This document shows, piece by piece, positions 1 through 64,000 of a DNA stretch of 64,000 nucleotides. Made by a program: the position numbers and the translations under genes. The DNA is from Promethearchaeia archaeon (GTDB taxonomy: Archaea; Asgardarchaeota; Lokiarchaeia; Sigyniarchaeales; SOKP01). The DNA lies in the NCBI GenBank assembly GCA_029856125.1, contig JAHQWJ010000120.1:248001-312000 (forward strand). The letters run 5' to 3'. The notes under the pieces are model-generated. The model saw only the letters and a program-made list of their open reading frames with translations, was not told where the DNA came from and ran no database searches. Positions within the stretch are counted from its first letter, which is position 1, and each line of letters starts with the position of its first letter.

Positions 1-16
1 CTATGAGTGATCTTCT

Positions 17-214
17 TTACAGATCTTTCTCTTGGACTGTTTTTCTACCGTTTGCTTTTGCTCGACCAATCGCTTTATCGAGTATACCAATTAAGGCATT
101 ATTGAGTGCTGGACCATCAATTACATCTCCAGATGTGTTACAATCCTTAGATTTGATATATTCTCGAACTTTGGATTTTACGAATAAAACATCAACTGCA
201 GCTTTTTTAGCCAT
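17..214 (-). CDS. DUF1931-type histone-fold protein (bacterial-type histone)
   Basis: A complete 65-residue protein. It begins with Met-Ala-Lys-Lys, has a KVREYIK helix near the N-terminus, and ends with a RAKANGRKTV..KDL segment. The terminal NGRKTV..KDL stretch matches the last strand and helix of single histone folds. The overall length and the KVREYIK and NTSGDVIDGPALNNAL elements fit the DUF1931 family (the bacterial-histone type) better than classical archaeal HMf histones. The expected role is DNA binding as a dimer or higher oligomer in the nucleoid. A strong Shine-Dalgarno (AAAGGAGGAAT) lies just before the ATG, suggesting good expression. The stop is TAA at 17-19. Family assignment is by recalled pattern only; the exact DNA-binding mode (bending or coating) is not visible. 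Confidence 0.8.
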   Translation of the reverse strand: MAKKAAVDVLFVKSKVREYIKSKDCNTSGDVIDGPALNNALIGILDKAIGRAKANGRKTVQEKDL

Positions 215-625
215 TTTTTATTCCTCCTTTAATTATTTAAATATGTTTTAAAAATAAATTAGTGTTTAAAGAATATTTCTCCTACTCCTATTTAAAGTTA
301 GTTGAAAAAACATCATAGAAGGTTAATATTTTGGGTATACCAGCGATCTAGAATAGAGATGTTAAATTGAAATTTAACAAGGTGTACTCAATGATCTTTA
401 GGATTTGTGTATAGGCAAGGTAATTCATATGATAGAGTTGCTACTTATGTAGTATCTTCTTACTTGAAAGTACAAGAGTTGTTCAAGCTATTTTAAAATA
501 TTTTTTGATTATATGAACAAACTCATCTAATTTTGATTAGATGTATTTTTCTAATTTTAAAAATTAACAGTTTTAACTACGAATAACGAATCAAAAAGTA
601 AGAGGAATTATTATAAAACTTTGGC
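215..625. other. Intergenic region with two inverted repeats
   Basis: No convincing gene is seen. It separates the divergent histone-fold gene and GHMP kinase gene and should hold both promoters. Two perfect small palindromes are visible. One is 361-378 (8-bp arms GTTAAATT/AATTTAAC, 2-base gap). The other is 524-543 (8-bp arms CATCTAAT/ATTAGATG, TTTG loop), followed by T-rich sequence. The short open frames (under 20 codons) have no ribosome-binding site. An unrecognised small RNA ending at the second hairpin cannot be excluded. Confidence 0.5.
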
Positions 626-1624
626 ATGAATTTTAAAAATCCTGTTTTAACAAGAGCACCAACAAGAATCTGCGACATTGGAGGATGGACAGACACTTGG
701 TTTTACCCAAAAGGAGCTGTATTTAGTTTTTGTGTGGATCTCTATAGCTATGTAAGACTTGTAGAAAATTCAAGTAAGACGATAAAAATTTTTGCTGAGA
801 ATCTTAAACAAAGCGCTGTAATTCTAAATTTAAAAAAAATTGAATACAATGGTGTTTTGGATTTGTTAAAAGCAGCGATTAAAAGAATGAATATAGAAAA
901 TGGTTTGGATATTTTTGTGAGAGCAGACGCACCACCGGGATGTGGGACAGGTACTAGTGCGAGCGTTGCGGTTACTTTAATTTCTGCCTTAGCCACCTAT
1001 AAACGATTAAATATGGATCAAAACAATATTGCTACTTTAGCACATAAACTCGAAACTGAAGAACTTGAACTTGAAAGTGGAGTTCAAGATCAGTATGCTG
1101 CCGCTTATGGAGGGATAAATTTCATGGAAATTGATTATCCTGAAGTAAAACTATTAAAAATAAAGATTAATAAGAAGCGTATTCTTGAACTTGAAAAGCA
1201 GTTTATCTTAGTCTATTTTGGTTCAAGAAGTTCGAGTAAAATGCATGATGCAGTTATAAGTAATTATAAAAATCGAGATAAGGCTACGCTCAATTCTTTT
1301 GAAATCATGAAACAGTGTGCATATGAAATGAAAGCCTCAATTAACTCTGACATTGAAATCCTTGGAGAGATTATAAATAGAAATTGGGATGCTCAGAAAT
1401 CTCTCCATCACTTAATGATTAATCCTATAATAAAGAAAGCAGAAAAAATTGCTAAGAGTAATGGTGCTATAGGATTTAAGTGCAATGGTGCAGGTGGAGG
1501 TGGTTCAGCTACCATTTTAGCTGAAAGTGGATACGAATATCAGATCAAAAAAAAATTAGTTGAAAACGGTTATACAATCTTGCCATGTAAAATGAGTTTT
1601 ACTGGCGTTAGAAGTTATGACTAG
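626..1624 (+). CDS. GHMP-family sugar kinase (HddA / heptose-7-phosphate kinase-like)
   Basis: This is a 332-residue small-molecule kinase of the GHMP superfamily. The N-terminal APTRICDIGGWTD segment is the substrate-side motif seen in sugar and heptose kinases. The ATP-binding motif 2 is PPGCGTGTSASVAV at about residues 103-116. SGVQDQYAAAYGG follows at about 151-163, a signature of the D-glycero-D-manno-heptose 7-phosphate kinase/fucokinase branch. Motif 3 (CNGAGGGGSATIL) is at about 286-298. All catalytic-site motifs look intact, and the length is normal for HddA-like enzymes. It probably phosphorylates a sugar at C1 for nucleotide-sugar synthesis. The nucleotidyltransferase at 23572 could act in a related pathway, but the two are not linked. 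The true substrate (heptose, fucose or another sugar) cannot be read from the sequence. It stands alone on the plus strand. Confidence 0.8.
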   Translation: MNFKNPVLTRAPTRICDIGGWTDTWFYPKGAVFSFCVDLYSYVRLVENSSKTIKIFAENLKQSAVILNLKKIEYNGVLDLLKAAIKRMNIENGLDIFVRADAPPGCGTGTSASVAVTLISALATYKRLNMDQNNIATLAHKLETEELELESGVQDQYAAAYGGINFMEIDYPEVKLLKIKINKKRILELEKQFILVYFGSRSSSKMHDAVISNYKNRDKATLNSFEIMKQCAYEMKASINSDIEILGEIINRNWDAQKSLHHLMINPIIKKAEKIAKSNGAIGFKCNGAGGGGSATILAESGYEYQIKKKLVENGYTILPCKMSFTGVRSYD

Positions 1625-1708
1625 CTTGGCCTTATTGAATGACGATACTAATTCTAATCGAATCTACTACGGTTTATCTTTAATTTATATTGGAGAAGAT
1701 GCTTTTTT

Positions 1709-1954
1709 TCATCGAGTAGGAATTATATTATCTTTATGGGAATAAAAAGAGTTATTCATGGCGTATTGATTTGCTTCTTGTATACTTTCGTAGAAAATAT
1801 CTAGTTTATCTTTTTCCAAATCGTTATAGGAATATTAACCAATTGAGCCATACAATTTTTTAATGAGATATTCCGGCTTATTAAGGTTATAAGTAAGTTC
1901 AGCAAGAATATCACTCAATTCTAAAATAATATCTTCATCTATCATTACTTTCAT
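1709..1954 (-). pseudogene. Probable broken small gene with an in-frame TAA
   Basis: On the minus strand an ATG at 1954 lies 5 bases beyond the stop of the PsbP-like gene (1960), an operon-like position. It opens a 39-codon frame rich in acidic and hydrophobic residues, closed by TAA at 1835-1837. The same frame then reads on for 41 more codons (beginning YSYNDLEKDKLDIF) to a TGA at 1709-1711. The downstream part has a protein-like composition, so I read this as an 80-residue gene split by a nonsense codon. No family is recognised. Alternatives are a genuine 39-residue protein followed by chance open frame, or a base-call error. No strong Shine-Dalgarno is visible. Confidence 0.4.
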
Positions 1955-1959
1955 CTTTT

Positions 1960-2742
1960 TTATTCAATTAAACCGTGACTTCGTGCTATTTCTTCAAACA
2001 TCATCAAAGTGCGATACATTTCCCCAGGAACTGCATCCATTAAATTCGCTTGAATTAAATTTGCACGGAATTTAGGATATAAATGGTTCAAATTCCCAAA
2101 ACCCATTGTATCGTCCATTAAACCAGCTAATGAAAATACTTCAATAAGATTATGAATTGTATCTATGTTGGTATTAGTATTTATATTATTTATCTCATGA
2201 GCAACACTCGCGATATCAATTGAAGCTAATGTTTCACGTTTTCTCTTTTGCATTTCAAATTCTTTTGTCATTCTTTGGGGAGGAAATAATGTAAAGCTAT
2301 GGAGCATTTCTTCAAACATTGGAGATATTTCGTTAAAATTAACTTTATCAGCAAAGAAATAGAGAGCATATGATCTTTGTTCATGCAATATGTAATTTAA
2401 CTGAATAATAACATCATAAGGTGGTTGAAATCCTTTAACCTTTAGAGTATAGCTCAATTTTTCTTTAAAGTCAATTTTGTGTATTTCCTCAATGATTTCA
2501 AAATTTTTCAAATATAAACGCAAGTTTCCAATTGCTTCTTTTATATAGTTCTTATATTTCTTGGGTTTTCCACGATAAGGATTAACTAAAGGCATTAACA
2601 TTTCATTAAAGCGTTCACTATTTTCTTCGTATATCGCCATAATAAGAGGGCTTGGATTTCTAGGATCTTCCTGTACTATCCAACTACTAGGATATTTAAT
2701 TTCAAAACCGTTCTTAGGATCACTATAAATTAGAAATTTCAT
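1960..2742 (-). CDS. PsbP/DUF1795-like domain protein, uncharacterised
   Basis: A 260-residue soluble protein starting at ATG 2742. Residues 1 to about 160 resemble the PsbP/DUF1795-like fold. The signs are an early FEIKYPSSW motif (the common 'F.i.yP..W' opening), a later alternation of strands, a YALYFFAD strand and a final helix ending in F.LFPPQ. There is no signal peptide, lipobox or membrane segment, so it is probably cytoplasmic, unlike many PsbP-like lipoproteins. The C-terminal 100 residues are helical with no recognised motif; they include an NINTNTNIDTIHNL stretch. It is followed 5 bases later by a probable broken gene. The molecular role is unknown. Confidence 0.55.
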   Translation of the reverse strand: MKFLIYSDPKNGFEIKYPSSWIVQEDPRNPSPLIMAIYEENSERFNEMLMPLVNPYRGKPKKYKNYIKEAIGNLRLYLKNFEIIEEIHKIDFKEKLSYTLKVKGFQPPYDVIIQLNYILHEQRSYALYFFADKVNFNEISPMFEEMLHSFTLFPPQRMTKEFEMQKRKRETLASIDIASVAHEINNINTNTNIDTIHNLIEVFSLAGLMDDTMGFGNLNHLYPKFRANLIQANLMDAVPGEMYRTLMMFEEIARSHGLIE

Positions 2743-2845
2743 AATTTCTCAGAATATTTGTCTTGATAATTTTTATGGGGAGTAATTATTTAAATATTTA
2801 ATTGGAATTAATAAATAATATATATGACAAAAATTGAAATTCATA

Positions 2846-4837
2846 ATGAAAGATTTTGAATTTAAGAATATCCCATCGAATAATAAAGATCCAATAAATT
2901 TGGATGAGCTTGGAGAAATCTCTGAGCATTTTCTCCATCAAAATGAAGACGCTATAAATTTAACCGTTCCTGAAATATTAACTCCAATTAAAAGGGGCTT
3001 AAAGAGGTATTATCACCCTCCAAGAAGTTTTGGACATACAGCAGGTATAAATTGTTTAGATATCAGTTCAAATGGCAAATACCTAGTAAGTGGATCAAAT
3101 GACACTACGGTAAAGTTATGGGATTTTAAACGTGGATGTCATTTACTTACATTTAATGGACATCAAAGTTCTATTTACTCTGTATTATTTATAGATAGCT
3201 TAAATATTATTTTGAGTGGTTCTGGAGATTCTGCAATAAAAATTTGGAACTTAAATTCGGGGAACTTAATAGATTCAATTTATACTTCAAATAATGGTTT
3301 TATTCAATCATTAAAATTTTCGAAGAGAACTGGCCATATAATCGTGGGATTACATAATGAGCGTGATTATCGTGGGTGGACCGAAGTATGGGATTTAAAA
3401 AGAAGGAAATTAGAAAATGTAATCGAACCAGATTTTGAAGCATCACGGGCTTTTACACCTACATCTGATTATAAATATTTAATTGGAGTTTCAAATTATG
3501 GATCAGATTTAGTAATTTTAGACTTTAAATCTGGTCATCCTGTAAATGTTTTGAAAAATTTAATTGAACCACCTAAATATGAAGGAGGAGAAAAGGATTT
3601 TATTAGTGATTTCGTAGTATCTCATGATTGTAAATACATCTTTATCTCAACTTACTCCAATCTATTAAAAAAAATAGATATTTTATCAGGAGAAATTCTT
3701 AATTCAGTTCAGATTCGTGGGTTGAGAAACCTGAAAATTCTCCCGCCTGGTAAGTTATTAGCTGAAGTTCGTTCTGAGTTACAAATACGAGATATTAATT
3801 CTCTGGAAATAATTAATAGAATAGAGAATCCACATAAAAAAGGAATGAATTATTTGATATTCACGCCAGATATTAAATATCTAATCTCTGCTGGGACACA
3901 GATTATAGTAACTGAGCTATCAAGTGGAAATGTAGTTAATCAATTTGGAAAAGGTTCTTTTATGAGCGATACTGAACTTGTTAGGGATGATAAAGTAATC
4001 AGTATTGTTGACGATATACTTCTATATTGGGATATAAATGATGGAAATGTAATTAAAAAAGTTCCTACTAAACCTAAAACAATTGAACCTCATACCTCAA
4101 CAAATGGTAAATATTTCTCTACATATGTTGACACCTCCTCTTTCTCAGGAGCAGATATCTGGGAAATCGACAAATTAGAATGCATACACAACATTAAAGA
4201 TTATTATATAATGGATTTCAATGATAAAGGTACACTATGTGCATGTAATCCAAGCATAAGTCTCTCATCATATAGTTGGAGTAAGCAACAAAAAAAAGGA
4301 TTAATTTCAATATTAGAAATCCCTTCAGGTAAAATCAAATTTTCAGTAAAAGTTCATGACGATAGTATTAAAGATATTAAGTTTTCTCCAAAAAAGAAAT
4401 TGATTGCCAGTACTTCTTATGATAAAACAATAAAAATATGGGATTATCAGACTGGCAAAATTATTCACAATATTAAGGATTATAGGGATGTAAGGAAATT
4501 ATTCTTTTCCCCTGATGGTAAATATCTAGTTGGAGGAGACAGAAATGGAAATTTTACATTCTGGGAAATATCCAATGGGAAGGAATTTAAGCAGATAAGT
4601 GGTCGGGGAGATAATGCTAAATACTTGTGTTTCTCCCATGATGGTAAATTTATTGCTTTTAGCAGATCTAAAAATAGCGTAATTGTTAAGAATTTTAAAG
4701 AGGATATATCTTATGGCCCATTCAACCATTTTTCTGGAATCTATAAAATTGCATTTTCAAAAAATGATGAGTTTTTAATTACTATCACTCATAATGGAAA
4801 TCTTTATTTATGGGATTTTTTACATCTCTTAAATTGA
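2846..4837 (+). CDS. WD40 beta-propeller protein, paralogue of the giant protein at 5007-10508
   Basis: About 663 residues. A TTG lies 12 bases upstream, but I chose the ATG at 2846 because it begins the MKDFEF segment and a TATA-like box (around 2787-2800) stands upstream. After a roughly 60-residue leader come repeated WD40 units with clear endings, for example SGSNDTTVKLWDF, SGSGDSAIKIWNL and ASTSYDKTIKIWDY. Together they fill the rest of the protein, probably two propellers. The leader (INLTVPEILTP...RG) and the order of repeats closely track residues of about 590-1245 of the convergent neighbour, so the two are paralogues. WD40 propellers are protein-binding scaffolds; no enzyme motif is present. 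No signal peptide is seen, so it is likely cytoplasmic. A T-run follows the gene. Confidence 0.85.
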   Translation: MKDFEFKNIPSNNKDPINLDELGEISEHFLHQNEDAINLTVPEILTPIKRGLKRYYHPPRSFGHTAGINCLDISSNGKYLVSGSNDTTVKLWDFKRGCHLLTFNGHQSSIYSVLFIDSLNIILSGSGDSAIKIWNLNSGNLIDSIYTSNNGFIQSLKFSKRTGHIIVGLHNERDYRGWTEVWDLKRRKLENVIEPDFEASRAFTPTSDYKYLIGVSNYGSDLVILDFKSGHPVNVLKNLIEPPKYEGGEKDFISDFVVSHDCKYIFISTYSNLLKKIDILSGEILNSVQIRGLRNLKILPPGKLLAEVRSELQIRDINSLEIINRIENPHKKGMNYLIFTPDIKYLISAGTQIIVTELSSGNVVNQFGKGSFMSDTELVRDDKVISIVDDILLYWDINDGNVIKKVPTKPKTIEPHTSTNGKYFSTYVDTSSFSGADIWEIDKLECIHNIKDYYIMDFNDKGTLCACNPSISLSSYSWSKQQKKGLISILEIPSGKIKFSVKVHDDSIKDIKFSPKKKLIASTSYDKTIKIWDYQTGKIIHNIKDYRDVRKLFFSPDGKYLVGGDRNGNFTFWEISNGKEFKQISGRGDNAKYLCFSHDGKFIAFSRSKNSVIVKNFKEDISYGPFNHFSGIYKIAFSKNDEFLITITHNGNLYLWDFLHLLN

Positions 4838-4956
4838 AAAATTATGATATTAATTTTTCTTAAAAAATATATTAGTACATCGCTATTTAGGCAGAATGTT
4901 AATATTATTTTTCCTTAGGATTATATACCTATCAAAAATACTTATTAGATGAAAGA

Positions 4957-4967
4957 TTTTTTTTTTT
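4957..4967 (+). terminator. Poly-T tract (T11) between convergent WD40 genes
   Basis: Eleven consecutive T residues lie 120 bases after the stop of the plus-strand WD40 gene, in a 169-base convergent intergenic region. Archaeal RNA polymerase terminates at such U-runs without needing a hairpin, so this is a reasonable terminator for the plus strand. There is no matching T-run for the opposite strand nearby. Confidence 0.5.
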
Positions 4968-5006
4968 GAATGTAAAATTCCAATGAATTTTTATTCGAAG
5001 GATAAA

Positions 5007-8000
5007 TTAAGCTTGGTATGCTTTTGCTGTGTCTCTTATGTAAACTCTAAAAACTTTTGTTTCTTTGTCGTAAAACACTGCGTCAATGTAGAGATCTTTG
5101 AAGTAAACGCTCCATATATGGTTTTGGTTTTTCGATTCAAAGTGTTCTCGATACAATGTTTTGTATCTTTCGTGTATCGATTGAAATAAATTCATTCGAG
5201 TAAACCCGCCTTGCTTTTTGAGAATAATTTCTTGTTGATTATCCCTTGGGAATGATGGTCGTAAGCGGATTTCTTCGTCTTCGATAATCATTTCGCTTGG
5301 ATTTACCAATTCGTTACGCCTTTTTTCTTGAGAATAATATGCAACCCGTAAGAGTCCGCCTTTAACGAGTTGAAATTCTATTTTATGTTGAATCTGAGCG
5401 ATTAATTCTAAAATGCGACGGTTAAATGTTTTATGGTTAAATGATTTTGTGAGACCGTCAATAACGGCCCCTCTCTGAACTGGTGGTAACTTTCTCACTT
5501 TTTCTGCGAATATTCTTCGCAGTTCCTCGTCAAAATATTCGTACAGAATGTAGCAAGGTATGAGTTGATGGTCGAAATATTTCATAAGCGTCTCGTGTCC
5601 TAAATAATTAAGTAGGTTATTCAGAAATGGCGAATTATCTCGAGTCATCATCTCTTTAAACTCTTCTAACGGTAATAACTTGTAAAAATTGTACATTAGA
5701 AGCGGAAAAACTGTCACTATAGACGGAAACTCGAATAACTCTTTTACCTGACGCTTCATCGTTGCTTTATATCTATCTCCCTCCAAGCTTAGCTGTTCAA
5801 GGAACCCAAAAAGTTCTTTAAGAACTGCTAAATGATTGTAACATGTTTCCCCTTCAAGTGTAATATCGTGACGGAGGTCGAATATTTCTTTTAAAAGCGA
5901 ACGATCCTCGTTTAGAAGTTGTTCTGAAAACTCATCTCTACTAACTAAGTTTAACTCTTCAAGTAGGGCATCAAAATCTGTTTTTAAATAATTCTTTTCT
6001 CGAGCGTCAACATGCGTAGTAAGTCTTTTTACTATTATAGGTTCGTATTTCTTTCCGAATTGATGCAAAAACCCGTTGCCAATTAAATACACGACAACAT
6101 TCTCGATGTCGTTGTCCATCCACACCTCTAATAGCGTTTTTTTCTGTTCCCTTGTTAAATACCTAAGGTATCTTTTTTTGAGCAAAAATTTAATCGTGCG
6201 CTCAGAGAACGTTTGAAACCTTTTCATAATCGCTAGTTGAAGTGATGCTATCGAATGGTCTATCGGCAACTCTTCTGCATGGGGATATAATCCATTACAA
6301 CTCTGCGTAAATAATTCTTTACCACTCGGTGTAAATTGCTCTTCAACGAAACGAGTGACGGAATTGATTATATCGCTCCTTTTGGATAAATTACTATCGC
6401 TTAACATTGCCGTCAAGTTAGGTAAAAATTCCGAATCTGTATCTTTACACAATTTTTCGTAATCTACACCCTCTAAAAATTGTGTGAAGCCGTATCGCAC
6501 GAGTAATATGAAAATGTTGAAGGTAGTGAAATCGAACATATCATATAAAATCTTGCTTATCTCTCGATTTAAAGCGAACTTCAATAATTCGTAAAATTCT
6601 TTGATTTCTAATTCAATTTCGCAGTTTAAGCCTGCAACGATATTCTCCCAGGAAAATTGGGGCAACTTAAAAAAATCGCGGATTAACGCTTTTGGATTGT
6701 TGTGCGCTTTCTCTTCTAAGTCTTTTAACGAATAAACTTCCACTTTAGGGAAACCGTTGGAAAAAACTTGGTAATCATATCTTTTAAGCACGCTTTTTAC
6801 TTCCAATCCGTTCTTGTCGATTTGTTCCGGTTTTTTTTTCATATAATCCCAAATATACGCGTGACCGTTGAGATCTACGACCATTAAAAGCTTATCGTTA
6901 TTAATAAATCCAATTTGGGAAATTTTAGCTAAGTGCGTAAACGGTCCAAAAACAACTCCTTTTGCAAAGTTCCAGATAAACGCTTCCTTCCCGCCACCGC
7001 TTGCAAAATACTCGCCCATTGGGGTAAAGGCAAATTGGCTAAAATTACCAGCCTTTACTCGTAATTTTCTTATCTCTTTTCCATCTTCTGCGTCCCAGAA
7101 GGTAATATTAGGCGGTCCACGCCACGAAGAACCTCCAACAAGTACTTTACCGTCGGGAGAGAATGCTAACGGTCGACCCTTTGAGTAGCTTTCGATGATA
7201 AGCGTTATTTCTCCGGTGCGATAATTCCATATTTTGACGGTTCTGTCGTACGAACTACTGGCTACGCGTACGTTATCGGGAGAGAACGCAATTCCGCTTA
7301 CGTAATCAGAATGGATTTTTACCGACGAGAGAACTTTTTTAGAAGGTAGCTCGATTACAACTATTACTCCCTTATCTTTTTCCTCTCTGGTGGAAGAAAA
7401 AGAATAAATTTTCCAAGGAGTTCCAGCCAGTAAATTTCCGGCTTCGTTAAAGCAATGAATGGAGAAATCTGAAATTTCGGTAACAAGCGTAAACGAAGTT
7501 AAATCCCATAGTTGATGTGAGGCTCTGTAGGAGCTAACAATTCCCGTAGTAAAGTAATCGCCTTTTGCAGAAGTGTAAAGACTACGCGACTCCGATTTTA
7601 CCAACCAGTGCTTAATTACATCGCCTGTGAGAACATCCCAATAAAAAATTTCGTCGTTTACGAGCGTTACCGCGAAATTACCTTTTACTTTGTTTGTAGA
7701 ACAACGCGTCTTTAACCCCCCTAGCGACCCGAGGTATTTTTTTCCTCGGTAATCCCACTCACTAATTTGAGTATTCATTCCACAAAAAAGGCGTTTCATA
7801 TCGGGTGTTAAGACGATATCGCGAATATAACCGCGATACTCTCCTGGTGCTGGACCAATCAACCTTTCTTCAAGCTCTAACGAATACGGATTTAAGATTG
7901 CCACGTTATACCCCTGAGCAATTGCTAACTTGCCGTTGCGAAGTACTTTCGTCCAAAATCTCCCGCCTATCTCCTTAGAAAACATAATCTTCCCGGTTCG

Positions 8001-10508
8001 AGAGTCAATTTTTTTGGTAATTCCTTGTTCTGAACGGGTTATAAAATACTTTTTATCAGGCGTCAATTTTAGATCTGTAAGATAGTCGGACTCTCTGTAT
8101 TCGTTTGGCTCATCTACTATTCCGGTGAAAACTTGGAGGACTTGTCCGGTGTTAATGTCAACAATCCCTATATCGTCAAATTCTAAGATTCCTGCGATTT
8201 TTTCGTCTGGCAATAAGCACAACGAGCCATAATGATCGAACCCAGTTTCAATACTTTTTACGAGTTTTCCGGTTTTTAATTCCCACACCTCAACCCAATC
8301 TGGGTATTCGGAATTACCTTCTGACAATTCAGTGATAAGCAATCCGTTGGAAGTGATAAGCGCTTGGAAGCAGTGTACGATACCATCATCTTTTTTAGGC
8401 GTTTGGAACTGGTGTAGCTGTTTTCCCGTAGCAAGATCCCAAATCCGTATCGTGCTGTCCCACGCACTACTTATGATTAAATTCTCGTAAAATGATATGC
8501 TGCTCACGGCTCCTGTGTGTCCTTTCATCGTTCTCACAAAACTATTCTCGTGGAGATCCCATAGTTTAATGTCGTTGCAACCACTTGCGAGATATCGCCC
8601 GTCGGGGCTCACCGCTAGCGATTGTACGGGACTAATGTGCCCAAAATCGAGAGACGGCCAGAACATTTTTATTAATCCTGTTTCTTCTGGGAGCAATTCT
8701 TCGGGAAGAGTAAAGTTAATTCGGTCTTTTTCTTGGCTTGTGAATTTTTTATATGTATACATGAGAACTTCGTCTTCTAATTGTGGAGACTTTAATGCCA
8801 TCGCTTTTATCTCCTTTCGAGCGCTCAAGTGCGTATCCTTACTGTGTGTATTCTCACTTTGTGTACTCTTACTTTTAGTATCCATTTTGAACAAGTCGTC
8901 TAGACTTCTCCCGCACGAAGAACAAGTAGAAGGTCGGTCAACGGTCTCTACCTTACAGAAGGGACAGGTGAAAGAGGCGCTCCAGTAAGTAGTTTTCAGC
9001 ACCTCTAATTCCCTTCTTACTCGGGCGATGGCGTTTGCAGTTCCGACCTCGGGCAATTCTTTCAGTTCTTTTAGTTCTTTTACTTTTTGCGATATATCAA
9101 GCGCAAGGCCGGCGCGCTCCATGTCCAGCAACATCGCGTAAGTGGGAGATTGGTTAGCCCAAGCCATTTCGTTTTCTGGATTTAATTGCACCGCATCTTT
9201 GAAGTACTCAATCCCTTTCTTAAAGTTCCACACCTCGCCTTCAATGTATGCTAACCCGAGTAAATTTAGCGCGTCTGAGGTTAAAAATGGATCGTTGCTT
9301 AACGATACTACTTTTTTCAAACACCGTCGTTGATGCATGTATTTACCATAATCTTTATACGCCATCGCAAGCGCAAACCACGATTCGGAGTCGTCGGGCA
9401 TAAGGAACAACACTTTTTTCAGTAGCGGGATAGCATAGAAGTATTTACCGATTCCACTACTAAAAAACGCAAAATCTCTCAAGAAAGGCAACTTTAAGTC
9501 GTTTTTTTCGTAATAATCAATAATGAGATTATCCCGTTTGACGAATTCTCGAGATATATGATACGCTTCTGCTAACCGTAGTTTCGCGATTGGTATTTTA
9601 GGATTAATTTCGAGAGCTTTTTCCAAATAAAGTATGGTTTTCTCAATATGATTTTGATTGAACATCGCTATCCCTAGCCCTACCCAATAAAACGCTTTCT
9701 GCGGAACGATTTCCGTCAGAATTTTCATGTATCGGAGTGCTTCTTGAGGTTTCCCCCGCTCGTTAAGGTCTCGCACACGCGCGATTAACAGTTCTTCGTT
9801 GTCAGGGAATTGTTCCATCGCCTTCTGGAAACATTCATCCGATTGTTCGTCGCCTTTAAAAGCGCGGAGCATTTTCGCTTTGGTTTTCCATTCGTTTACG
9901 GTCTTTGCTCTGAAATTCGCAATGTATTGTATAAAAGCTTCAAGTAATTGAGGTTGTGGGTTTGCCCCCGACGACTTTAGGTCTTGAATGTTAACAGTTT
10001 TAAAGCGATCAAAAAACTTTAACGATTCAAATTGCTCAGGAGTAAGGTAGAAAAGATACCCGCCAAGTAATAGACTCATCATTACGGGCAAGTATTCAGA
10101 ATCGAACCTGCGAGCGATTTCTTCCGAAAAAACATTTTTTGCGAGTGGATCGCCAGCGTCGCAAAGCTTACGAAGTAACGGAAAGGAGATGTTTGAATGG
10201 AGCAAACCGGTGTTGTAATCGTTTTCATACCAGACTTGGAGGTTAGAACAGTGCCCCCAGAACTCTACTTCCGGAGGAATAAGCGGAACCGTTTCCGGAA
10301 GTAACAGCGATTCGTATTCCATCGATTTGTCTAAGTTATCGGATATTTCATCGATCGAGAGTAGATTTTCTATTCTCGTCATTTTTTCGATTGGAACGTT
10401 TAAAAGTAAGTATTTACAGTTTATAAAACGCTCACCGTTTACGTATATCATGGTTTCGTTTCGTTCCAGCTTAAGGGTTAAGAAATCGTTTACTTTAAAG
10501 GTGTGCAC
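5007..10508 (-). CDS. Giant TPR / zinc-ribbon / WD40 / helical-repeat scaffold protein
   Basis: 1833 residues, read from a GTG at 10508 (AGGTAA Shine-Dalgarno just upstream). Order of parts: N-terminal region with a helical unit (LCDAGDPLAKNVFSEEIA, about 115-132); TPR-like helical pairs at about 205-480; a zinc ribbon with Cys515, Cys518, Cys529 and Cys532; a Ser/Thr/Lys linker made of three 5-residue repeats (546-560); WD40 repeats at about 620-1245; and a 580-residue alpha-helical C-terminus with units resembling the N-terminal one. The WD40 part is paralogous to the convergent 663-residue protein. There is no enzyme, ATPase or membrane motif, so a large cytoplasmic protein-binding scaffold is the best description. 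The coding sequence contains noticeably more CG-bearing codons (GCG, CGT, TCG) than its AT-rich neighbours, which may reflect transfer or a different expression class. Its pathway is unknown. Confidence 0.8.
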   Translation of the reverse strand: MHTFKVNDFLTLKLERNETMIYVNGERFINCKYLLLNVPIEKMTRIENLLSIDEISDNLDKSMEYESLLLPETVPLIPPEVEFWGHCSNLQVWYENDYNTGLLHSNISFPLLRKLCDAGDPLAKNVFSEEIARRFDSEYLPVMMSLLLGGYLFYLTPEQFESLKFFDRFKTVNIQDLKSSGANPQPQLLEAFIQYIANFRAKTVNEWKTKAKMLRAFKGDEQSDECFQKAMEQFPDNEELLIARVRDLNERGKPQEALRYMKILTEIVPQKAFYWVGLGIAMFNQNHIEKTILYLEKALEINPKIPIAKLRLAEAYHISREFVKRDNLIIDYYEKNDLKLPFLRDFAFFSSGIGKYFYAIPLLKKVLFLMPDDSESWFALAMAYKDYGKYMHQRRCLKKVVSLSNDPFLTSDALNLLGLAYIEGEVWNFKKGIEYFKDAVQLNPENEMAWANQSPTYAMLLDMERAGLALDISQKVKELKELKELPEVGTANAIARVRRELEVLKTTYWSASFTCPFCKVETVDRPSTCSSCGRSLDDLFKMDTKSKSTQSENTHSKDTHLSARKEIKAMALKSPQLEDEVLMYTYKKFTSQEKDRINFTLPEELLPEETGLIKMFWPSLDFGHISPVQSLAVSPDGRYLASGCNDIKLWDLHENSFVRTMKGHTGAVSSISFYENLIISSAWDSTIRIWDLATGKQLHQFQTPKKDDGIVHCFQALITSNGLLITELSEGNSEYPDWVEVWELKTGKLVKSIETGFDHYGSLCLLPDEKIAGILEFDDIGIVDINTGQVLQVFTGIVDEPNEYRESDYLTDLKLTPDKKYFITRSEQGITKKIDSRTGKIMFSKEIGGRFWTKVLRNGKLAIAQGYNVAILNPYSLELEERLIGPAPGEYRGYIRDIVLTPDMKRLFCGMNTQISEWDYRGKKYLGSLGGLKTRCSTNKVKGNFAVTLVNDEIFYWDVLTGDVIKHWLVKSESRSLYTSAKGDYFTTGIVSSYRASHQLWDLTSFTLVTEISDFSIHCFNEAGNLLAGTPWKIYSFSSTREEKDKGVIVVIELPSKKVLSSVKIHSDYVSGIAFSPDNVRVASSSYDRTVKIWNYRTGEITLIIESYSKGRPLAFSPDGKVLVGGSSWRGPPNITFWDAEDGKEIRKLRVKAGNFSQFAFTPMGEYFASGGGKEAFIWNFAKGVVFGPFTHLAKISQIGFINNDKLLMVVDLNGHAYIWDYMKKKPEQIDKNGLEVKSVLKRYDYQVFSNGFPKVEVYSLKDLEEKAHNNPKALIRDFFKLPQFSWENIVAGLNCEIELEIKEFYELLKFALNREISKILYDMFDFTTFNIFILLVRYGFTQFLEGVDYEKLCKDTDSEFLPNLTAMLSDSNLSKRSDIINSVTRFVEEQFTPSGKELFTQSCNGLYPHAEELPIDHSIASLQLAIMKRFQTFSERTIKFLLKKRYLRYLTREQKKTLLEVWMDNDIENVVVYLIGNGFLHQFGKKYEPIIVKRLTTHVDAREKNYLKTDFDALLEELNLVSRDEFSEQLLNEDRSLLKEIFDLRHDITLEGETCYNHLAVLKELFGFLEQLSLEGDRYKATMKRQVKELFEFPSIVTVFPLLMYNFYKLLPLEEFKEMMTRDNSPFLNNLLNYLGHETLMKYFDHQLIPCYILYEYFDEELRRIFAEKVRKLPPVQRGAVIDGLTKSFNHKTFNRRILELIAQIQHKIEFQLVKGGLLRVAYYSQEKRRNELVNPSEMIIEDEEIRLRPSFPRDNQQEIILKKQGGFTRMNLFQSIHERYKTLYREHFESKNQNHIWSVYFKDLYIDAVFYDKETKVFRVYIRDTAKAYQA
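8829..8873 (-). repeat. Three tandem 15-bp repeats inside the giant WD40 gene
   Basis: Positions 8829-8843, 8844-8858 and 8859-8873 are three degenerate copies of one 15-base unit. In the reading frame they encode SKSTQ, SENTH and SKDTH, part of the polar linker between the zinc ribbon and the WD40 section. The length is a multiple of three, so copy number can change without breaking the frame. Confidence 0.8.
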
Positions 10509-10970
10509 ACTGTTTACCTGTTTTTATTGTAATTGTTTGCGTACTTTATTTTTGTCTACTATGTATTATTTGAATTACTTTATAAAAATATGCTACTTCA
10601 CAATTTTCTAATTTGTAACTGAGCTTTCAAGGAGGAATAACAAAATTTGTAATTTTTTAAGCATTAAAGTTCAAATAAACGATTTTTACTATTAGCACAA
10701 AATCTATTCTGATTTGCTTTTCACAAAGAATCTTTGTCTTATGACAAAGTTTGCAGAAGGGATGGTAAATAGGCTGTATATCTCGTTCATTGCAAGCCAA
10801 GCAAATACTGGTTTCCCTATAACGCTTAATATCAATAAATACCTAATAAGAATATTTTTCAGGATCTAGTTGTTCAATATCGATGGATTCAAAATCAACC
10901 ATTTTAAAATCATCCTATTTAGTCAACATAACTAAAAATATTAGTAGATTCAATAAATAAAAATAAGATC
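10509..10970. other. Intergenic region upstream of the giant gene
   Basis: It holds the broken zinc-ribbon frame (10657-10902) and the presumed promoter of the giant gene. The start codon of the giant gene lies in a perfect 10-base palindrome (10501-10510, GTGTGCACAC), which may be chance. No RNA gene is seen. Confidence 0.5.
10657..10902 (-). pseudogene. Small zinc-ribbon protein gene interrupted by an in-frame TAG
   Basis: An ATG at 10902, preceded by a GGATGA Shine-Dalgarno about 6-11 bases upstream, opens 19 codons ending ...DPEKYSY before a TAG at 10843-10845. The same frame continues for 61 codons to a TAA at 10657-10659. It includes a clear pair of zinc knuckles, CLACNE and then CKLCHK, spaced like a small zinc ribbon. 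The downstream half is therefore very unlikely to be random sequence. Possible readings are a recent nonsense mutation, a sequencing error, or recoding of UAG (pyrrolysine or another suppressor). I favour a pseudogene, because the other interrupted frame in this window uses TAA. Confidence 0.5.
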
Positions 10971-11603
10971 TTATTTAGGTTTATAATTGAGGGTAATTTC
11001 TGTTAAAAATGACAGGACTTCTCGGTTAACATCTTTTTTCGAAGAATTTTCTTTTTTAAAAGCCTTGTATTCTTCCCTCGTAACTTTTTTTCTTGACATT
11101 TTTTTCTTCATTATACTATCGTTAGCCATTAATTCAATCTTTTGATTTCTTAAGTAAAAGAAGTATTCTTCAGCGACTATCCTGATTCTCCTTAAACTTT
11201 TTTCGTAGCCCTCTAATTGACTTTTATAATAATTGAAAGTAATCAAACGAGTATTGATGTCTATTTCCTTTCTTTTGAATGACTTATTCAATTCAGATAT
11301 GTAATTTTTTATATTTTGGATTTGAGAATTGATTTCAAAGAAATTGTATGGCTCCCTGATTTGGGGATTGACTTTTTTAAGTTTCAGTTTTACTTCATTA
11401 GACATAAATTTTAACGCTTTAAACTGCGTGGAAGCTTCCTCTTCAGTGCTTCGCTTAACCCTTTTTTTCAGTTCCTTTAACTTTATCTTAATCTCATTTT
11501 GCTGCTTTTTTAGTTTGTATAACTCGAACAATAAATCGAGCTGGTTAAAATACTCTTCATCTGACAATATTTCTGTGCTTGGAAAGGTTTTATTCTCAAT
11601 CAT
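10971..11603 (-). CDS. Coiled-coil protein of unknown function
   Basis: 210 residues, ATG start at 11603. The sequence is strongly charged and predicted helical, with Lys/Glu-rich heptad-like stretches at about 20-75 (QQNEIKIKLKELKKRVK) and 85-160. There are no cysteine clusters, membrane segments or known catalytic motifs. The C-terminal part is basic (KKKMSRKKVTREEYKAFKK) and could contact nucleic acid. It lies on the same strand as the large exported protein upstream, 78 bases after it, with AT-rich promoter-like DNA between. No family is recognised, so it is best left as a conserved-looking hypothetical. Confidence 0.6.
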   Translation of the reverse strand: MIENKTFPSTEILSDEEYFNQLDLLFELYKLKKQQNEIKIKLKELKKRVKRSTEEEASTQFKALKFMSNEVKLKLKKVNPQIREPYNFFEINSQIQNIKNYISELNKSFKRKEIDINTRLITFNYYKSQLEGYEKSLRRIRIVAEEYFFYLRNQKIELMANDSIMKKKMSRKKVTREEYKAFKKENSSKKDVNREVLSFLTEITLNYKPK

Positions 11604-11681
11604 AAAATCACCTACTTTTTTTCTTAATAAATTTGATGTAATTTCAGCTTATTTAAATAAAAAAAATAAAAATTTTGATGT

Positions 11682-14600
11682 TTAATCCTCCTCACTACTA
11701 AAAATATCGTTAAAAGGATTACCTTTGCCTTTATTTCCAGTATTTTTGATCTCTAATTCCACTTTCATTGGTGAATGTTTTCTTTTCCGCCTGAAAATGG
11801 CACTAATAATCCTAAAAACAATATATCCTAATACACCATAAAACACAAATGGAATTAAAAGACTTATTATGAACACAAGAATTGTGTTTGGAGTTGGAGG
11901 ATTATCGGGATCAGGTGTCGGCTCAGGGTCAGGTATGGGTTCTTCTGAAGAACTAATCGTGTGTTGGTAGAGCGATATTCCATTGGGGTGGTATTCATCG
12001 ATAAGAACAATATCAAAGTAATATTTAAAATCCTTATCAGGTTCGAAATATAACGTAAAACGAGAATGGTCAAAATTATCGACTCTATCAAACAGTTGAG
12101 AATCAAAATATATATCGTTTTTGTAAATTTTTGTTTGAACTCTAGAGTTTTCAGCTGGATTGAGCCCCGACGCAAATTCGTACGAGACATTAAATTCAAA
12201 GTTTACAGAATTGTTGTTAGTTGTAACTTTCAGACCGTTACTATGAAAATTGTAAGATGTCAGAAAACTTATAGAACACTGTCCTATTTCCTTTATGTAA
12301 TCGTAAACACGAATAATTCCTTCGACTTTAGGGTAATTTAATGCCCTTTCTGGAACAAGAAAATTCACATAATAGTTAGACTCTGTCTGTTTTTCAAGGT
12401 TTAAAACGCCTAGTTGAGGACTTTCAAAAAAAATTGATACTTGGTTTCCAAAATCCGTTAAAATTATGTTCCTAAAGGAAGCTGTAATGCTATTTACTTG
12501 CCCTAATAAAATTTCTTGATTATACTCACAATTAACTTGTAGATCGTCATTAAGAGCCATATCAACCACTCGGAAGAAATTTGCCTGCTCGATTCGGGAA
12601 GTATTAGGATCGGAATAATATTCGTTGAACTCACTGGAGTATAGATCCTGAACAAGAGCGTTTGTATAAGAATAATTAAACACGATTTGGAGATCTAGGA
12701 TTTCTGATAGCTTATAATGATAATAGAGAATTTTTAAGCTTGATGTATCAATGTTTTGGTAAATAAAATTCCTTATTTTTTGACTGTTTAAATCGAATAA
12801 TCCAAGTTCTTTTAGTAAATACGCCATATAGTAGGTATTTTCTGTCAATGACTCAATATCAGAACAATACTGAGGGTTAAAATGGATAACTGTGTCGGAT
12901 TCGTATACATTACTTTTAACATACTGATAGAGAGCTGTTTTGTTAAATGAAAGTGATTCTATATCTCCTAAATCTAGGTGATCAGCAAGGAGATTTAGTA
13001 ATTTAATCGCGTAAAAACTGTTTTCAAAAGTGATATATCCTGTTTGGTATTGTTGAGGTATTGAAGTAGGAAAAGGAAGGAATGCTCCGTGAAATTCGTT
13101 CCCAATTGATTGAAATTGAGAATTTAATACGGCGTTAAGCTCTTCACGTAAATCGTATAGGACCCCAAGGTCGTTTAATTTAAAAATTCTTTTTAGGCTA
13201 TTTAGTGTCATATAGGTGGTTTTGTGACTTCTTAAGAAATTTAGGTTATTTGTTTCGTTCAAATTGCCATATTTATAGTATTCTATAGGGTAGGATCTGA
13301 ATCCAATAATATTTTGATCCATACCAGTACTCGCATATATTAGAATGTGTCCTCTTAAAGGATTGAATATACAAGCTTGTTTTATAAGTTCGTACAACCC
13401 TGATATATCTAATTCGCCAATTCTTCCTTTTTGATAAAATGAATTCACTACAGAGTTAATTGTTTCCATAGACATATAATCGGCAGAAAGGAGCGAATAA
13501 CCTCGTTCTTGTTTGTAAAAAGATAGTGAATTCGCTATTTCTTCCTTTTCTTGTTCGGTTAACTGTGAAATTTCACCAATTTCTTTTAAACTTCGGACTA
13601 TTTGGAAGGTGTCAATTAATTCATGATATTTGTACACCGTGGAACGATCCCAATTACCCAAAGTGTTTCTGTTGTTCATTACGAATTGAAGGGTTTCAGA
13701 TCGACTAAAATTGGAAAACCCTGTAATATCTGACATTTCAAGCCCTATAGGTGTCGCAACTATATCTAAAGCGTTGGAGATATCGTTCACTTGAAACTTA
13801 AACTCCTGTTCGTCGTAGATCACATTGAGAAATGTGTGAAATTCGTGTGTTCTCACAGTATCAACTAAATTTAGCATCTGTAAACTCTTTACAGCGTAAT
13901 AGGAGGATATAAGATTCGGTTCGAATAATGGTGAGCCAAGAGTATCTAAGGTGAGATCGTTATCGTTAAGAAAGCTCCCAAAAAACCAATCGTATCCGTT
14001 GATAGTTTGCAATGAATTAATAAATGGCACTAATCTGTTTAGATAAAAACCATAACCCGCCCAGTCATCGATAAAGAGATTTAAAGTACTCAATGCAAAA
14101 TAAGTGTTATCCAATGTAGCAACCTTAAATTCACTCACTAATCCGTCATCATAAGGTTGTCCTATAAAACCATTCTCTTCTCCTTCAGGATTAAAACAAT
14201 TCCAGATAAAATTAATATTTTCTTGTGGATCTACTAAATCCAATCTATTTAAAATATCTAAAGATAAGACCGCATAACAATGGATTTCGAGCATTGAGCT
14301 TAAAGGATAATACATCTGAGGGAAGTTCATGTTTAGATACCGATGCGTATTCTTGTCTATAAATATGTGTAAATCCTCAGAATAGTGATCCAAGATGTAA
14401 TCTATTATTTTGGTCTGATTTATATTACCTAACTTTCCGAGTGCTTCAAGAATATAAAGCCCATAGTATGTTGCCTGTAAAGAAGGCTCATAAATCTGTG
14501 GAAAATATCCGAGATTGTCGTAATCGTTGATTTTTCTTCCGAAAATTGCTTCAATGTCATCTCCATTGTCATTAGACGAGGTATTTGGGATTATTTTTCT

Positions 14601-14795
14601 TATATCATCAGCATTTACCTCAATATATCCTCGCTCGATAGTATCAAACTTATTCTCAATCAATGAAAAGTGGGGTATCGAAAAGGTACCAATGAAAAAA
14701 ACTACTATAATAATTGTTTTTACTATTTTTTGTGTAATTTTTAAATCGCTTCCTATGGGTGTAATTATTAATTTAGAAATACAATTCACCCTCAT
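11682..14795 (-). CDS. Large membrane-anchored surface protein with alpha/alpha-toroid-like repeats
   Basis: 1037 residues. A hydrophobic segment at about residues 25-42 acts as a signal or anchor. From about 85 to 720 there are many helical repeats of the type '.TYFALSTLNLF', 'NSFYAIKLLNLL' and 'NTYYMAYLLKELG'. This is the pattern of alpha/alpha-toroid folds shared by prenyltransferase beta subunits and squalene/terpene cyclases. The DXDD cyclase motif and zinc ligands are not evident, so catalysis is doubtful. A beta-rich Ig-like region follows (about 735-965), then a Pro/Asp/Glu linker (PIPDPEPTPDPDNPPTP), a transmembrane helix at about 988-1012 and a basic cytoplasmic tail. The topology is mostly extracellular with a C-terminal anchor. 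The function is probably ligand or protein binding at the cell surface, which is inference. Confidence 0.65.
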   Translation of the reverse strand: MRVNCISKLIITPIGSDLKITQKIVKTIIIVVFFIGTFSIPHFSLIENKFDTIERGYIEVNADDIRKIIPNTSSNDNGDDIEAIFGRKINDYDNLGYFPQIYEPSLQATYYGLYILEALGKLGNINQTKIIDYILDHYSEDLHIFIDKNTHRYLNMNFPQMYYPLSSMLEIHCYAVLSLDILNRLDLVDPQENINFIWNCFNPEGEENGFIGQPYDDGLVSEFKVATLDNTYFALSTLNLFIDDWAGYGFYLNRLVPFINSLQTINGYDWFFGSFLNDNDLTLDTLGSPLFEPNLISSYYAVKSLQMLNLVDTVRTHEFHTFLNVIYDEQEFKFQVNDISNALDIVATPIGLEMSDITGFSNFSRSETLQFVMNNRNTLGNWDRSTVYKYHELIDTFQIVRSLKEIGEISQLTEQEKEEIANSLSFYKQERGYSLLSADYMSMETINSVVNSFYQKGRIGELDISGLYELIKQACIFNPLRGHILIYASTGMDQNIIGFRSYPIEYYKYGNLNETNNLNFLRSHKTTYMTLNSLKRIFKLNDLGVLYDLREELNAVLNSQFQSIGNEFHGAFLPFPTSIPQQYQTGYITFENSFYAIKLLNLLADHLDLGDIESLSFNKTALYQYVKSNVYESDTVIHFNPQYCSDIESLTENTYYMAYLLKELGLFDLNSQKIRNFIYQNIDTSSLKILYYHYKLSEILDLQIVFNYSYTNALVQDLYSSEFNEYYSDPNTSRIEQANFFRVVDMALNDDLQVNCEYNQEILLGQVNSITASFRNIILTDFGNQVSIFFESPQLGVLNLEKQTESNYYVNFLVPERALNYPKVEGIIRVYDYIKEIGQCSISFLTSYNFHSNGLKVTTNNNSVNFEFNVSYEFASGLNPAENSRVQTKIYKNDIYFDSQLFDRVDNFDHSRFTLYFEPDKDFKYYFDIVLIDEYHPNGISLYQHTISSSEEPIPDPEPTPDPDNPPTPNTILVFIISLLIPFVFYGVLGYIVFRIISAIFRRKRKHSPMKVELEIKNTGNKGKGNPFNDIFSSEED

Positions 14796-14969
14796 ATTTA
14801 AACAAAAAATGTGGATTATTAAAAAATTCCCGAAGTAAACTACCCAAAATCTGTTTTTGCTTCTCTATCTCATTTTTTCCTTTATAAAGAATAATTAATT
14901 AATCCCCAGTAAATCTTGATTTAACACTAAAGTCCGAGATATTATAAGTTTATTTAAAGTGATAAAAGA

Positions 14970-17900
14970 GTGGTTGAAAATAAAATTAGAAAGATTGAAA
15001 GAAAGGAAACTTTAGTATGTGAAACATGCAATAATACAATTCCAAAAGAGATTCTTGAAAAAAGTGTAGAGGGAGTAAAAAATCTCTATTGCCAATATTG
15101 TGGTGTGTCATTAAATCTCTTTCCCGATCCAATCGATAATATTGTATCTGGCGAGAGTCCTATTATCTCCCCTAATACCCAAAAAGAGTCGAACTTGACA
15201 AAAATTAAGCAAATTAGCCAAAAAAGCGATTTAACTTTGAGTTACTCAAATATAAGGAACGCTCTACGAAGTTATATTTATCAGCTGATTTATCAATTGT
15301 TAACAAACACTCCTGTAACCCTTAAAAAAATGGAGAATAAAAAAGAATTGAAATCTTCGCATATTAATATAATACTCAAAAAACTTTGGAACGAATTAAA
15401 AGACTTGAATCGAAATGATTTAGCTAATCAAGAATTGGTAAGCTCAAGACGAAGAATTAGGAATTATTTTGAAGAATTTCAATCATCGCTGCGACCTTAT
15501 AAAAAATTTCGAAAGGTTAATTTTGCTCTTTTTGCAGAAAACATCGAATTCGTTTTCGGGTTAATTTTAGGTGATTACGAATTCTCGAACCTTGCAACCT
15601 CTAAAAAACGGATAGTACTCAATTTAAAAAAGAGTTTTGGATTTAAATCAGATACGGCAACAACGAATTCGTTTACTTACAACATCTCGTTAATCGTTAG
15701 TAAAAAGATTCGCAGCATACTTAGTCAATATCACATTACAGAGGGGAACGATAATAAATTAGCATTAGATGAAATAATTGGTCATGTTATTGATTATATA
15801 GTCACTAATAAGGATAACTTATCTGATTTAAGTGAATTCAACAACTCCAAAAAGAAAAAGTTTCATAAAACACTGGAAATATTAATCGCCAATTTAAAAA
15901 CTGACTGGATTTATCGCAAGAGCTTTGAAGATCACATCTATAGATTAATTATAGTCGTCAATTCCTTAATGAGCGATGCTGATTATTCTTCCAACCTTAT
16001 TGGATTTGAGCGGCTTATCAGCCAAGGATTAACACAATCAGCTCTCTTTGAAAAAGACCAGGATTTCTCTCCTCATTTTAAACTAAATTTAACTCTGATA
16101 TTGTGTCGAATTATATACATAAAAATAAAGAATTCCCCTAGTATAACCAAATTAAGCTCTCAACCCGTAAATTTGAGCATTACGGAAGAAAATGAAATTA
16201 GAAATTCAATTTTAGATGAAATTACAGCAGGTAAAAAAATCAACTCTCAATTATTGAAGAAGTTTTATAAGTTCTCGCTAGAAAAATTTCAAACTTATTA
16301 TGAAAAATTACAATTAAAATTATCTTCGGATTTGATATATGTGGAGAGCTTTCGTAATTACCTTAGTGACCTTGTAAAACTCGTGTTTACTATCGTACAT
16401 TCAATTTCAAAAAAATCACATCTTACTCAACTCGAACTTGCTGTGGTAAAAGACTTAGCAAACTATAATTTTGAATGGTTTTATAAAAAACCAGAGAGGA
16501 CCTATTTCTATTATTTAAATTCAACTAATCATTCTAATGAAGATGAGAAATCTATTAATCTAACTTTGAATAATCAACACCTTGATAATTCCTCGGAAGA
16601 AAAGCATGTCAACCGAATTCTTAAACTTGCAAAAGAGCTAGTGGATAAAATGCAGCAACAGCAAAATGAGAATCTTAAAGAATTAGGATATGACGGGAGC
16701 ATACCTTTAAAAGAGTTTGTCTTATACGATAAAGATATAGCTAGACTTCTTCAGAAGGGCATTATCAAGGATATAGACGATTTAATCGGCATTAAGGGAA
16801 TGCTTCGATATGGCTTCGTAGGTTTTACTTATAGGGCAATCGACAGAAAAACAATGTTCTTTCAAAGTGGTTTATCGTTCGTCCCCCATCCTAATCGACT
16901 TAATTATTATCTTCGTGACTGTGTTTTCAAGCCTAAGAAATACCAATTTAAAAAAACGGGTACTAATCAAATATATGGTTGGATAGCTAAGGCAATCGAT
17001 AGAGAATGCGGTTTAGCGTCATTTAGGAAGGAAATTGCTGAAGGAAAAATTGGATCTTTATATAAGGCATTAAATAAAATGTTTAAATTTGAGATTACTG
17101 GAGTCTTTTGGGGCGAAAAGTCAGTAAGAAATGCTGAGGACGAGCAAATTGCTGTTACTTTATTAAACACTGATCGCAAAGGATTAATAAGGTTACTTAG
17201 CCGAACGGGTATAGGATACGATATTCTTAATCCTTCCTCTTTAAACATGAAGAAAATAACCGAAATTAGGCGGAAATACGGAATCTCTAAAAGTATGATT
17301 GGAATGGGGTTAAATGATCCATTATCTTCAGGACACGGCGGTTATCCCAAGTATATAAAAAGTTATATTTGGAGGTGTGGTTATTACACAGCGCTTGGTA
17401 TGTTACAGACTCAAATGCACGAAGAAATGAAGAAAAATGGTTTTTATAAAAAATCACTTCCAGCCTTTAGGTGGGAATATGCGAGGTGGTTTGGGAACCT
17501 TAAGCAAGGCAGAGAATTGTTCTTCGAACCTATACTTGAAGGTTTAAAGGAATTGTATGGTTATTCCGAAAGTGACCTTAATAGATTATTCCCACTTGCT
17601 AAGAAATTTGATAAAGAGCTGTTCATTCATTTGACTGAAGAGAACTATGAATTACTTGAAATTGCAGAGAAGATGGGTCACAATGCTGATCATCTAGGAG
17701 ATCTGGCTAAAGATTTAATTCCTCAAGAATACGATTTTATAGAACAATATAAATTTACAAGTAATAAAAAGCAGAGGTCGTTTGAAGATTTACAATATTA
17801 TTTGGTAGCTCAGAAAATATTACGCTATTATTTGGAAGACAAATCAAGAGGTGAAATTATAACGAGTTTTGATGGTGGAATATCTAATGATAATTTCAGA

Positions 17901-18323
17901 GAAGTTCTTAAAAGAGTTTTACATACTCAAAAATATTCTGAACTTCGAAATGTTGCTGAAGAACCCCTGCTAAGGCTTCTAATTTTAGATATTAATCCTT
18001 CACAAGTATCTGACATTGTAGACGATAGTAGATGTTGGATGTCGAAGTTTACGATGTATAAGAAGTTAAAAATTTACTATAAAAACAACCCATTAGTTCA
18101 GCGATTACTTTCTAGGAAGAATCTCAATTCTTTAGAAATGGCAAGAGCAGCTATAGTCGGGACAGAATTAGAGAAATATTATAAGCTGGGACTCTCGGAC
18201 AAGCTTATATTAAGGAAACTCAATAATAAGTACACTTTAACCGAAATAAGAGACTTGACTATATTGATTTGGGGTCGTGATCCCGATTCCGTGAGGTTAA
18301 TGCTCCATATTGGTGTGTTGTAA
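14970..18323 (+). CDS. 1117-residue protein with N-terminal zinc ribbon, unknown function
   Basis: Read from a GTG at 14970. A TATA-like box (TTTATTTAAA, about 14950-14959) lies only about 20 bases upstream, so the mRNA may be almost leaderless. Residues of about 17-47 form a zinc ribbon (CETCNNTIP...CQYCGVS). The next 480 residues are helical and lysine-rich with a low-complexity feel. From about residue 555 onwards the sequence becomes better structured, with aromatic- and glycine-rich stretches (GMGLNDPLSSGHGGYPKYI, and RWEYARWFGNLKQGRELFF). I recognise no catalytic motif, membrane segment or signal. The two-part architecture suggests a sensor or adaptor N-half and a folded C-terminal domain of unknown type. 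It is divergent from the exported toroid-like protein. Confidence 0.65.
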   Translation: MVENKIRKIERKETLVCETCNNTIPKEILEKSVEGVKNLYCQYCGVSLNLFPDPIDNIVSGESPIISPNTQKESNLTKIKQISQKSDLTLSYSNIRNALRSYIYQLIYQLLTNTPVTLKKMENKKELKSSHINIILKKLWNELKDLNRNDLANQELVSSRRRIRNYFEEFQSSLRPYKKFRKVNFALFAENIEFVFGLILGDYEFSNLATSKKRIVLNLKKSFGFKSDTATTNSFTYNISLIVSKKIRSILSQYHITEGNDNKLALDEIIGHVIDYIVTNKDNLSDLSEFNNSKKKKFHKTLEILIANLKTDWIYRKSFEDHIYRLIIVVNSLMSDADYSSNLIGFERLISQGLTQSALFEKDQDFSPHFKLNLTLILCRIIYIKIKNSPSITKLSSQPVNLSITEENEIRNSILDEITAGKKINSQLLKKFYKFSLEKFQTYYEKLQLKLSSDLIYVESFRNYLSDLVKLVFTIVHSISKKSHLTQLELAVVKDLANYNFEWFYKKPERTYFYYLNSTNHSNEDEKSINLTLNNQHLDNSSEEKHVNRILKLAKELVDKMQQQQNENLKELGYDGSIPLKEFVLYDKDIARLLQKGIIKDIDDLIGIKGMLRYGFVGFTYRAIDRKTMFFQSGLSFVPHPNRLNYYLRDCVFKPKKYQFKKTGTNQIYGWIAKAIDRECGLASFRKEIAEGKIGSLYKALNKMFKFEITGVFWGEKSVRNAEDEQIAVTLLNTDRKGLIRLLSRTGIGYDILNPSSLNMKKITEIRRKYGISKSMIGMGLNDPLSSGHGGYPKYIKSYIWRCGYYTALGMLQTQMHEEMKKNGFYKKSLPAFRWEYARWFGNLKQGRELFFEPILEGLKELYGYSESDLNRLFPLAKKFDKELFIHLTEENYELLEIAEKMGHNADHLGDLAKDLIPQEYDFIEQYKFTSNKKQRSFEDLQYYLVAQKILRYYLEDKSRGEIITSFDGGISNDNFREVLKRVLHTQKYSELRNVAEEPLLRLLILDINPSQVSDIVDDSRCWMSKFTMYKKLKIYYKNNPLVQRLLSRKNLNSLEMARAAIVGTELEKYYKLGLSDKLILRKLNNKYTLTEIRDLTILIWGRDPDSVRLMLHIGVL

Positions 18324-18493
18324 GGAATATAAATATCGCAATATCATTGTTAAATAACAGTTTTCCATGTAAATTAAGTTTTACATGAGTTAAAAGCGAG
18401 AATTCTACTCTTATTTAATCATGTGTTTCTCTGTTTTTACTGGAAACGAAGCAAAAGTTTGAGCTTTTTATAGTTTTAACGTAAAAAACTATC

Positions 18494-19300
18494 ATGGGAA
18501 TTCACGATCACTCGGCAATAGTATCAAAAATAAAACGAGCACCTGAGAAAGCGAATATTCACAATCTCTTTATCTTTAACAAATCTGGAATATGTATCTA
18601 TGGTTTAAATCTCACAAATCTTTACCCTATAGAGCAAGAACAGCTTATCTCTTCTTACTTTACAGCTCTAATGTCATTCACAAAAGAATTGATTGGAGAA
18701 AAAATTAAAACCTTAGAAATTAGCGGTGGAATTAAATTGGTAGTATTTGAAAAAAAATCATTATTTTACAGTATTCTTTGTAGTACAATTGAAAATTTAG
18801 AGTTTCTTGAAGATTTAATTTCTAAAATTGAATCGCAATTTATGAATTATGTTAATAAAAATAACATAAAAATGGATTTAGAATATGTTTACGACGAGCA
18901 TTTAAACTATCTCATAGAGGATATTATCAAGGAGCCTTTTACCAACGAATTCGATATTGTTAAACAAAAAGAGGTAATAAATTTCCTTATCGATTTTAAG
19001 TCAAACGACGATATTAAAGGTGTTATTCTTTTAACTCATAGAGGAAATGTAATTTACTCATCAATAAATAACATTATGTTGAAACCATTCCTAAAAGAAG
19101 TGGATTTTAGGGTGAAAATATCGAATAATTCTATTTTAAAATTATTTTATACTTCTAAAAACAAGGAGTTAATTTTTTCTGAAAATATTAACGATCTGTT
19201 TATAGTTATTCTTATTTTTGAAAGTAAAATTAAATTTGGAATAGCTGAGTTTTATTTACAGAAAGTTGTAAGAAAAATTAAGAACTTAATTGGACTGTAA
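18494..19300 (+). CDS. Longin/roadblock-like domain protein
   Basis: 268 residues. The first 130 residues have the alternating pattern of a longin/roadblock-type profilin-like fold: strand (NLFIFNKSGICIYG), helix (EQLISSYFTALMSFTKEL), strands (TLEISGGIKLVVFEKK and LFYSILC), then a long helix (LEFLEDLISKIESQFMNYV). A second, shorter half (about 160-265) may repeat the fold (IKGVILLTHRGNVIYSS). Such proteins are abundant in Asgard archaea, where they are proposed partners of Ras-like small GTPases; no GTPase gene is present in this window. A TATA-like box (CTTTTTATAG, about 18463-18472) sits about 25 bases before the ATG, fitting a leaderless mRNA. The protein is cytoplasmic. The fold call rests on pattern only. 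Confidence 0.6.
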   Translation: MGIHDHSAIVSKIKRAPEKANIHNLFIFNKSGICIYGLNLTNLYPIEQEQLISSYFTALMSFTKELIGEKIKTLEISGGIKLVVFEKKSLFYSILCSTIENLEFLEDLISKIESQFMNYVNKNNIKMDLEYVYDEHLNYLIEDIIKEPFTNEFDIVKQKEVINFLIDFKSNDDIKGVILLTHRGNVIYSSINNIMLKPFLKEVDFRVKISNNSILKLFYTSKNKELIFSENINDLFIVILIFESKIKFGIAEFYLQKVVRKIKNLIGL

Positions 19301-19451
19301 CTAAGGATAGCGTTAAGTTAATACAACTTAATTTGAAATATTCACACTTGAAATTGAGAAACTGTAAACATGAATTCTTTATGATTTATAAAATACAAAT
19401 TAAAATATCTTAATAAATAATAAAATGTAAAAACTTAAAGTGAAATTTTAA

Positions 19452-19955
19452 ATGACCAAATCAGAAGAGGGATTAAAAACAGCTTTTGCTGGTGAATCCC
19501 AAGCTAATAGGAAGTACTTGGCTTTTTCGAAAAAAGCTGAGCAAGAAGGCTTTCCCGGTGTAGCACGTTTATTCCACGCTGCTGCTGCCGCCGAAACGGT
19601 GCACGCTAATAATCACCTGCGAGTCTTAAAAGGCATCAAATCAACCGCTGAAAACTTAAAAGAAGCAATTGAAGGGGAATTTTCTGAGTTTACAAATATG
19701 TATCCCGAATTCATAGAAAATGCAAAAACTGATGGAAACCAAAGCGCTGAACGTTCTTTTAATTACGCTAATGATGTCGAAAAAGTACACCATAAATTAT
19801 TCAAAAAAGCATTAGAGTTACTGGAAAATGGGAAAGATCTAGAAAACAAACCAATGTATGTCTGTTCTGTTTGCGGATATACACAAGAAGGAAACCCTCC
19901 AGATACATGTCCCGTTTGTAATTCTCCTAAAAAGGTTTTTAATAAAATCGATTAG
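19452..19955 (+). CDS. rbr: Rubrerythrin
   Basis: 167 residues, the normal size for this family. The N-terminal four-helix bundle carries the diiron ligands expected for rubrerythrin: Glu15 (in the FAGESQAN motif), Glu48 and His51 (AAETVHA), and Glu110 and His113 (EKVHH), with further Glu residues near 74-80. The C-terminal rubredoxin-like domain has Cys138, Cys141, Cys153 and Cys156 binding one iron. Rubrerythrins reduce hydrogen peroxide in anaerobes using electrons from rubredoxin or NADH-linked reductases. This indicates an anaerobic host that meets occasional oxidative stress. The gene ends 16 bases from the stop of the convergent radical SAM gene, with a T9 run at the junction. Confidence 0.95.
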   Translation: MTKSEEGLKTAFAGESQANRKYLAFSKKAEQEGFPGVARLFHAAAAAETVHANNHLRVLKGIKSTAENLKEAIEGEFSEFTNMYPEFIENAKTDGNQSAERSFNYANDVEKVHHKLFKKALELLENGKDLENKPMYVCSVCGYTQEGNPPDTCPVCNSPKKVFNKID

Positions 19956-19964
19956 AAACTTATC

Positions 19965-19973
19965 TTTTTTTTT
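19965..19973 (+). terminator. Poly-T tract after rubrerythrin
   Basis: Nine T residues begin 9 bases after the rubrerythrin stop codon and overlap the stop codon of the convergent radical SAM gene. It is a likely archaeal U-run terminator for the plus-strand transcript. Confidence 0.5.
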
Positions 19974-21555
19974 AAATTGTCCAAGGCTTATAACCGCCCT
20001 GTATTTTACGGAAATAATCATCAATTGAGAATCCCAATTCCTTTTCAGCCCTGCGCAACGCGCCCATAGTTGCTCCATAAGCGTAATACCGTAATAGTAA
20101 TTCGGAAATAGAAGAATCACCTAAAGAGATAAGTGCCTGTAATCTCGCAGCGTTGAGTGTTCTTTTTATGTGTTTGAATTTAATTTTAATTGAAGATAAA
20201 CGTCCTAATTCGTTTTCTAAGGTTTTAAATCTCTCCAATAAAATATTTAGATTTTCAGATAAATAATAATGGCATTCATTCTCATATGGGGTGTTTAATT
20301 TAGGAATAAATGGGTTTATATTTACTTTTAATTGATTTCTAGTAAAACCTAACTTTTCAATAGATTTTAAGAGAGTAACTATATCTAAAATATCGTCATC
20401 AGTTTCCTTAGGTAATCCAATTATAAAATAAAATTTTACATTTTTAATTTTGGACTCCCGAATCATTTCTATTGCGCGGAAAATTGAATCATTAGAAACT
20501 TTTTTGTTTAAGTCATATCTTAGCGAATCATTACCCGTTTCAGGAGCTATTGTAATTGTTTTTATATCGCTTCGCTCAAGGATTTGAATAATTTTGGGTG
20601 TGATATGTTCAATTCTTATTGAGGGTAAACTAAATCGTTTACTAGAGTTAAGTATAAACTCACAGATTTCAGAAAATCGAGGATGTGAGGAGACACAGGA
20701 ACCTATAAGGCTAAATTTTTCAAAATTTGAATAATTCAATCCATTTTTAATCGATTTAATAATTTCATCGAAACTTTTATTTCTGAAAGGGTAGTTATGA
20801 AAAGAAGATAAACAAAACTTACAGCGAAAGGGACACCCCCTATTTATTTCAACAAAATAATTTTCTTCAAAAATCTTTTTTATATTATCACTTTTCGATA
20901 ATAATTGGTATGTTGGAGTAGGTGATTGATCCAAATTTTCCAACACAGCACGATTTACAGGATTATCTATACTTGGGATATAAATACCTTCAATTTCTGA
21001 AACTTTGTTAAAAAAATCTTCAGTAGAATAATTGTTGGTTTTAAATTCTAAAAATTTATCAAAAAAATCTTTCAGGTTTGGCTCAGCATCTCCAATAAAA
21101 AAAAGATCAAACACTTTACTCATTGGTAAGGGATTAGAAGTTATAGCAGGACCACCACCTATTATTAGAGGATAATGTTCTGAATTTCGAGATAAATTGC
21201 TTAATCGCTTCTTAGATTCCAAAGGAATTTGAGCTTTTTCCAAAATCCATAAGATGTTTTTGAAATTGTTTTCATAATGAACGGAAAATCCTAAAATATC
21301 AAAATCTGTAGGTAATAACGCATTTTCAATGCTTCGAATGCGATTGATAGGAGAGTAGTCGTCAGACGCGGGATATTTTATATTTTCTGGAAGGAAAAAT
21401 CGTTCACAAGCATAATTTGGAATCGAATTTATCATAAAGTAGAGCAATCTAATAGAATAAGAGGACATACCCATTTGATATGTATTTGGATAAATTAATC
21501 CAAACGATAAATCAATTTTTCTCCAATCTTTGATAATTATGTTTTCTTCAAACAT
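19972..21555 (-). CDS. B12-binding-domain-type radical SAM protein
   Basis: 527 residues, ATG at 21555. The N-terminal 200 residues look like the Rossmann-type cobalamin-binding module found before radical SAM cores (LGFSVHYEN, IIGGGPAITSNPLP, FIGDAEPN). The classical DxHxxG B12 histidine motif is not obvious, so cobalamin may not be bound. The radical SAM motif CxxxCxxC is Cys241, Cys245 and Cys248 (RGCPFRCKFC), binding a 4Fe-4S cluster and S-adenosylmethionine. A TIAPETGNDSLR segment at about residues 335-346 matches the barrel region of this family. The substrate is unknown; relatives methylate or rearrange diverse molecules. It lies 36 bases downstream of the sirtuin gene on the same strand, so the two are probably co-transcribed. 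Confidence 0.85.
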   Translation of the reverse strand: MFEENIIIKDWRKIDLSFGLIYPNTYQMGMSSYSIRLLYFMINSIPNYACERFFLPENIKYPASDDYSPINRIRSIENALLPTDFDILGFSVHYENNFKNILWILEKAQIPLESKKRLSNLSRNSEHYPLIIGGGPAITSNPLPMSKVFDLFFIGDAEPNLKDFFDKFLEFKTNNYSTEDFFNKVSEIEGIYIPSIDNPVNRAVLENLDQSPTPTYQLLSKSDNIKKIFEENYFVEINRGCPFRCKFCLSSFHNYPFRNKSFDEIIKSIKNGLNYSNFEKFSLIGSCVSSHPRFSEICEFILNSSKRFSLPSIRIEHITPKIIQILERSDIKTITIAPETGNDSLRYDLNKKVSNDSIFRAIEMIRESKIKNVKFYFIIGLPKETDDDILDIVTLLKSIEKLGFTRNQLKVNINPFIPKLNTPYENECHYYLSENLNILLERFKTLENELGRLSSIKIKFKHIKRTLNAARLQALISLGDSSISELLLRYYAYGATMGALRRAEKELGFSIDDYFRKIQGGYKPWTI

Positions 21556-21591
21556 ACAGAAATTACCATAATTCGTTAGAACATTGTATGA

Positions 21592-22392
21592 TCAAGAATC
21601 TAGCTCCCGTCCTTTTAATAATTTCTTAATTTCTCCAACAATTAAAGGTAAAACTCTCCCAATTTTATGGTTAATTACAACCTCTGCTTTCTCATCTAAG
21701 TCTGTTCTCTCATCATTTACTATTATTAACTTTCCCTTTTCTCTTAATGTATATAACGGTAAATCACACACAGGAGCAACTGAAAGGGAAGACCCTGCAA
21801 TTAACATTACATCCGCTTTCTGAGCTAAAGCTTGAGATTGGTACATCTCGAACCGGGGTGGAGCTTCACCGAACAAAACAACAGAGGGTTTAAGGGGAGA
21901 AGCGCAATAATCACATGAAGGTCCTGTTTTCTTCTCTTTTTTTAATTTTCGAAAGATTTGTTCTTTTGTATATGATGCTCTACATCCAAAGCAAGTAAAC
22001 CTATTGACGCTTCCGTGGATTTCATAAACTATTACAGAACCAGACTGTTGATGAAGTTCATCTATATTTTGAGTGATTACTGCTTTCAATATACCCAAAT
22101 CTTCGAGCTCTGCAAGAGCGTAATGCCCTAAATTCGGTTTTGCTCTAAATATATTTGGAGCAATCTTTTTAGCCATTTCCCAGAATTTAGTTGGATTTTT
22201 AAGAAACGATTGTATGTTTCCATAAATTTCTGGCTTGTATTTTTCCCAAAGGCCTCCCTCGCTTCTAAAATCCGGGATGCCTGATTCTGTAGAGATTCCC
22301 GCCCCAGTTAACGCTATAGCTTCTTTTGAATTAAAAAGTAAATTTGCTGCTTGCTGAATTTTCTTTTTTTCAAGTAAATTAATAATTTTCAT
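21592..22392 (-). CDS. Sir2-family NAD-dependent protein deacylase (sirtuin)
   Basis: 266 residues with all sirtuin landmarks. These are the NAD-binding GAGIS (30-34) and PDFRS (40-44), the QNID motif (108-111), the catalytic His126 in the HGS motif, and the structural zinc site Cys134, Cys137, Cys160 and Cys163. The FGE (174-176) and GSSLSVAP (200-207) segments complete the cofactor pocket. It removes acyl groups from lysine side chains, producing nicotinamide and O-acyl-ADP-ribose. Possible substrates include chromatin proteins and acetyl-CoA-producing enzymes; one candidate family, the ADP-forming CoA ligases, is represented at 47781, but no specific pairing can be claimed. The Sir5-type Ala-Tyr-Arg residues for succinyl-lysine are not seen. 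It is the first gene of a probable two-gene unit with the radical SAM gene. Confidence 0.93.
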   Translation of the reverse strand: MKIINLLEKKKIQQAANLLFNSKEAIALTGAGISTESGIPDFRSEGGLWEKYKPEIYGNIQSFLKNPTKFWEMAKKIAPNIFRAKPNLGHYALAELEDLGILKAVITQNIDELHQQSGSVIVYEIHGSVNRFTCFGCRASYTKEQIFRKLKKEKKTGPSCDYCASPLKPSVVLFGEAPPRFEMYQSQALAQKADVMLIAGSSLSVAPVCDLPLYTLREKGKLIIVNDERTDLDEKAEVVINHKIGRVLPLIVGEIKKLLKGRELDS

Positions 22393-22652
22393 GTACTTTG
22401 GTTAGAATTTCTAGATTAAGAATTGAATATAGATACGATGTTCTAATGGCTCGATTATTTTTATAATATTTTTAGAAATTATTAAAAGTTACTTGTTATA
22501 AACGTACAGAAAAACTATAAAATTCCTAAAATTAAAATATCTCTTATATATTCTTTTATTTAAACTTGATTCAAAGGAAAAGAATTATATTTTTCGTTAA
22601 TTTAAATTCTTTAAGGGATATTTTAAGTGATAAACTATTGTTTCTTTAGAAA

Positions 22653-23540
22653 ATGATTACTGGTTTCTCTATAATCTTAGATGATGATGTGTTATATGTT
22701 TCAAATGAAAATAAGTATCCTACATTTGAAATAGTATTATTTGTCAAGAAGTTAATAAGTAGTCTTAATCCTAAAAATTTTTGGCGTTTAACTAATATCT
22801 ATTTCGAAGGAGAGACTGGTAAAGAACGAATGATAATAAAGCACATAGTCACAGAGAATGATCAAAACCTATTTTTTTGTATAACAGGTGATTTCCTTTC
22901 TAATTCTGAAGAAATTTCTAAACTCATGGCAGAATATTACGAAAAAGTTACATTGAACTATGAAACTGTAGAATTTATTCAAAAAGCCTCAAAAAATTCC
23001 GAATTCTCAAAAATTATCAAGCTCATTACTGCTTATCTATGGGATAAATATCGAGAACCATTGGAAGATGAAAATATAGATTTAAAATGTTCTGATACAG
23101 AAAATAAAATAATATACTGTGGGATTTCTTCTCAGGGATTGCCAATTATTTCACAATTATACGACAAAACGCTTCTACACAACTTTCATAGAGAAATTAC
23201 AGGTGAAAATATAGAATTGCTTAGCTCAAATATTTCAGCTAATTTAGCTACGATAGCTATGAATACTCAAATCAGAGCTAAAACTAATATTAAAGAAGTT
23301 CATTTTGATGATTTAGGGGAAAATGGATGCAAGAAAATAATTCTCTATAGTAATATTAACGAATATTCCTTAGATTTCATTGCTTCTGGGGATTTTGTTA
23401 AAATTAAGGAAATTTTCAAACAATTAGAAGATAATTTCTCTCAAGAACAAGTTTTAAAGAAGGAGTTCATGGGTGATTTAAAACCATATAGATATTTAAA
23501 AACCCACCTCGATGATATGATCCTTCAATTTGATCAATAA
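22653..23540 (+). CDS. Longin-like domain protein, probable
   Basis: 295 residues. The N-terminal segment opens with a strand-turn-strand (ITGFSIILDDDVLYVS) followed by helix, two strands (RMIIKHIVTE and NLFFCITG) and a long helix (SEEISKLMAEYYEKV), the order of a longin-like profilin fold. The second half (about 155-285) repeats a similar pattern (KIIYCGISSQGLPIIS), suggesting two tandem longin-like units. There are no membrane segments. Similar tandem proteins occur with small-GTPase systems in Asgard genomes. It differs in sequence from the protein at 18494, so the two are at most distant relatives. It is followed 31 bases later by the nucleotidyltransferase gene, which has its own TATA-like box. 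The assignment is tentative. Confidence 0.5.
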   Translation: MITGFSIILDDDVLYVSNENKYPTFEIVLFVKKLISSLNPKNFWRLTNIYFEGETGKERMIIKHIVTENDQNLFFCITGDFLSNSEEISKLMAEYYEKVTLNYETVEFIQKASKNSEFSKIIKLITAYLWDKYREPLEDENIDLKCSDTENKIIYCGISSQGLPIISQLYDKTLLHNFHREITGENIELLSSNISANLATIAMNTQIRAKTNIKEVHFDDLGENGCKKIILYSNINEYSLDFIASGDFVKIKEIFKQLEDNFSQEQVLKKEFMGDLKPYRYLKTHLDDMILQFDQ

Positions 23541-23571
23541 TTCCTAAATAAAATGTTTCTTTCTTATTCTT

Positions 23572-24861
23572 ATGAAGGCTGTTATTTTAGCAGCAGGAAA
23601 AGGTAGCCGGCTTAATCCCATCACATCTACGGTACCAAAACCAATGATTCCTATTGGAGGTAAACCATTATTAGAACACGCTTTATTAAACTTAAGAGAT
23701 ATAGGTGTTCAAGAAATTTTAATAATCGTCGGATACAAGGAAGAAATTATAAAGAATTATTTTGGTAATGGACTATCAAAATTCAAAGTTAAGATCCAAT
23801 ATACTACACAATTAGAACACTTAGGAACAGCTCACGCTGTTGGTTTTGCTAAAGATTTCGTAGGGGATGATGATTTTTTCCTAATGTATGGTGATTTATT
23901 AACAGATCCACAAGTATTTAAAGACATTTTAGAGATTTACCAGAAAAGTAGCTGCGAAGGATTAATTTCATTATTTGAAGTCAACAATCCTCAAGAGTAT
24001 GGGATTATTTCATTGAGCAATGAAGGATATGTTGAAAAAATATCTGAAAAACCTTCTATAGATTTAAATCTTGGTAATCTAGCGAATGCTGGAATATTCA
24101 TCTTTAATCCTTTAATATTCGAAGCTATAGAATTAACAGAGTTATCTGTACGAAATGAATATGAGTTTACTGATTCAATGCAAATTTTGATTAACCAGTT
24201 AAAGGGAAAAATTAAAGGGTATATTATAAAGGATTTATTCTGGAGTGATATAGGATTACCTTGGCATCTTTTAGACGCAAATGAATTTATATTAAAAAGA
24301 TTGAAATCCAGTTTGGAAGGAAAAATTGAAGAAAATGTAAATGTGTCAGGTAATGTTTTCATCGGCAAAAATACATTAGTTAAATCAGGTTCTTACATTC
24401 AAGGACCTTGTTATATTGGAGAAAAATCCTTAATTGGCCCAAATGCATACATACGGCCATACACCTACATCGGTAATAATTGTCACATTGGAATGTCTGA
24501 GGTTAAGAATTCGTTAATTTTCTCAAATACCTCTATTCCTCATTTCAATTATATTGGCGATTCTATTATATGTGAAAATGTTAATCTCGGGGCAGGTACA
24601 AAAATATCCAACCTAAGATTTGATAATAAGAGTATATCGATGATTATCAAAGGAAAATCCATCAATTCAGGGAGAAGAAAATTAGGTGCTATTATTGGAC
24701 CAAACACGCAAACGGGAATTAATTCCAGCATAATGTGTGGCAAAAAAATCGGGCGAGATTCGATAATAGGTGCTCATACAATTGTAAACGAAGATATTCC
24801 GTCTAATACTTTATACTACCAAAATGAAAACGGGATAATAAAAAAAGCTAGAAAAACATGA
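23572..24861 (+). CDS. Sugar-1-phosphate nucleotidyltransferase with left-handed beta-helix C-terminus
   Basis: 429 residues, two domains. The N-terminal Rossmann-like nucleotidyltransferase has the signature AAGKGSRL (7-14), PKPMIPIGGKP, a LMYGDLLTD metal-binding Asp segment and VEKISEKP. The C-terminal part (about 250-429) is made of hexapeptide repeats of a left-handed beta-helix, as in archaeal bifunctional enzymes of the ST0452 or GlmU-like type. It should convert a hexose-1-phosphate (or its N-acetylated amino form) plus NTP to an NDP-sugar. The helix may acetylate an amino sugar or only oligomerise the protein. The product feeds surface glycan or glycoprotein synthesis. A TATA-like CCTAAATAAA element lies about 25 bases before the ATG, suggesting a leaderless mRNA. 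The substrate sugar is not decidable here. Confidence 0.88.
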   Translation: MKAVILAAGKGSRLNPITSTVPKPMIPIGGKPLLEHALLNLRDIGVQEILIIVGYKEEIIKNYFGNGLSKFKVKIQYTTQLEHLGTAHAVGFAKDFVGDDDFFLMYGDLLTDPQVFKDILEIYQKSSCEGLISLFEVNNPQEYGIISLSNEGYVEKISEKPSIDLNLGNLANAGIFIFNPLIFEAIELTELSVRNEYEFTDSMQILINQLKGKIKGYIIKDLFWSDIGLPWHLLDANEFILKRLKSSLEGKIEENVNVSGNVFIGKNTLVKSGSYIQGPCYIGEKSLIGPNAYIRPYTYIGNNCHIGMSEVKNSLIFSNTSIPHFNYIGDSIICENVNLGAGTKISNLRFDNKSISMIIKGKSINSGRRKLGAIIGPNTQTGINSSIMCGKKIGRDSIIGAHTIVNEDIPSNTLYYQNENGIIKKARKT

Positions 24862-24887
24862 AATAATTAGATTTAAAAATCCTAAAT

Positions 24888-25619
24888 TTAAGCCTTAGTA
24901 AGCTTCCTAACGCTAATTCTTTCAGTTCTCCTTATGTCACTCTTTCGAGATCGCTTGACATCAACTTCGACTACCTCAAAGTCTTCATCTTTAGTTACGA
25001 ATTCTGTATCCTCGCCTCCCTCTGGAACGCTTACCAATTTACATTTAATGATTGCACAGTTCGATAGTGGATAAATGGTTTTCGCAATTCTTACGATTTG
25101 ATTGGTAAATTCTTTATAAATCATTCCAGTAATGAACTTTTCATGGTTTAATGTTTTTGCGAATTCTATCAAAATTTCTCTCATGATTTTACGAATTATA
25201 ATTTGTTGCGAACTTCGGGCTCGGGCTATAGTAGTGCATATAATCGTTAACCTATAGACATATTCGTCTTTAGTAGTAAGATTAATTATGGTTTGAATCT
25301 TCGAGCTTCCTCTTCCGATCAAGGATCTAACATAATCGTTAGTATATGAATGCCCTAAAAATATAGATTGTGCTTGCTTTGCTTCTTGATTAACTTGTAC
25401 TACTTTGAATTTCAATTTTAGACTTACATCTTCGTAACGGTTTGAAAAATCATATAGTAAGGCTTCAATGGTTCTTCCGTTAAGGTTATTTTCCATTCCG
25501 ATTATTTCGCCAATAGGTTTAAAGTTGAAGCTTTTTGGGGCGATGACATTATACCATTCTTTATCTTTGAATGAAACTCTCCTTAATTTTGACTTCTTTT
25601 TTTTTGCTTTCTGACTCAT
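24888..25619 (-). CDS. rps3ae: Small ribosomal subunit protein eS1 (Rps3Ae family)
   Basis: 243 residues, slightly longer than typical archaeal eS1. Recognisable landmarks are the basic N-terminus (KAKKKKSKLRRVSFKDKEWYNVIAPK), the GRTIEALLYDFSNRYEDVSLKLKFKV block and the LIGRGSSKIQTIINLTTKDEY segment, all characteristic of archaeal and eukaryotic eS1. It is a structural component of the 30S platform near the mRNA exit. The C-terminal extension ends in basic KRSRKSDIRRTERISVRKL. It starts 8 bases after the stop of uS15, so the two ribosomal genes form one transcript, as in many archaea. Confidence 0.93.
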   Translation of the reverse strand: MSQKAKKKKSKLRRVSFKDKEWYNVIAPKSFNFKPIGEIIGMENNLNGRTIEALLYDFSNRYEDVSLKLKFKVVQVNQEAKQAQSIFLGHSYTNDYVRSLIGRGSSKIQTIINLTTKDEYVYRLTIICTTIARARSSQQIIIRKIMREILIEFAKTLNHEKFITGMIYKEFTNQIVRIAKTIYPLSNCAIIKCKLVSVPEGGEDTEFVTKDEDFEVVEVDVKRSRKSDIRRTERISVRKLTKA

Positions 25620-25627
25620 ACCTTAGT

Positions 25628-26086
25628 CTACCTCATCACGATTGTCCTAATTTTATCCGGGTCGTACTTAAAATCACTTGCTAGTACTTTTTTACTCTTG
25701 TAATACTTGATAAGTCTGTAAATCTTGCTTTCTGTACGTTGTAACCCCTTTTTCGAATCTAAATCTTTATGGTTTGTCTCCAGATGTTTTCTTAATATAA
25801 GCGCTTTTTTAACTAAATTAGTTAAGTCTTCTGGTAGAGGAGTTTCAATATCTTTTTCTTTAAGAATTTGTGAAATTGATTTGCCGGTGACTACTTTTAT
25901 TAAAGGGATGCCATAAGAATCTCTTAATATCACACCTATTAGGGATTGAGAAAAACCCTTCCTAGCAAGTTTAATGACCTCGTTTTCTACTTCTTCAGAA
26001 GAAAGTTCTACCCACACAGGTTTTTCTAATCTAGCCGGGCGTGTACTTCCAGACTTCCCTTTCTTTCTTGAGTGCATTCGAGCCAT
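25628..26086 (-). CDS. rps15: Small ribosomal subunit protein uS15 (archaeal/eukaryotic type)
   Basis: 152 residues, the long archaeal/eukaryotic form (bacterial uS15 is near 89). The basic MARMHSRKKGKSGS opening and the N-terminal extension (VELSSEEVENEVIKLARKGFSQSLIGVILRDSYGIP) are diagnostic. The conserved RNA-binding core includes HLETNHKDLDSKKGLQ and the final LIKYYKSKKVL. It binds 16S rRNA helices in the 30S platform. The Shine-Dalgarno AGTAGGA precedes the ATG at 26086. It is divergent from the XTP/dITP pyrophosphatase gene; HAM1 and rps15 are neighbours in many archaeal genomes, so this is a familiar context. Confidence 0.95.
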   Translation of the reverse strand: MARMHSRKKGKSGSTRPARLEKPVWVELSSEEVENEVIKLARKGFSQSLIGVILRDSYGIPLIKVVTGKSISQILKEKDIETPLPEDLTNLVKKALILRKHLETNHKDLDSKKGLQRTESKIYRLIKYYKSKKVLASDFKYDPDKIRTIVMR

Positions 26087-26227
26087 TTTTTGCGTCCTAC
26101 TTTATGAATAATTTAATAATAGTAATTTTATAGATGAACAATATAAAGAATCATGTAAATTAAAATTTTTGAATTTAATAATTAAAACCTTATTAATCTA
26201 AATATATCATAGGAAATTATTGTAATT

Positions 26228-26815
26228 ATGAAATATGAAAAAGAAATAATTTATTTTATTACTGGGAATAATCATAAATTTAAGGAAATTGCAAAATTGT
26301 TCCAAAAGGAAGAATTAGAATACGATTTAAAGCAGAAAACCGCTGCAACTATTGAAGTTCAAGCATCTAGTATTAAAGAAGTCGCTCTCTTTAAACTTAA
26401 AAGTGTAAAAACAAATTTTAATAACTCTTATTTTGTTGAGGATGCGGGGTTTTTTATTGATGTTCCTCTCAAAGGATTCCCAGGAGTATATTCCAAGTTT
26501 GTATTAAATACTATCGGTAACAAAGGTATACTGAACCTCATTAGCGATTATTTAAACACCGCTGCTCATTTTGAAGCAGTAATAGCTCTATATTTTCAAC
26601 CATTAGATAAAATATTTACCTTTGAGGGATCAGTTGAGGGAAAAGTTTCAAAAGAGATCAAAGGTACAAATGGATTTGGTTATGATCCTATTTTTATTCC
26701 TAATGAACTGCCTAATAATACTTTTGGTGAATTATCTACGGAAGAAAAAAATTCTATTTCACACAGAGCGAAAGCTTGGCAAAAGCTGTTAACTTTTCTC
26801 AGGGCGCACCAGTAA
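26228..26815 (+). CDS. XTP/dITP (non-canonical purine NTP) pyrophosphatase, RdgB/HAM1 family
   Basis: 195 residues. Family motifs are complete: the nucleotide-binding ITGNNHKFKE (11-20), the metal site VEDAGFFID (70-78) with GFPGVYS (83-89), NGFGYDPIFIP (148-158) and SHRAKAW (178-184). It hydrolyses XTP, ITP and dITP to the monophosphate and pyrophosphate, keeping deaminated purines out of RNA and DNA. A TATA-like AAATATATC (about 26199-26207) lies about 25 bases before the ATG, fitting a leaderless transcript. It ends only 5 bases from the stop codon of the convergent FtsX-like permease gene. Confidence 0.95.
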   Translation: MKYEKEIIYFITGNNHKFKEIAKLFQKEELEYDLKQKTAATIEVQASSIKEVALFKLKSVKTNFNNSYFVEDAGFFIDVPLKGFPGVYSKFVLNTIGNKGILNLISDYLNTAAHFEAVIALYFQPLDKIFTFEGSVEGKVSKEIKGTNGFGYDPIFIPNELPNNTFGELSTEEKNSISHRAKAWQKLLTFLRAHQ

Positions 26816-26820
26816 TTATT

Positions 26821-29787
26821 TTAAAAAGTTTGACGGAATATATCCATTACAGATTGTCTACTTAGTTTGATGAGGATTAAATACATCCCCAAAATCCCGA
26901 AGAAAATGGATAGGGAGAACACTCTAAACAAGACATCCAAAGGGATTGAGAATACAATAGGCATTTCTGTCAAAAGTCCTAAATTCGTTTCCATTAAGTA
27001 AGCACAAAAGGTACCGATTAAAGTCCCCATCGTTCCGCTACTCAACATAATAATTAAACTTTCAATCAAGAAGAGATTCCTTACGTTTCTTGTTTTCATA
27101 CCCATAGACCTTAGAATGCCAATTTCAAATTTTCTCTCCATCATTACTGCGTACATTGTGCTTACTAAACCAAAGATTGCTATAACAATTGCAAACCAAA
27201 GAACAACTTCCATTAAACTGCTTTGTCGATCAAACATAGATTGCATCATATTTACTTTTGTTATTGCGTCGTCAAGAAAATAATCTTTCCCTGTAGAAAT
27301 ATCTCGTATCTCATCTTTAGTATCTTCAATTATGGTTTCGGAATCATCTTCAAGCTTAATAAAAGCTTTATCAACAATCATTTTTGGGTCCCATTGATTT
27401 TTAACATCCATTAACCTCATGTAGTTTTCTAAAGAAACCATAATGCCTCCACCTTCAGCAGAAGCTTCTGTAGTTCTAAAGTTAAAAAATCCTGGCATTC
27501 CTCCGGAAATACCAACAACACGGAATAGAGTAATATTTCCAGGATCGTTCGGAATTTGAGGGTTGAAAAAAGTTAATCGAATGTATTCACCGACATCATC
27601 GATGCCGAAAACAGTCGCAAGAGACTTAGCAATGATGCATGTATTATTTTCGTTAAACAATTGACTAAATGAATAATTAAATCCGCTCCGTGGACTGCTC
27701 CAAATCATCAAATCATTATCCATTAATTTATAATAATTCCTCTCAATACCAATAAACCCGACCTCTAAATTGTCGAAATTTGCTATATCTCCGCCTTTTA
27801 CTTGATATTTTTCTTCCGCTTGTTCAGTGTAAAATTCAAAGATGTTTATAAAAGCATCATTAATAGAGTCCTCGTCAAAACCGCCTCCACTCTGGCTAAA
27901 GTCGAATAAAATCGATAAAACAGACGTTATATCAAACATGTTATATAATGACATAGCGATTTCATCTATTCCATCAATAGTTTTTAGGTCTTCAATCGTA
28001 TTGAGCGTAATTGCGTTAGTTTCGGGATTTACTCCTTGATTAATTAAAACTAAATCGGATCCATATTGAAATTTTAAATTAGTTGCCAAGTTCTGCGATT
28101 CCATCTCGGAAACGCTAGTGATAAAGAAAATGAAAGAAAAACTTATCGCAAACATCACAATTGTGCTTGTGTTCCTCCTCCTGTTTCTTTTTAGCGATAT
28201 TTTAATAATATGAGCATACTTCTTAATGAATGGCGTGAAAGCTCCAATTAATAGGCTTTGTATGATTGGTATAACCCCTACTGATGCGAAGACCAACCCA
28301 ATTAATATAGCCGCAATAAGTCCAATAAATAGACCGGCAATCATCATCATATCACCCGACACGAATATGCTTGGTAACAAGATAAACACTAGCATACCGA
28401 TAGTAGCAAGTGCTGAGCCCATTAGAAAATTTCTAACATTCATACTTCCCTCTTTCTTTACCTCCCACCCTTCTTCTTTCTTGTGAAACGGCGTAATTGA
28501 CTTAATAATATCAATTTTGGCAGTTTTTAAGGCAGGGATTAAAGAAATTACTAAAGAAACTATAGATCCTATGGAAAATGCTAAAATAACTGTTTGAGGT
28601 TGAATAACAAAGTCCATATTCTGTAGGGGAAAGTCTGTCAAAACGAAGAGTGCGCCCACAACTGGCGGTGTTCCGATAAGACCTACGATTATCCCTATAA
28701 TAGATCCTACCACTCCAATCATTACACCTTCAAAAACTACCATTTTTACAGGAAACATTTTCTTTCCTCCTACAACTCTTAAGATTCCATATTCTCTAAT
28801 TCTTTCTTCTGTAGATGTAGAAAGAATAGAATTTATTAAAATACCTGTAATAAGCATAGAAATAATCGTAATAAACCAAAAAATAATTGTCATACCCATT
28901 AGTAAAAACTGTTGAGCACTTATTTCCTGTAATTTCGGCATTGCTACGGTGTAAGCATTAGGATCTAGTCTTTGTTGAATTCGCGTACCTATTTCCCTAA
29001 TTTGTCGTTTAGTGAAATCAATATCGCTAACAACGTAAATTGATTGTGGATTTTTAATGGTGCCCATTATTAAGTTAATCTCTCCTTCGCGCTGCATAAA
29101 TGATTGAGCTTGTTCTAGATTTACGATAATTAATGCGTTTTCTAATTCAGTAAATTTTAAGTCTTGTTCGCAGATAGCCACAACCTCGACATCTAAAGAA
29201 TATTGCTGATAATTCATGTGGATTAAATCTCCGATACTCACATTTAGAAGCTCTGCAACTTTCCATAAAATAACACATTCTCCCATATTTGGTTCGGCAA
29301 CATAATTACTTCCCGTTTCAGTACCATTCTGATCTACCAAGTTTAAATATCCCATTTCTCCATTATTAACTTCTTTTAAGAAATCGATTCCATAAACTTG
29401 TAACGAACCATTCGAATCAGTATTATCAGAAGATACTTTCACAAGCATCATAATTCGTGGAAATAACTCATCCACACCCTCAATATCTGATAATTCATTA
29501 TCTATTAGTGATTCATCAAAAAAAGGATCAAATGTTAAATCTGTATTTACGGCTTTAGATATTAGTATATCGGAGCTTCCAGTGGTACTCGTTATAATCC
29601 CCATATAATTATAAGACATTGAATCGTTTATCATACCGATTGCGGTGAGAAGAATTATTGAAATTGTAATTCCGCTCAACCCAAACAAAACTTTTGCTCG
29701 ATCTTTTTTTATGTTTAACCAAGATTGTTGTAAAAATTGGATTCTGAGTTTTAACCTTAATTTATATAATATATTTTGTATACTCAC
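26821..29787 (-). CDS. FtsX/MacB-like ABC permease (second permease of the subtilase operon)
   Basis: 988 residues, GTG start at 29787. It has a full double FtsX architecture. An N-terminal membrane helix (about 33-53) is followed by a large MacB-type extracellular domain. Next come three helices of the first FtsX domain (about 295-425), four further helices around 450-560, a second large extracellular domain, and a terminal FtsX domain with three helices. Typical FtsX strings are present (EYGILRVVGG and the terminal FEIGILRSMGM). Such type VII ABC proteins do not form a classical channel. They use ATP hydrolysis to transmit movement across the membrane and extract or activate envelope substrates. 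It is the last gene of a 16-kb minus-strand unit whose ATPase is at 41644-42822, and a paralogue of the permease at 38602. The distance between the ATPase and this gene is unusual. Confidence 0.85.
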   Translation of the reverse strand: MSIQNILYKLRLKLRIQFLQQSWLNIKKDRAKVLFGLSGITISIILLTAIGMINDSMSYNYMGIITSTTGSSDILISKAVNTDLTFDPFFDESLIDNELSDIEGVDELFPRIMMLVKVSSDNTDSNGSLQVYGIDFLKEVNNGEMGYLNLVDQNGTETGSNYVAEPNMGECVILWKVAELLNVSIGDLIHMNYQQYSLDVEVVAICEQDLKFTELENALIIVNLEQAQSFMQREGEINLIMGTIKNPQSIYVVSDIDFTKRQIREIGTRIQQRLDPNAYTVAMPKLQEISAQQFLLMGMTIIFWFITIISMLITGILINSILSTSTEERIREYGILRVVGGKKMFPVKMVVFEGVMIGVVGSIIGIIVGLIGTPPVVGALFVLTDFPLQNMDFVIQPQTVILAFSIGSIVSLVISLIPALKTAKIDIIKSITPFHKKEEGWEVKKEGSMNVRNFLMGSALATIGMLVFILLPSIFVSGDMMMIAGLFIGLIAAILIGLVFASVGVIPIIQSLLIGAFTPFIKKYAHIIKISLKRNRRRNTSTIVMFAISFSFIFFITSVSEMESQNLATNLKFQYGSDLVLINQGVNPETNAITLNTIEDLKTIDGIDEIAMSLYNMFDITSVLSILFDFSQSGGGFDEDSINDAFINIFEFYTEQAEEKYQVKGGDIANFDNLEVGFIGIERNYYKLMDNDLMIWSSPRSGFNYSFSQLFNENNTCIIAKSLATVFGIDDVGEYIRLTFFNPQIPNDPGNITLFRVVGISGGMPGFFNFRTTEASAEGGGIMVSLENYMRLMDVKNQWDPKMIVDKAFIKLEDDSETIIEDTKDEIRDISTGKDYFLDDAITKVNMMQSMFDRQSSLMEVVLWFAIVIAIFGLVSTMYAVMMERKFEIGILRSMGMKTRNVRNLFLIESLIIMLSSGTMGTLIGTFCAYLMETNLGLLTEMPIVFSIPLDVLFRVFSLSIFFGILGMYLILIKLSRQSVMDIFRQTF

Positions 29788-29817
29788 TTTATCACGCTTT
29801 ACTTTCGATTGTGTTAA

Positions 29818-32800
29818 TTACCTATCTAAAATACTAAATTTTTTACTTTTATTTTCGAATTTTCTTAGAAAAATGCCATTTTCTTTTAATGATTCTTTTA
29901 TTTCTCCAATTTCTCGCCTAACTAATCTAACTCCTCGACATTTTTTGTTTTTACAGTAAAAATTCTCTTCTGGCTTATCTTTAAAATACCATTTACCGCA
30001 ATTTATACAGTTATAAGCAACATAAATTTGATCGTGATCGCACTTCGGGCACATATAGTTAAATTGACTTGATTCAAACCATGATTGACAATACTTGCAG
30101 TGGAGAATTAAGGGATTCTTGTATTCTTCTGAAGTTTCTATGATCTCTATTCTCTTAATGACTTGCTCTTTATCAAGTTCTTTTAACCTTAGTTTCTCCG
30201 CAAAGGTATTCCTACGGTGTCTGAAACTAAATTTACCATATTTTTCCGCTAAAACATAGGATATTATGCCAAGTATGATAACACTTACAATTATTAGCAA
30301 CCAAATTCCCCACGTTTGAAAATTCATTAACCCATTTTCTACTTCGACGTGAACTACTGATTCAGCTCTATTTCCTTCTGCATCGTAAGCAACGACCATT
30401 ACTATGTATGTCCCATCTAGAAATTGAGAAGTATCCCATTCAATACTTAAAACTCCGGTACCTTGATTGAAATTAAGCAAACTTCTATCAATCATCTCAT
30501 CGTTGATATATATATTTATACGAGTATCATCTATTTCAATATTATCGCTGATGTTTGCCTCAATTTTAGTAATTGAGTTGACAATTTCATCGTTTAGCGG
30601 TGTGCTAATTTCGATAGTAGGAGCGATGAAATCTGTGAATTTATCATAACCTAAATAGATATTTGATATTAACCATCCATAACCCAAGCCTGTTGTTATG
30701 TCATTGGAATGTAAAGTGAATTTGATTAAAACAATTTCATTGGAGTATTGCGAAATATCCAATGATTCGTTTCCTGCAAGATTTTCAGAATCAAAGTAGT
30801 ATTCTCTTAAATTATCCCAACTTTCTCCGTAATCACTTGAGATAGAAATTGTACACTTGTCAAGTTCGTCCTGTTCCAAAAAGAATTCATTCTGTAAAGA
30901 AATTTCATACGCAAAATTCAAGAAGACATCGTATTCATCTCTAAGATGTAAAGGATATGTTATTAGACTAGCTTCCCAATCGGGCTCATATCCTTGCGAG
31001 AGACTACCGTAACTTTGGCCTAATCCTCCATATATGAAGGGATTTCCAAAGCGATAATATAGATGCCAACTATTATCCCCTTTTAACCATTGCGTTAGCT
31101 CTTTTTGCATCGGATTTCCAGTGATATAATAATCCGATAAAGATGTAAGCGTATAATCGAACCCAATTAATTTGCCACTTTGATTTACATTAAATTCGTA
31201 AGCAATGGGATTTTGAAAATTAAATAAATTATTATCTTGATTAAAATAATTAGTAGAGTTGAAAAACTTACCATCGTATACATGAAACCTAAAAGTCAGA
31301 TTAGTAATATCGTTCAATACGAATGACTTTACAAATTTAATTCCACGAGAGTCAACGGAGCCTAAACTCGCGTTCCACGCGCCAAATATATTAATCATAG
31401 AATAATTCTGATTATTGATTTCAATAAATACATATTCAGGATAATTGTTATCGGAATCGAAGTAATTTAACGAAAAAGTGATTCTATCGTATTTAAATCC
31501 TTGAATATCGGATATGTTATCGTCTACATTAAAATCTATTTCAGGCGTTTGAAAGTTCGTATAGTTCTCTAGCGAGAAATAAGCCAACGCAAATCCTTTA
31601 TAGTTAATAGGATCGAAATCTTCATCTATTACAGCTACAAACCTAAATTGGACAAAATTTCCAATATATTGAGTTATATTTATTTCTTCTAAAAACCAGT
31701 CCCTTTCTTCACCTGAATAAATTCTTAACGTAATCCAGCCCGTCCAATTAGGATTTATCTGCAAAAACATGAAATCACCAGAATTTAAACTCGTTCTTAG
31801 CCCTATTTTAGCCAAAACTTGCGTATAGTTTTTATTGATGCTAGTTATATTAAACAAGGGGCTTCTTAACGATCCGTTAGGAAAGGGATTTGTTATGATA
31901 TATGGTTGGTATGTATAGTTTAATGGAAAATCATGGTCTCTACCGAAATACATTGCTGACCAGTTCTCAGAATATAAAGTGGAACGATTGTCATTCTGAT
32001 TACTTTGATTTAACATTCCCCAACCTGTTCCATTATATGACCATCCATTAAACCCATCGTTAAAATCGTGAACATATGGAAATGCCTCGCTATCATCTGG
32101 AAATTCGATATTGATACTTAATAACTCTGATAAAGGATATTTTGCATGATGAGATCCATCACTAGCGTTAAAATAGTAGTAATATTTCCCTGGTTTAGAA
32201 AATTTAACAAAATCGCTTCTAAAAACAGCTCCGTTAGTGTAATTGTCATCAAAAGCGAGAATTTGAGTCATTGCATACTTTTTTGAAGTATTTACAATAT
32301 ATAAGCATACTTCTTGAGGAGGTATATTTGAGGTATCGTTATCAAAATATTCTATGAAAAACCAATAATTATCAATAGTATAATTCTTAGCGGGTTCACT
32401 TCCATAAAATTCTTGGAGGCTAATAACTGTATCATTTTTTGCCCCCCCGAAATAATTAATCTCGGTCATTTTTAACTCGGGAGCGAAATTATTATTCACG
32501 CTAGAAACATTCAAGGTAAAGTTACTTTTTCCTGAAATAGCTTTAACAATTAATATACATTCTGTTTGGTTATGCTTTGGAGTGAAGTAGAAGAAATCTG
32601 AGTCCCCATACCACTTTTGTGCTGCTTGTAATAACAAGGGTTCTCCAAACCGATTTGATTCATTTGCATATAGAAATAAATCTAAATCTGCGTTACCATC
32701 CACATTTGATAGATTGAAACTATATTGAGTGTCTTCAAGTAAATGTATTTTTCTTGCAAACACATGATTTTCCAAGGGATTTAATTCTGAACTTGTCAAT

Positions 32801-34623
32801 TCGTAATTAATAGGTTCATTTATCTCAATTTCTTTGGTTAAGGCATCAATAGCCGCTTGAGTGTTCAATCTTCCGTACCCTTCATGTACATCTTTCAGGT
32901 TATTTAATAATCCATTAAAAAGATTTGGTGAGTAATCACTTTCATCTATTTCTGTTTTAGGATCATCCTCTCTTTCGAGATTTGTTTCTGATGCGGTCAT
33001 GAGTAATATAGCTTTTAACATTTTTACCCATTTAGTAAGATTCTGGTTATTCCATTCAGTCCAACTCCCCCATTTCGCATCTATTAATATGTTAATTACT
33101 GCAGAAACGATTGCTGTTGATATTGAAGTCCCGATTAAAGCGGTTGTATCATTAGATTTTCCATCTGCACTTACAATTGAGCGATGACTTGGTATTGTAC
33201 TACCTCCTGGCGCAACAATATCAGGTTTCAGAATGTTTTCTCCGACATTTCGTCCCATGCTGCTGTAAGAAGTTATCATGTCTTCATCGTTGATCGCACC
33301 AACAACTATTGCATTTTTATTAATACCTAAACTGTTAAATGGCTTAGCACCTTCGATTCCATTATTCCCCGCAGCAATAACTACTATAATATGATTTTTA
33401 ATGACTTGATCAATTACAGCATTAATCGCAGTTACATCTTCTCCTATTGTTCCGATGCTTAAACACACGGAAATTATTTGATATATTGTTCTGTTTTGGA
33501 TCACGCTTGCCATTGCCGATATTAAGTCTGATACATACCCTTGCCCTGAACTATTTACGACTCTATAACTCAAAATTTTGGTAGCGTTAGCGATTCCATT
33601 AAAATGATTATAGTCCTCATAATAAGATTCGGGAAAAAATGACATAGATGAGTTGAAAGAAAAGGCTGGAGTAGTATTACTTTTTTTATGATATTTAATA
33701 TAAACATCATAAATTCCTCTTTTATCAGGGGCGACATTGTGTATAATTGAATAGATTTGATTAGGATTTTGAATGGTACTAGAATTAACCAATGTAGAAT
33801 TATAAAACAATTCCAGCCAAAAAGTATCTATTTCATTTGTCTGATAATCGAAGCTGGAATTTATTCCAATTTTTGTGCTACTTTTTGACATATTTACAGT
33901 GAGAATTTTAAAAGTATAATTTTTTGAAGGTAAATAATCCTCAAATAACTCCAAATGTGTGTAATTTCCATATAAATTAATAAAAGAAGGGCTGCTAGAT
34001 TCATTGGTGAGGACGCCAGTACCTGCAATAACAGAGGATATGAAAGTTCCGTGGCCGTTTCTATCAGAGATCAAATCGTTATCGACAAAATTCTGCCAAC
34101 CTACAACTTTATTTTGTAAAAAAGCTTGATTAGGATTAATGCCACTATCTAAAACTGCGATAGAGGAATCAGTGTCACCATTATAACCATTATTATACCA
34201 AGTGGCATTAACTGATTGTGTTTGAGCGCTAGCATAATTCATCTGAACTTCAATAATTTCATCGGTATCGATATTAATATCGGGAAATTCATTCTTATAT
34301 AAAGATAAATTAACTAAAGGGATTGTTCCAGCAAATCCTGAGAAATCATTAAATAACCCATTCCAATCTTCATGCTCTTTTAAAATACCACCATAAGACA
34401 CAAATCTAATCTTTGCGCTATTATTATAATTTGTATTATTAAAAAAAACTATTACATTTTTGTTACCACTGTTTGATGTGCGTAGTGTATCTGAGAATTC
34501 TTTTTGTTTTACGAGTTTCACACCGTTTAAATCTAAAGTTTGAAATTCTAAAAGAAAACTAGTACCGATATTTAATCCGAGGATAAGAAGTAAGATAACA
34601 AGATATTTTGATACTTTTTTCAT
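29818..34623 (-). CDS. Membrane-anchored subtilisin-like serine protease with cytoplasmic zinc-ribbon tail
   Basis: About 1601 residues from the ATG at 34623. A TTG six bases upstream is possible, but a GGAGGGG Shine-Dalgarno suits the ATG. Parts: signal peptide (about 1-25); a propeptide-like region; a subtilase (S8) domain with catalytic Asp159 (AVLDSGIN), His191 (NGHGTF), oxyanion Asn in AAGNNG (about 418-423) and Ser500 (GTSIST). An insert of roughly 140 residues lies between His and the rest of the core. Beyond about 620 lie beta-rich repeats (PPC-like, Ig-like and concanavalin-like), then a transmembrane helix at about 1437-1459. The cytoplasmic tail bears paired Cys knuckles (CKYC, CPKC, CINC, CKNKKC), probably zinc ribbons. 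It should cleave proteins outside the cell. Zinc ribbons on the inner side of a protease are unusual. Its start lies 3 bases beyond the stop of the preceding surface-protein gene. Confidence 0.88.
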   Translation of the reverse strand: MKKVSKYLVILLLILGLNIGTSFLLEFQTLDLNGVKLVKQKEFSDTLRTSNSGNKNVIVFFNNTNYNNSAKIRFVSYGGILKEHEDWNGLFNDFSGFAGTIPLVNLSLYKNEFPDINIDTDEIIEVQMNYASAQTQSVNATWYNNGYNGDTDSSIAVLDSGINPNQAFLQNKVVGWQNFVDNDLISDRNGHGTFISSVIAGTGVLTNESSSPSFINLYGNYTHLELFEDYLPSKNYTFKILTVNMSKSSTKIGINSSFDYQTNEIDTFWLELFYNSTLVNSSTIQNPNQIYSIIHNVAPDKRGIYDVYIKYHKKSNTTPAFSFNSSMSFFPESYYEDYNHFNGIANATKILSYRVVNSSGQGYVSDLISAMASVIQNRTIYQIISVCLSIGTIGEDVTAINAVIDQVIKNHIIVVIAAGNNGIEGAKPFNSLGINKNAIVVGAINDEDMITSYSSMGRNVGENILKPDIVAPGGSTIPSHRSIVSADGKSNDTTALIGTSISTAIVSAVINILIDAKWGSWTEWNNQNLTKWVKMLKAILLMTASETNLEREDDPKTEIDESDYSPNLFNGLLNNLKDVHEGYGRLNTQAAIDALTKEIEINEPINYELTSSELNPLENHVFARKIHLLEDTQYSFNLSNVDGNADLDLFLYANESNRFGEPLLLQAAQKWYGDSDFFYFTPKHNQTECILIVKAISGKSNFTLNVSSVNNNFAPELKMTEINYFGGAKNDTVISLQEFYGSEPAKNYTIDNYWFFIEYFDNDTSNIPPQEVCLYIVNTSKKYAMTQILAFDDNYTNGAVFRSDFVKFSKPGKYYYYFNASDGSHHAKYPLSELLSINIEFPDDSEAFPYVHDFNDGFNGWSYNGTGWGMLNQSNQNDNRSTLYSENWSAMYFGRDHDFPLNYTYQPYIITNPFPNGSLRSPLFNITSINKNYTQVLAKIGLRTSLNSGDFMFLQINPNWTGWITLRIYSGEERDWFLEEINITQYIGNFVQFRFVAVIDEDFDPINYKGFALAYFSLENYTNFQTPEIDFNVDDNISDIQGFKYDRITFSLNYFDSDNNYPEYVFIEINNQNYSMINIFGAWNASLGSVDSRGIKFVKSFVLNDITNLTFRFHVYDGKFFNSTNYFNQDNNLFNFQNPIAYEFNVNQSGKLIGFDYTLTSLSDYYITGNPMQKELTQWLKGDNSWHLYYRFGNPFIYGGLGQSYGSLSQGYEPDWEASLITYPLHLRDEYDVFLNFAYEISLQNEFFLEQDELDKCTISISSDYGESWDNLREYYFDSENLAGNESLDISQYSNEIVLIKFTLHSNDITTGLGYGWLISNIYLGYDKFTDFIAPTIEISTPLNDEIVNSITKIEANISDNIEIDDTRINIYINDEMIDRSLLNFNQGTGVLSIEWDTSQFLDGTYIVMVVAYDAEGNRAESVVHVEVENGLMNFQTWGIWLLIIVSVIILGIISYVLAEKYGKFSFRHRRNTFAEKLRLKELDKEQVIKRIEIIETSEEYKNPLILHCKYCQSWFESSQFNYMCPKCDHDQIYVAYNCINCGKWYFKDKPEENFYCKNKKCRGVRLVRREIGEIKESLKENGIFLRKFENKSKKFSILDR

Positions 34624-34625
34624 GT

Positions 34626-37600
34626 TCAAAATTCCCCTCCATCTTCCGTACTATCCTTAATATAACTCTGTTCTTTGGAAAGTGAATTAAGGCGGTCTCT
34701 TAAGGTATTTTCAACTTTTAGAACCGAGTCATTGCGTGATACTTTAAAAAGCATTAATTCGTTCCTCTGAAGTTCATACTTACTAGCTTTATATTTCTTA
34801 GTTTTCCAAATGAAAATCGTTAAAGTAGTAAACGCCGCTAAGGCCGGACCTAGCACAAACAAAATATTAATTTCTTCTGGAATTATAACTTTAATTTCAA
34901 TAGAATTTGATGTTTCTATTACTTTTTGAAGGTAGAAATATTCAATACTCGCAGGTTTCAGCCTGATTAAAGCTTGTTTAGTCGCTTGAATTTTATAGGA
35001 AAATGTAATTTTCTCATCTGGTTGCAAACTCGTAGCAGTATAAATAAGACTTCCGCTAATTAATTCAAATTCAATATTCGTAAAGCCAATAGCGTCGCTA
35101 ATGGTAATATTTTTCGCACAAATATTCCCGGTGTTAGTAACCGTTATGTTTACCGTAATAATATCCCCAATTTCTATTTGATCTCGATTAACTGATTTTA
35201 ATATTGAAAAATTGATAAAACCAAGAATAAATGACTTTGAAGAAGCAATTTGAATCGTATTTTCCTCTAAACAACTGAAATAATTAACAGAAGGATAATA
35301 GTACCCTTTCCATCCAATTTTTATTAAGGAGATGTTAAAAATTATTAACTCATTATACATAATTTCTGGCGTAACCAGATTCTTCTTACTATTAGGTACC
35401 AAATCTCCGTATTGATCATTAAATGAAAGAGATAAATTTGGAATCACTAATCCAGCAATTCCCGTATTTTTAATATAAATTGACAAGTTAAATATTTCAT
35501 CGACACTAGGGGCTAAAGTTGTGGAATTACAATGAATCTCAATCGTTCTAACATAAGGTTTTCGGGATAAATAATCGATTGGAGCAGAAAAATACACATC
35601 ATTTGGTTGAGACTCCAGTGTTGTAGAATTTAAATTTTGAATAAAATCTAAATTATTATAACTAATTGTTGCATTGCTAATTGTAGCTGTATTTGGAACA
35701 TAAAAAGAAAATGAAATTTGCTTTTTCTCAGATGGAGCAAGATTAAGAATATTGTATTTTAAGTAGTCTTTTTCGATTGTAAAGTTGAAAGGATTATGCA
35801 TAATTCCGGGGACCATAATTGATATATTAACGTTTCTTGCGATATTTGACCCTATATTGCTAAAAACTAACGTATAGTTATTTATCTCTCTCGTACTTGA
35901 ACTATAGCTAGATAAATAAGAATATGAGGTAATAGACGCCATATTGTAAGTACTCAAAGAGATTGTATTTGATTTTTTAATATATTCAACTTTACCACTT
36001 AATGAAGTATAAGTAACTCTAGATCCTAAAACTGTATACTCGTTAACATCTCTGTAATAAAATTCTATATCCAAATCATTTATCGAAATGTTAAACTTGT
36101 CAGAATTGATCCCCTTTATTTTTAAAATAATTGAATGGTTGTTTCTATCTGCAGGATCAAAAATCCATTCAAAAATCTCTTGGTCTTTAATAAACGTATA
36201 AGTCGATGCGTTATTGATTGTGGTAATCAAATACGGTGATATATCTTGAAAAGTTTCTGAAGTATAATTAAAAACTTCAAAATTCAACACTTCATTAATG
36301 TCAGTGTAATTAACAATAATTGAAATACTATCTAAAGAATTGTTTGTTAGGTCTATCGCAGTTTCATTCTTAAAAAGAAATTGTAATTCAATCTCGTGTT
36401 GATCAATATATTTCTGTTCTGATTCGACGATCCAATCTAGGTTATCGTTGTTTAATGCCATTTGAGGAGAAGTTCCGTCAAGTGAAATCCCAGAAATTAT
36501 CGAAGGTATCTGCGGAAAATTTTCATTAACAGTAAAATTATATTTGTAAAAAGAAGAAAATGTATCAAACCCTTCTATCGAAAAATTGTCGTAGGTATAA
36601 GATAATACCTCGTTTGGCTCTAACTTCCAATTCTCACTATTCCAAATACTCCGTTCATTGGTAAAAGTATCTTTTAGCGATTCTGAAGATTGACCTATTG
36701 CATCTAATGAAGAAATTAATTGTGGGTTACCTATTGCAATTAAATCAATCACATGATCCATATTTTCATTATAAGGTAAAAAATTAGTGAGATTGTTAAG
36801 ATCTGGAAAATAAGTATCTACAGTTCCTGCTCCTGTTGTATCAAAATAAAAAATGTGTGGATTCTTATCAAAGTTAAAAAAATCCTCCAAAGAAGTGTAT
36901 TGACCAGCATACTCAATTCTGACAACTTCCCATATAGATTCTTTAAGATCCTCATCAAGACCTAAAAGAACTCCGATTGGTCCTATGATTATTGGAAAAA
37001 TATCATCGAGTTCTATAGGTATTGGAGTAGGAACCCCCCAAGCAGTTTCGTTACCTACATTTGTAGCTGTAATATTAAATGAAAAGTCTTTAAAGGCTCC
37101 ATTTGAGGCATTCCCCCCAATTAAGTCTTTTGTAATAAGTAAATTGGGTTCTGAATTTGAAATTTTATAAGTAATAACTATCTCTTCAATTGGGTTAAAA
37201 ATTCCGGTAGGTATTCCTGGTAACCCTTGAATTCCGAACTGGTGTAAAAAATTTATGATATCTGCTTGGTTGTTCAGATTTACGGGTTTAACATAACTTT
37301 GCTTAAATCCATTGTCGTTAACCCAAAACAATTCAAACGAATAATCTTTAAGCGCCTGGATATCAAATTCTATCTCAGCGTAGTATAGTAATAAGCCGAT
37401 TTGCTCTAATAGAAAGTCATAAAGCGTAAAGTAGGAGGGTGTTGCATCGCTTATATCAGTACAAAAAATATTCACATTAATTTCACTCATAAAAGCGCCT
37501 ATTAAAGAAATAAATATCTTTTCACTAGGTTTGAGTGATTCTCCTTGATAGCCTAATGCGTCCCATAAATTAAAACGATATTCATCTTCACTGACTTCGG

Positions 37601-38585
37601 TAATTCCAAGAGCTGAACCTTCATATTGTATCATTAAGCTCGTATAATGTGATTCATTAGAGAGCGTGAGCGAACTAAACGAATCACCAAAATCGCCAAA
37701 ATCGTTTTGGGTCGATGTTTGATTGAACACCTCTGAAAAATTTCCAAATAGTGAATCATAGTCAAGGATAATATCAGAGAATTGCTCAAATACATTATCT
37801 ACTTCAAGATTTTCTAAATAACCTAAATCAAGTGAATCAATATTAAAATTTACCTGATCTATGGACTTATATATATCATAGTCTAAGAAATCCAAGGAGT
37901 TCACTAATAGAAATGTGGAAGATAAATGTTGAGCATTAATATATTCTTCGGAAGTTAAACGTTCCACATCTAAGGCTTTCCAATAACCATCCATAGGAAG
38001 GTTTTGCGTAATTTCATCAAGATAAATCTCCCAATTTGGATGATCCCCTACAAATGGAAAGAAATACGCGTTTGAGGTATTTATCGTTATTAAATCTATC
38101 TCAAATTTCTTTCTTATAATATCTAGCGCTCGATTTGCTCTAAACAATACGTCTTCTTCGCTCATTTCTTCATCGTAATAAAGAAATCCCGAAAAACCGT
38201 TAAAAGTCGTTTCATATTGCTTACTATAGCGATCTTCATTAATAACGCGAGGGAATAATTCTGGCGTAATCCCGTTTGATACGCTGAGAAGCACATTACA
38301 TTTATAAAACGCGGGATCTCTCGTATCAAACTTAGGAAGAATACTTGTATCGTTAGTGAAAAGCGATTGTTTAATGACTGATTTATTCCCTGCTACTAAA
38401 GCATTAATTTGTTCTGCATACAAATCTGTTCCCGCTATATCAGACATTTCTAGAAATTTTTCTTGAAAATCGGATTGTTCCTCGTAATCAACTACAAATT
38501 CTTGACTGCCAAAATTGTCATATATTGGGAAAGAAATAAAATTAAGGAAGAATAAAACAGTCAATATTTCTTTAGAGTATTTCAT
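34626..38585 (-). CDS. Large surface protein with signal peptide and C-terminal membrane anchor
   Basis: 1319 residues. A signal sequence is visible at the N-terminus (ILTVLFFLNFISFPIY) after a good Shine-Dalgarno (GGAGGAGATG). The main body is beta-rich and Asn/Ser/Thr-rich with many potential N-glycosylation sites. It includes two or more CARDB/DUF11-like domains, recognisable by 'NTGN' and 'ITVTNTGN' phrases in the C-terminal third. A transmembrane helix (ILFVLGPALAAFTTLTIFIW) near residue 1240 is followed by a charged 60-residue cytoplasmic tail. No catalytic motif was found. Its stop codon lies only 3 bases before the ATG of the subtilase, so the two are translationally coupled. The topology matches the subtilase, so a partner, inhibitor, substrate or receptor role is plausible but unproven. 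Confidence 0.75.
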   Translation of the reverse strand: MKYSKEILTVLFFLNFISFPIYDNFGSQEFVVDYEEQSDFQEKFLEMSDIAGTDLYAEQINALVAGNKSVIKQSLFTNDTSILPKFDTRDPAFYKCNVLLSVSNGITPELFPRVINEDRYSKQYETTFNGFSGFLYYDEEMSEEDVLFRANRALDIIRKKFEIDLITINTSNAYFFPFVGDHPNWEIYLDEITQNLPMDGYWKALDVERLTSEEYINAQHLSSTFLLVNSLDFLDYDIYKSIDQVNFNIDSLDLGYLENLEVDNVFEQFSDIILDYDSLFGNFSEVFNQTSTQNDFGDFGDSFSSLTLSNESHYTSLMIQYEGSALGITEVSEDEYRFNLWDALGYQGESLKPSEKIFISLIGAFMSEINVNIFCTDISDATPSYFTLYDFLLEQIGLLLYYAEIEFDIQALKDYSFELFWVNDNGFKQSYVKPVNLNNQADIINFLHQFGIQGLPGIPTGIFNPIEEIVITYKISNSEPNLLITKDLIGGNASNGAFKDFSFNITATNVGNETAWGVPTPIPIELDDIFPIIIGPIGVLLGLDEDLKESIWEVVRIEYAGQYTSLEDFFNFDKNPHIFYFDTTGAGTVDTYFPDLNNLTNFLPYNENMDHVIDLIAIGNPQLISSLDAIGQSSESLKDTFTNERSIWNSENWKLEPNEVLSYTYDNFSIEGFDTFSSFYKYNFTVNENFPQIPSIISGISLDGTSPQMALNNDNLDWIVESEQKYIDQHEIELQFLFKNETAIDLTNNSLDSISIIVNYTDINEVLNFEVFNYTSETFQDISPYLITTINNASTYTFIKDQEIFEWIFDPADRNNHSIILKIKGINSDKFNISINDLDIEFYYRDVNEYTVLGSRVTYTSLSGKVEYIKKSNTISLSTYNMASITSYSYLSSYSSSTREINNYTLVFSNIGSNIARNVNISIMVPGIMHNPFNFTIEKDYLKYNILNLAPSEKKQISFSFYVPNTATISNATISYNNLDFIQNLNSTTLESQPNDVYFSAPIDYLSRKPYVRTIEIHCNSTTLAPSVDEIFNLSIYIKNTGIAGLVIPNLSLSFNDQYGDLVPNSKKNLVTPEIMYNELIIFNISLIKIGWKGYYYPSVNYFSCLEENTIQIASSKSFILGFINFSILKSVNRDQIEIGDIITVNITVTNTGNICAKNITISDAIGFTNIEFELISGSLIYTATSLQPDEKITFSYKIQATKQALIRLKPASIEYFYLQKVIETSNSIEIKVIIPEEINILFVLGPALAAFTTLTIFIWKTKKYKASKYELQRNELMLFKVSRNDSVLKVENTLRDRLNSLSKEQSYIKDSTEDGGEF

Positions 38586-38601
38586 AATTTTTCATCTCCT
38601 C

Positions 38602-41601
38602 CTACATTGTTTCCCTATAAATATCTACAATTTTCTTTTTTCGGGATTTATTCAATAATACTTTCATTCCAATTAGAGTAAAAATTATCGATATAGCAAA
38701 AATTACGAACATATCTGTTAATGGAAAAACAGGGATATTAGGTAAACCGCTAGTTAGATTCATAGACACACTTAGAAGTAAACTAGTAACCCACCCTACG
38801 ATGACACCTACAGTTCCACTACTTAGCATAATAATTAACGACTCTATAGTAAACATTCTCCCGATTTCTTTCCCTTTTAACCCTAAAGTTCTAACAATCC
38901 CTATTTCTTTTTTTCTTTCAATAATTGTTGAATAAGAAGATGATAGTAATCCAAATAAACAGATGATTACTGTCGCATTCAAGGTCATAGAAAAAAACAC
39001 GGCAATAATTGTGAAAAATAATTCTTGTTCCGTAATCCTTTGTTGTAAACTTATTATCTCAAAATCAAAAGAGTTCTCATTTTCCCGTTTTAGTTTATTC
39101 ATGATAAACTGTGATGAACTTTGGGCATTTAGATTGAGTTTAATAAATATCTTGTCTAAGTATGGTATTGGGGGAATATCCATAATACTCATATAGGTTT
39201 CTTGAGAAATCATAACGCCCCCCATATTAGCCGATGCAGCAGATCTCCCAAATTCACCCATAAAGCCTGGCATGGCTGCTGCGACTCCAACTATTTTAAA
39301 AGTATAGATCTCAGACTCGTCCCCCCTCTGTATTACCATCCGAATAATATCTCCGAGAAGCATATCCATACTTAAAGAAATACCTTCTGATATAATACAA
39401 GTATAGAAAGTTTGTTCAATAAATAGTTGTTCAAAAGACGATTTGGTTTCTCCCTGTGTAAATTCCATATATTCGGTTTTGATCGTAGATAGATATACTT
39501 CGTCAACGCCGATAAGACTTATTTCTTGTGTTGTCAAACCAGCGTAATCCCCAATCTCTGCTGTAAATTCTTTACCTTCTTCAGAATAAATTTGTGTTAA
39601 CTGGAAAGGGCTGGCGATTACCGAGGAAATCCTCTCGATACCATCGATTTTTAATAATTCATCCTTAAAATCGCTTGTGAGGATTCTATTCGGATTTACA
39701 GAAAAGTCGCTATCTTGACTTGTTTTAAGACCATCAACAGAAGTGCTAAGAAAATCACCACCCTCACCTCCAAATAATCCAAAACTCTCGACTTCTTCGG
39801 GTTCGAACCACCCTTCTGTTTCTATCACTAAATCTGAGCCTAAATTCAAGTTAGCACTCACTACACTCTCGTTCGCTAAAAAGCTAAATACGCTCGAAGT
39901 AAATATTACAAACGAAAAAGTAAATGCAAAAGTTATTATCGTGCTAGAGTTCCTTCTAACATATCTAAATATAAAGATTCTATAGACTGGGGCTAATTTT
40001 TTGGTAAATACTGAAAAAAATCTAATAAACATTCTTAAAATTAAAGGCATTAAGGCCAATCCTGCCAATGTCATTCCAATCAAAAATATTAATAACAAAG
40101 CGATTAAAGTTCCTGACATTAACGCCGCATCTCCAGTAGTTAATATCCTTGGGATAACAAACAATACAAACGCTCCATTCGCGGCCAGAATAACACCCAC
40201 GATTAGAAGCTTATAGTTCACCGAAGCTTTTTTTTTAAGTTTATATAACACATCCTCCTTACGATAAGGATGGATAGATTCTATTAATTGGAGCTTCATA
40301 ACTTTAATAGCAGGTGAGATACTAACAATAAGCCCTACACTTAATCCAATGATATAAGCAATTAAAAACGACCAAATAGTAGACGAGAACGTTATATTTC
40401 CCGCTAGACCCGGTATCGATTCCGCTACAACAGCACCTGCTATCGGAAGTACGAGATATTGTGTTAGAAGTTGGGCTAGTATCATGCCTAATATCGTTCC
40501 AAAATTACATAACAACAATCCTTGTACTAAAACGATTATTAAACTGTAACGCTTGGTTGCTCCCAGCGTTCTAAAGATCCCAAACTCTCTTATACGTTCC
40601 TCAACAGATGTTTTTAGAATCCCATTAATTAAAACACCAGAAATTAGCATAGAGATCATAGTTACGAATACAAAAATTATCGTCAACCCGACGCTAAACA
40701 TTTCAGAATAACCTAGAATGTCTAACTTTGGTAAACCTATATTATATTCGTTTAATCCGATTAAAATCTGAACTTTTCCCGCTAATTTTTTGACTCGATC
40801 TTCTGTACCGTCGATATCCCTTGCATCATATAAAAGTTCATCCCCTTTTAATGTTAAAATTAATTCGTTACATTTTCCATTGAATGTCGTGTTACCAAAG
40901 GTATCGTAAATGGTATTAATATCAACGACAATCAAGGGTCGGTTTGTATATGTTATAGGCCATTTCAATTGAAAATCAAAAATGCGATTTATGGTAAAAT
41001 TTTTTACTCTATAATAGTAAGTATCTCCGTGCCATAATCCCATTCTAATTTCAATTGTGTCGTTCTCAGCATATTTAATTTCCTCGTTTAACCCGTAATA
41101 TATAGCACATTGATTCAAAGCTAAATTAGAAATCTCTAACAATTCGTTAGTATCTGGCTTTAAAAAACTCCCAAATTGAAGTTGGTTTTCTAATTCAAAA
41201 TCTATCCCCGAGATAATAACGCTACTCCTACTGTTTGCTAATTCTTGGGTTTCATAACCCTTAGAATCGTTAACATTTCCCCATAAACTCATTCTAGGAA
41301 TAAAGGATTCAACTTCGTCGATATCACTATGGATCGTTTCTATTATGGGCTGATAACTGAAATAATTCGACCGATTATCGGGCTCGCCATTATAATGTCT
41401 TACGGAAACATTAAAATCTTGTTGGCCTGCATCGATACTAAGATAATCAATGAAAGTAACTGCTATAGAATCTGATAAAAATAGAATTAGCGCTAGAAGT
41501 CCAATAGAAATTGTAATTCCTAATACCCCAATAAAGGTCCTGGTCTTGTGACGGACGAAATCTTTTAAGGCGTATTTAAATACTATTTTTATGTTAGTCA
41601 T
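38602..41601 (-). CDS. FtsX/MacB-like ABC permease (first permease of the subtilase operon)
   Basis: 999 residues, ATG at 41601. It has the same plan as the permease at 26821: an N-terminal helix (about 23-44), extracellular domain, FtsX helices (about 300-430), a second helical group (about 465-580), a second extracellular domain and a terminal FtsX domain. Conserved FtsX strings occur in both (EFGIFRTLGATKR and KEIGIVRTLGLKG). Sequence drift between the two copies is large outside the membrane parts, so they are old paralogues, probably forming a heterodimer. It begins 42 bases after the ATPase gene ends and is followed 16 bases later by the surface protein. It should couple cytoplasmic ATP hydrolysis to movement of extracellular domains. 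Confidence 0.87.
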   Translation of the reverse strand: MTNIKIVFKYALKDFVRHKTRTFIGVLGITISIGLLALILFLSDSIAVTFIDYLSIDAGQQDFNVSVRHYNGEPDNRSNYFSYQPIIETIHSDIDEVESFIPRMSLWGNVNDSKGYETQELANSRSSVIISGIDFELENQLQFGSFLKPDTNELLEISNLALNQCAIYYGLNEEIKYAENDTIEIRMGLWHGDTYYYRVKNFTINRIFDFQLKWPITYTNRPLIVVDINTIYDTFGNTTFNGKCNELILTLKGDELLYDARDIDGTEDRVKKLAGKVQILIGLNEYNIGLPKLDILGYSEMFSVGLTIIFVFVTMISMLISGVLINGILKTSVEERIREFGIFRTLGATKRYSLIIVLVQGLLLCNFGTILGMILAQLLTQYLVLPIAGAVVAESIPGLAGNITFSSTIWSFLIAYIIGLSVGLIVSISPAIKVMKLQLIESIHPYRKEDVLYKLKKKASVNYKLLIVGVILAANGAFVLFVIPRILTTGDAALMSGTLIALLLIFLIGMTLAGLALMPLILRMFIRFFSVFTKKLAPVYRIFIFRYVRRNSSTIITFAFTFSFVIFTSSVFSFLANESVVSANLNLGSDLVIETEGWFEPEEVESFGLFGGEGGDFLSTSVDGLKTSQDSDFSVNPNRILTSDFKDELLKIDGIERISSVIASPFQLTQIYSEEGKEFTAEIGDYAGLTTQEISLIGVDEVYLSTIKTEYMEFTQGETKSSFEQLFIEQTFYTCIISEGISLSMDMLLGDIIRMVIQRGDESEIYTFKIVGVAAAMPGFMGEFGRSAASANMGGVMISQETYMSIMDIPPIPYLDKIFIKLNLNAQSSSQFIMNKLKRENENSFDFEIISLQQRITEQELFFTIIAVFFSMTLNATVIICLFGLLSSSYSTIIERKKEIGIVRTLGLKGKEIGRMFTIESLIIMLSSGTVGVIVGWVTSLLLSVSMNLTSGLPNIPVFPLTDMFVIFAISIIFTLIGMKVLLNKSRKKKIVDIYRETM

Positions 41602-41643
41602 TCTAATTAAAACGTACTTTTATAATAAAATAGATGAATTATT

Positions 41644-42822
41644 TCAATCTAAAATCAATTCTTCTCCCGAAATTTGCCCCTTAATATTATTTTCTTCTAT
41701 AAGTTCATCCAAAATATCGTTAAAATGTTCTGGGAGGTTTGAAACGATCGGAATTGGGACACTATTTTTAATATCACTAACTTTGATATTGGTTTTACCT
41801 TGATTCGTATATAAAAATTTAAATATTAAACTCTTACATTTTTCCTTATTAATTTCAGCGTCCTGTTTCCTTCGTAACTGCATAATATCTGTTTCTTTTA
41901 GACCTCCAATTTTCCCCTCGTGAGTTAATTTTCCATCTCTCATGTGATACACTTTCGTAGCGAATTCTGATACCGCAGCATCGTGAGATACAGATATAAA
42001 TGTTGCTCCTTTTTTGTTTAAATCTCTAATAAGGTTCAAAATCATAATTCCGGTCTTGGAGTCTAAGTCACCAGTTGGTTCGTCGAGAATTACTATGGCT
42101 GGATCGTTAGCAAATGCTCTTGCAATTGCAACTCTTTGTTGTTCCCCACCGCTTAATTCTGATGGTGTATGGTGAGAACGCTCATCCAACCCTACCAGAC
42201 TCAGTAAATCCATTGCTTTTTTTCTCTTACCTCTTTTACTTAACTTTCCAGAAAAATGTAAAGGGACCATTACATTTTCTAAAGCTGTCATTTGCGGTAG
42301 TAAGTTATAAAATTGAAATACAAAGCCAATTCTTTCTCTTCTTATTTCTGCTAAGTTGTTGTCATTAAGCATGGAAATATTACGCCCTTCTAAGAAAATT
42401 TTTCCTCTCGTAGGAGTATCCAATCCACCTACTAGGTTTAAAAGTGTTGTTTTGCCACTTCCTGAAGGACCCATTATATCTATAAAATTACCTTTATCAA
42501 TCGCTAAATCAACGCCGCGCAGAGCCGCTACCGCCGTGGTTCCAAGTAAATATGTTTTGTGTAGGTTCTCAACAACAATTAAATGCTCATAATCTTTTCC
42601 AACTTCTTTTTCTTGTTTTATTTCGAATTTGATTTTCTTTCTTTCTTCACGAGAGAGGGTAAGTGATTCCAATTTCTGCTGTTTTAATGTATTTTTTTGT
42701 TTTTTAATTTGCCATTTTCGAAATTCTTTGCTTTCTTTTCCCTTCCATATCGCAAGTTTTCCAGTTTCGTTTTCGTATTCATCCATTTCCTCAGTTTTTT
42801 TAATAATTCTTCTTTCAGACAT
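41644..42822 (-). CDS. LolD/MacB-type ABC ATPase with N-terminal charged extension and C-terminal winged-helix-like domain
   Basis: 392 residues against roughly 230 for a LolD/FtsE-type ATPase. Residues 1 to about 78 are highly charged, Lys/Glu-rich and probably helical. The ATPase core carries Walker A (GPSGSGKT, 118-125), Q-loop Gln170, the signature LSGGEQQR (223-230), Walker B (VILDEPT, 244-250) and the switch His280. Residues of about 328-392 look like a winged-helix domain (SLIFKFLYTNQGKTNIKVSDI, then a two-stranded wing ending GEELILD). It powers the two FtsX permeases downstream. The extra domains may recruit a regulator. A TATA-like box (42850-42859) lies about 25-28 bases upstream, so it is the first gene of the unit. 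Confidence 0.9.
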   Translation of the reverse strand: MSERRIIKKTEEMDEYENETGKLAIWKGKESKEFRKWQIKKQKNTLKQQKLESLTLSREERKKIKFEIKQEKEVGKDYEHLIVVENLHKTYLLGTTAVAALRGVDLAIDKGNFIDIMGPSGSGKTTLLNLVGGLDTPTRGKIFLEGRNISMLNDNNLAEIRRERIGFVFQFYNLLPQMTALENVMVPLHFSGKLSKRGKRKKAMDLLSLVGLDERSHHTPSELSGGEQQRVAIARAFANDPAIVILDEPTGDLDSKTGIMILNLIRDLNKKGATFISVSHDAAVSEFATKVYHMRDGKLTHEGKIGGLKETDIMQLRRKQDAEINKEKCKSLIFKFLYTNQGKTNIKVSDIKNSVPIPIVSNLPEHFNDILDELIEENNIKGQISGEELILD

Positions 42823-42849
42823 TAAGTTTAACCCTTTTTTGAGTATAGA

Positions 42850-42859
42850 AATATAAATT
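42850..42859 (-). promoter_or_regulatory. TATA-like box of the ABC/subtilase operon
   Basis: On the minus strand the sequence CAATTTATAT lies about 28-37 bases before the ATPase ATG (42822). Position and composition fit an archaeal TATA box giving a short or absent leader. No similar element of equal quality occurs inside the operon, where gaps are 42, 16, overlapping and about 30 bases, so one promoter probably serves all five genes. Confidence 0.45.
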
Positions 42860-42997
42860 GTAGAACAAATACTAAGATAATCATTACTGCAATAGGTTTA
42901 GAAGTATTAGGAATGTTTTAAACATTAAGATTCTAATATATTCGAACATCCAATAAAAATTTTTTTAGATATAAAACGATTGAAATAGGAGTGAAAT

Positions 42998-43720
42998 TCA
43001 TTTTCTTTCTAGGTATTTTAAAATTTTCAGACTAATATCTTTCTCAGCATCTTTATGCGTTTTAAATATATCTGATTTTAAGTTTTTAGGTACTTTAATT
43101 AGCTCTTTCTGATTATTATCCACAATTTCTGGGTTTTTCGCAATCCAACGAGCATCATCATCTGGACCTAGCTTTTCATAATCAAACTTGATCGTAGGTG
43201 TTACCTTGAATTTATCCTGTAAATATTCTAAAAGCTGGTTTTTGTATAAGTGCGGTGATTCCTTTATTAACGACTCCCAATCAGTTACAAATCTGTCAAT
43301 AATTATTTTTTCAACTACTTGTAAATTATTTCCTGAATCGATAAAAATCGCTCCGCAAATCGCTTCGAATACATCCGCAAGTATAGAACTGTCTTTTACT
43401 CTTTGCTTTTTTGAAGAAAAAATGTATTTCCACAATTCCATTCCTAACGCTATTTTTTGAAAAGTTCTATTATCCTCTAAGCGTAGTTTGGTTTTAGTTA
43501 AATTGCCAGGATCGACTTCACCTTTAATATAGAGTTTAAAACTAAAGATTAATTTGATCACGGCATCTCCAAGCGTTTCGAGGATTTGATAGGAAGGAAG
43601 CTTTTTTTCGTTAGCAAATTGGGATGTGGTTAAGGCTTGAAGTAGCATTTCTGGTTTATTAAAACGATAATTTATAAAATCTTGAAACTGATCTAGTATG
43701 TCTTCTGTAATCTTATCCAT
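42998..43720 (-). CDS. rnc: Ribonuclease III with dsRNA-binding domain
   Basis: 240 residues, the normal bacterial size. The catalytic domain signature is LETLGDAVIKL (47-57) with Glu48 and Asp52. The second acidic pair is Asp116 and Glu119 in LADVFEAICGAIF (114-126). These four match the metal ligands of Aquifex RNase III. The E. coli Glu38 position is Gln45 here, a site not essential for catalysis. A dsRNA-binding domain fills about 157-239 (KNQLLEYLQDKF, ending in the THKDAEKDISLKIL helix); its GP(x)H loop histidine is replaced (GPDDDARW). It should cleave double-stranded RNA, for example in rRNA processing or antisense decay. RNase III is rare in archaea. It is divergent from a small hypothetical gene 53 bases away. 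Confidence 0.93.
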   Translation of the reverse strand: MDKITEDILDQFQDFINYRFNKPEMLLQALTTSQFANEKKLPSYQILETLGDAVIKLIFSFKLYIKGEVDPGNLTKTKLRLEDNRTFQKIALGMELWKYIFSSKKQRVKDSSILADVFEAICGAIFIDSGNNLQVVEKIIIDRFVTDWESLIKESPHLYKNQLLEYLQDKFKVTPTIKFDYEKLGPDDDARWIAKNPEIVDNNQKELIKVPKNLKSDIFKTHKDAEKDISLKILKYLERK

Positions 43721-43773
43721 GCTGTATAAAATGAAAGGATAAATTTAAAAATTTAAATAAAGTTAGTTAGTAT

Positions 43774-44196
43774 ATGGAGTTAAAAAAAACTCTCTCACTT
43801 ATTGAAGACATCGAGCAGAAAAATGTTAAAATTGATGAAATTCTTTCAAGTTTGCCAATATCTTCTCGTAATGAACTTCTTGAGGAAATAACGCGAGATA
43901 TTATTGAACAAAATAGTATCATTAAAGAACATGGCTTTGCTAAGGAAAATACCTGTGATCCAGAATCACCAACTCAAGAAATCTCATCAATAAATTTATT
44001 AATTGATAATCTCGTTTCAAATATTCAAAAAAATCCTTCTAAGAAAGTGCTCTATTTACGTTTATTCCTTGAAAGATTTCGAGATATTTCTGATCAAGAT
44101 AAAAACGTTGTAATCCTGTCCATAAAGGACGAAGATTCTAAAGGATTAAAAGAAAAAATATTATCGATTTTGAAAGTATTCAAATTGGAAGGATGA
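43774..44196 (+). CDS. Small helical protein of unknown function
   Basis: 140 residues, predicted almost wholly alpha-helical and acidic, with two blocks (about 1-50 and 70-140) separated by a polar stretch containing Cys62. There are no metal, membrane or nucleotide motifs. It is divergent from RNase III with 53 bases between them, so the promoters must overlap, and its expression may be linked to that gene. No family is recognised. Codon use looks like that of neighbouring genes, so I regard it as real. Confidence 0.55.
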   Translation: MELKKTLSLIEDIEQKNVKIDEILSSLPISSRNELLEEITRDIIEQNSIIKEHGFAKENTCDPESPTQEISSINLLIDNLVSNIQKNPSKKVLYLRLFLERFRDISDQDKNVVILSIKDEDSKGLKEKILSILKVFKLEG

Positions 44197-44262
44197 ATAG
44201 AAAAAATAGATTTTATATGTTATCGAATTTGATTAATTAATCCCATTTGAACTAATCTTATC

Positions 44263-44676
44263 CTATTCAGATTCAGTTTCATATTCAAACAGTTTCATTA
44301 AAATTAGAACACTTTTTATACCTTTCATTTTGATCCTAAAAGTGATGACTTTCCAAACAATTGATCCCAATGAAATATCACCCCCTCCCAAGATGTCTGC
44401 AAAAACGTTGGTTTTTGTTTCCATAAAACCATCCCAGCCGAGAGCTTTTTTCGATATGTTCGATTTTGGGTTGTTTTCAATGCCCTCAACATAGATTCTA
44501 CCCTTTTCTATCACTAAAAGGGCAGCTTGTTTTCCATCTTTAGGGTTTAAAAGTATTTTGATTAAAGAATCCTTATAATCTTCTTTAAATTGCTCAATTG
44601 TGTTCAGGACTTCTATTTCTTTAGCCACAACCTTAGCTATTCCTTTTAACCGCTTCTTTTTTTCTTCTTCATTCAT
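44263..44676 (-). CDS. SCP2-like (sterol-carrier-type) domain protein
   Basis: 137 residues. The core AALLVIEKGRIYVEGI, then a loop, FADILGGGDISLGSIVWKVITFRIKMKG and a final helix (SVLILMKLFEYE) follows the strand-helix order of SCP2 domains. In these a small beta sheet forms a hydrophobic pocket for lipids or acyl-CoA. The 'G.I...G......L..' pattern near the end is typical of the family. It has no signal or membrane segment. It may bind a lipid or act as a dimerisation domain. It is a single gene, ending 66 bases from the convergent helical protein. The family call is moderate. Confidence 0.5.
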   Translation of the reverse strand: MNEEEKKKRLKGIAKVVAKEIEVLNTIEQFKEDYKDSLIKILLNPKDGKQAALLVIEKGRIYVEGIENNPKSNISKKALGWDGFMETKTNVFADILGGGDISLGSIVWKVITFRIKMKGIKSVLILMKLFEYETESE

Positions 44677-44837
44677 TGTTAATCATTTTTTTACATTAAT
44701 GTAAAATAGTTTTGCCTTAATTTCCTATTTAATTAAATCTAATAATAATGAGATATCTTTAAAATTGTCTTTTTTAACGTTTATAATAAAGAAGAAGAAT
44801 AATTCTAAATCGGGAGTTATGCTATAGCTCCGTGAGG

Positions 44838-45089
44838 TTAATAACTCTCAGCACCACCAGCATCAAAGAATTCTTCAAAAGCTTTTCTATCCTGAGCAGA
44901 AATTTTGGCACTACTCATTGTTTCTTTCACAACTATAGGAGCTGACTCCTTCTCGTCGTGTATGATCTTTTTAACTATTTTAAAATCATCTGCATCTGCT
45001 TCTAAATCGAATTCTTTATCGCAAGCTTTGCAATATAATTTTTGGTTTTTTGGAAAGATGATATTGTCACAGTCTGGGCAGAACTTCAT
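44838..45089 (-). CDS. TFS/RPB9-type N-terminal zinc-ribbon protein (truncated relative to TFS)
   Basis: 83 residues from the ATG at 45089; an extended start at a TTG (45173) would add 28 residues. I prefer the ATG because the protein then opens with MKFCPDCDNIIF, exactly as archaeal TFS (RpoM) and RPB9 begin. The first ribbon is Cys4, Cys7, Cys20 and Cys23 (numbering from this ATG). The rest (about 30-83) is a charged linker ending FFDAGGAESY and lacks the second zinc ribbon with the acidic RNA-cleavage hairpin of TFS. It may be an RNA-polymerase-associated protein without transcript-cleavage activity, or an RPB9-like subunit. A TATA-like TTTATAAAT near 45195 would favour transcription starting around the TTG, so the start stays uncertain. 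Confidence 0.7.
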   Translation of the reverse strand: MKFCPDCDNIIFPKNQKLYCKACDKEFDLEADADDFKIVKKIIHDEKESAPIVVKETMSSAKISAQDRKAFEEFFDAGGAESY

Positions 45090-45380
45090 GGTTTCGATTA
45101 TCACCAATTTTTCATTTTTTACTTTTTTAAGTTTATTATTCCTTAAGTGTCTTGTATAATCTTCTGTCGTCAATTAATATGTAAAATAGTTAACATTTAT
45201 AAATTTATTGGCGTCCAATGAGAGAAGTTGAGTTCAGATATTTAAACTTTTCTTTTACGTTTTTAATGTATAACAAATGAAAAGGTAATGAGAGTTTAGT
45301 TTATGCCTATAGATGGTATTAGGTTAAAGGGCGTGCTAAGTTAGGAAGTCATCTTTTTATGATAATGTTTTTTCGTAATT

Positions 45381-46097
45381 TTATCTTAATTTTTGTAAAT
45401 CTATTGGGTTCCCTTCTAAACAAAGTGTACTTATTTTTTTTAAGTTGTCTAAATCCTTTATTTGAATTATTTTATTGTGCGTACAACCAAAAAAATATAA
45501 TTTTGAAAGATTTGCTAACCCCTCAATTTCGCATATATCATTATAACTCAAATCTAAATCTTCTAAATTACCTAAGTGTTGGAGATTAGTTATAGCAGAA
45601 ATTTTGTTTTTTATTAGATTTAAACTCCTTAAATTTATAAGGGAATCAAGCCCATTAATCTCAGAAATCAGATTATCACATAAACACAAATATTTTAATT
45701 TTTTTAATTTGTCTAAATTTTTAATTCTAGAAATTTTATTTTTTTTTAACCAAAGTTCTTCGAGGTTTTGAAGCGCACTTAAGCCTTTGAGTTCAGATAT
45801 TAGGTTCTTTTTCAGCCATAATACCCTTAAGTTTTCTAGATTATCAAGGCCCTTTATTTCAGTAATCTGATTATTATTTAAACACAAAATCTCTAATTTT
45901 TTAAGTTTATCTAAGCCATTAATTTGAGATATCTGGTTGTTAGATAAATCTAAAATGTGCAAGTTGGATAATTTCTCGAGGCCTTGTATCTTTTCAATAT
46001 CCTTTATGCCTTTATTGGATAAGTTTAAGGCGTGATTTTCTATATTAAATTTTTGTCCATCATATTGGACAAAATTTTGACTTTGTTGAAAATGCAT
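45381..46097 (-). CDS. SDS22-like leucine-rich repeat protein
   Basis: 238 residues consisting almost entirely of 22-residue leucine-rich repeats of the SDS22/internalin type, about eight copies (pattern L..L..L.L..N.I..I.GLD.L). A short N-terminal cap (FVQYDGQKFNIENHALNL) precedes them. There is no signal peptide, membrane helix or catalytic domain, so it is a cytoplasmic protein-binding solenoid. In eukaryotes SDS22 binds protein phosphatase 1; such LRRs are also frequent in Asgard archaea, but a partner is not evident here. The near-identical repeats make the DNA itself repetitive at a 66-base period. It is read alone on the minus strand with a promoter before the GDPD genes (divergent). 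Confidence 0.88.
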   Translation of the reverse strand: MHFQQSQNFVQYDGQKFNIENHALNLSNKGIKDIEKIQGLEKLSNLHILDLSNNQISQINGLDKLKKLEILCLNNNQITEIKGLDNLENLRVLWLKKNLISELKGLSALQNLEELWLKKNKISRIKNLDKLKKLKYLCLCDNLISEINGLDSLINLRSLNLIKNKISAITNLQHLGNLEDLDLSYNDICEIEGLANLSKLYFFGCTHNKIIQIKDLDNLKKISTLCLEGNPIDLQKLR

Positions 46098-46212
46098 GGA
46101 TTGATTTTAGTTAATCTTCTATTTAAACTTATCGTATGTGTTCTCTTTACTTAAGAAACATAAATGCTAAATTTTAAAGTAATAATTAATTATTTTAAGA
46201 GAGAATATCGAT

Positions 46213-46944
46213 ATGAATGCGATTAACAAGATTATCATCATGGGTCATCGAGGCGCTAGTAAAATAGCCCCCGAGAATACATTAAAAGCATTTAAAGAAG
46301 CAATTCGCTTAAAAGCAGACGCAGTCGAATTTGATGTCCAAGAAACAGTCGATGGTGAAATTGTTATCATCCATGATTACGATACCCTTAGAACCGCTGG
46401 AACTGAAGGTACTGTAGAACAAATGACCCTTAAAAAATTAAAAAAATTGAATTTTGGAAATGGTGAACAAATTCCAACACTTTTGGAATTAATTGAGTTA
46501 GCAAAAGATAAAATATCTCTTAATTGCGAAATTAAAGTAGAAGGTATCGCTAAAAAAATAATTCACATTTTCCAAGATGCTGACATTCTTGATTCTACGA
46601 TAGTTAGTTCATTTTTACATGAAGAATTGATTAAGATACAAAAAATTGAACCACAATTAAAATTAGCAACCCTTGTCCCTACTGAAGCAGGAAAATTCTC
46701 AGATTGGAATTATAAGAAGAAATTAATTGATTTTACATCTGAGAATAATTACTATGCAATTAATCCGTTATATAAACTAGCTGATAAACAATTTATCGAA
46801 TATGCCCATGAAAAAAACATAAAAGTTTTTCCGTGGACTGTTGATTCTGGAATTGCTATGAAGAAATTAATAAATATGGGCACAGATGGGATTATAACCA
46901 ATGACATTACTCGTCTTAAAGAAGTTTTGAACCGTAATGACTAA
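46213..46944 (+). CDS. Glycerophosphodiester phosphodiesterase (GDPD)
   Basis: 243 residues, a complete TIM-barrel GDPD. Catalytic residues are visible: His12 and Arg13 in GHRGAS, Glu39 and Asp41 in EFDVQ, and His54 in HDYD. NCEIKVE (about 98-104) supplies the later metal-site glutamate. The Ca/Mg-dependent enzyme splits glycerophosphodiesters (deacylated phospholipids) into sn-glycerol-3-phosphate and an alcohol. There is no signal peptide, so it acts in the cytoplasm. A second GDPD gene follows 41 bases later and the CoA-ligase gene after that, all on the plus strand. In archaea the substrate may be glycerol-1-phosphate-derived lipids; that is inference. Confidence 0.92.
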   Translation: MNAINKIIIMGHRGASKIAPENTLKAFKEAIRLKADAVEFDVQETVDGEIVIIHDYDTLRTAGTEGTVEQMTLKKLKKLNFGNGEQIPTLLELIELAKDKISLNCEIKVEGIAKKIIHIFQDADILDSTIVSSFLHEELIKIQKIEPQLKLATLVPTEAGKFSDWNYKKKLIDFTSENNYYAINPLYKLADKQFIEYAHEKNIKVFPWTVDSGIAMKKLINMGTDGIITNDITRLKEVLNRND

Positions 46945-46985
46945 TCCAATTAATAAAACTTAATTACAAATTAATAGGGGATATT

Positions 46986-47717
46986 ATTTTTAATAAAAAA
47001 AAAGATGATTTTTTAGTAATAGGCCATAGAGGAGCTAGTTCAGAAGCGCCTGAAAACACTTTAAAAGCTTTTGAGAGAGCAATTGAGTTGAATGCCGATT
47101 ATATTGAATTTGATCTTCAAAAGACTCTCAATAATGAGATTATTATAAGCCATGATGCCAATCTTTTAAGGACTGCTGATAAACCAAAATCTTTACGAGA
47201 TATGTCAATTGAAGAAATTAAAAAAATAGATATTGGGGAAGGAGAACGAATACCTACATTACATGAATTAATGGTAACCACTAAAGGAAAAATAAAACTC
47301 CAACCCGAAATTATAGCTCCAGGAATTGTCGATGATTTAATTAACATTTTAAGAGAAGAAGACCTAATTAACACTTCAATCATTAGCAGTTTTGATATTG
47401 CGGAGCTATTAAAAGTAAAGAAAATTGAGCCACGATTAAAAATAGGCTCTTTAATTCCTAAAGCTTTAACAAAAATTCGAATGGTAAAACGATATGTTCA
47501 AAGAGCAATAGATAATGAATTATATGCTATCCATCCATATTATCCAATAGTTGATAAAGAGTTTGTAGATTTCGCTCATAAGAATGGTCTTAAAGTTAAT
47601 GTATTTACAGTAAATGATGAAGATATGATGAAAAAACTAATTAAGTTAGGTGTTGACGGAATTTTTACTGACGATATTGCTTTATTAAATAGAACTTTAG
47701 AAAGAACTAATCAATAA
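46986..47717 (+). CDS. Second GDPD, apparent ATT (non-ATG) start
   Basis: 243 residues if begun at an ATT at 46986. The open frame must include GHRGASSEAPENTLKAF encoded from 47022, because that is the catalytic His-Arg motif; a start at the first TTG (47088) would delete it. Upstream of 47022 and back to an in-frame stop at 46938 there is no ATG, GTG or TTG. A Shine-Dalgarno GGGGAT at 46977-46982 sits 5 bases before ATT 46986, giving the same length as the paralogue upstream. The remaining motifs are intact (EFDLQ, SHDAN, LQPEI). AUU starts are known but rare. A nine-A tract at 46995-47003 offers an alternative by slippage or sequencing error, but no standard start exists in the other frames nearby. 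The function is as for its neighbour. Confidence 0.8.
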   Translation: MFNKKKDDFLVIGHRGASSEAPENTLKAFERAIELNADYIEFDLQKTLNNEIIISHDANLLRTADKPKSLRDMSIEEIKKIDIGEGERIPTLHELMVTTKGKIKLQPEIIAPGIVDDLINILREEDLINTSIISSFDIAELLKVKKIEPRLKIGSLIPKALTKIRMVKRYVQRAIDNELYAIHPYYPIVDKEFVDFAHKNGLKVNVFTVNDEDMMKKLIKLGVDGIFTDDIALLNRTLERTNQ

Positions 47718-47780
47718 AATATTTTAGTCAAATTCTATTATATTTCTTATTAATTTAAACGAAATTTTCTTAGTTTAACA

Positions 47781-49268
47781 ATGTCTTCAGTACAAAAATC
47801 ACCGATAGATTTTAATAGATTATTCTTTCCAAGAGCTATTGGTATTATAGGAGCAAGCCATGATCCTGCAGGTGGTGGTTTTTTTGTTCGAGCAATGAGG
47901 GGCAAATTTAAAGGAAAAACCTACTTATTTAATCCAAGGTTAGCTGGAAAAACATTACATGGCCAGAAGGTTTACGCATCTATATTAGAAATTTCTGAAC
48001 CAATAGATTATGTTATTATTGCGGTTCCCTCACGCATAGTTCCAAAGGTCTTAGATGAGGTAGGTCAAAAGTCTATTCCTTTTTGCACAATTTTCTCTTC
48101 AGGATTCCGTGAAGTTGGTAACGAGGATCTAGAAAAATTAACTCTTGAAACAGCTCGCAAACATAAAATTCGAATCATTGGTCCAAATTGTATTGGTGTG
48201 TACAACCCTAAAGGGGGATTATTTTTTGCTTACGAGCAATCCCGCAAGCATGGTAATTTCGGAGGAATTTTTCAATCGGGAGGAATCGCTCAAAATGTTT
48301 CCCAACTCATAGTATCTTACGGTTTGTATGCATCAAAATTTATCTCTATAGGGAACTCCCTCGATCTATCTCCAGTTGAATTTTTAGAATATTTCTTAAA
48401 TGACGAGTATACAAAAATTATTGGTTTATATATTGAGAATCTGCGGAGTATTGAACAGGGAAGAAAATTTATGGATATTGTTAAAGAATGTAATTTAAAC
48501 CGTAAACCTGTCATTCTTTGGCGGGCGGGATACGGAAAAGCAACTAAAAAAGCTATACTCTCTCACACAGGAGGTTTAGCGGGTAACAACGAAATTTGGA
48601 AGGCTGTAGGAAAACAAACTGGGAGTTGCATAACAAGTAACTCAAATGAACTTGCTGCGTTGGCATCTGCTTTTAATTTAACTCGTTTACCTAATTCGCG
48701 AAATGTTGGCGTGATTGGGATTGGCGGAGGTTCCACAATAGAAGCGATAGATATTTTAGAAAAGTATAACCTAACAATTCCCCAATTATCAGAGAGAATC
48801 ATCGGTAAAATGAAAAGATTCGTCCCAGATGTAAATACTAACTTATCAAACCCCATAGATTTAGGTGGGATGGGAATTCAACCCAATATCTACTATCGTA
48901 CGATATTAGCGCTTGATAAAGATCCTAACATTTCATCTATTATTTTCATTAAGGATCCCGAGAGATTTGGAGGTTTTTCTGACTTAATGGAAGAACTAGG
49001 GTATGGTGCATTAGATCTAAATAAAGAGTTTATCCGATACATATCAAAAGCGAAGAGTGTATGTACAAAACCTATGTACTGCGTCATGCTGAAAATCAAC
49101 GAGGGATTTGAAGAGTATAAAAGTAGATACAAGTTCAAGCTGAAATTGCTTAATCGAAATGTTCCAGTTTTTGAATCTTTAGATCTCGCAGGAACTGTTT
49201 TGGATAAACTAAACTCGTATCGTGAGTTCTTACAAAAACACGAAAAATATCCAAAAAGTAAAGATTAA
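47781..49268 (+). CDS. ADP-forming acyl-CoA (acetyl-CoA) synthetase, alpha-type subunit
   Basis: 495 residues. The N-terminal CoA-binding Rossmann domain has AIGIIGASHDP (19-29) and IIGPNCIGVYNP (132-143). A succinyl-CoA-ligase-like domain follows, with the phosphorylated catalytic His262 in ILSHTGGLAG (259-268), then a third subdomain. This is the alpha half of NDP-forming acyl-CoA synthetases, which convert acyl-CoA, ADP and phosphate to acid, CoA and ATP in fermentative archaea. The ATP-grasp beta domain is absent here and no beta gene is adjacent, so the partner must be elsewhere or the protein has another role. A TATA-like TAATTTAAAC lies about 25 bases before the ATG, suggesting a leaderless transcript separate from the GDPDs. 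The family call is firm; the acyl group is unknown. Confidence 0.85.
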   Translation: MSSVQKSPIDFNRLFFPRAIGIIGASHDPAGGGFFVRAMRGKFKGKTYLFNPRLAGKTLHGQKVYASILEISEPIDYVIIAVPSRIVPKVLDEVGQKSIPFCTIFSSGFREVGNEDLEKLTLETARKHKIRIIGPNCIGVYNPKGGLFFAYEQSRKHGNFGGIFQSGGIAQNVSQLIVSYGLYASKFISIGNSLDLSPVEFLEYFLNDEYTKIIGLYIENLRSIEQGRKFMDIVKECNLNRKPVILWRAGYGKATKKAILSHTGGLAGNNEIWKAVGKQTGSCITSNSNELAALASAFNLTRLPNSRNVGVIGIGGGSTIEAIDILEKYNLTIPQLSERIIGKMKRFVPDVNTNLSNPIDLGGMGIQPNIYYRTILALDKDPNISSIIFIKDPERFGGFSDLMEELGYGALDLNKEFIRYISKAKSVCTKPMYCVMLKINEGFEEYKSRYKFKLKLLNRNVPVFESLDLAGTVLDKLNSYREFLQKHEKYPKSKD

Positions 49269-49304
49269 GAATTCGATCCAAAAAATAGGAATGTTTTTTA
49301 TATT

Positions 49305-50108
49305 TCATTCGCTAATATGGCTCGTTTCTATAGGACGCCCGGGGCTCCCTTGATAATAAAATTTATCTGGCTTTCCTCTCCAGTTTTTATGTAAGACCGT
49401 GTTTGGGAAAATCACATTGTTATCCGTGGTTATTGCATTTGGGCCCATTATAATTCCGGGATACAAAGTCGTATTTTTTCCCATTATTATTTTCATCATG
49501 CTAATTTTTCCAAATATTGTATTTACAGCATGGCTTGATAGGGCAGATGTAGGGTAGATGAACACATTATCGCCTAATTCAGTAAATTCTAATCCTACAT
49601 ACGCATCGCAGTAAATAACATTTTTCCCGAGATTATTGTGGCTTATCCTCCGCAACACTCTATTAACGAGCCATGGGAACGGAGATTTCGAAGTTAACCA
49701 CATCGGAAATTTAATGATAAATCCTCGTTTATGATAGTATTTCATCATTTTACCATCCTTACTATCCTTATCTTCTAAAACTCTTTTAAACACGCCTTCA
49801 GCAGGAGGAGATTTTTTATTCCATCTCCGTACCCATAACGCTGTAAACTCAATTAAGAGAATAAGGTAAAGGAAATAAAGAAAAAAAAGAAATCCCGGGA
49901 GTATCAAAAAATGGATTTCTAGAGGGATTGAGAGCGGAATTATAAAACCATACTCAAATAATAAGAAAAATCCTAAACAAATATATAAAGGAACTAAGAA
50001 ACTTATGAAATTTATTTTAAAAAAGTCTAAAACGGGAAGTTCTACAACTTTATCCTTTTTCTGTTCAAATTCAGAATTTGTTTTTCCTACTCCTTTCTCT
50101 TTGCTCAT
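49305..50108 (-). CDS. Membrane protein with left-handed beta-helix (hexapeptide) domain
   Basis: 267 residues. After a charged N-terminus there are two transmembrane stretches (about 31-54 and 63-90), then a cytoplasmic part whose last 110 residues contain hexapeptide-like turns (IYCDAYVGLEFTELGDNVFI, IIMGPNAITTDNNVIFPN). This is the left-handed beta-helix of many acyltransferases. It ends with a WRGKPDKFYYQGSPGRPI segment. The arrangement resembles membrane-tethered sugar or amino-acid acyltransferases, or the C-terminal domains of some nonribosomal synthetase-like proteins. A catalytic histidine is not certain. It lies downstream of the MFS transporter on the same strand (108 bases apart), so an export and modification link is possible. 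Confidence 0.65.
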   Translation of the reverse strand: MSKEKGVGKTNSEFEQKKDKVVELPVLDFFKINFISFLVPLYICLGFFLLFEYGFIIPLSIPLEIHFLILPGFLFFLYFLYLILLIEFTALWVRRWNKKSPPAEGVFKRVLEDKDSKDGKMMKYYHKRGFIIKFPMWLTSKSPFPWLVNRVLRRISHNNLGKNVIYCDAYVGLEFTELGDNVFIYPTSALSSHAVNTIFGKISMMKIIMGKNTTLYPGIIMGPNAITTDNNVIFPNTVLHKNWRGKPDKFYYQGSPGRPIETSHISE

Positions 50109-50216
50109 AATATTATTATTACTAAAATCTTATAAAAAATTATTTACATTGAATAAGACAGAAAGGGATTTGCTCAACAAATAAAAAAAAATACAAAATA
50201 AAATAAATAAAAAAAA

Positions 50217-51506
50217 TTAGATTTTTTGCGTTTCTACTTCTATTACCTCTTGTGTAGGCAATACTTCTATTTCTGGTTCTTGTGGACGATCGAGATATCT
50301 TATTTTAGTGAAAAACCATAAAATAATCGGATTTACGATTCCTATTAAAGCACTAGCAAGTAAGAGATTCACGACACCCATTAAACCCGCAAGAGGTCCT
50401 ACTAATAACGCACCAATAGGAGCAATTGCCATAGATACTGTGTGATCAATAGACATAACGCGCCCTATTTTGTCGGATGGGACAACAGTTTGCAAAATAG
50501 TTAAGTATGTCGCAACAGTTATTGGAAAGATAATCGCTCCAAGAAACCCACCTATCATCATCATGTAGAAATTTTGATACGGTGCTAAAATGATAAGTAC
50601 GTAAAACGTGAAAAAGACCATCTCTCCAATTAAATTGACCTTAATCTTGTTCTTCCACTCCTTCTTTATTGAAGTAATTAAGGAGCCAATCACATTCCCT
50701 ACTTGGATTGAACCAAAAAGGAAAGCTAAATGAAACACAGATCCATCGTGTATGATATTTATGAAGTAGGGCCACAGCACTCCGAAGGGCCTAAATATAA
50801 AGTTAAAAATCATCGCAAAAATGATCATACTTAAAAGACCCGGAATCGCCTTTACAATTTTAAATCCATCCTTAAATTCCCTCATGAAAGATGTTTTCTC
50901 AGCAACTCTGGTTTCCTTAGCATTGAAAGGAATTTTTATCAAGAACAATGGTACTACGGCTATTAGGAATGTTGCGCCGTCAATGAGAAAGATATAGGTA
51001 ATTGGGAATAACCCTAATAGTAAAGCGGATAAAATCGGGCCGACCATGAAAATTAAGCCAGAAAACAAGAAGTTTCCTCCGTTAACTCTGCTTATTTTAT
51101 CTTTGGGAACCATAGAAGGAAGTATCGCGTGGAATGTAGGGACTTGAAACGCAAAGAGAATGTTTCGCATTGTATGTATAATCAATATCATCCAAATGGG
51201 TGTGAATCCAGTAAAAAAAATTAGGAACAAACCAAATGTCAATACTGCTTGGAACAAATCTACGGTAAATATTATTGTCTTGCGATTTAGCCTATCAGAA
51301 AGTACTCCCGCAAACGGAGTAACGATAACTTGAGGGAGAAAAATCAAGAATGTCGCTAATGAGAGATAAAAAACGCTCTGTGTCTCAATTGTAATCCACC
51401 AAGTAATAACAAAACCGATAATTCCTGAACCTAATAGCGAAAATTGCTGTCCGGCCATAAAATAAAGGTAATGCCTAAACGATTTTTTTGTTGGTAATTC
51501 TTCCAT
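50217..51506 (-). CDS. MFS transporter, enterobactin/macrolide-exporter type
   Basis: 429 residues with about 12 transmembrane helices. The loop 2-3 motif is seen as GVLSDRLNRKTII (about 68-80), the conserved 'G.l.DR..rr' of the major facilitator superfamily. The opening (FRHYLYFMAGQQFSLLGSGIIGFVITWW) and the pattern of helices are like MFS_3 members (EntS, MefA). It should export a small molecule by proton or ion antiport. The substrate cannot be inferred. The gene has its own promoter region upstream (about 300 bases) and is followed by the hexapeptide membrane protein. Confidence 0.9.
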   Translation of the reverse strand: MEELPTKKSFRHYLYFMAGQQFSLLGSGIIGFVITWWITIETQSVFYLSLATFLIFLPQVIVTPFAGVLSDRLNRKTIIFTVDLFQAVLTFGLFLIFFTGFTPIWMILIIHTMRNILFAFQVPTFHAILPSMVPKDKISRVNGGNFLFSGLIFMVGPILSALLLGLFPITYIFLIDGATFLIAVVPLFLIKIPFNAKETRVAEKTSFMREFKDGFKIVKAIPGLLSMIIFAMIFNFIFRPFGVLWPYFINIIHDGSVFHLAFLFGSIQVGNVIGSLITSIKKEWKNKIKVNLIGEMVFFTFYVLIILAPYQNFYMMMIGGFLGAIIFPITVATYLTILQTVVPSDKIGRVMSIDHTVSMAIAPIGALLVGPLAGLMGVVNLLLASALIGIVNPIILWFFTKIRYLDRPQEPEIEVLPTQEVIEVETQKI

Positions 51507-51810
51507 TTTTTTATTAAACCTTCAATTCTATATTCTTACAACTTAAAACCTTTTTCTTTAATACTTGATACGAAAGGTTCAATTAATAGTTTCGAATCGT
51601 GAAGTTTACGCATAGTTCGAACTACCGTAGAAAATGATTAGTATCATCATCATCAAAATCAATCGGGAATAGTGAAAACTGTTTCAGTTTAAAATTGGGT
51701 AATCTACACAAAAGAAATAAGAAACAGAATGAACTAGTATTTCTCATAATGGAGCCAGAAGATATGAAGATATCCGAGGAATTTATTGAGAATAAAATTT
51801 ACCTCTATTC
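51507..51810. other. Intergenic region with a short possible gene remnant
   Basis: It holds the promoter of the MFS gene (minus strand) and the 3' side of the 133-residue protein. On the plus strand ATG 51749 opens 21 codons (ending IENKIYLYS, TAA at 51812-51814). The ISEEFIENKIYL phrase is reminiscent of the ORF6N DNA-binding motif, but it is too short to support an assignment. There is an ATC-rich run at 51641-51652. No RNA gene was recognised. Confidence 0.35.
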
Positions 51811-52212
51811 TTAAAATGGGTAAAATCTCGGGCGGTGGGTAAGGGATTTCCCTCGAATTAATTTTTCTAAGTTAGTTTTTAATGTTTTAAGCTCGTAATC
51901 CCCTTTAACTTTAATTTCATAAACATGTTTTTGATTTTTATTGTTGGTGGTTTGGTGATATAAGTTCATTAAGTAGGACTTAGGTTTAGTAATAATATCT
52001 AAGGATATTTTTCGTAATGGTTCTTTCTGAACAGCGGTTTTTTTATCTTGGATCGTAATAGTGGTAGAATTTCTTCGAGTCTTTACCGTAACAGAAAAAT
52101 CTTTTACAATCTCTTCTAAAATGCTTAATATTTTTACTACGTGATCGGGAGCGTTCTCCCTCGCTTCAAAAATACCGATTTCCTTAGGTGAATTATTAGA
52201 CAATACACCCAT
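51811..52212 (-). CDS. Conserved-looking small protein, unknown function
   Basis: 133 residues, ATG at 52212. The sequence looks like an alpha/beta fold with an early helix (PDHVVKILSILEEIVKDF), two strands (VTVKTRRNSTTITIQDK), more strands and a terminal helix (LKTLKTNLEKLIRG). There are no cysteines, membrane segments or recognised active site. It is basic overall. Its stop codon overlaps a tiny plus-strand frame, which I do not regard as a gene. A DNA- or RNA-binding role is possible from charge, but no family is recognised. Confidence 0.5.
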   Translation of the reverse strand: MGVLSNNSPKEIGIFEARENAPDHVVKILSILEEIVKDFSVTVKTRRNSTTITIQDKKTAVQKEPLRKISLDIITKPKSYLMNLYHQTTNNKNQKHVYEIKVKGDYELKTLKTNLEKLIRGKSLTHRPRFYPF

Positions 52213-52280
52213 ATTATAAAAGTAATAGTATTTAAGCTTTTTAGTCGGCGAAACCTACGACTCATGCGATAAATTAATAG

Positions 52281-52991
52281 CTACAAGTCTCTACCCATAC
52301 CGTAATAAATTAACAATCCCGAAGAAATAAGCAAAACTATAATAGAAAAACCCCATATCGTTTTAAAAGTGGGATCTTGCCACGTGTTATACAACAAGAG
52401 ACCGTAAACTAAAGTAATCGCTAAAATGTTTCCAATAATGAACAAACTTAATTTTCTCTTTAAATTGGAGTCTTTAAAAAGGCTACGCAACCGTAGAGAG
52501 TAATAAATCACCGGAATAGTAAAACTTATTGTAAAAAGAATATTACCAGTGATGTAATACGGAAAACTATATACAGGCGCCCAACTCTCGGAATAAGCCA
52601 CTCCACTTGGGTATAAGTGAAATAAAAGCCAGGTTATTCCGTACGCACCTATTATTAGGATCGCTTTTTTAAGCGTAAACTCGTACTTCAATTTTAAAAG
52701 GCTTAAAATAAAAACTACTACGAATATGAACGAAAACATCGTTAGATAAGTTGCAAAAAAATATACGATGGTAATAAATTCTCCTGGTGAAAAGAAAGCA
52801 ATTAACACCGCAATTCCGTTCATTAAAAGACCAAGGCTCACGAAAAGGTAAAAACCACTTAGAGTTAAGGAATTTCGGTTGGTGTTGCGCTTTAACATTT
52901 TATAGATGAGGTAAGAAAATAACCCCACTATAAATATTTGTGGGACAAATATGATAAACAACCGCAAATACTCGGTGATCTGAAAAATCAT
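52281..52991 (-). CDS. Seven-transmembrane protein, unknown function
   Basis: 236 residues with seven hydrophobic helices, roughly at residues 8-32, 44-68, 73-98, 107-125, 146-166, 183-203 and 212-233. Short charged loops end several helices (KMLKRNTNRN, RLRSLFKDSNLKRK). The layout matches the integral-membrane sensory (7TM) domains found before histidine kinases and GGDEF proteins, but no attached output domain follows. The N-terminus (MIFQITEYLRLF) lacks a signal peptide. It sits between GNAT genes and the small protein on the same strand. The role is unknown; a sensor or small transporter is possible. Confidence 0.55.
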   Translation of the reverse strand: MIFQITEYLRLFIIFVPQIFIVGLFSYLIYKMLKRNTNRNSLTLSGFYLFVSLGLLMNGIAVLIAFFSPGEFITIVYFFATYLTMFSFIFVVVFILSLLKLKYEFTLKKAILIIGAYGITWLLFHLYPSGVAYSESWAPVYSFPYYITGNILFTISFTIPVIYYSLRLRSLFKDSNLKRKLSLFIIGNILAITLVYGLLLYNTWQDPTFKTIWGFSIIVLLISSGLLIYYGMGRDL

Positions 52992-53108
52992 AATTACACT
53001 ATTATTATTCTTTCGAAACTTTATTAAAAATTAGGTTTTTAAACTTAAAATAAATTTATTATTTTTAAATAGGTAGGTTAGTTAATTAGCCGAACGAATA
53101 TTTCGATA

Positions 53109-54128
53109 TTACTCTACTTTCCGCTCCAATATGAGATGCGTTCTAGTATATGTTAAGCCAAAGTGATTTATAACTAAATTTTTACATTCAAACACGTTAA
53201 TTTCCATCGGGACCGAGGCAAAGCGAAAATCATCATCGTAAGCCGCGTCTAAAAATTCCTTCATTAAATAAATACTGAGTCCTTTCCCTCTGTGTTCTTT
53301 ATCGATAGTAATAGAATATGCCACAAAAGAATTGTATTTTCCTTTTTGATTCTTCTTAAACGGGTTTGGAAGCGAGATAAAACATCCTACGAACTGTTTG
53401 GATTGTTTATGCCTAAGTAACTTCACCATATAAACACCTCCATATGTTCTCAGGAAAGAAAAAAAGTTCTCGACTAATTTTTCTGGGCTGGGGGTTACTC
53501 GCGATTCTGTAGCTAAGTTTCTGGAGCTCAAAATCAAAAGTGGCAATTTTATTTCTTGGAAATCGTCCCAATCTTTAAGGGAGAGAATTTCGTAACCTTC
53601 AAAATCGTATTTTTTCATCTCTTCTTCGGGAACTTTAACAAACTCTCCTTCCCATGTTCCTTGTTTAGATTTAATATAAAACCCGAATTGGGCGAAAATT
53701 TCTTGATAAATTGGGGGATTAACAGGCTTTGAAACGCACAAATCGTTCAGACTATCTTCAGTCATGAATCCATAGCCAAAAATAAAGGTGGGAGGGTTAA
53801 TTGGTCCCCTTATTGTTTTATATTGATGTTTTTGAGCGTATGTGATTAATTCTTCAAGTAAATACTTGATGTATTTTTCTTCGTGGTCAATTACACCAAA
53901 GAATCCAAAAAATAATACCTCCCCCCCGTCGTCGTACGCTAAAGTATGGCCTACAACCTTATTATTTTCTTTTAAAATCAACGATTTAGTGTTATATATA
54001 GTAAGATCGTGAAGTATAAAGTCGTAAAACGCTTCGCGGACGGGGATATTTATACCAAGCTGTAAGTATTTTAAAATTTCGTTTGGCTTTTCTATCATAC
54101 CTACCGATAAGCTCTCTGGATTTGTCAT
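53109..54128 (-). CDS. GNAT-family N-acetyltransferase
   Basis: 339 residues with ATG at 54128. The acetyl-CoA pyrophosphate loop is visible near the C-terminus (SITIDKEHRGKGLSIYLM, RGKG at 280-283). Before it are strands that form the GNAT core, and the N-terminal half contains PINPPTFIFGYGFMTED, a segment seen in a family of long GNAT proteins in bacteria and archaea. It transfers an acetyl or acyl group to an amine; the substrate is unknown. It lies 115 bases downstream of another acetyltransferase-like gene on the same strand, and the pair may act together. Confidence 0.78.
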   Translation of the reverse strand: MTNPESLSVGMIEKPNEILKYLQLGINIPVREAFYDFILHDLTIYNTKSLILKENNKVVGHTLAYDDGGEVLFFGFFGVIDHEEKYIKYLLEELITYAQKHQYKTIRGPINPPTFIFGYGFMTEDSLNDLCVSKPVNPPIYQEIFAQFGFYIKSKQGTWEGEFVKVPEEEMKKYDFEGYEILSLKDWDDFQEIKLPLLILSSRNLATESRVTPSPEKLVENFFSFLRTYGGVYMVKLLRHKQSKQFVGCFISLPNPFKKNQKGKYNSFVAYSITIDKEHRGKGLSIYLMKEFLDAAYDDDFRFASVPMEINVFECKNLVINHFGLTYTRTHLILERKVE

Positions 54129-54243
54129 CTTTCCGTTTTCTATTCTTATTATTATTTTTAACTCTAAAATCTATCTAGTGTAATAAAAAAAGATAAAGTA
54201 TCTTAAAACTTTAAGTTTTTATTATTCGTATAACTTCTCAATA

Positions 54244-55479
54244 TCAGAAATCCCAAGAAGGTTTAATAGCCTTTAGAAAGTTCTCAGTTTCTGGGATCAT
54301 CTTCAAGTTCCCGTTCACTTTTCCCTCGTAATAGATAAAAACAACTTGATCCTCGAAAATATTTTCTTCCTTGAGGTATTTGAAGCAAGGCACGTAACCA
54401 AAAGGCTTTAAACCCGCGTTGTATAACATAGCTTGTTGTATAGGATGATATGCAGACGCGTAAAGTTCCAAATAGCGAATATTAAGTTTCTTTACCAGTT
54501 GTTTTACTTCCTCTATAAATACAAACAGCTGCTCTTTATTCGAAACATTGTAATTAATTTTTTCAAAGATTCGTACTTGAGGTTGGTGTAAAAAGGAGAC
54601 ATATGCGTCTGAATTGTTAATTGAAATAGTTATTACGCTGTTGCCCAGATTATCCTTTTCTTCTTGGTAGGTCAAGTTTTGCTTAATAGTTTGAATTATT
54701 TTATCGTCAAAATTCAACGTCAAATGGTCAAATATCTCTGGAAATTCAAGCTGATACCTCTCGCGGGCGTAGTAATAACATGTTAAGACGCGTGGGATAA
54801 TCTTCGGGATTTCTTTTCTGCGATATTTCGTTATTGTGTCCTCGTCGTATAAAATAAGCAAAAATTCTGATTCATCTCGATTAAAAAAGATGTCTTTTTT
54901 TGGAAAAAAGGCTATCGGTTTTAACCCTATATAATCTGATAACGACTGAGATTTAGAATGAGCAGAACGTGCTTCCCCAAAATACATCAAAGCCCTTTTC
55001 TCGTATTTTTTAAGAAGAGCTATCCATGCGGCCATCAAAAGTTTTGGAAGAGAGCTCAGACCTTGAAATTCTTTTTTAATCGTGAACCCATGGAGATACA
55101 CACTTTTAATTGAAGCGTTAAATTTAATTCCAGCACAGCCAATAACTTCGGTTTTGTTTATTTTAAAAACTATCCAATGATAGTTAGGGTCTTCGATCAT
55201 CTTCCGTATTTCTTGCGCGTTTTCCAGTTCTTTGTACGGATATGTATTTTGATACACTTGTTGAAAAATTTCTGAGATGCTTTGAGCTTCTTCAAGTTTA
55301 GCGAACTGGACCGTTGGTGTTAGTTTTTGTTCTTTAGAACCCGATCTTTTCGGAAAATTTATTCCATCATCTAAACTTAAGTCTCTGTACTTAGCGTAGG
55401 TCCGAAGAAAGTCTTGAACAGTTACGATGGATTTTATAGTTTTAACTTGTTTGGCAATAGATTTGTTATTCAAAAACAA
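54244..55479 (-). CDS. Double GNAT-like acetyltransferase, degenerate acetyl-CoA loop
   Basis: 411 residues, read from a TTG at 55479; no ATG occurs before the conserved region. Residues 55 to about 215 form a GNAT domain (QSISEIFQQVY, HWIVFKINKTEVIGCAGI, KKEFQGLSSLPKLLMAAW). In it the usual (R/Q)xxGxG loop is altered to QGLSSL, so acetyl-CoA binding may be weak. The C-terminal half (about 260-400) looks like a second GNAT fold (YLELYASAYHPIQQAMLYNAGLKPFGYVP). Two-domain GNATs of this length include mycothiol synthase-like enzymes, though nothing here points to that product. The TTG start is uncertain, since a TATA-like element lies only about 15 bases upstream of it. Confidence 0.6.
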   Translation of the reverse strand: MFLNNKSIAKQVKTIKSIVTVQDFLRTYAKYRDLSLDDGINFPKRSGSKEQKLTPTVQFAKLEEAQSISEIFQQVYQNTYPYKELENAQEIRKMIEDPNYHWIVFKINKTEVIGCAGIKFNASIKSVYLHGFTIKKEFQGLSSLPKLLMAAWIALLKKYEKRALMYFGEARSAHSKSQSLSDYIGLKPIAFFPKKDIFFNRDESEFLLILYDEDTITKYRRKEIPKIIPRVLTCYYYARERYQLEFPEIFDHLTLNFDDKIIQTIKQNLTYQEEKDNLGNSVITISINNSDAYVSFLHQPQVRIFEKINYNVSNKEQLFVFIEEVKQLVKKLNIRYLELYASAYHPIQQAMLYNAGLKPFGYVPCFKYLKEENIFEDQVVFIYYEGKVNGNLKMIPETENFLKAIKPSWDF

Positions 55480-55684
55480 TTTGATATCCCAATAATTATA
55501 TGATAATTGGTTTATTATTATGATGTAAAAATATTTAAACTTGCGTAATATCAGCGTAAGTTGTTATATAAAGGAAACATTCTAAAAAAAAAAGTTATTA
55601 AATAATAAATTTTAACTCAGTATTTATTTAAATACAATCTCATTTTTCATCTTCAATGACAAAAAACCTTTCTTCATTTTATAA

Positions 55685-56605
55685 ATGGGTGAAATATATT
55701 TGAAGGCTGTACTTATTGATGCTCAAACAGCATCCTCCATAATCGCTGCTAAAGACGATTATATTTCTAATTTTAGCGAGTTTGACTTACAGTCGCGCTT
55801 AGGAACCTTCGAAATGGTATCGAAAGAAGACTTAGTAGAATTTCTTTCACGACAGACCGTTGAATGGACAAATTCTGAGGAAATTATCGTAAATAGAATT
55901 TTCAGTGAATTAAATATCTGTTACGCGCCGTACAAAGAATACCTATTGAACAGCGTTAAGCTTATAAAAACCACCGGTCGAGAAGAATGCGACGCTGCTT
56001 ACACGAGAAACACGTGCATATATGTTCCAATTTCGATGGTTCAATGGCCGTACGATCAATTAAAAGAGCTAATTGCTCACGAGCTTTTTCATGTAATCAG
56101 CACTACTAACCCAAAATTCAGGAATGACTTATATCTTAAACTTGGATTTAATGCTTGTCCCGAATTAGATGTCCCTAAAGAATATAAACGGCTATATGTG
56201 TCAAATCCTGATACTATTGGGAAGAATTCCTATGTGAAATTTAAAAATAACGGCGCTCAGATAAAAGCAGTTCCTTTTCTCTATTCTAAAACTCCGTATA
56301 CAGGTGGATATTTCTTTGAATACTTCCGTTTTACATTTCTTGAGTCTGAATTGAAACACGATAAATGCGTCCCGATATATGAAAATAGCCGGCCAAAATT
56401 CATTAGTCCTCCACATGAATTATTTGAGATGTGCGAAGAAATCGACCCCTACAATAACCAACATAGATTACATCCTGAAGAGATTCTGGCCTATTATTGG
56501 AGCTTATTACCTTTTTCTGAATCAAAAATAGAACCTTATAACAGAAGCTATCTCGTAAAGATTCGCAATCTCTTAGAGCAGGAAGGAACCAGTGTATTTA
56601 GTTAA
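55685..56605 (+). CDS. Zincin-like metalloprotein with HELFH motif
   Basis: 306 residues. An HExxH zinc motif is present at 132-136 (LIAHELFHVIS) and a plausible third ligand glutamate at 265-266 in HPEEILAYYW, the gluzincin pattern. A helix before it (DQLKELI) and strand (CIYVPISMV) fit the usual zincin active-site layout. No signal peptide or membrane helix is visible, so it may act in the cytoplasm. Homology to a named peptidase family is not recognised. It could be a protease or a catalytically altered relative. It stands alone, divergent from the double GNAT gene. Confidence 0.65.
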   Translation: MGEIYLKAVLIDAQTASSIIAAKDDYISNFSEFDLQSRLGTFEMVSKEDLVEFLSRQTVEWTNSEEIIVNRIFSELNICYAPYKEYLLNSVKLIKTTGREECDAAYTRNTCIYVPISMVQWPYDQLKELIAHELFHVISTTNPKFRNDLYLKLGFNACPELDVPKEYKRLYVSNPDTIGKNSYVKFKNNGAQIKAVPFLYSKTPYTGGYFFEYFRFTFLESELKHDKCVPIYENSRPKFISPPHELFEMCEEIDPYNNQHRLHPEEILAYYWSLLPFSESKIEPYNRSYLVKIRNLLEQEGTSVFS

Positions 56606-56689
56606 AAATGTAATCATAATTTTTTTTTAATTTTCGTTCATGAAATATAATGAGAGTGGTATAATCCCAATAAGAAATGAAACTTAGAT

Positions 56690-56794
56690 CTAAAAAAATA
56701 GACTTCCAAAACTTACTAATACATAGCCTAACGAAAATAGAACTGCAAACCCTACGATTGTAAGAATAATTGTATATATTTTTATGAAATCCAT
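56690..56794 (-). CDS. 34-residue single-pass membrane microprotein
   Basis: ATG at 56794, TAG at 56690-56692. A GAGGGGAA Shine-Dalgarno lies about 6-13 bases upstream, an unusually good signal. The product MDFIKIYTIILTIVGF... is almost entirely hydrophobic (about residues 5-33), so it should span the membrane once. There are no cysteines or charged ends beyond Asp2 and Lys5. It is not recognised as part of any family. Small membrane proteins of this kind often act as subunits or regulators of larger complexes; which one is not known. It lies on the minus strand between plus-strand genes. Confidence 0.6.
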   Translation of the reverse strand: MDFIKIYTIILTIVGFAVLFSLGYVLVSFGSLFF

Positions 56795-56977
56795 TTAAGT
56801 TCCCCTCATGTTCCGTTATTCAATTTGCTCTAACTAAATAGATTATATAAAAGTTATGCCTATAGTACGAATGGATGTATTTTTAAAATCCAAATACAGA
56901 AAGCCGAATGAAGGTGTATTCATAGTTTATACAAAAATGTAAACTGTATATACAAAATAATACTTCTCTTAAATTGC

Positions 56978-56998
56978 GAATGAAATCTAATTTCATTC
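56978..56998. repeat. Inverted repeat (hairpin) upstream of the 107-residue gene
   Basis: Nine-base arms GAATGAAAT and ATTTCATTC are separated by a CTA loop, a perfect stem in AT-rich DNA. It ends 34 bases before the GAGGT ribosome-binding site of the gene at 57045, so it could be an operator or a 5'-UTR structure. It is not followed by a T-run, which argues against a terminator. Confidence 0.5.
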
Positions 56999-57044
56999 TT
57001 ACATCCAATTTGAATTTTTAAAACCATTAGAAGAGGTAAAAAAT

Positions 57045-57368
57045 ATGGTATACATTGTTGTTGAATCAATAGCTCCACACAATCAAGCTGCAGAATCCGG
57101 AAAAAAATGGCTTGAGGTTACTAAAAAATTTCCTCCAGATAGAAGCATTAGCAAACAGGTCATGGTAGCTATACGACCTTCGAGTAGAGGAATGATTTCA
57201 CTAGGTGTTTGGGACGTAAAAGAAGGGAGAGAAAAAGACGCACTCGTCCGAATGAACGAGTCAATGTTAATGTTTGCCGAAATCCCGGGATATAAATACA
57301 GCATAAAAACATTCTTGTCTTCATTTGAAGCGATGGGTATTATAGGACTAAAACCACCTGAAGATTAG
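57045..57368 (+). CDS. Small alpha/beta-barrel-like protein (DUF3303/Dabb-like), tentative
   Basis: 107 residues. The ATG is preceded by GAGGTAAAAAAT, the same leader found before the microproteins near the right end. The sequence alternates strand and helix (MVYIVVESIAPH, then QAAESGKKWLEVTKKF, MVAIRPSSRGMISLGVWDV, then a helix, YKYSIKTFLS). This fits a ferredoxin-like dimeric alpha/beta barrel as in small DUF3303 or Dabb proteins. There is no active-site signature. It could bind a small molecule or be an accessory protein. The poly-T after the stop (about 57393-57400) may terminate it. The family call is weak. Confidence 0.6.
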   Translation: MVYIVVESIAPHNQAAESGKKWLEVTKKFPPDRSISKQVMVAIRPSSRGMISLGVWDVKEGREKDALVRMNESMLMFAEIPGYKYSIKTFLSSFEAMGIIGLKPPED

Positions 57369-57432
57369 TTCGAAAAAAAATTACTCCTAATTCTTTTTTT
57401 TTATAATTTTTAGCAAATATTGAATTACAAAT

Positions 57433-57996
57433 CTATTTTCCTAGTATAATCTGCTCCCACATATTATTCCTGCTTTTAATTACTATGACAACCGTAAACA
57501 ATCCCATTATTAGATTGGTCAGAATATTAGCAATTAAAAATCCCAGTTTTATATCACCATCAACAGCAAAAACAAGAACTAATACTCCAACAATACTATA
57601 AGGATCTACGAAGGGCCACAGAACTAAACTATATGGATGCATTGGAAGGTCCAATAGGATATGGAAAACATTTCCAAGCATACAAGAAAATATAAGAACT
57701 GGGGTTAATTTACACACCTCCTTTACCTTAACCTTATCGAGCCGAAAAAGTAAAGAAGCTATAATCGGATAGAGAAGAACGGTAGCTAAAGCTGAGATTA
57801 TTGTTCCTATAGTGAGCGCGCCAATCAGACTGTGCAAAATGAAATGATTGTCGATACCTTCACTAAAGAAAAGGAATAAAATTGGCACCTCAATATCGGG
57901 TATAAATGACCCAACAATTAAACCCGGTAGATTCAATCTTTTGTTTAGTTTTGAGAGCCCCCATGCGACGGGGTAATGCAGAGGCGTAGCAGGTAT
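57433..57996 (-). CDS. DUF4184-family membrane protein with apparent ATA start
   Basis: About 187 residues if begun at an ATA at 57996. From there the N-terminus reads (M)PATPLHYPVAWGLSKLNKR, matching the MPFT..HP opening that I recall for DUF4184 proteins. Then come GLIVGSFIPDIEVP (the conserved 'GS..PD.e') and five hydrophobic helices. The upstream frame back to a TAA has no ATG, GTG or TTG. The AAAGGTG Shine-Dalgarno sits 7 bases before ATA 57996. A TTG at 57936 would give a shorter protein lacking the conserved His. DUF4184 proteins are membrane proteins of unknown function, possibly metal-dependent hydrolases acting on lipids. Alternatives are a mutated start (pseudogene) or a base-call error. 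Confidence 0.65.
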   Translation of the reverse strand: MPATPLHYPVAWGLSKLNKRLNLPGLIVGSFIPDIEVPILFLFFSEGIDNHFILHSLIGALTIGTIISALATVLLYPIIASLLFRLDKVKVKEVCKLTPVLIFSCMLGNVFHILLDLPMHPYSLVLWPFVDPYSIVGVLVLVFAVDGDIKLGFLIANILTNLIMGLFTVVIVIKSRNNMWEQIILGK

Positions 57997-58458
57997 TATT
58001 AAACACCTTTTATTATAACTACTAGTGTAATTTAATAGAATTTAAACTTAAATCCTTTCGATGTTAAATTAAAGAGGTTTTTAATAAATTTCCTTCTATC
58101 CAATCTTCGTTATATTAATTAAGTACAAAAGGTGATTCCTGCCAATAATCTTCAACTCCGCTCTCCCAAACTTAACGGTATTTTTAACCGCTAAGCTAAA
58201 AAACTTATTAAGTAAGGTCAATAAACCATAGGAAAGTGAGTAATCGCCTTATATTGACAGGAACCTTGCGTTTATACGAAAGACCGGTCATAAAATATAC
58301 AATTTTTGTCGTATACTTTATCAAAGGAAAATGGTATTAATAAAAATTTAGGTATATAAATCTTAATAGAACATAGTCATTATTACAATAGAATAAAAGG
58401 CAAACTAGTACTCGATATTATGGACGAGTTTATAATCAACGACTTCCTCACTTCTAAA
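57997..58458. other. Intergenic region with duplicated promoter DNA and possible gene remnants
   Basis: It contains repeat copy A (58301-58364) and an imperfect hairpin at 58171-58195 (arms CTTA.CGGT and ACCG.TAAG). On the minus strand between about 58115 and 58245 a 43-codon frame, protein-like in composition (SLAVKNTVKFGRAELKIIG), has no ATG or GTG. An overlapping frame begins at an ATG and ends after 27 codons, so a frameshifted remnant is possible. A plus-strand 25-codon frame, 58420-58497, overlaps the 3' end of the next gene. None is convincing as an intact gene. Confidence 0.4.
58301..58364 (+). repeat. Duplicated 64-bp promoter-like element, copy A
   Basis: It matches copy B (60085-60148) at 59 of 64 positions by eye, including TTTTTGTCGTATAC and ATAAAAATTTAGGTATATAAATCTT with its TATATAAA core. 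In copy B the TATA lies about 25 bases before a start codon. In copy A the corresponding transcription start (near 58383-58390) would lead toward the 3' end of the minus-strand gene at 58459, so an antisense transcript or an orphaned promoter is implied. Confidence 0.7.
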
Positions 58459-60009
58459 CTATTTGAACTTTATAAACTTATATTCTCGTTCTTCTGAAAG
58501 AATTTCTAATATTAGAGCACTCTTACTCACGTGACCATTCAGTAATGCTAACTCTTTTATATCTTTTTCTTTATACCGCTTTATATTCAAGATACCGTCA
58601 ATATAATATAATATATCTCTATTGGTTCCAGCAGAATTTAGTAATAATTGCGTTGTACCAGGTACAGAATGACTATCCTCCGTGTAAATATATATTAGTA
58701 TTTGATCAGGAGAGGAGGGGTAATATTTGCCACTTCCAACAACATTTACTTCCAATTTTTCTTTATCGAACTGTTTTGACGTTCCTATGAATTCTGAATA
58801 TCTTACATTTCCAGTGGGTTCAAATTGGAACGCATCGTGAATGTAAAGCTCGTCTGTCCATAAATCCTCCTCTGGAAGGCGGATGTAATGCTCTTCTTCA
58901 GTCTTATAATAAAAGACAACGTAATAATATCCATCAAATTGCAGATTAGTGTTTAGGATTTGCTTATCTCTATTCCAAAATTTAAAGTACCCATCAATCA
59001 ATTTATCAACAAAAGGGCGATATTCATCGTATCGGTATCTATTATAACTACGACGACGCTGACCTGTAAATTTTTTTCTGGTTTTTTTAATAAATTTTTT
59101 TATGATAGGGAGTAAGCCAATGAGTTCGCTATCATTAAGAACCTTTAAATATCCATTACGTAGAATCAGGTCCACGTCATTTAAAATCAGTTCTGTATCC
59201 GGGGATAACCCTAGTTCTTTAATGAATCGATATTTAAAATCTTCAAAACTTAGTAATTGCTCTAAAATCTCATCCTTCTCTACGGGGGCTTTTTTTTCTG
59301 GTTCTTTTACTTGCAGATGTCTAGATTTTCGTTTTGAACCGTGAATTAGAAAATAGAGGTCGTCTTCTTCTGTTTGTATCTCGTTGAACGTCATCTTAAA
59401 CTTATCGGGTAACGATGTAAGGATGGGAACAAAGAAATCCGTCTTACAGGAATGATCTAGGAAACATAGTAACTTTAAGATACATCTCATAAAGATATCT
59501 CTATCGTAATTTTTATAAGGATATTCATCGGTATTATGAATAAGAGCATTTGATACGTTAAAAAGCTCTTTCAAGAAGTTCTCGGCGAGCATCCTATATT
59601 CTTCGTCCGCACTTTGCAATCCTTCTTCAAGAATTTTATCTAAATCTCTTAAAATATCTGTGTAGTTGTCGCCATCGAGAAGGGGATGAAAGAATTCCGC
59701 GAACTGCCGTGTAATTGAATCTTGGTTCATATCTTCTCTTAAAAGGGTATCCATAATTAATCTCAGAAACACCTTTCCCCCAGTATACTTCACAACGCGT
59801 TCAAGGGTGAATAGATAATGATAATGTAGCTCGTTAAGATTATCCCAGAGAAGATCAATTTCGTATAATAGTCTCTTTAAAATTTCTTGATTATTTGATT
59901 TAAGAAAATAATTTTCCTGTTCCAATTTTTCAAACTCATCACAATTCCAAACACGATCGCAAATTAATCGCTTTCGTAAAGTTTTGAAATGACTTAAGTT
60001 CTTTGACAT
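58459..60009 (-). CDS. 516-residue protein of unknown function
   Basis: ATG at 60009. The N-terminal 240 residues are helical and rich in Leu/Asp/Glu, with a run of Tyr/Asp-rich turns. A charged linker (KRKSRHLQVKEPEKKAPVEKDE) follows at about 226-247, then a second helical domain (255-345) ending in the basic FIKKTRKKFTGQRRRSYNRYRY. The final part (about 365-516) is mixed and rich in Tyr, with YYYVVFYYKTEEEHYIRLPEED. There is no membrane segment, signal peptide or recognised motif. It sits between copies A and B of the duplicated promoter, so it belongs to the accessory-looking right end. Its codon use resembles its neighbours. Confidence 0.6.
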   Translation of the reverse strand: MSKNLSHFKTLRKRLICDRVWNCDEFEKLEQENYFLKSNNQEILKRLLYEIDLLWDNLNELHYHYLFTLERVVKYTGGKVFLRLIMDTLLREDMNQDSITRQFAEFFHPLLDGDNYTDILRDLDKILEEGLQSADEEYRMLAENFLKELFNVSNALIHNTDEYPYKNYDRDIFMRCILKLLCFLDHSCKTDFFVPILTSLPDKFKMTFNEIQTEEDDLYFLIHGSKRKSRHLQVKEPEKKAPVEKDEILEQLLSFEDFKYRFIKELGLSPDTELILNDVDLILRNGYLKVLNDSELIGLLPIIKKFIKKTRKKFTGQRRRSYNRYRYDEYRPFVDKLIDGYFKFWNRDKQILNTNLQFDGYYYVVFYYKTEEEHYIRLPEEDLWTDELYIHDAFQFEPTGNVRYSEFIGTSKQFDKEKLEVNVVGSGKYYPSSPDQILIYIYTEDSHSVPGTTQLLLNSAGTNRDILYYIDGILNIKRYKEKDIKELALLNGHVSKSALILEILSEEREYKFIKFK

Positions 60010-60084
60010 TTTTATTCTAAATTTTTAATCTTTGTTATACTATATTTCTATTATTCAAAGTCGTAATCGTGCCATACTCAGTTT

Positions 60085-60148
60085 AATTTTTGTCGTATAC
60101 ATTACCATAGGAGAATGGTATTTATAAAAATTTAGGTATATAAATCTT
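60085..60148 (+). promoter_or_regulatory. Duplicated promoter element, copy B (promoter of the 358-residue gene)
   Basis: A 64-base element with 59 positions shared with copy A. Its GGTATATAAATC stretch centres about 25 bases before the ATG at 60167, matching a TATA box with a leaderless start. The upstream GTCGTATAC and GAATGGTATTTATAAAAATTT parts may be regulator sites, since the latter recurs as copy C at 61248-61268. Confidence 0.65.
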
Positions 60149-60166
60149 GACAAATTAATAATATTC

Positions 60167-61243
60167 ATGCCAAAAGGGATGGACAAATATTGGAATCCTC
60201 AAAAGAGTTTTACAGCTTTAGAATCGGAACATGTCATGAGGAAAAAGTTTTTAAGCAAGAATACAACTGTGAAAGAGAGGAAGATTCTAATGAAAGAGCG
60301 TTCACGTTTACTAGATCAAGCAGAAAAAGAGGTTCATAAACAACCAGCACCTTCTGGCTTTTATCCTTTTAATGAAACCAAATTCGCGTATGAGCCTTAT
60401 CTTTCCTACCTTGATGAATTAAAATGGGATACAAATTACTATCAAAAACCAATTCGCGATCCCATTATAAAACTCGTAAAAAGAGGTATGTACGGCACCA
60501 GTAAAGAAACATTTGATGATATCTTTCGGATTCTTCGAATTTACACCAAAAAAATTCAAATGATGAAAAAATTGAAACACCTACACTTCTCCACTGAACA
60601 AGAAGCTTACGAAAGAGGTATGGGAGAATTTTTTCAGATTATTGATTCCTATTTAATATCTAAATATACCTCACAAATGATAAAAAATTTTGAAGTAACA
60701 ATTAAGAAAGGAAAAGTTATTGTTATAAGACCCGACCTTAGTGCACTCGAAACTCAAATGGACAATTACACTTTTATGACATGTCTTTTAGAACGGACTA
60801 TTTTCATATCAGCTTCCTTACAAGACGAGTCACTTACTGATGATAAGAGAAATGAATATCTTGAAATAAGGGAAAAACTCCGAAAGGGTTACAAATTTGC
60901 TCAGATGTATGAAGTCAGGAGAGCGCGTCAGAATGGTGAAAAATTTGAAATTCTTATGGATGAGGTTCATGGAGCTCATAAAAATGCAATGAAAGTAATA
61001 CATCTATATCTAAAGGCTGGAAAACCGTATCTACCAAATACATCTAACACGATAGAAGAGATATTTATGAAAGAAATTACCGAGATACGTAGAGTTCTAA
61101 GAAAAAGCGATTTAACCACAGAAGAACGAAAATATTTTCTGAAGAGAGAAAACCTTCTGGAAAAAGAAATAGACTGGGAGGGAGGAATGAAAAAACTGTT
61201 AGGAGATTTCCCCTATGACAAGGATAGAAGAATTATCACTTAA
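60167..61243 (+). CDS. 358-residue protein of unknown function
   Basis: ATG at 60167, leaderless from the copy B promoter. The sequence is strongly basic and helical, with repeated Lys/Glu helices (AEKEVHKQ, KKIQMMKKLKHL). There is also a central strand pair, FEVTIKKGKVIVIRPDLSALE (about 185-205). The pattern MRKKFLSKNTTVKERKILMKERSRLL recurs in a related form near the end (TEIRRVLRKSDLTTEERKYFLKRENLL), an internal repeat of about 27 residues. There is no signal, membrane segment or catalytic motif. It could be nucleic-acid binding from its charge. No family is recognised. Confidence 0.6.
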   Translation: MPKGMDKYWNPQKSFTALESEHVMRKKFLSKNTTVKERKILMKERSRLLDQAEKEVHKQPAPSGFYPFNETKFAYEPYLSYLDELKWDTNYYQKPIRDPIIKLVKRGMYGTSKETFDDIFRILRIYTKKIQMMKKLKHLHFSTEQEAYERGMGEFFQIIDSYLISKYTSQMIKNFEVTIKKGKVIVIRPDLSALETQMDNYTFMTCLLERTIFISASLQDESLTDDKRNEYLEIREKLRKGYKFAQMYEVRRARQNGEKFEILMDEVHGAHKNAMKVIHLYLKAGKPYLPNTSNTIEEIFMKEITEIRRVLRKSDLTTEERKYFLKRENLLEKEIDWEGGMKKLLGDFPYDKDRRIIT

Positions 61244-61247
61244 AAGC

Positions 61248-61268
61248 AAATGGTATTTATAAAAATTT
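61248..61268 (+). repeat. Partial copy C of the promoter repeat
   Basis: The 21-base stretch AAATGGTATTTATAAAAATTT is the same as the core of copy B except for its first base (GAATGG...). It lies 5 bases after the 358-residue gene and upstream of the LRR-wHTH gene. The rest of the 64-base element is missing. It looks like a shared regulator or promoter motif rather than a full duplicate. Confidence 0.55.
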
Positions 61269-61349
61269 CTAATTTCTTGGGCTAGTTAGATTTAAATAGG
61301 AGCGTTTGCTCATGAAAGTTAAGTACAAGAAAGGTGAATAAATTAATTT

Positions 61350-62438
61350 ATGAAAATGGAATGGGAGAATAGCGATCGAGAACTTAAACCTCGTAATATC
61401 TATCAAAATGTCTTAAATAGAAATATTAACATAAGAGAAGCTTTTAGGTCATTAATCAATCTTTCACTTTATCATCTTAATCAGGAAATTAAAGCACAAG
61501 CTATTAAAATTCGAATTGATTTAGCTAAATCAAATTTAGTCTGGGAATTTGCACGAAGCAATAATAATATCGAATTATATCTTAATAATGGAGTTTACCC
61601 TTCTGATGCTCCAGTTTTAGCCTTATTAGAAATATTAATAGATTGTGAAATCTTAGGTTACGAAACTAATAATGAAGGCTATATAACTTTTTTGCCTCTT
61701 TTTGGTTCAGATAATTCTTGTGTAGGTGTTTTCCCAGAACAAATATGTGATTTAAAATTTTTGTATGTACTGTATTTTTCACAACAGAATATTAGATCCA
61801 TACCAAAGTGCGTTAAGAACTTAACCTATTTGAAAAAGCTTGATTTAAGCTATAATAATTTAGAGAAGGTTCCGAACGAGATCCAAGAACTTAAGAATTT
61901 GACTTTTTTAGATTTAAGTTTTAATAAAATACAAGAACTCCCTACTTTCGTAAAAGAACTTACACATCTTAACCAGCTATATTTAGCCGACGAGGAGTTA
62001 AATGTGCCCCACAGAAATGTGTTTGATTGCCTGAATGTCGCTGATCTCGAAGAAAATCTTAGCTTAAAAGCATTGTCTGAGTTATTTGCGAAATTAGAAA
62101 AAAAGGAGCAAACTGAACGAAAAGAGCTTACTAAGAAATTTAGCGAACAAAAAGAATTATCTGCAATTATTTACCCTCCGAGAGAAATCTTAAACACCCT
62201 TCTAAATAAACCCCGAAATTTTGAATATGTCATGCTTTGGATGCTGGGTAACAATTTCGCTTGTGGATGGCGCGATTTCAAGTCGGATCCTGTAAATATA
62301 AGTCAAGCAACTTTGTCGAAATATCTCAGCATACTCATCGCAAACAATTATGCGTACAGGGTAAGTAAAGGATATTACATAATAACGGAATCAGGAAGAA
62401 GAAGATTAAACAAAATAGAAAGTAGTATTAAAAAATAA
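61350..62438 (+). CDS. Leucine-rich-repeat protein fused to a C-terminal winged-helix domain
   Basis: 362 residues. Shine-Dalgarno AAAGGTGA lies about 11 bases before the ATG. Residues 1 to about 125 are helical with unknown function. About 130-215 has 23-residue plant-type LRRs (FLYVLYFSQQNIRSIP, LKKLDLSYNNLEKVP, LTFLDLSFNKIQELP). An acidic/basic coiled stretch follows (LEKKEQTERKELTKKFSEQK), then a winged helix-turn-helix at about 285-355 (VMLWMLGNN, DFKSDPVNISQATLSKYLSILI). The winged helix is nearly the same as the first one in the gene at 63369, and a 44-base DNA stretch is identical (62283-62326). LRR plus wHTH suggests a regulator that senses a protein or ligand through the LRRs and binds DNA through the wHTH. 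Confidence 0.75.
   Translation: MKMEWENSDRELKPRNIYQNVLNRNINIREAFRSLINLSLYHLNQEIKAQAIKIRIDLAKSNLVWEFARSNNNIELYLNNGVYPSDAPVLALLEILIDCEILGYETNNEGYITFLPLFGSDNSCVGVFPEQICDLKFLYVLYFSQQNIRSIPKCVKNLTYLKKLDLSYNNLEKVPNEIQELKNLTFLDLSFNKIQELPTFVKELTHLNQLYLADEELNVPHRNVFDCLNVADLEENLSLKALSELFAKLEKKEQTERKELTKKFSEQKELSAIIYPPREILNTLLNKPRNFEYVMLWMLGNNFACGWRDFKSDPVNISQATLSKYLSILIANNYAYRVSKGYYIITESGRRRLNKIESSIKK
62283..62326 (+). repeat. 44-bp exact direct repeat, copy 1 (wHTH recognition-helix DNA)
   Basis: Identical to 63492-63535 over 44 bases. It encodes the SDPVNISQATLSKYL part of the winged helix in the LRR-wHTH gene. Exact identity at synonymous sites implies recent duplication or gene conversion rather than mere protein conservation. 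Confidence 0.85.
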
Positions 62439-62458
62439 AGAATTAAAAAAAATCTAAT

Positions 62459-62527
62459 TTAAAATCTTAATGTGGCAAAATTATAACCCGTTGGGTTTAA
62501 TATTGTTTTGCATCCTTTTCTTTTCAT
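62459..62527 (-). CDS. 22-residue basic microprotein 1
   Basis: ATG at 62527, TAA at 62459-62461. The leader is GAGGTAAAAAAAT directly before the ATG, matching microproteins 2 and 3 and the 107-residue gene at 57045. The product starts MKRKGCK, includes ILNPTGYNF and ends LRF; it is basic with one cysteine. TI, an N and GY at similar spacing, with an R-F near the end, are shared with microprotein 2, so the two may be homologous. No homologue is known to me. The strength of the ribosome-binding site is the main reason to call it a gene. Confidence 0.5.
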   Translation of the reverse strand: MKRKGCKTILNPTGYNFATLRF

Positions 62528-62625
62528 ATTTTTTTACCTCGTTTTTTAATTTGGTTTTGTTTTGTGTATTATTTGTTGTTAAATTGCGAATTTTTAATTA
62601 TTATAAAAAAATGTGGTAATTACAA

Positions 62626-62697
62626 TTACATGTCAAAACGGTAAGGAATATATCCCGCGTTTTTGATGATTATCGTTCTTTTCTCGTTTTTTTCCAT
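62626..62697 (-). CDS. 23-residue basic microprotein 2
   Basis: ATG at 62697, TAA at 62626-62628. The leader is GAGGTAAAAAAAG, again directly adjacent to the ATG. The product begins MEKNEKR, has IIIKNAGYIPYRF and ends with DM. It is basic and moderately hydrophobic in its centre. It resembles microprotein 1 in the central I..(N)..GY pattern and the R-F near the end. A 98-base gap separates it from microprotein 1, so the two could share one transcript. The role is unknown. Confidence 0.5.
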   Translation of the reverse strand: MEKNEKRTIIIKNAGYIPYRFDM

Positions 62698-62772
62698 CTT
62701 TTTTTACCTCGCTTTTTTTTGGTTTTGTTTTAGTTTTGATTTTTGGCTTAAAATTAATAAAAAAATATATTC

Positions 62773-62853
62773 TTAAAATTTACAGATTAAGTTTGCTTGA
62801 TTAAAACCTACAACTAATCTAACATCTTCTTCTTGCTTTTCTTTTCTTCTCAT
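62773..62853 (-). CDS. 26-residue microprotein 3
   Basis: ATG at 62853, TAA at 62773-62775. GAGGT followed by nine A residues precedes the ATG. The product opens with a charged MRRKEKQEED and continues VRLVVGFNQANLICKF, ending in K-F like the R-F of the others. One cysteine is near the C-terminus. It sits 75 bases upstream of microprotein 2 and 65 bases downstream of the 95-residue gene, suggesting one minus-strand unit. No homologue was recognised. Confidence 0.5.
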   Translation of the reverse strand: MRRKEKQEEDVRLVVGFNQANLICKF

Positions 62854-62918
62854 TTTTTTTTTACCTCTTTTCTGTTCTTTTTTTTTCCTGGTTTTTAAAA
62901 TTTAAAAAAATTAATTGA

Positions 62919-63206
62919 TTAGAAATTTATCGTGGAATTGCGAGCTCCAAGAAGCTTTGCGTCTACTTGCCCCTTATACTTGTTTATGCCGACTTTCTCT
63001 TCCGAAATCCTCGCGTTATATTTAAATTTATTGAACACTCTCAAAAGCTTGTTCGATAGTGAACTTGATTCAACCTTCGCTTCTTTGGTGGTATTAACCC
63101 GCACCTGAGGCTCTAACACCTCAGGTGCTAGGTTTTGGGCTATGGTTTGGCATTGGCATTCCAATTGGTCTTTACAAATGGTTTTTTTTTCTATTGCTTG
63201 TGCCAT
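62919..63206 (-). CDS. 95-residue protein of unknown function, first gene of the microprotein unit
   Basis: ATG at 63206, preceded by GTGAAAAAAAA, a weak version of the leader of the downstream microproteins. Its first 25 residues (MAQAIEKKTICKDQLECQCQ) hold three cysteines in a CxxxxxxCxC spacing; the rest is basic and helical (SLSNKLLRVFNKFKYNA). It contains a 10-bp perfect inverted repeat in its DNA (63101-63128). There is no signal peptide or membrane helix. It is divergent from the tandem wHTH gene, and a nested palindrome lies between them. The function is unknown; a small regulatory or toxin-type protein cannot be excluded. Confidence 0.5.
   Translation of the reverse strand: MAQAIEKKTICKDQLECQCQTIAQNLAPEVLEPQVRVNTTKEAKVESSSLSNKLLRVFNKFKYNARISEEKVGINKYKGQVDAKLLGARNSTINF
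63101..63128. repeat. Perfect 10-bp inverted repeat inside the 95-residue gene
   Basis: Arms GCACCTGAGG (63101-63110) and CCTCAGGTGC (63119-63128) enclose an 8-base loop. The stem is GC-rich (7 of 10 bases) in a very AT-rich setting, so it should form a stable RNA hairpin within the coding sequence. It could modulate translation or be a protein-binding site; there is no following T-run on either strand to make it a terminator. Confidence 0.65.
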
Positions 63207-63297
63207 TTTTTTTCACTTTTTTTCTTTTTTTTGTTCGAGTTCTTTTTTTTATTGTTAATTTTATTAACTTCGGGTTCTTTATTTAGTTCTTGTTTAA

Positions 63298-63322
63298 GAA
63301 GTTCGAACGAACTTCGAAGTTC
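63298..63322. promoter_or_regulatory. Nested palindrome, probable operator between divergent genes
   Basis: GAAGTTCG/CGAACTTC (63298-63315, AA spacer) overlaps a second perfect palindrome GAACTTC/GAAGTTC (63309-63322). Three half-sites therefore lie head to head. It is about 18 bases upstream of a TATA-like TTAAATAG (about 63340-63347), which itself is about 25 bases before the ATG of the tandem wHTH gene. A dimeric winged-helix regulator binding here would control both divergent units. Autoregulation by the wHTH protein is my inference. Confidence 0.6.
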
Positions 63323-63368
63323 AGTGCGAATAACAAACCTTAAATAGCTACGAAACCGATCTATAACT

Positions 63369-64000
63369 ATGAGTGAGGTAAAATTTCCACCTGAAGGTAT
63401 AATTACACCTATGAAAATCAACAAAGATTTTGAGCATATTATACTCTGGATGCTCTATAATAATGATGTTTGTTTATGGTCTGATTTTAAATCGGATCCT
63501 GTAAATATAAGTCAAGCAACTTTGTCGAAATATCTTTCAATCTTGATTAGTAATGGTTTTATTGAGAAGGAGATGAAGGGTAAGTATAAAATTACTCCTG
63601 AAGGTCGAAAACAATATGCCGATCTTCAAGTTAAAAATGCACTTGAAAAAACATTAAATTATCCACCTGAAACAATAACAAATAAGAGAAATTACGATGA
63701 TTGGATTCTATGGATGCTATACAATAACCACCATTGTAAATGGTCAGACTTCCTTGAGGAGCCGCTTAGAATCAACCAGTCTTCATTGTCGAAGAATTTG
63801 AATCTATTACTTGAGAAAGGTTATGTTGAAAAGGATAACCGTGAGTATCAGATTACTAATTCAGGTGAATTAGAATACTTCAATATGTTAAAGAAATACG
63901 ATTTGGATCGCCAGTCGATATTAAACGAAGAGACTAAGAGAGTTGAGGTAGTTACAGACAAGGTAGCGGAGTTTTTTAACGAATTCGATATCGAAGATAA
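63369..64000 (+). CDS. Tandem winged-helix DNA-binding protein (partial, runs off the window)
   Basis: From ATG 63369 the frame stays open to the last base (at least 210 residues). Two copies of one winged-helix fold are visible: residues of about 23-80 (ILWMLYNNDVCLWSDF, SQATLSKYLSILI, ITPEG) and about 112-168 (ILWMLYNNHHCKWSDF, NQSSLSKNLNLLL, ITNSG). Each has the same sequence order: helix with WMLYNN, W-S-D-F, recognition helix, two-stranded wing. The first copy nearly equals the C-terminal wHTH of the LRR protein at 61350. A TATA-like TTAAATAG lies about 25 bases before the ATG, so the mRNA is probably leaderless. An expected role is repressor or activator, possibly acting on the nested palindrome just upstream. 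Confidence 0.8.
   Translation, partial: MSEVKFPPEGIITPMKINKDFEHIILWMLYNNDVCLWSDFKSDPVNISQATLSKYLSILISNGFIEKEMKGKYKITPEGRKQYADLQVKNALEKTLNYPPETITNKRNYDDWILWMLYNNHHCKWSDFLEEPLRINQSSLSKNLNLLLEKGYVEKDNREYQITNSGELEYFNMLKKYDLDRQSILNEETKRVEVVTDKVAEFFNEFDIED
63492..63535 (+). repeat. 44-bp exact direct repeat, copy 2
   Basis: Identical to 62283-62326. It encodes the recognition-helix region of the first winged helix in the tandem-wHTH gene. The flanks then diverge within a few bases on both sides, so the shared block is sharply bounded. Confidence 0.85.

Follow-up and report, generated by a model that had tools for sequence, protein, structure and literature searches.

A conserved five-gene, operon-like block of Lokiarchaeia most likely encodes a mechanotransmission ABC machine acting on membrane-bound surface proteins

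What might an ABC ATPase, two FtsX-like permeases, a giant surface protein and a subtilase do together in a lokiarchaeon, a member of a group of archaea related to the ancestors of eukaryotes? In the window (the whole 64,000-nucleotide stretch of DNA analysed here), all five open reading frames lie on the minus strand (Table 1), as a preliminary description of this DNA had reported, and the short or overlapping junctions noted there agree with the coordinates, the gaps in the order ATPase, FtsX1, Surf, S8 and FtsX2 being 42, 16, -4 and 30 bases. Pfam matches above cut-off are ABC_tran in the ATPase, FtsX (PF02687) twice in each permease, TRAP_beta/DUF11 in Surf and Peptidase_S8 in S8. The same description had proposed a single clear promoter. 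In an alignment of the upstream regions of six of the ten loci of genus g1, this proposal finds only partial support: the TATA-like TTTATATC is present in the window and in locus L034 and absent from the remaining four, whereas a different element, a candidate promoter, is conserved with substitutions in 6/6 regions.

Table 1. Positions of the genes, domains and upstream element within the window.
Feature	Position	Strand	Length or extent	Description
ATPase	41644..42822	-	392 aa	LolD/MJ0796-type ABC ATPase with N- and C-terminal extensions
FtsX1	38602..41601	-	999 aa	Duplicated 10-TM YbbP-type permease
Surf	34626..38585	-	1319 aa	Giant surface protein; putative C-terminal anchor; PIG-T-like ectodomain and TRAP-beta-like domain
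S8	29818..34629	-	1603 aa, TTG start	Transmembrane subtilase, accessory
FtsX2	26821..29787	-	988 aa, GTG start	Second duplicated permease, FtsX1 paralogue
TRAP-beta/DUF11-like domain of Surf	34908..35222	-	residues about 1122-1226	
Zinc ribbon of S8	29938..30099	-	eight Cys	Putative cytoplasmic double zinc ribbon
Upstream element	42916..42947	-		Candidate operon promoter

Conservation of synteny across relatives had been set beforehand as a test, and the gene block passed it. The full order on one strand is found in 26 loci including the window, persists to about 26% identity and mostly has intergenic gaps below 120 bases. With 25 further loci showing the same order and no mixed strands in any of 38 loci, we consider the arrangement to be more than chance. 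In g4 and f2, one or both neighbours of the cassette differ, and in some near-complete relatives the block is cleanly absent, leaving empty sites and a patchy distribution. Surf was matched (E up to 1e-20) in 57 of 79 genomes of the order, all 57 of which also have a family FtsX match (E up to 1e-30), and none of the 15 genomes of the order without FtsX has Surf. These genomes are draft MAGs in which single absences may be assembly gaps; frames are split in FtsX1 at L079 and in Surf at L081, and contig ends truncate FtsX2 at L034 and the ATPase at L081. The earlier claims of one operon-like unit, a MacB/FtsX-superfamily machine and membrane-anchored partners are supported. We found the system in a single order of Lokiarchaeia; its core is the ATPase, the two permeases and Surf, with S8 as an accessory. 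We found no paper describing this locus among the titles and abstract starts of open-licence PMC articles.

The ATPase (ABC_tran, 123 bits in Pfam) has MJ0796 (1f3o; E 4.2e-86) as its nearest PDB sequence and LolD as its best NCBIfam model, at 240 bits and thus under the equivalog cut-off of 307.75. An alignment of 19 cassette ATPases places extensions of about 80 aa at the N-terminus, short in g4 and f2, and about 85 aa at the C-terminus, a part with no Pfam match above cut-off. Both permeases are internally duplicated, with halves that are 25.2% and 26.5% identical and two coupling motifs apiece; they share 31.6% identity with each other, a crude hydropathy scan finds 11 and 10 hydrophobic stretches in them, and FtsX1 also matches MacB_PCD. 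The AF2 model of FtsX1, of middling confidence (pLDDT 71.9, pTM 0.55), has E. coli YbbP as its best structural match (Foldseek E 1.5e-18; VIA Z 22.3 over 748 residues), followed by BceABS with a Z of 19.6, equal to that of one of two YbbP entries. FtsX1 thus has the ten TM segments, two ectodomains and internal duplication of a YbbP-type permease, and FtsX2 has them as judged from its sequence; the cassette also has the FtsX-like permease domains and the LolD/FtsE-type ATPase that define a Type VII ABC system. Given their duplication and the YbbP-like fold of FtsX1, either permease probably makes up a whole transmembrane unit alone, as a complete pseudodimer that one ATPase serves. The permease heterodimer of the preliminary description was rejected on the grounds of this duplication, and its view that the ATPase and the first permease form a normal pair is likewise not supported. 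A dimer of four-TM FtsX subunits, as in FtsEX, was ruled out by the length (~1000 aa) and duplication of the permeases.

In a quick tree with SH-aLRT support only and long branches flagged, from which five permeases of <700 aa were left out, FtsX1 and FtsX2 form parallel clades in each of which the S8-less family f27 branches first. The outgroup holds one permease per locus, with one of two omitted at L054 and L056 and a split one at L055. Among the 17 other Asgard permeases in the tree, 16 adjoin a related ATPase (for the remaining one, at L071, the contig ends too soon to judge), and at E 1e-5 neither Surf nor S8 is matched among the open reading frames listed around the 17.

The window copy of S8 (Peptidase_S8, 118 bits in Pfam) has the triad and oxyanion Asn of the family intact (D161, H193, N422 and S502). 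D/H/N/S is complete in 26 of the 29 cassette copies with a catalytic domain; in L048, L049 and L081, which come from related genomes, the D, H and N are replaced by G, L or Q, and D. A simple hydropathy scan finds an N-terminal stretch (residue 9), one within the catalytic domain (498) and a C-terminal TM segment (1442); Big_7 is the lone Pfam match above cut-off in the ectodomain, and the tail has none. This tail carries the cysteines of the putative zinc ribbon (C1511, 1514, 1527, 1530, 1541, 1544, 1559 and 1564), all eight of which are retained in 30/30 cassette S8 examined. We compared these proteins with 20 non-cassette Asgard subtilases (16 from this order), whose homology to them extends over about 600-780 residues, catalytic domain included, and over 400 in L113. 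They differ in the nucleophile motif, which is GTSM in 17/20 and GTSF in 3/20 but GTSI/V or relics in the cassette proteins, and in lacking the ribbon: three are truncated at the C-terminus, and none of the 17 with complete C-termini has a CxxC in the last 140 residues. The 20 non-cassette subtilases fall outside a single clade of 23 cassette S8 in a tree from which six near-duplicates among the cassette rows and the fragment at L072 had been removed. The degenerate S8 are under purifying selection (pN 0.21 and pS 0.76 for L048/L049, with saturated dS values). Within S8, the zinc-ribbon cysteines outlast the active site.

The interval from Surf to FtsX2 holds S8 in 28 of 33 fetched loci with a readable junction, as well as in the window, and lacks it in five genomes, four of family f27 and G077. 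Because S8 is missing there and catalytic residues are missing in three copies, we regard it as accessory and the protease step as not general; the membrane protease is probably a later addition to the block that some lineages subsequently inactivated or lost. This bears on the view of the preliminary description that the permease complex mechanically activates S8, as FtsEX does cell-wall hydrolases, with regulated proteolysis as the purpose. The position of S8 and its largely complete active sites are in keeping with that view, as is the existence of enzyme-activating Type VII machines in the excerpted text of PMC12646458. However, a module that exists without the protease in five genomes, tolerates its degeneration in three copies and has YbbP-like, duplicated permeases rather than four-TM FtsX makes control or presentation of the protease an unlikely purpose.

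In the AF2 model of Surf (residues 30-1225, pLDDT 81.3), the predicted ectodomain unexpectedly has its best match in GPI transamidase, with Z 18.0/17.8/17.2 for chain T, which is PIG-T by the letter code in the excerpted PMC9098846; the same source describes PIG-T as the scaffold of the eukaryotic enzyme. The first match (Z 18.0, rmsd 5.7, 368/530 residues aligned) stands well clear of unrelated rows near Z 11 but lies outside Foldseek's 50 best by E-value. PIG-T/Gpi16 and the predicted Surf are both beta-rich, membrane-anchored and extracytoplasmic, but they share 10% identity, and Surf has no Pfam Gpi16 match, exceeds PIG-T more than twofold in length and includes the TRAP-beta-like domain. 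That domain is found in 21/21 Surf members (46 bits in the window protein against a Pfam cut-off of 22.4) and matches the TRAP-beta structure with Z 14.7 and rmsd 1.6 over 104 residues. In TRAP-beta, a small protein with PDB chains of 183-186 aa, the domain is the entire ectodomain, whereas it is a small part of Surf. The Surf middle has no Pfam match above cut-off. Because the C-terminal hydrophobic stretch near 1233 is weak and the N-terminal signal is below threshold in the hydropathy scan, the topology of Surf is less certain.

Searches by sequence did not recover PIG-T. Gpi16 (PF04113) is above cut-off in 0/148 genomes, and at E up to 1 it gives short matches in 4/148, none in a Surf frame, with controls that hold no eukaryote; even at E up to 10 it is not among the Pfam matches of the 21 Surf members, and a Surf profile searched against PDB sequences (E up to 10) yielded two irrelevant rows besides three TRAP-beta sequences, with no PIG-T. 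The resemblance is therefore structural only. Among the matches listed for 227 Asgard genomes (two candidates per genome), full-length Surf occurs in this order only; outside it, the matches listed cover only the TRAP-beta-like part, with a separate match in another protein at profile positions about 650-850 in six lokiarchaeal genomes. We rejected a C13-protease system of the GPI-transamidase kind, as PF01650 (C13 protease, PIG-K) is uncorrelated with the cassette (24/57 genomes with Surf, 15/22 without). GPI transamidase has PIG-K, whereas the cassette has no relative of it, nor has the window's genome by PF01650. We consider it doubtful that Surf is a prokaryotic PIG-T homologue and the operon a complex powered by ATP for processing or re-anchoring surface proteins at the lokiarchaeal membrane, with PIG-T-like scaffold and protease on one platform and cargo-extracting permeases. 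No open-licence PMC article linking Asgard archaea with GPI transamidase by those words was found.

Taken together, the operon most likely encodes a Type VII (mechanotransmission) ABC machine that would act on membrane-bound surface proteins; machines of this type transmit motion without passing a substrate through the membrane. In the full proposal, to which we assign a probability of roughly 0.45, one ATPase homodimer would drive FtsX1 and FtsX2 in turn; the ATP-driven motion of their ectodomains would pull membrane-anchored surface proteins or lipids out of the membrane and pass them to Surf as a scaffold; and S8, docked on the same assembly, would trim or release the cargo. The zinc-ribbon tail may link the activity or position of S8 to the cytoplasmic side, and in the lineage with a dead active site S8 might serve only as a scaffold or signal part. 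The proposal is supported by the 26-locus order, the co-occurrence of Surf and FtsX, the YbbP match together with the partner hydrolase of YbbAP, the parallel FtsX clades, the single clade of cassette S8, the 30/30 zinc-ribbon cysteines and the purifying selection on degenerate S8. Against it stand the S8-less genomes, the FtsX1 pTM of 0.55 and the consideration that two permeases with one ATPase could mean two differing machines.

Among known systems, YbbAP-TesA of Escherichia coli (PDB 9ge6/9ge7/9ge8), which according to the excerpted PMC12646458 works with a partner hydrolase, has in common with the cassette a duplicated permease bearing two ectodomains as well as two coupling elements, a separate LolD-type ATPase and an extracytoplasmic hydrolase partner. 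The cassette differs in its two permease genes, the giant Surf, the extra N- and C-terminal parts of the ATPase and a partner that is dispensable and is a membrane-anchored subtilase (Peptidase_S8) in place of the TesA-type hydrolase. MacB, LolCDE and FtsEX belong to the same superfamily of ATPase plus FtsX-like permease, but their permeases are dimers, typically of four-TM subunits in the excerpted PMC12646458, as opposed to the fused pseudodimers found here. An exporter resembling MacB, for a secreted peptide or a surface polymer and with S8 as its leader peptidase, would account for MacB_PCD in FtsX1 and the LolD/MacB-type ATPase; it is quite unlikely, because gaps of at most 42 bases in the window cassette leave no space for a precursor gene and S8-less members would dispense with the leader peptidase. 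We give little credence to a BceAB-like module for envelope-stress sensing and resistance in which the zinc-ribbon tail carries a signal inward: BceAB(S) shares the 10-TM layout and follows YbbP among the FtsX1 fold matches, the ribbon is retained where the active site is lost and the presence is patchy with empty sites, but BceAB(S) has a membrane kinase partner, the five genes include no kinase or regulator, and BceB is without the first ectodomain (excerpted PMC12646458) that FtsX1 has. Least probable are co-expressed but physically separate parts, namely two transporters with a common ATPase and, besides them, surface proteins with unrelated roles, which would fit the independent gain and loss of S8 but not an order retained at such divergence and in differing neighbourhoods.

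In the titles and abstract starts of the open-licence literature, we did not find a layout in which one ATPase is combined with two pseudodimeric permeases and a giant surface scaffold. A Type VII machine acting on surface proteins would extend to Asgard archaea the machine-plus-partner principle known from bacteria, and the presence, inactivation and absence of S8 make a natural experiment that separates core from accessory. If the resemblance of Surf to PIG-T reflected homology, it would suggest where the eukaryotic protein-anchoring enzyme obtained one of its subunits, which would fit the Asgard affinity of GPI-anchor synthesis and transamidase described in the excerpted PMC12872458.

The five ORFs of the preliminary description lie at exactly the positions given there, all on the minus strand, with junctions of 42, 16, -4, and 30 bases in the window. 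Pfam assigns ABC_tran to the ATPase, two FtsX domains to each permease (FtsX1 and FtsX2), Peptidase_S8 to the transmembrane subtilase (S8), and TRAP_beta/DUF11 to the giant surface protein (Surf). The genome is a 3.69-Mb draft of 153 contigs, and all 13 named contigs of close relatives belong to Lokiarchaeota or Lokiarchaeia MAGs. The cassette ATPase carries a conserved C-terminal extension of ~85 residues with no Pfam match over the cut-off, whereas ATPases adjoining other Asgard permeases have just 230–285 aa.

Coordinates of the cassette genes and related features (L, fetched locus; G, genome; C, contig)
Feature	Location	Strand	Remark
ATPase	window 41644-42822	minus	
ATPase extension	window 41644-41916	minus	
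FtsX1	window 38602-41601	minus	
Surf	window 34626-38585	minus	1319 aa
S8	window 29818-34629	minus	1603 aa
FtsX2	window 26821-29787	minus	
YbbP-like permease as two genes (G024)	L055:7723-11038		476 and 623 aa
Subtilase of G187 (f27)	L111:429-14198		4589 aa; outside the cassette S8 clade
C13 (legumain-like) protease match	G150:C293:2293-2532		~2 kb downstream of cassette, in this single genome
Surf-like domain	G184:C6:16472-16978		profile positions 674-846; within open frame of 11,504 aa

The genes, previously described as one system, also stay together in relatives: among 38 fetched loci (two sets, 20 and 18), 25 have all five in the same order and on the same strand, as in the window. Three loci cut by contig ends are consistent with this arrangement (L051, L052, and L078), in five Surf adjoins FtsX2 with no S8 between them (L053, L082, L083, L084, and L086), and five are short fragments. 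Within the order (79 genomes), Surf occurs in 57 genomes, every one of which has FtsX of the cassette family, itself present in 64. Five of the 15 genomes without FtsX are 98–99% complete (G001, G011, G064, G071, and G080). At the cassette site, Ham1-like and RNase III genes are only 107 bases apart in G080 (L092) and ~0.4 kb apart in G011 and G071, and enclose two other ORFs in G064 (L093). One or both neighbours differ in genus g4 and families f2 and f27, and we conclude that the unit is conserved rather than its neighbourhood. In the single-contig genome G166 (C1), Surf ends near residue 942 and S8 begins near residue 930, ~1.5 Mb off, which suggests that the scaffold was misjoined or a segment inverted.

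FtsX1 and FtsX2 are 31.6% identical, and the N- and C-terminal halves of each are 25–27% identical, each half with its own coupling motif. The predicted FtsX1 model (pLDDT 71.9) has a YbbP-like fold: Foldseek places YbbP of E. coli first (9ge6, E 1.5e-18), as does VIA (9ge7, Z 22.3, 748/804 residues), followed by 9ge6 (Z 19.7) and BceABS (Z 19.6). YbbP is laid out as TM1, ectodomain, TM2-4, linker TM5-6, TM7, ectodomain, and TM8-10, and each permease pairs with two ATPases and a single hydrolase (PMC12646458). Based on the duplicated halves, the fold match of FtsX1, and this layout, each lokiarchaeal permease probably makes up a complete pseudodimer. A tree built from 83 permeases places FtsX1 and FtsX2 in one clade each (support 98 and 99), and 17 permeases from other Asgard archaea fall outside both; a related ATPase adjoins 16 of the latter, and no Surf or S8 match lies beside them in the fetched stretches.

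S8 is an accessory of the cassette. Both halves of the permease tree separate family f27 from every other cassette row (support 99–100), and S8 is absent from the cassette in all four f27 genomes with a readable one (G186, G187, G189, and G190); in the fifth, G188, no FtsX match was found. In the window's own family, G077 likewise has a cassette without S8: its Surf–FtsX2 gap is 3 bases, and its whole genome yields no S8 hit at E 1e-10. In a subtilase tree, 23 cassette S8 group in a single clade (99/100) that excludes 20 non-cassette Asgard subtilases. Loss of S8 in f27, instead of later gain by the f1/f2/f26 line, is the alternative; the simplest reading is that an older module gained S8 in the f1/f2/f26 line and that G077 later lost it.

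The catalytic D/H/N/S is present in 26 of 29 cassette S8 having the catalytic domain and in 20/20 non-cassette subtilases. The three remaining copies (L048 and L049 from g9, L081 from g54) read G, L or Q, D, and S at these positions and cluster together (100/100), so that a single inactivation is enough. They are still open across ~1470–1500 codons, and L048 and L049 give pN 0.21 versus pS 0.76, with the same in the catalytic part. Beyond a C-terminal TM at residue 1442, S8 has a predicted cytoplasmic tail of ~140 residues with eight cysteines, which are kept in 30/30 cassette S8 examined, inactive copies included; by comparison, 0/17 non-cassette subtilases with complete C-termini have a CxxC in their last 140 residues. 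The tail may bind zinc, the Pfam zinc-ribbon matches all being sub-threshold. Because it persists where the active site is lost, we argue that what stays constant in the role of S8 is its contact with the cytoplasmic side.

The predicted model of Surf (residues 30-1225, pLDDT 81.3, pTM 0.74) is good and provides a strong structural lead, short of a finding, to a possible relationship with PIG-T. In VIA-align, chain T of human GPI transamidase, which is PIG-T by the letter code in PMC9098846, heads the ranking with three entries (Z 18.0, 17.8, and 17.2; 362–369 of ~530 residues, rmsd 5.3–5.8, identity 10–12%). A fourth GPI transamidase entry (9ub7, chain E) gives Z 13.2, and unrelated structures begin at Z 11.1 and fall from there. 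Three results speak against homology: GPI transamidase entries are missing from Foldseek's best 50 by E-value, Pfam Gpi16 finds nothing, and the presence of C13 protease does not track the cassette. The last Surf domain matches TRAP-beta (Z 14.7, rmsd 1.6). PIG-T is described as the scaffold of its complex; of its two luminal lobes, one is a ten-strand 'half-rib' cage and the other a nine-strand sandwich (PMC9098846). According to a 2026 paper, both the transamidase and the synthesis of GPI anchors are of Asgard origin, with subunits unnamed in the passage concerned (PMC12872458). Among the C13 matches listed, most of those outside G150 are on contigs other than the cassette's.

The cassette is a real and unusual system. 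We suggest that Type VII mechanotransmission would act on membrane-anchored surface proteins or lipids, that Surf would serve as the scaffold, and that S8 may be the enzyme for trimming or releasing, tied to the cytoplasm via its putative zinc ribbon.

What the first reader, a model, noticed from the sequence alone, without database searches (positions are those of the whole stretch)
62459..62853. Three 22-26 residue microproteins with nearly identical ribosome-binding leaders
Each frame has GAGGT followed by 7-9 mostly A bases and an immediately adjacent ATG, with no other start in between. The leaders are far more alike than chance would give for T-rich intergenic DNA. The products share a basic N-terminus and an aromatic-rich end (R-F or K-F). 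They lie downstream of a 95-residue gene and divergent from a tandem wHTH regulator. This could be a microprotein operon with an unknown effector role.
Basis: partly seen in the sequence, partly recalled or inferred. Interest (0 to 1): 0.72.

Follow-up and report, generated by a model that had tools for sequence, protein, structure and literature searches.

The report
Lokiarchaeal microproteins beside a peptide-receptor-like regulator
The three tiny reading frames are real genes: they belong to a previously undescribed family of 22-29 residue proteins in Lokiarchaeia, made from an operon that faces a large DNA-binding protein of the kind that often senses peptides, so they may be the signal peptides or small effectors of an archaeal switch.

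Summary
In detail: three minus-strand ORFs of 26, 23 and 22 aa, each led by GAGGT plus 8-9 mostly A bases. GAGGTAAA-N2-6-ATG occurs only 39 times in the 3.69-Mb genome, three of them within 343 nt here. They are real genes. Type B recurs at the same place in nine other species of this lokiarchaeal genus, A and C in many; leader, start and stop are kept, and changes lean synonymous (clear for B and C, weak for A). Related pairs lie upstream of EF-2. The constant partner is a divergent 986-aa regulator (two wHTH domains plus TPRs); a palindrome between the two TATA boxes has no other copy in the genome. Around paralogous regulators, SD-led microORFs concentrate on the divergent strand (0.69 per kb; 0.12 elsewhere; none on the regulator's own strand upstream). 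No family library knows the microproteins or the 95-aa protein. Best reading: a dedicated switch in which the microproteins are peptide ligands of the TPR regulator, as in RRNPP systems, though RRNPP membership fails (no export signal, oversized receptor). Main rival: output effectors. The genes are near certain; the ligand role is inferred.

The parts
62773..62853 (-). Microprotein A, 26 aa, MRRKEKQEEDVRLVVGFNQANLICKF; GAGGT at 62863-62867
   Evidence: counterparts directly after the 95-aa gene in eight other loci; C-terminal pattern (V/I)EGFNPxxLxxRF in the close ones
62626..62697 (-). Microprotein B, 23 aa, MEKNEKRTIIIKNAGYIPYRFDM; GAGGT at 62706-62710
   Evidence: counterparts in nine other genus members at E 1e-11 to 1e-14 by profile (eight of them were in the profile; G003 was not); GTG start in two
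62459..62527 (-). Microprotein C, 22 aa, MKRKGCKTILNPTGYNFATLRF; GAGGT at 62536-62540
   Evidence: NPTGYN core kept in G010, G014, G009, G003; PTGYNPQYFRY in a second genus (g6)
62919..63206 (-). 95-aa small protein, first gene of the operon; disordered N-terminus and a single predicted C-terminal helix (residues 41-94)
   Evidence: homologues in 36 of 83 genomes of the class; AlphaFold2 mean pLDDT 69, helix 41-94 at about 70-92
63298..63322 (.). Palindromic operator GAAGTTCGAACGAACTTCGAAGTTC between the divergent TATA boxes
   Evidence: no other copy in the genome at up to 3 mismatches (21-mer tested); half-sites 61 observed against 2.0 expected in 63 divergent promoters of the regulator family
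63278..63287 (-). Putative TATA box of the small-protein operon
   Evidence: relatives have a TATATA-like element at the same place
63339..63347 (+). Putative TATA box of the regulator gene (CTTAAATAG)
63369..64000 (+). Start of the 986-aa divergent regulator: two N-terminal wHTH domains, C-terminal TPR superhelix (continues past the window)
61350..62438 (+). Convergent 362-aa LRR + wHTH protein whose wHTH resembles the first wHTH of the regulator; associated at some loci only
   Evidence: 81% identical DNA over 109 nt (62218-62326 and 63427-63535); similar genes or fragments at G008, G022 and G003 loci

Best explanation
This is a dedicated regulatory module of Lokiarchaeia. A divergent promoter with one palindromic operator drives, on one side, a wHTH-wHTH-TPR regulator and, on the other, an operon for a small helical protein (95 aa) and two or three SD-led microproteins of 22-29 aa. 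Shown: the microproteins are conserved coding genes; the regulator is the constant neighbour; the operator is conserved and locus-specific. Inferred from sequence: the regulator binds the operator and controls both promoters. Inferred and not tested: the microproteins stay inside the cell and use their conserved core and aromatic C-terminus (xIIIxNxGYxPxRLxF, NPTGYNxxxxRF, EGFNPxxLxxRF) as linear peptides that dock in the TPR groove, giving feedback on DNA binding. It would work like the HTH-TPR peptide-sensing regulators of Bacillota (RRNPP, especially SHP/Rgg), without the export step.
For: Coding: B and C have more synonymous change than column shuffles (164/5000 and 55/5000 reach it) and no stops (B: 21/5000 shuffles stop-free); pN/pS 0.46-0.52, and 0.40 for the EF-2-linked copies. 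Start ATG to GTG in two B copies. Apparent natural in-frame fusion of a small-protein start to a microprotein core in L177. Partner: the regulator lies divergent at all ten genus loci holding the 95-aa gene, at G003 and G008:C8 which lack it, and at the second-genus loci. For 47 regulators in loci picked from the regulator search, SD-led 18-36 aa ORFs are at 0.69 per kb on the divergent strand, 0 in 27.6 kb on the regulator's own strand upstream, 0.12 elsewhere (p 8e-8; 16 of 47). Operator conserved and unique in this genome. TPR identity is clear by Pfam, PDB sequences and fold search. Different regulator clades face different but similar-looking microproteins.
Against: No binding is shown; all is comparative sequence. 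Microprotein pairs also exist without an adjacent regulator (upstream of EF-2 in G000, G013, G016 and probably G017, and alone on G000:C18), which a dedicated ligand would not need. Up to three microproteins plus the 95-aa protein is more than a simple ligand-receptor pair. Many regulators have no detectable microORF in the divergent kilobase (29 of 47 long and 5 of 14 short ones have one under a broad SD rule, over all loci). The coding signal of type A alone is weak (1706/5000). The regulator model is poor outside the TPR and wHTH parts (mean pLDDT 58), and fold search returns generic TPR proteins.
Confidence: 0.4

Rival explanations
1. The microproteins and the 95-aa protein are the output of the switch: small adaptors or inhibitors that act on other cell machinery (for example translation or small GTPases), while the TPR regulator senses something else.
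For: Orphan pairs stand alone or directly upstream of the EF-2 gene with no regulator beside them. Shorter regulators of the same family face Ras-like GTPase genes instead of microproteins (6 of 14 against 1 of 47). The operon also makes a helical protein of unknown role and, at other loci, 32-aa zinc-ribbon-like microproteins.
Against: No target or domain is recognisable in any microprotein. The constant pairing with a TPR protein is more specific than an arbitrary regulator would require.
Confidence: 0.35
2. A defence or toxin-antitoxin-like locus in which the microproteins are peptide toxins or triggers and the wHTH protein represses them.
For: Divergent, probably autoregulated layout, many diverse paralogues, patchy presence, and a remnant copy near a VapBC-like pair (judged by eye) in G012.
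Against: The peptides are charged, with no membrane-spanning stretch; PADLOC finds only weak wHTH matches in the regulator and nothing in the small protein or neighbours; no viral contig encodes the 95-aa protein.
Confidence: 0.12
3. Leader peptides or translated attenuators that regulate a gene downstream in the same transcript.
For: Short SD-led frames followed by T-runs; the pairs upstream of EF-2.
Against: Here the microORFs are the last genes and the next gene is convergent. Their peptide sequences are conserved over most of their length.
Confidence: 0.08
4. Chance ORFs in A/T-rich intergenic DNA.
For: AT-rich, low-complexity flanks; type A coding signal weak on its own; one decayed B copy.
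Against: Conserved frames, leaders, starts and stops in many species.
Confidence: 0.03

Closest known systems
RRNPP peptide signalling (Rap/Rgg/NprR/PlcR/PrgX), especially SHP/Rgg of streptococci
   Same: HTH + TPR intracellular regulator; neighbouring SD-led gene for a 20-30 aa peptide; many paralogous pairs per lineage (defining signature taken from PMC10075063; SHP size and mature form from PMC7564271)
   Different: No export signal or hydrophobic core in the peptides; regulator 630-1030 aa instead of 250-500; two wHTH domains; up to three peptides plus a 65-100 aa protein; archaeal, no sequence kinship found
Archaeal micro-proteins known from Haloferax (for example zinc-finger micro-proteins, PMC10716476, PMC6562870)
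   Same: Very small conserved archaeal proteins, easily missed in annotation; a 32-aa zinc-ribbon-like type does occur at some paralogous loci here
   Different: A, B and C have no zinc motif and form their own group tied to a wHTH-TPR regulator
SARP/AfsR-type transcription regulators (PMC10936776)
   Same: DNA-binding and TPR domains in one large protein
   Different: No nucleotide-binding domain found by Pfam; different DNA-binding domain; small-protein operon opposite

Membership tests
RRNPP quorum-sensing system | Propeptide of 10-100 aa | tested here: met
   22-26 aa in the window, 22-31 aa elsewhere
RRNPP quorum-sensing system | Propeptide exported (Sec signal, or basic N-terminus with long hydrophobic core for PptAB) | tested here: not met
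   GRAVY -0.44 to -0.74 for A, B, C; best 11-residue hydropathy 0.1-1.3; no long hydrophobic stretch. SignalP itself was not available.
RRNPP quorum-sensing system | Receptor 250-500 aa | tested here: not met
   986 aa here; about 630-1030 aa in paralogues
RRNPP quorum-sensing system | Receptor carries TPRs with a DNA-binding domain | tested here: met
   Pfam TPR_2 E 3.5e-22, HTH_45 E 1.5e-10; PDB TPR matches
RRNPP quorum-sensing system | Propeptide and receptor genes directly adjacent | tested here: inconclusive
   Directly adjacent and divergent in G003 (about 150 nt, L092) and G008:C8 (L098); in the window the 95-aa gene lies between
RRNPP quorum-sensing system | Peptide binds the TPR domain and changes DNA binding | not testable with these tools
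Toxin-antitoxin / anti-phage defence system | Match to known defence or toxin protein families | tested here: not met
   PADLOC: only weak wHTH hits in the regulator, none in the other four proteins; NCBIfam none for the microproteins
Leader peptide / attenuator | Regulated gene downstream on the same strand | tested here: not met
   the microORFs end the operon; next gene is convergent. The EF-2-linked copies do have one.

The most novel reading that the evidence does not exclude
Lokiarchaeia evolved their own HTH-TPR peptide signalling, with families of cognate microproteins and receptors that diversified in pairs, independently of the bacterial RRNPP systems; the microproteins are the ligands.
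Probability: 0.3. Interest if true: 0.87.

Novelty: new variant of a known kind. Interest (0 to 1): 0.7.

Why it matters
Asgard archaea are the closest known prokaryotic relatives of eukaryotes, yet little is known of how they regulate genes or whether they use peptides as signals. A recurring, family-wide module of dedicated TPR regulators and 22-29 aa proteins, absent from the family libraries searched, makes that question directly testable with synthetic peptides and one purified protein. It also shows a class of conserved lokiarchaeal genes that fall below usual annotation size limits.

Tried and rejected
The second DNA hit of the operon in the own genome (G000:C17, L002) is only an SD site before an unrelated gene. 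Viral contigs: no homologue of the 95-aa protein. The weak microprotein hits above E about 1e-3 were not used. Literature searches found no description of these microproteins or of peptide signalling in Asgard archaea, but the library lacks most subscription journals and all preprints. Fold prediction of the microproteins was not possible (minimum 30 residues). A resemblance of the B C-terminus to ESCRT MIM1 motifs and of the IIIKNAG core to streptococcal SHPs was considered and dropped as too weak to test. The association count included loci chosen through the 95-aa gene; these were left out.

Full report
What is there. The leader is unusual for this genome: GAGGTAAAN{2,6}ATG occurs 39 times in 3.69 Mb, against 14 for the reversed control, and three of the 39 lie within 343 nt here (about 6e-5 by chance over all sites). 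Two more mark a microprotein pair on contig C12 and one a pair on C18.

Whose genome. The window is part of contig C126 of an unnamed 3.69-Mb genome in 153 contigs. Named records carrying the same 95-aa gene are all Candidatus Lokiarchaeota / Lokiarchaeia MAGs.

The microproteins are conserved genes. The 95-aa gene upstream is found at E below 0.001 in 11 of 58 genomes searched, own genome included. Around each, SD-led microORFs lie just downstream. B is the best kept, roughly MEKxEKRxIIIKNAGxxPxRLxF, found in G000, G003, G006, G007, G008, G009, G010, G014, G017 and G022. C keeps NPTGYN in five genomes and PTGYNPQYFRY in a second genus. A keeps EGFNPxxLxxRF in the closest species and drifts in others. 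Third codon positions of B differ in 41% of codon pairs, first in 27% and second in 16%; pN/pS is 0.52 (B), 0.51 (A), 0.46 (C). With alignment columns shuffled, the synonymous share of B and C is reached in 164 and 55 of 5000 shuffles, and stop-free frames appear in 21 and 328; for A the synonymous share is not significant (1706 of 5000) and stop-free frames appear in 145. In G006 and G007 the B start is GTG, still led by GAGGT. One relative, G012, holds only a decayed B remnant without a start and with an internal stop, near a VapBC-like pair.

Relatives elsewhere in the genome. Pairs of the same kind, A' (for example MGKTDIKVVKAKMNFKTLSFMAR) and B' (MDKYEKRTIIIKTPDAFPGRIDF), lie about 230-320 nt upstream of the elongation factor 2 gene in G000, G013 and G016 and in the matching context in G017, and a further pair stands apart in G000:C18 and G013:C170. 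EF-2 is named here from its sequence by eye. The B/B' profile reaches 13 of 65 genomes of the family, all in this genus. A third kind in G008:C8 (MNGKGKEIIVQNAGYNPIYIIF and two sisters) looks intermediate between B and C. The naming A, B, C is mine, and homology between A, B and C is suggested by pattern, not proved.

The constant partner. The divergent 'tandem wHTH' gene is 986 aa: two wHTH domains, a helical middle and a C-terminal TPR array (model with mean pLDDT 58, good only in the TPR and wHTH parts; fold and sequence matches to O-GlcNAc transferase, APC/C, TTC7B and designed TPRs). It lies divergent to the operon at all ten genus loci with the 95-aa gene, at two loci that have microproteins but no 95-aa gene (G003, G008:C8), and at the second-genus loci. 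It belongs to a family with up to eight strong matches per genome in 50 of 65 genomes.

Is the association general? I fetched loci chosen from the regulator search. For 47 regulators there, SD-led frames of 18-36 aa outside larger genes are found at 0.69 per kb on the divergent strand within 1 kb, none in 27.6 kb on the regulator's own strand, and 0.12 per kb elsewhere (p 8e-8; 16 of 47 regulators have at least one). Some of these loci also carry hits to the 95-aa profile, so the sample is not wholly independent. The peptides found this way look alike: short charged N-terminus, a xIIIx stretch, and a Tyr/Asn-rich aromatic C-terminus, such as MNKNERIRVFDIIIIQNPAYRAY, MRKIREPTIIINNNQIGYNRPFINY, MNLELKNKEIIIRAPGYDSDYF. 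In L177 the start of a small protein (MVQVLEKK) appears to be fused in frame to a microprotein core. Shorter family members (under 800 aa) more often face Ras-like GTPase genes (6 of 14 against 1 of 47 long ones, over all loci).

The promoter. Between the two start sites lie two TATA-like boxes and, between these, GAAGTTCGAACGAACTTCGAAGTTC (63298-63322). In 63 family promoters there are 61 GAACTTC/GAAGTTC half-sites against 2.0 expected, and 20 contain a dyad where shuffles give none (the motif was read from these sequences first, so the figure describes rather than tests it). The 21-base core has no other copy in the genome at up to three mismatches. This makes a dedicated regulator likely, though binding is inferred. 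Whether it activates or represses cannot be told.

The other gene products. The 95-aa protein matches no family convincingly and is predicted as a disordered N-terminus plus one long helix (residues 41-94). The convergent 362-aa protein has LRRs and a wHTH whose DNA is 81% identical over 109 nt to the first wHTH of the regulator, so it may compete for the same site; it or a fragment is present at only some loci.

How it most likely works. TPR grooves commonly bind extended peptides (established knowledge), and HTH-TPR proteins beside short peptide genes are the layout of RRNPP systems (criteria in PMC10075063; SHP examples in PMC7564271). By analogy the microproteins would dock in the TPR domain and alter DNA binding at the shared operator, giving feedback. 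Unlike RRNPP peptides they have no export signal or hydrophobic core, so the loop would be inside the cell. This is inference. The strongest objection is the orphan pairs, which suggest that the microproteins also act without this regulator; if so, they are effectors and the regulator only controls them. I give 0.4 to ligand and 0.35 to effector.

Membership. Of the five RRNPP criteria two are met (peptide size, TPR receptor), two are not (export signal, receptor length) and one is inconclusive (adjacency, clearly met at two loci only). It is not filed as an RRNPP system. No defence family fits.

Limits. No transcript, ribosome profiling or protein data were available. Literature coverage is partial.

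Noticed in passing
G000:C12:280-499 (L088), L095, L096, L097: Microprotein pairs A'/B' sit about 230-320 nt upstream of the elongation factor 2 gene, with a shared upstream element (TTCA.CAAATGTTCAA.AGT, then ATAGTTTAG) in the copies whose upstream DNA is held.
   Followed up: partly
L183:3170-3268, L184:1488-1586, L177:5019-5117: 32-aa zinc-ribbon-like microproteins (MKKRIRINCMKCGKEIKLDFTDSRAICKDCGR) in the same divergent operons of another genus.
   Followed up: no
L177:4686 onward: Apparent in-frame fusion of a small-protein start (MVQVLEKK) with a microprotein core (RLIIITNDTDRYHSRYIT).
   Followed up: partly
window 62218-62326 and 63427-63535: A 109-nt stretch of the LRR-wHTH gene and of the regulator gene is 81% identical, so the two neighbours share a DNA-binding segment.
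   Followed up: partly
L195, L209, L210, L213, L176 and others: Shorter wHTH-TPR regulators of the same family often stand next to Ras-like small GTPase genes (6 of 14 against 1 of 47 for the long ones).
   Followed up: partly
L090, L102, L103: 81-aa paralogues of the 95-aa protein (MEQ..KYNAKYLEEL..YRNYG) follow a 75-84 aa partner gene and have no wHTH-TPR regulator nearby.
   Followed up: no
window 55685-56605 and L004:2303-3214: A 306-aa putative zinc peptidase about 6 kb away in the window lies directly after the microprotein operon in G010, so several genes were inserted or lost between them.
   Followed up: no
L093 (G012:C328): Decayed microprotein B remnant with an internal TAG and no leader, close to a VapBC-like gene pair (judged by eye).
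   Followed up: partly
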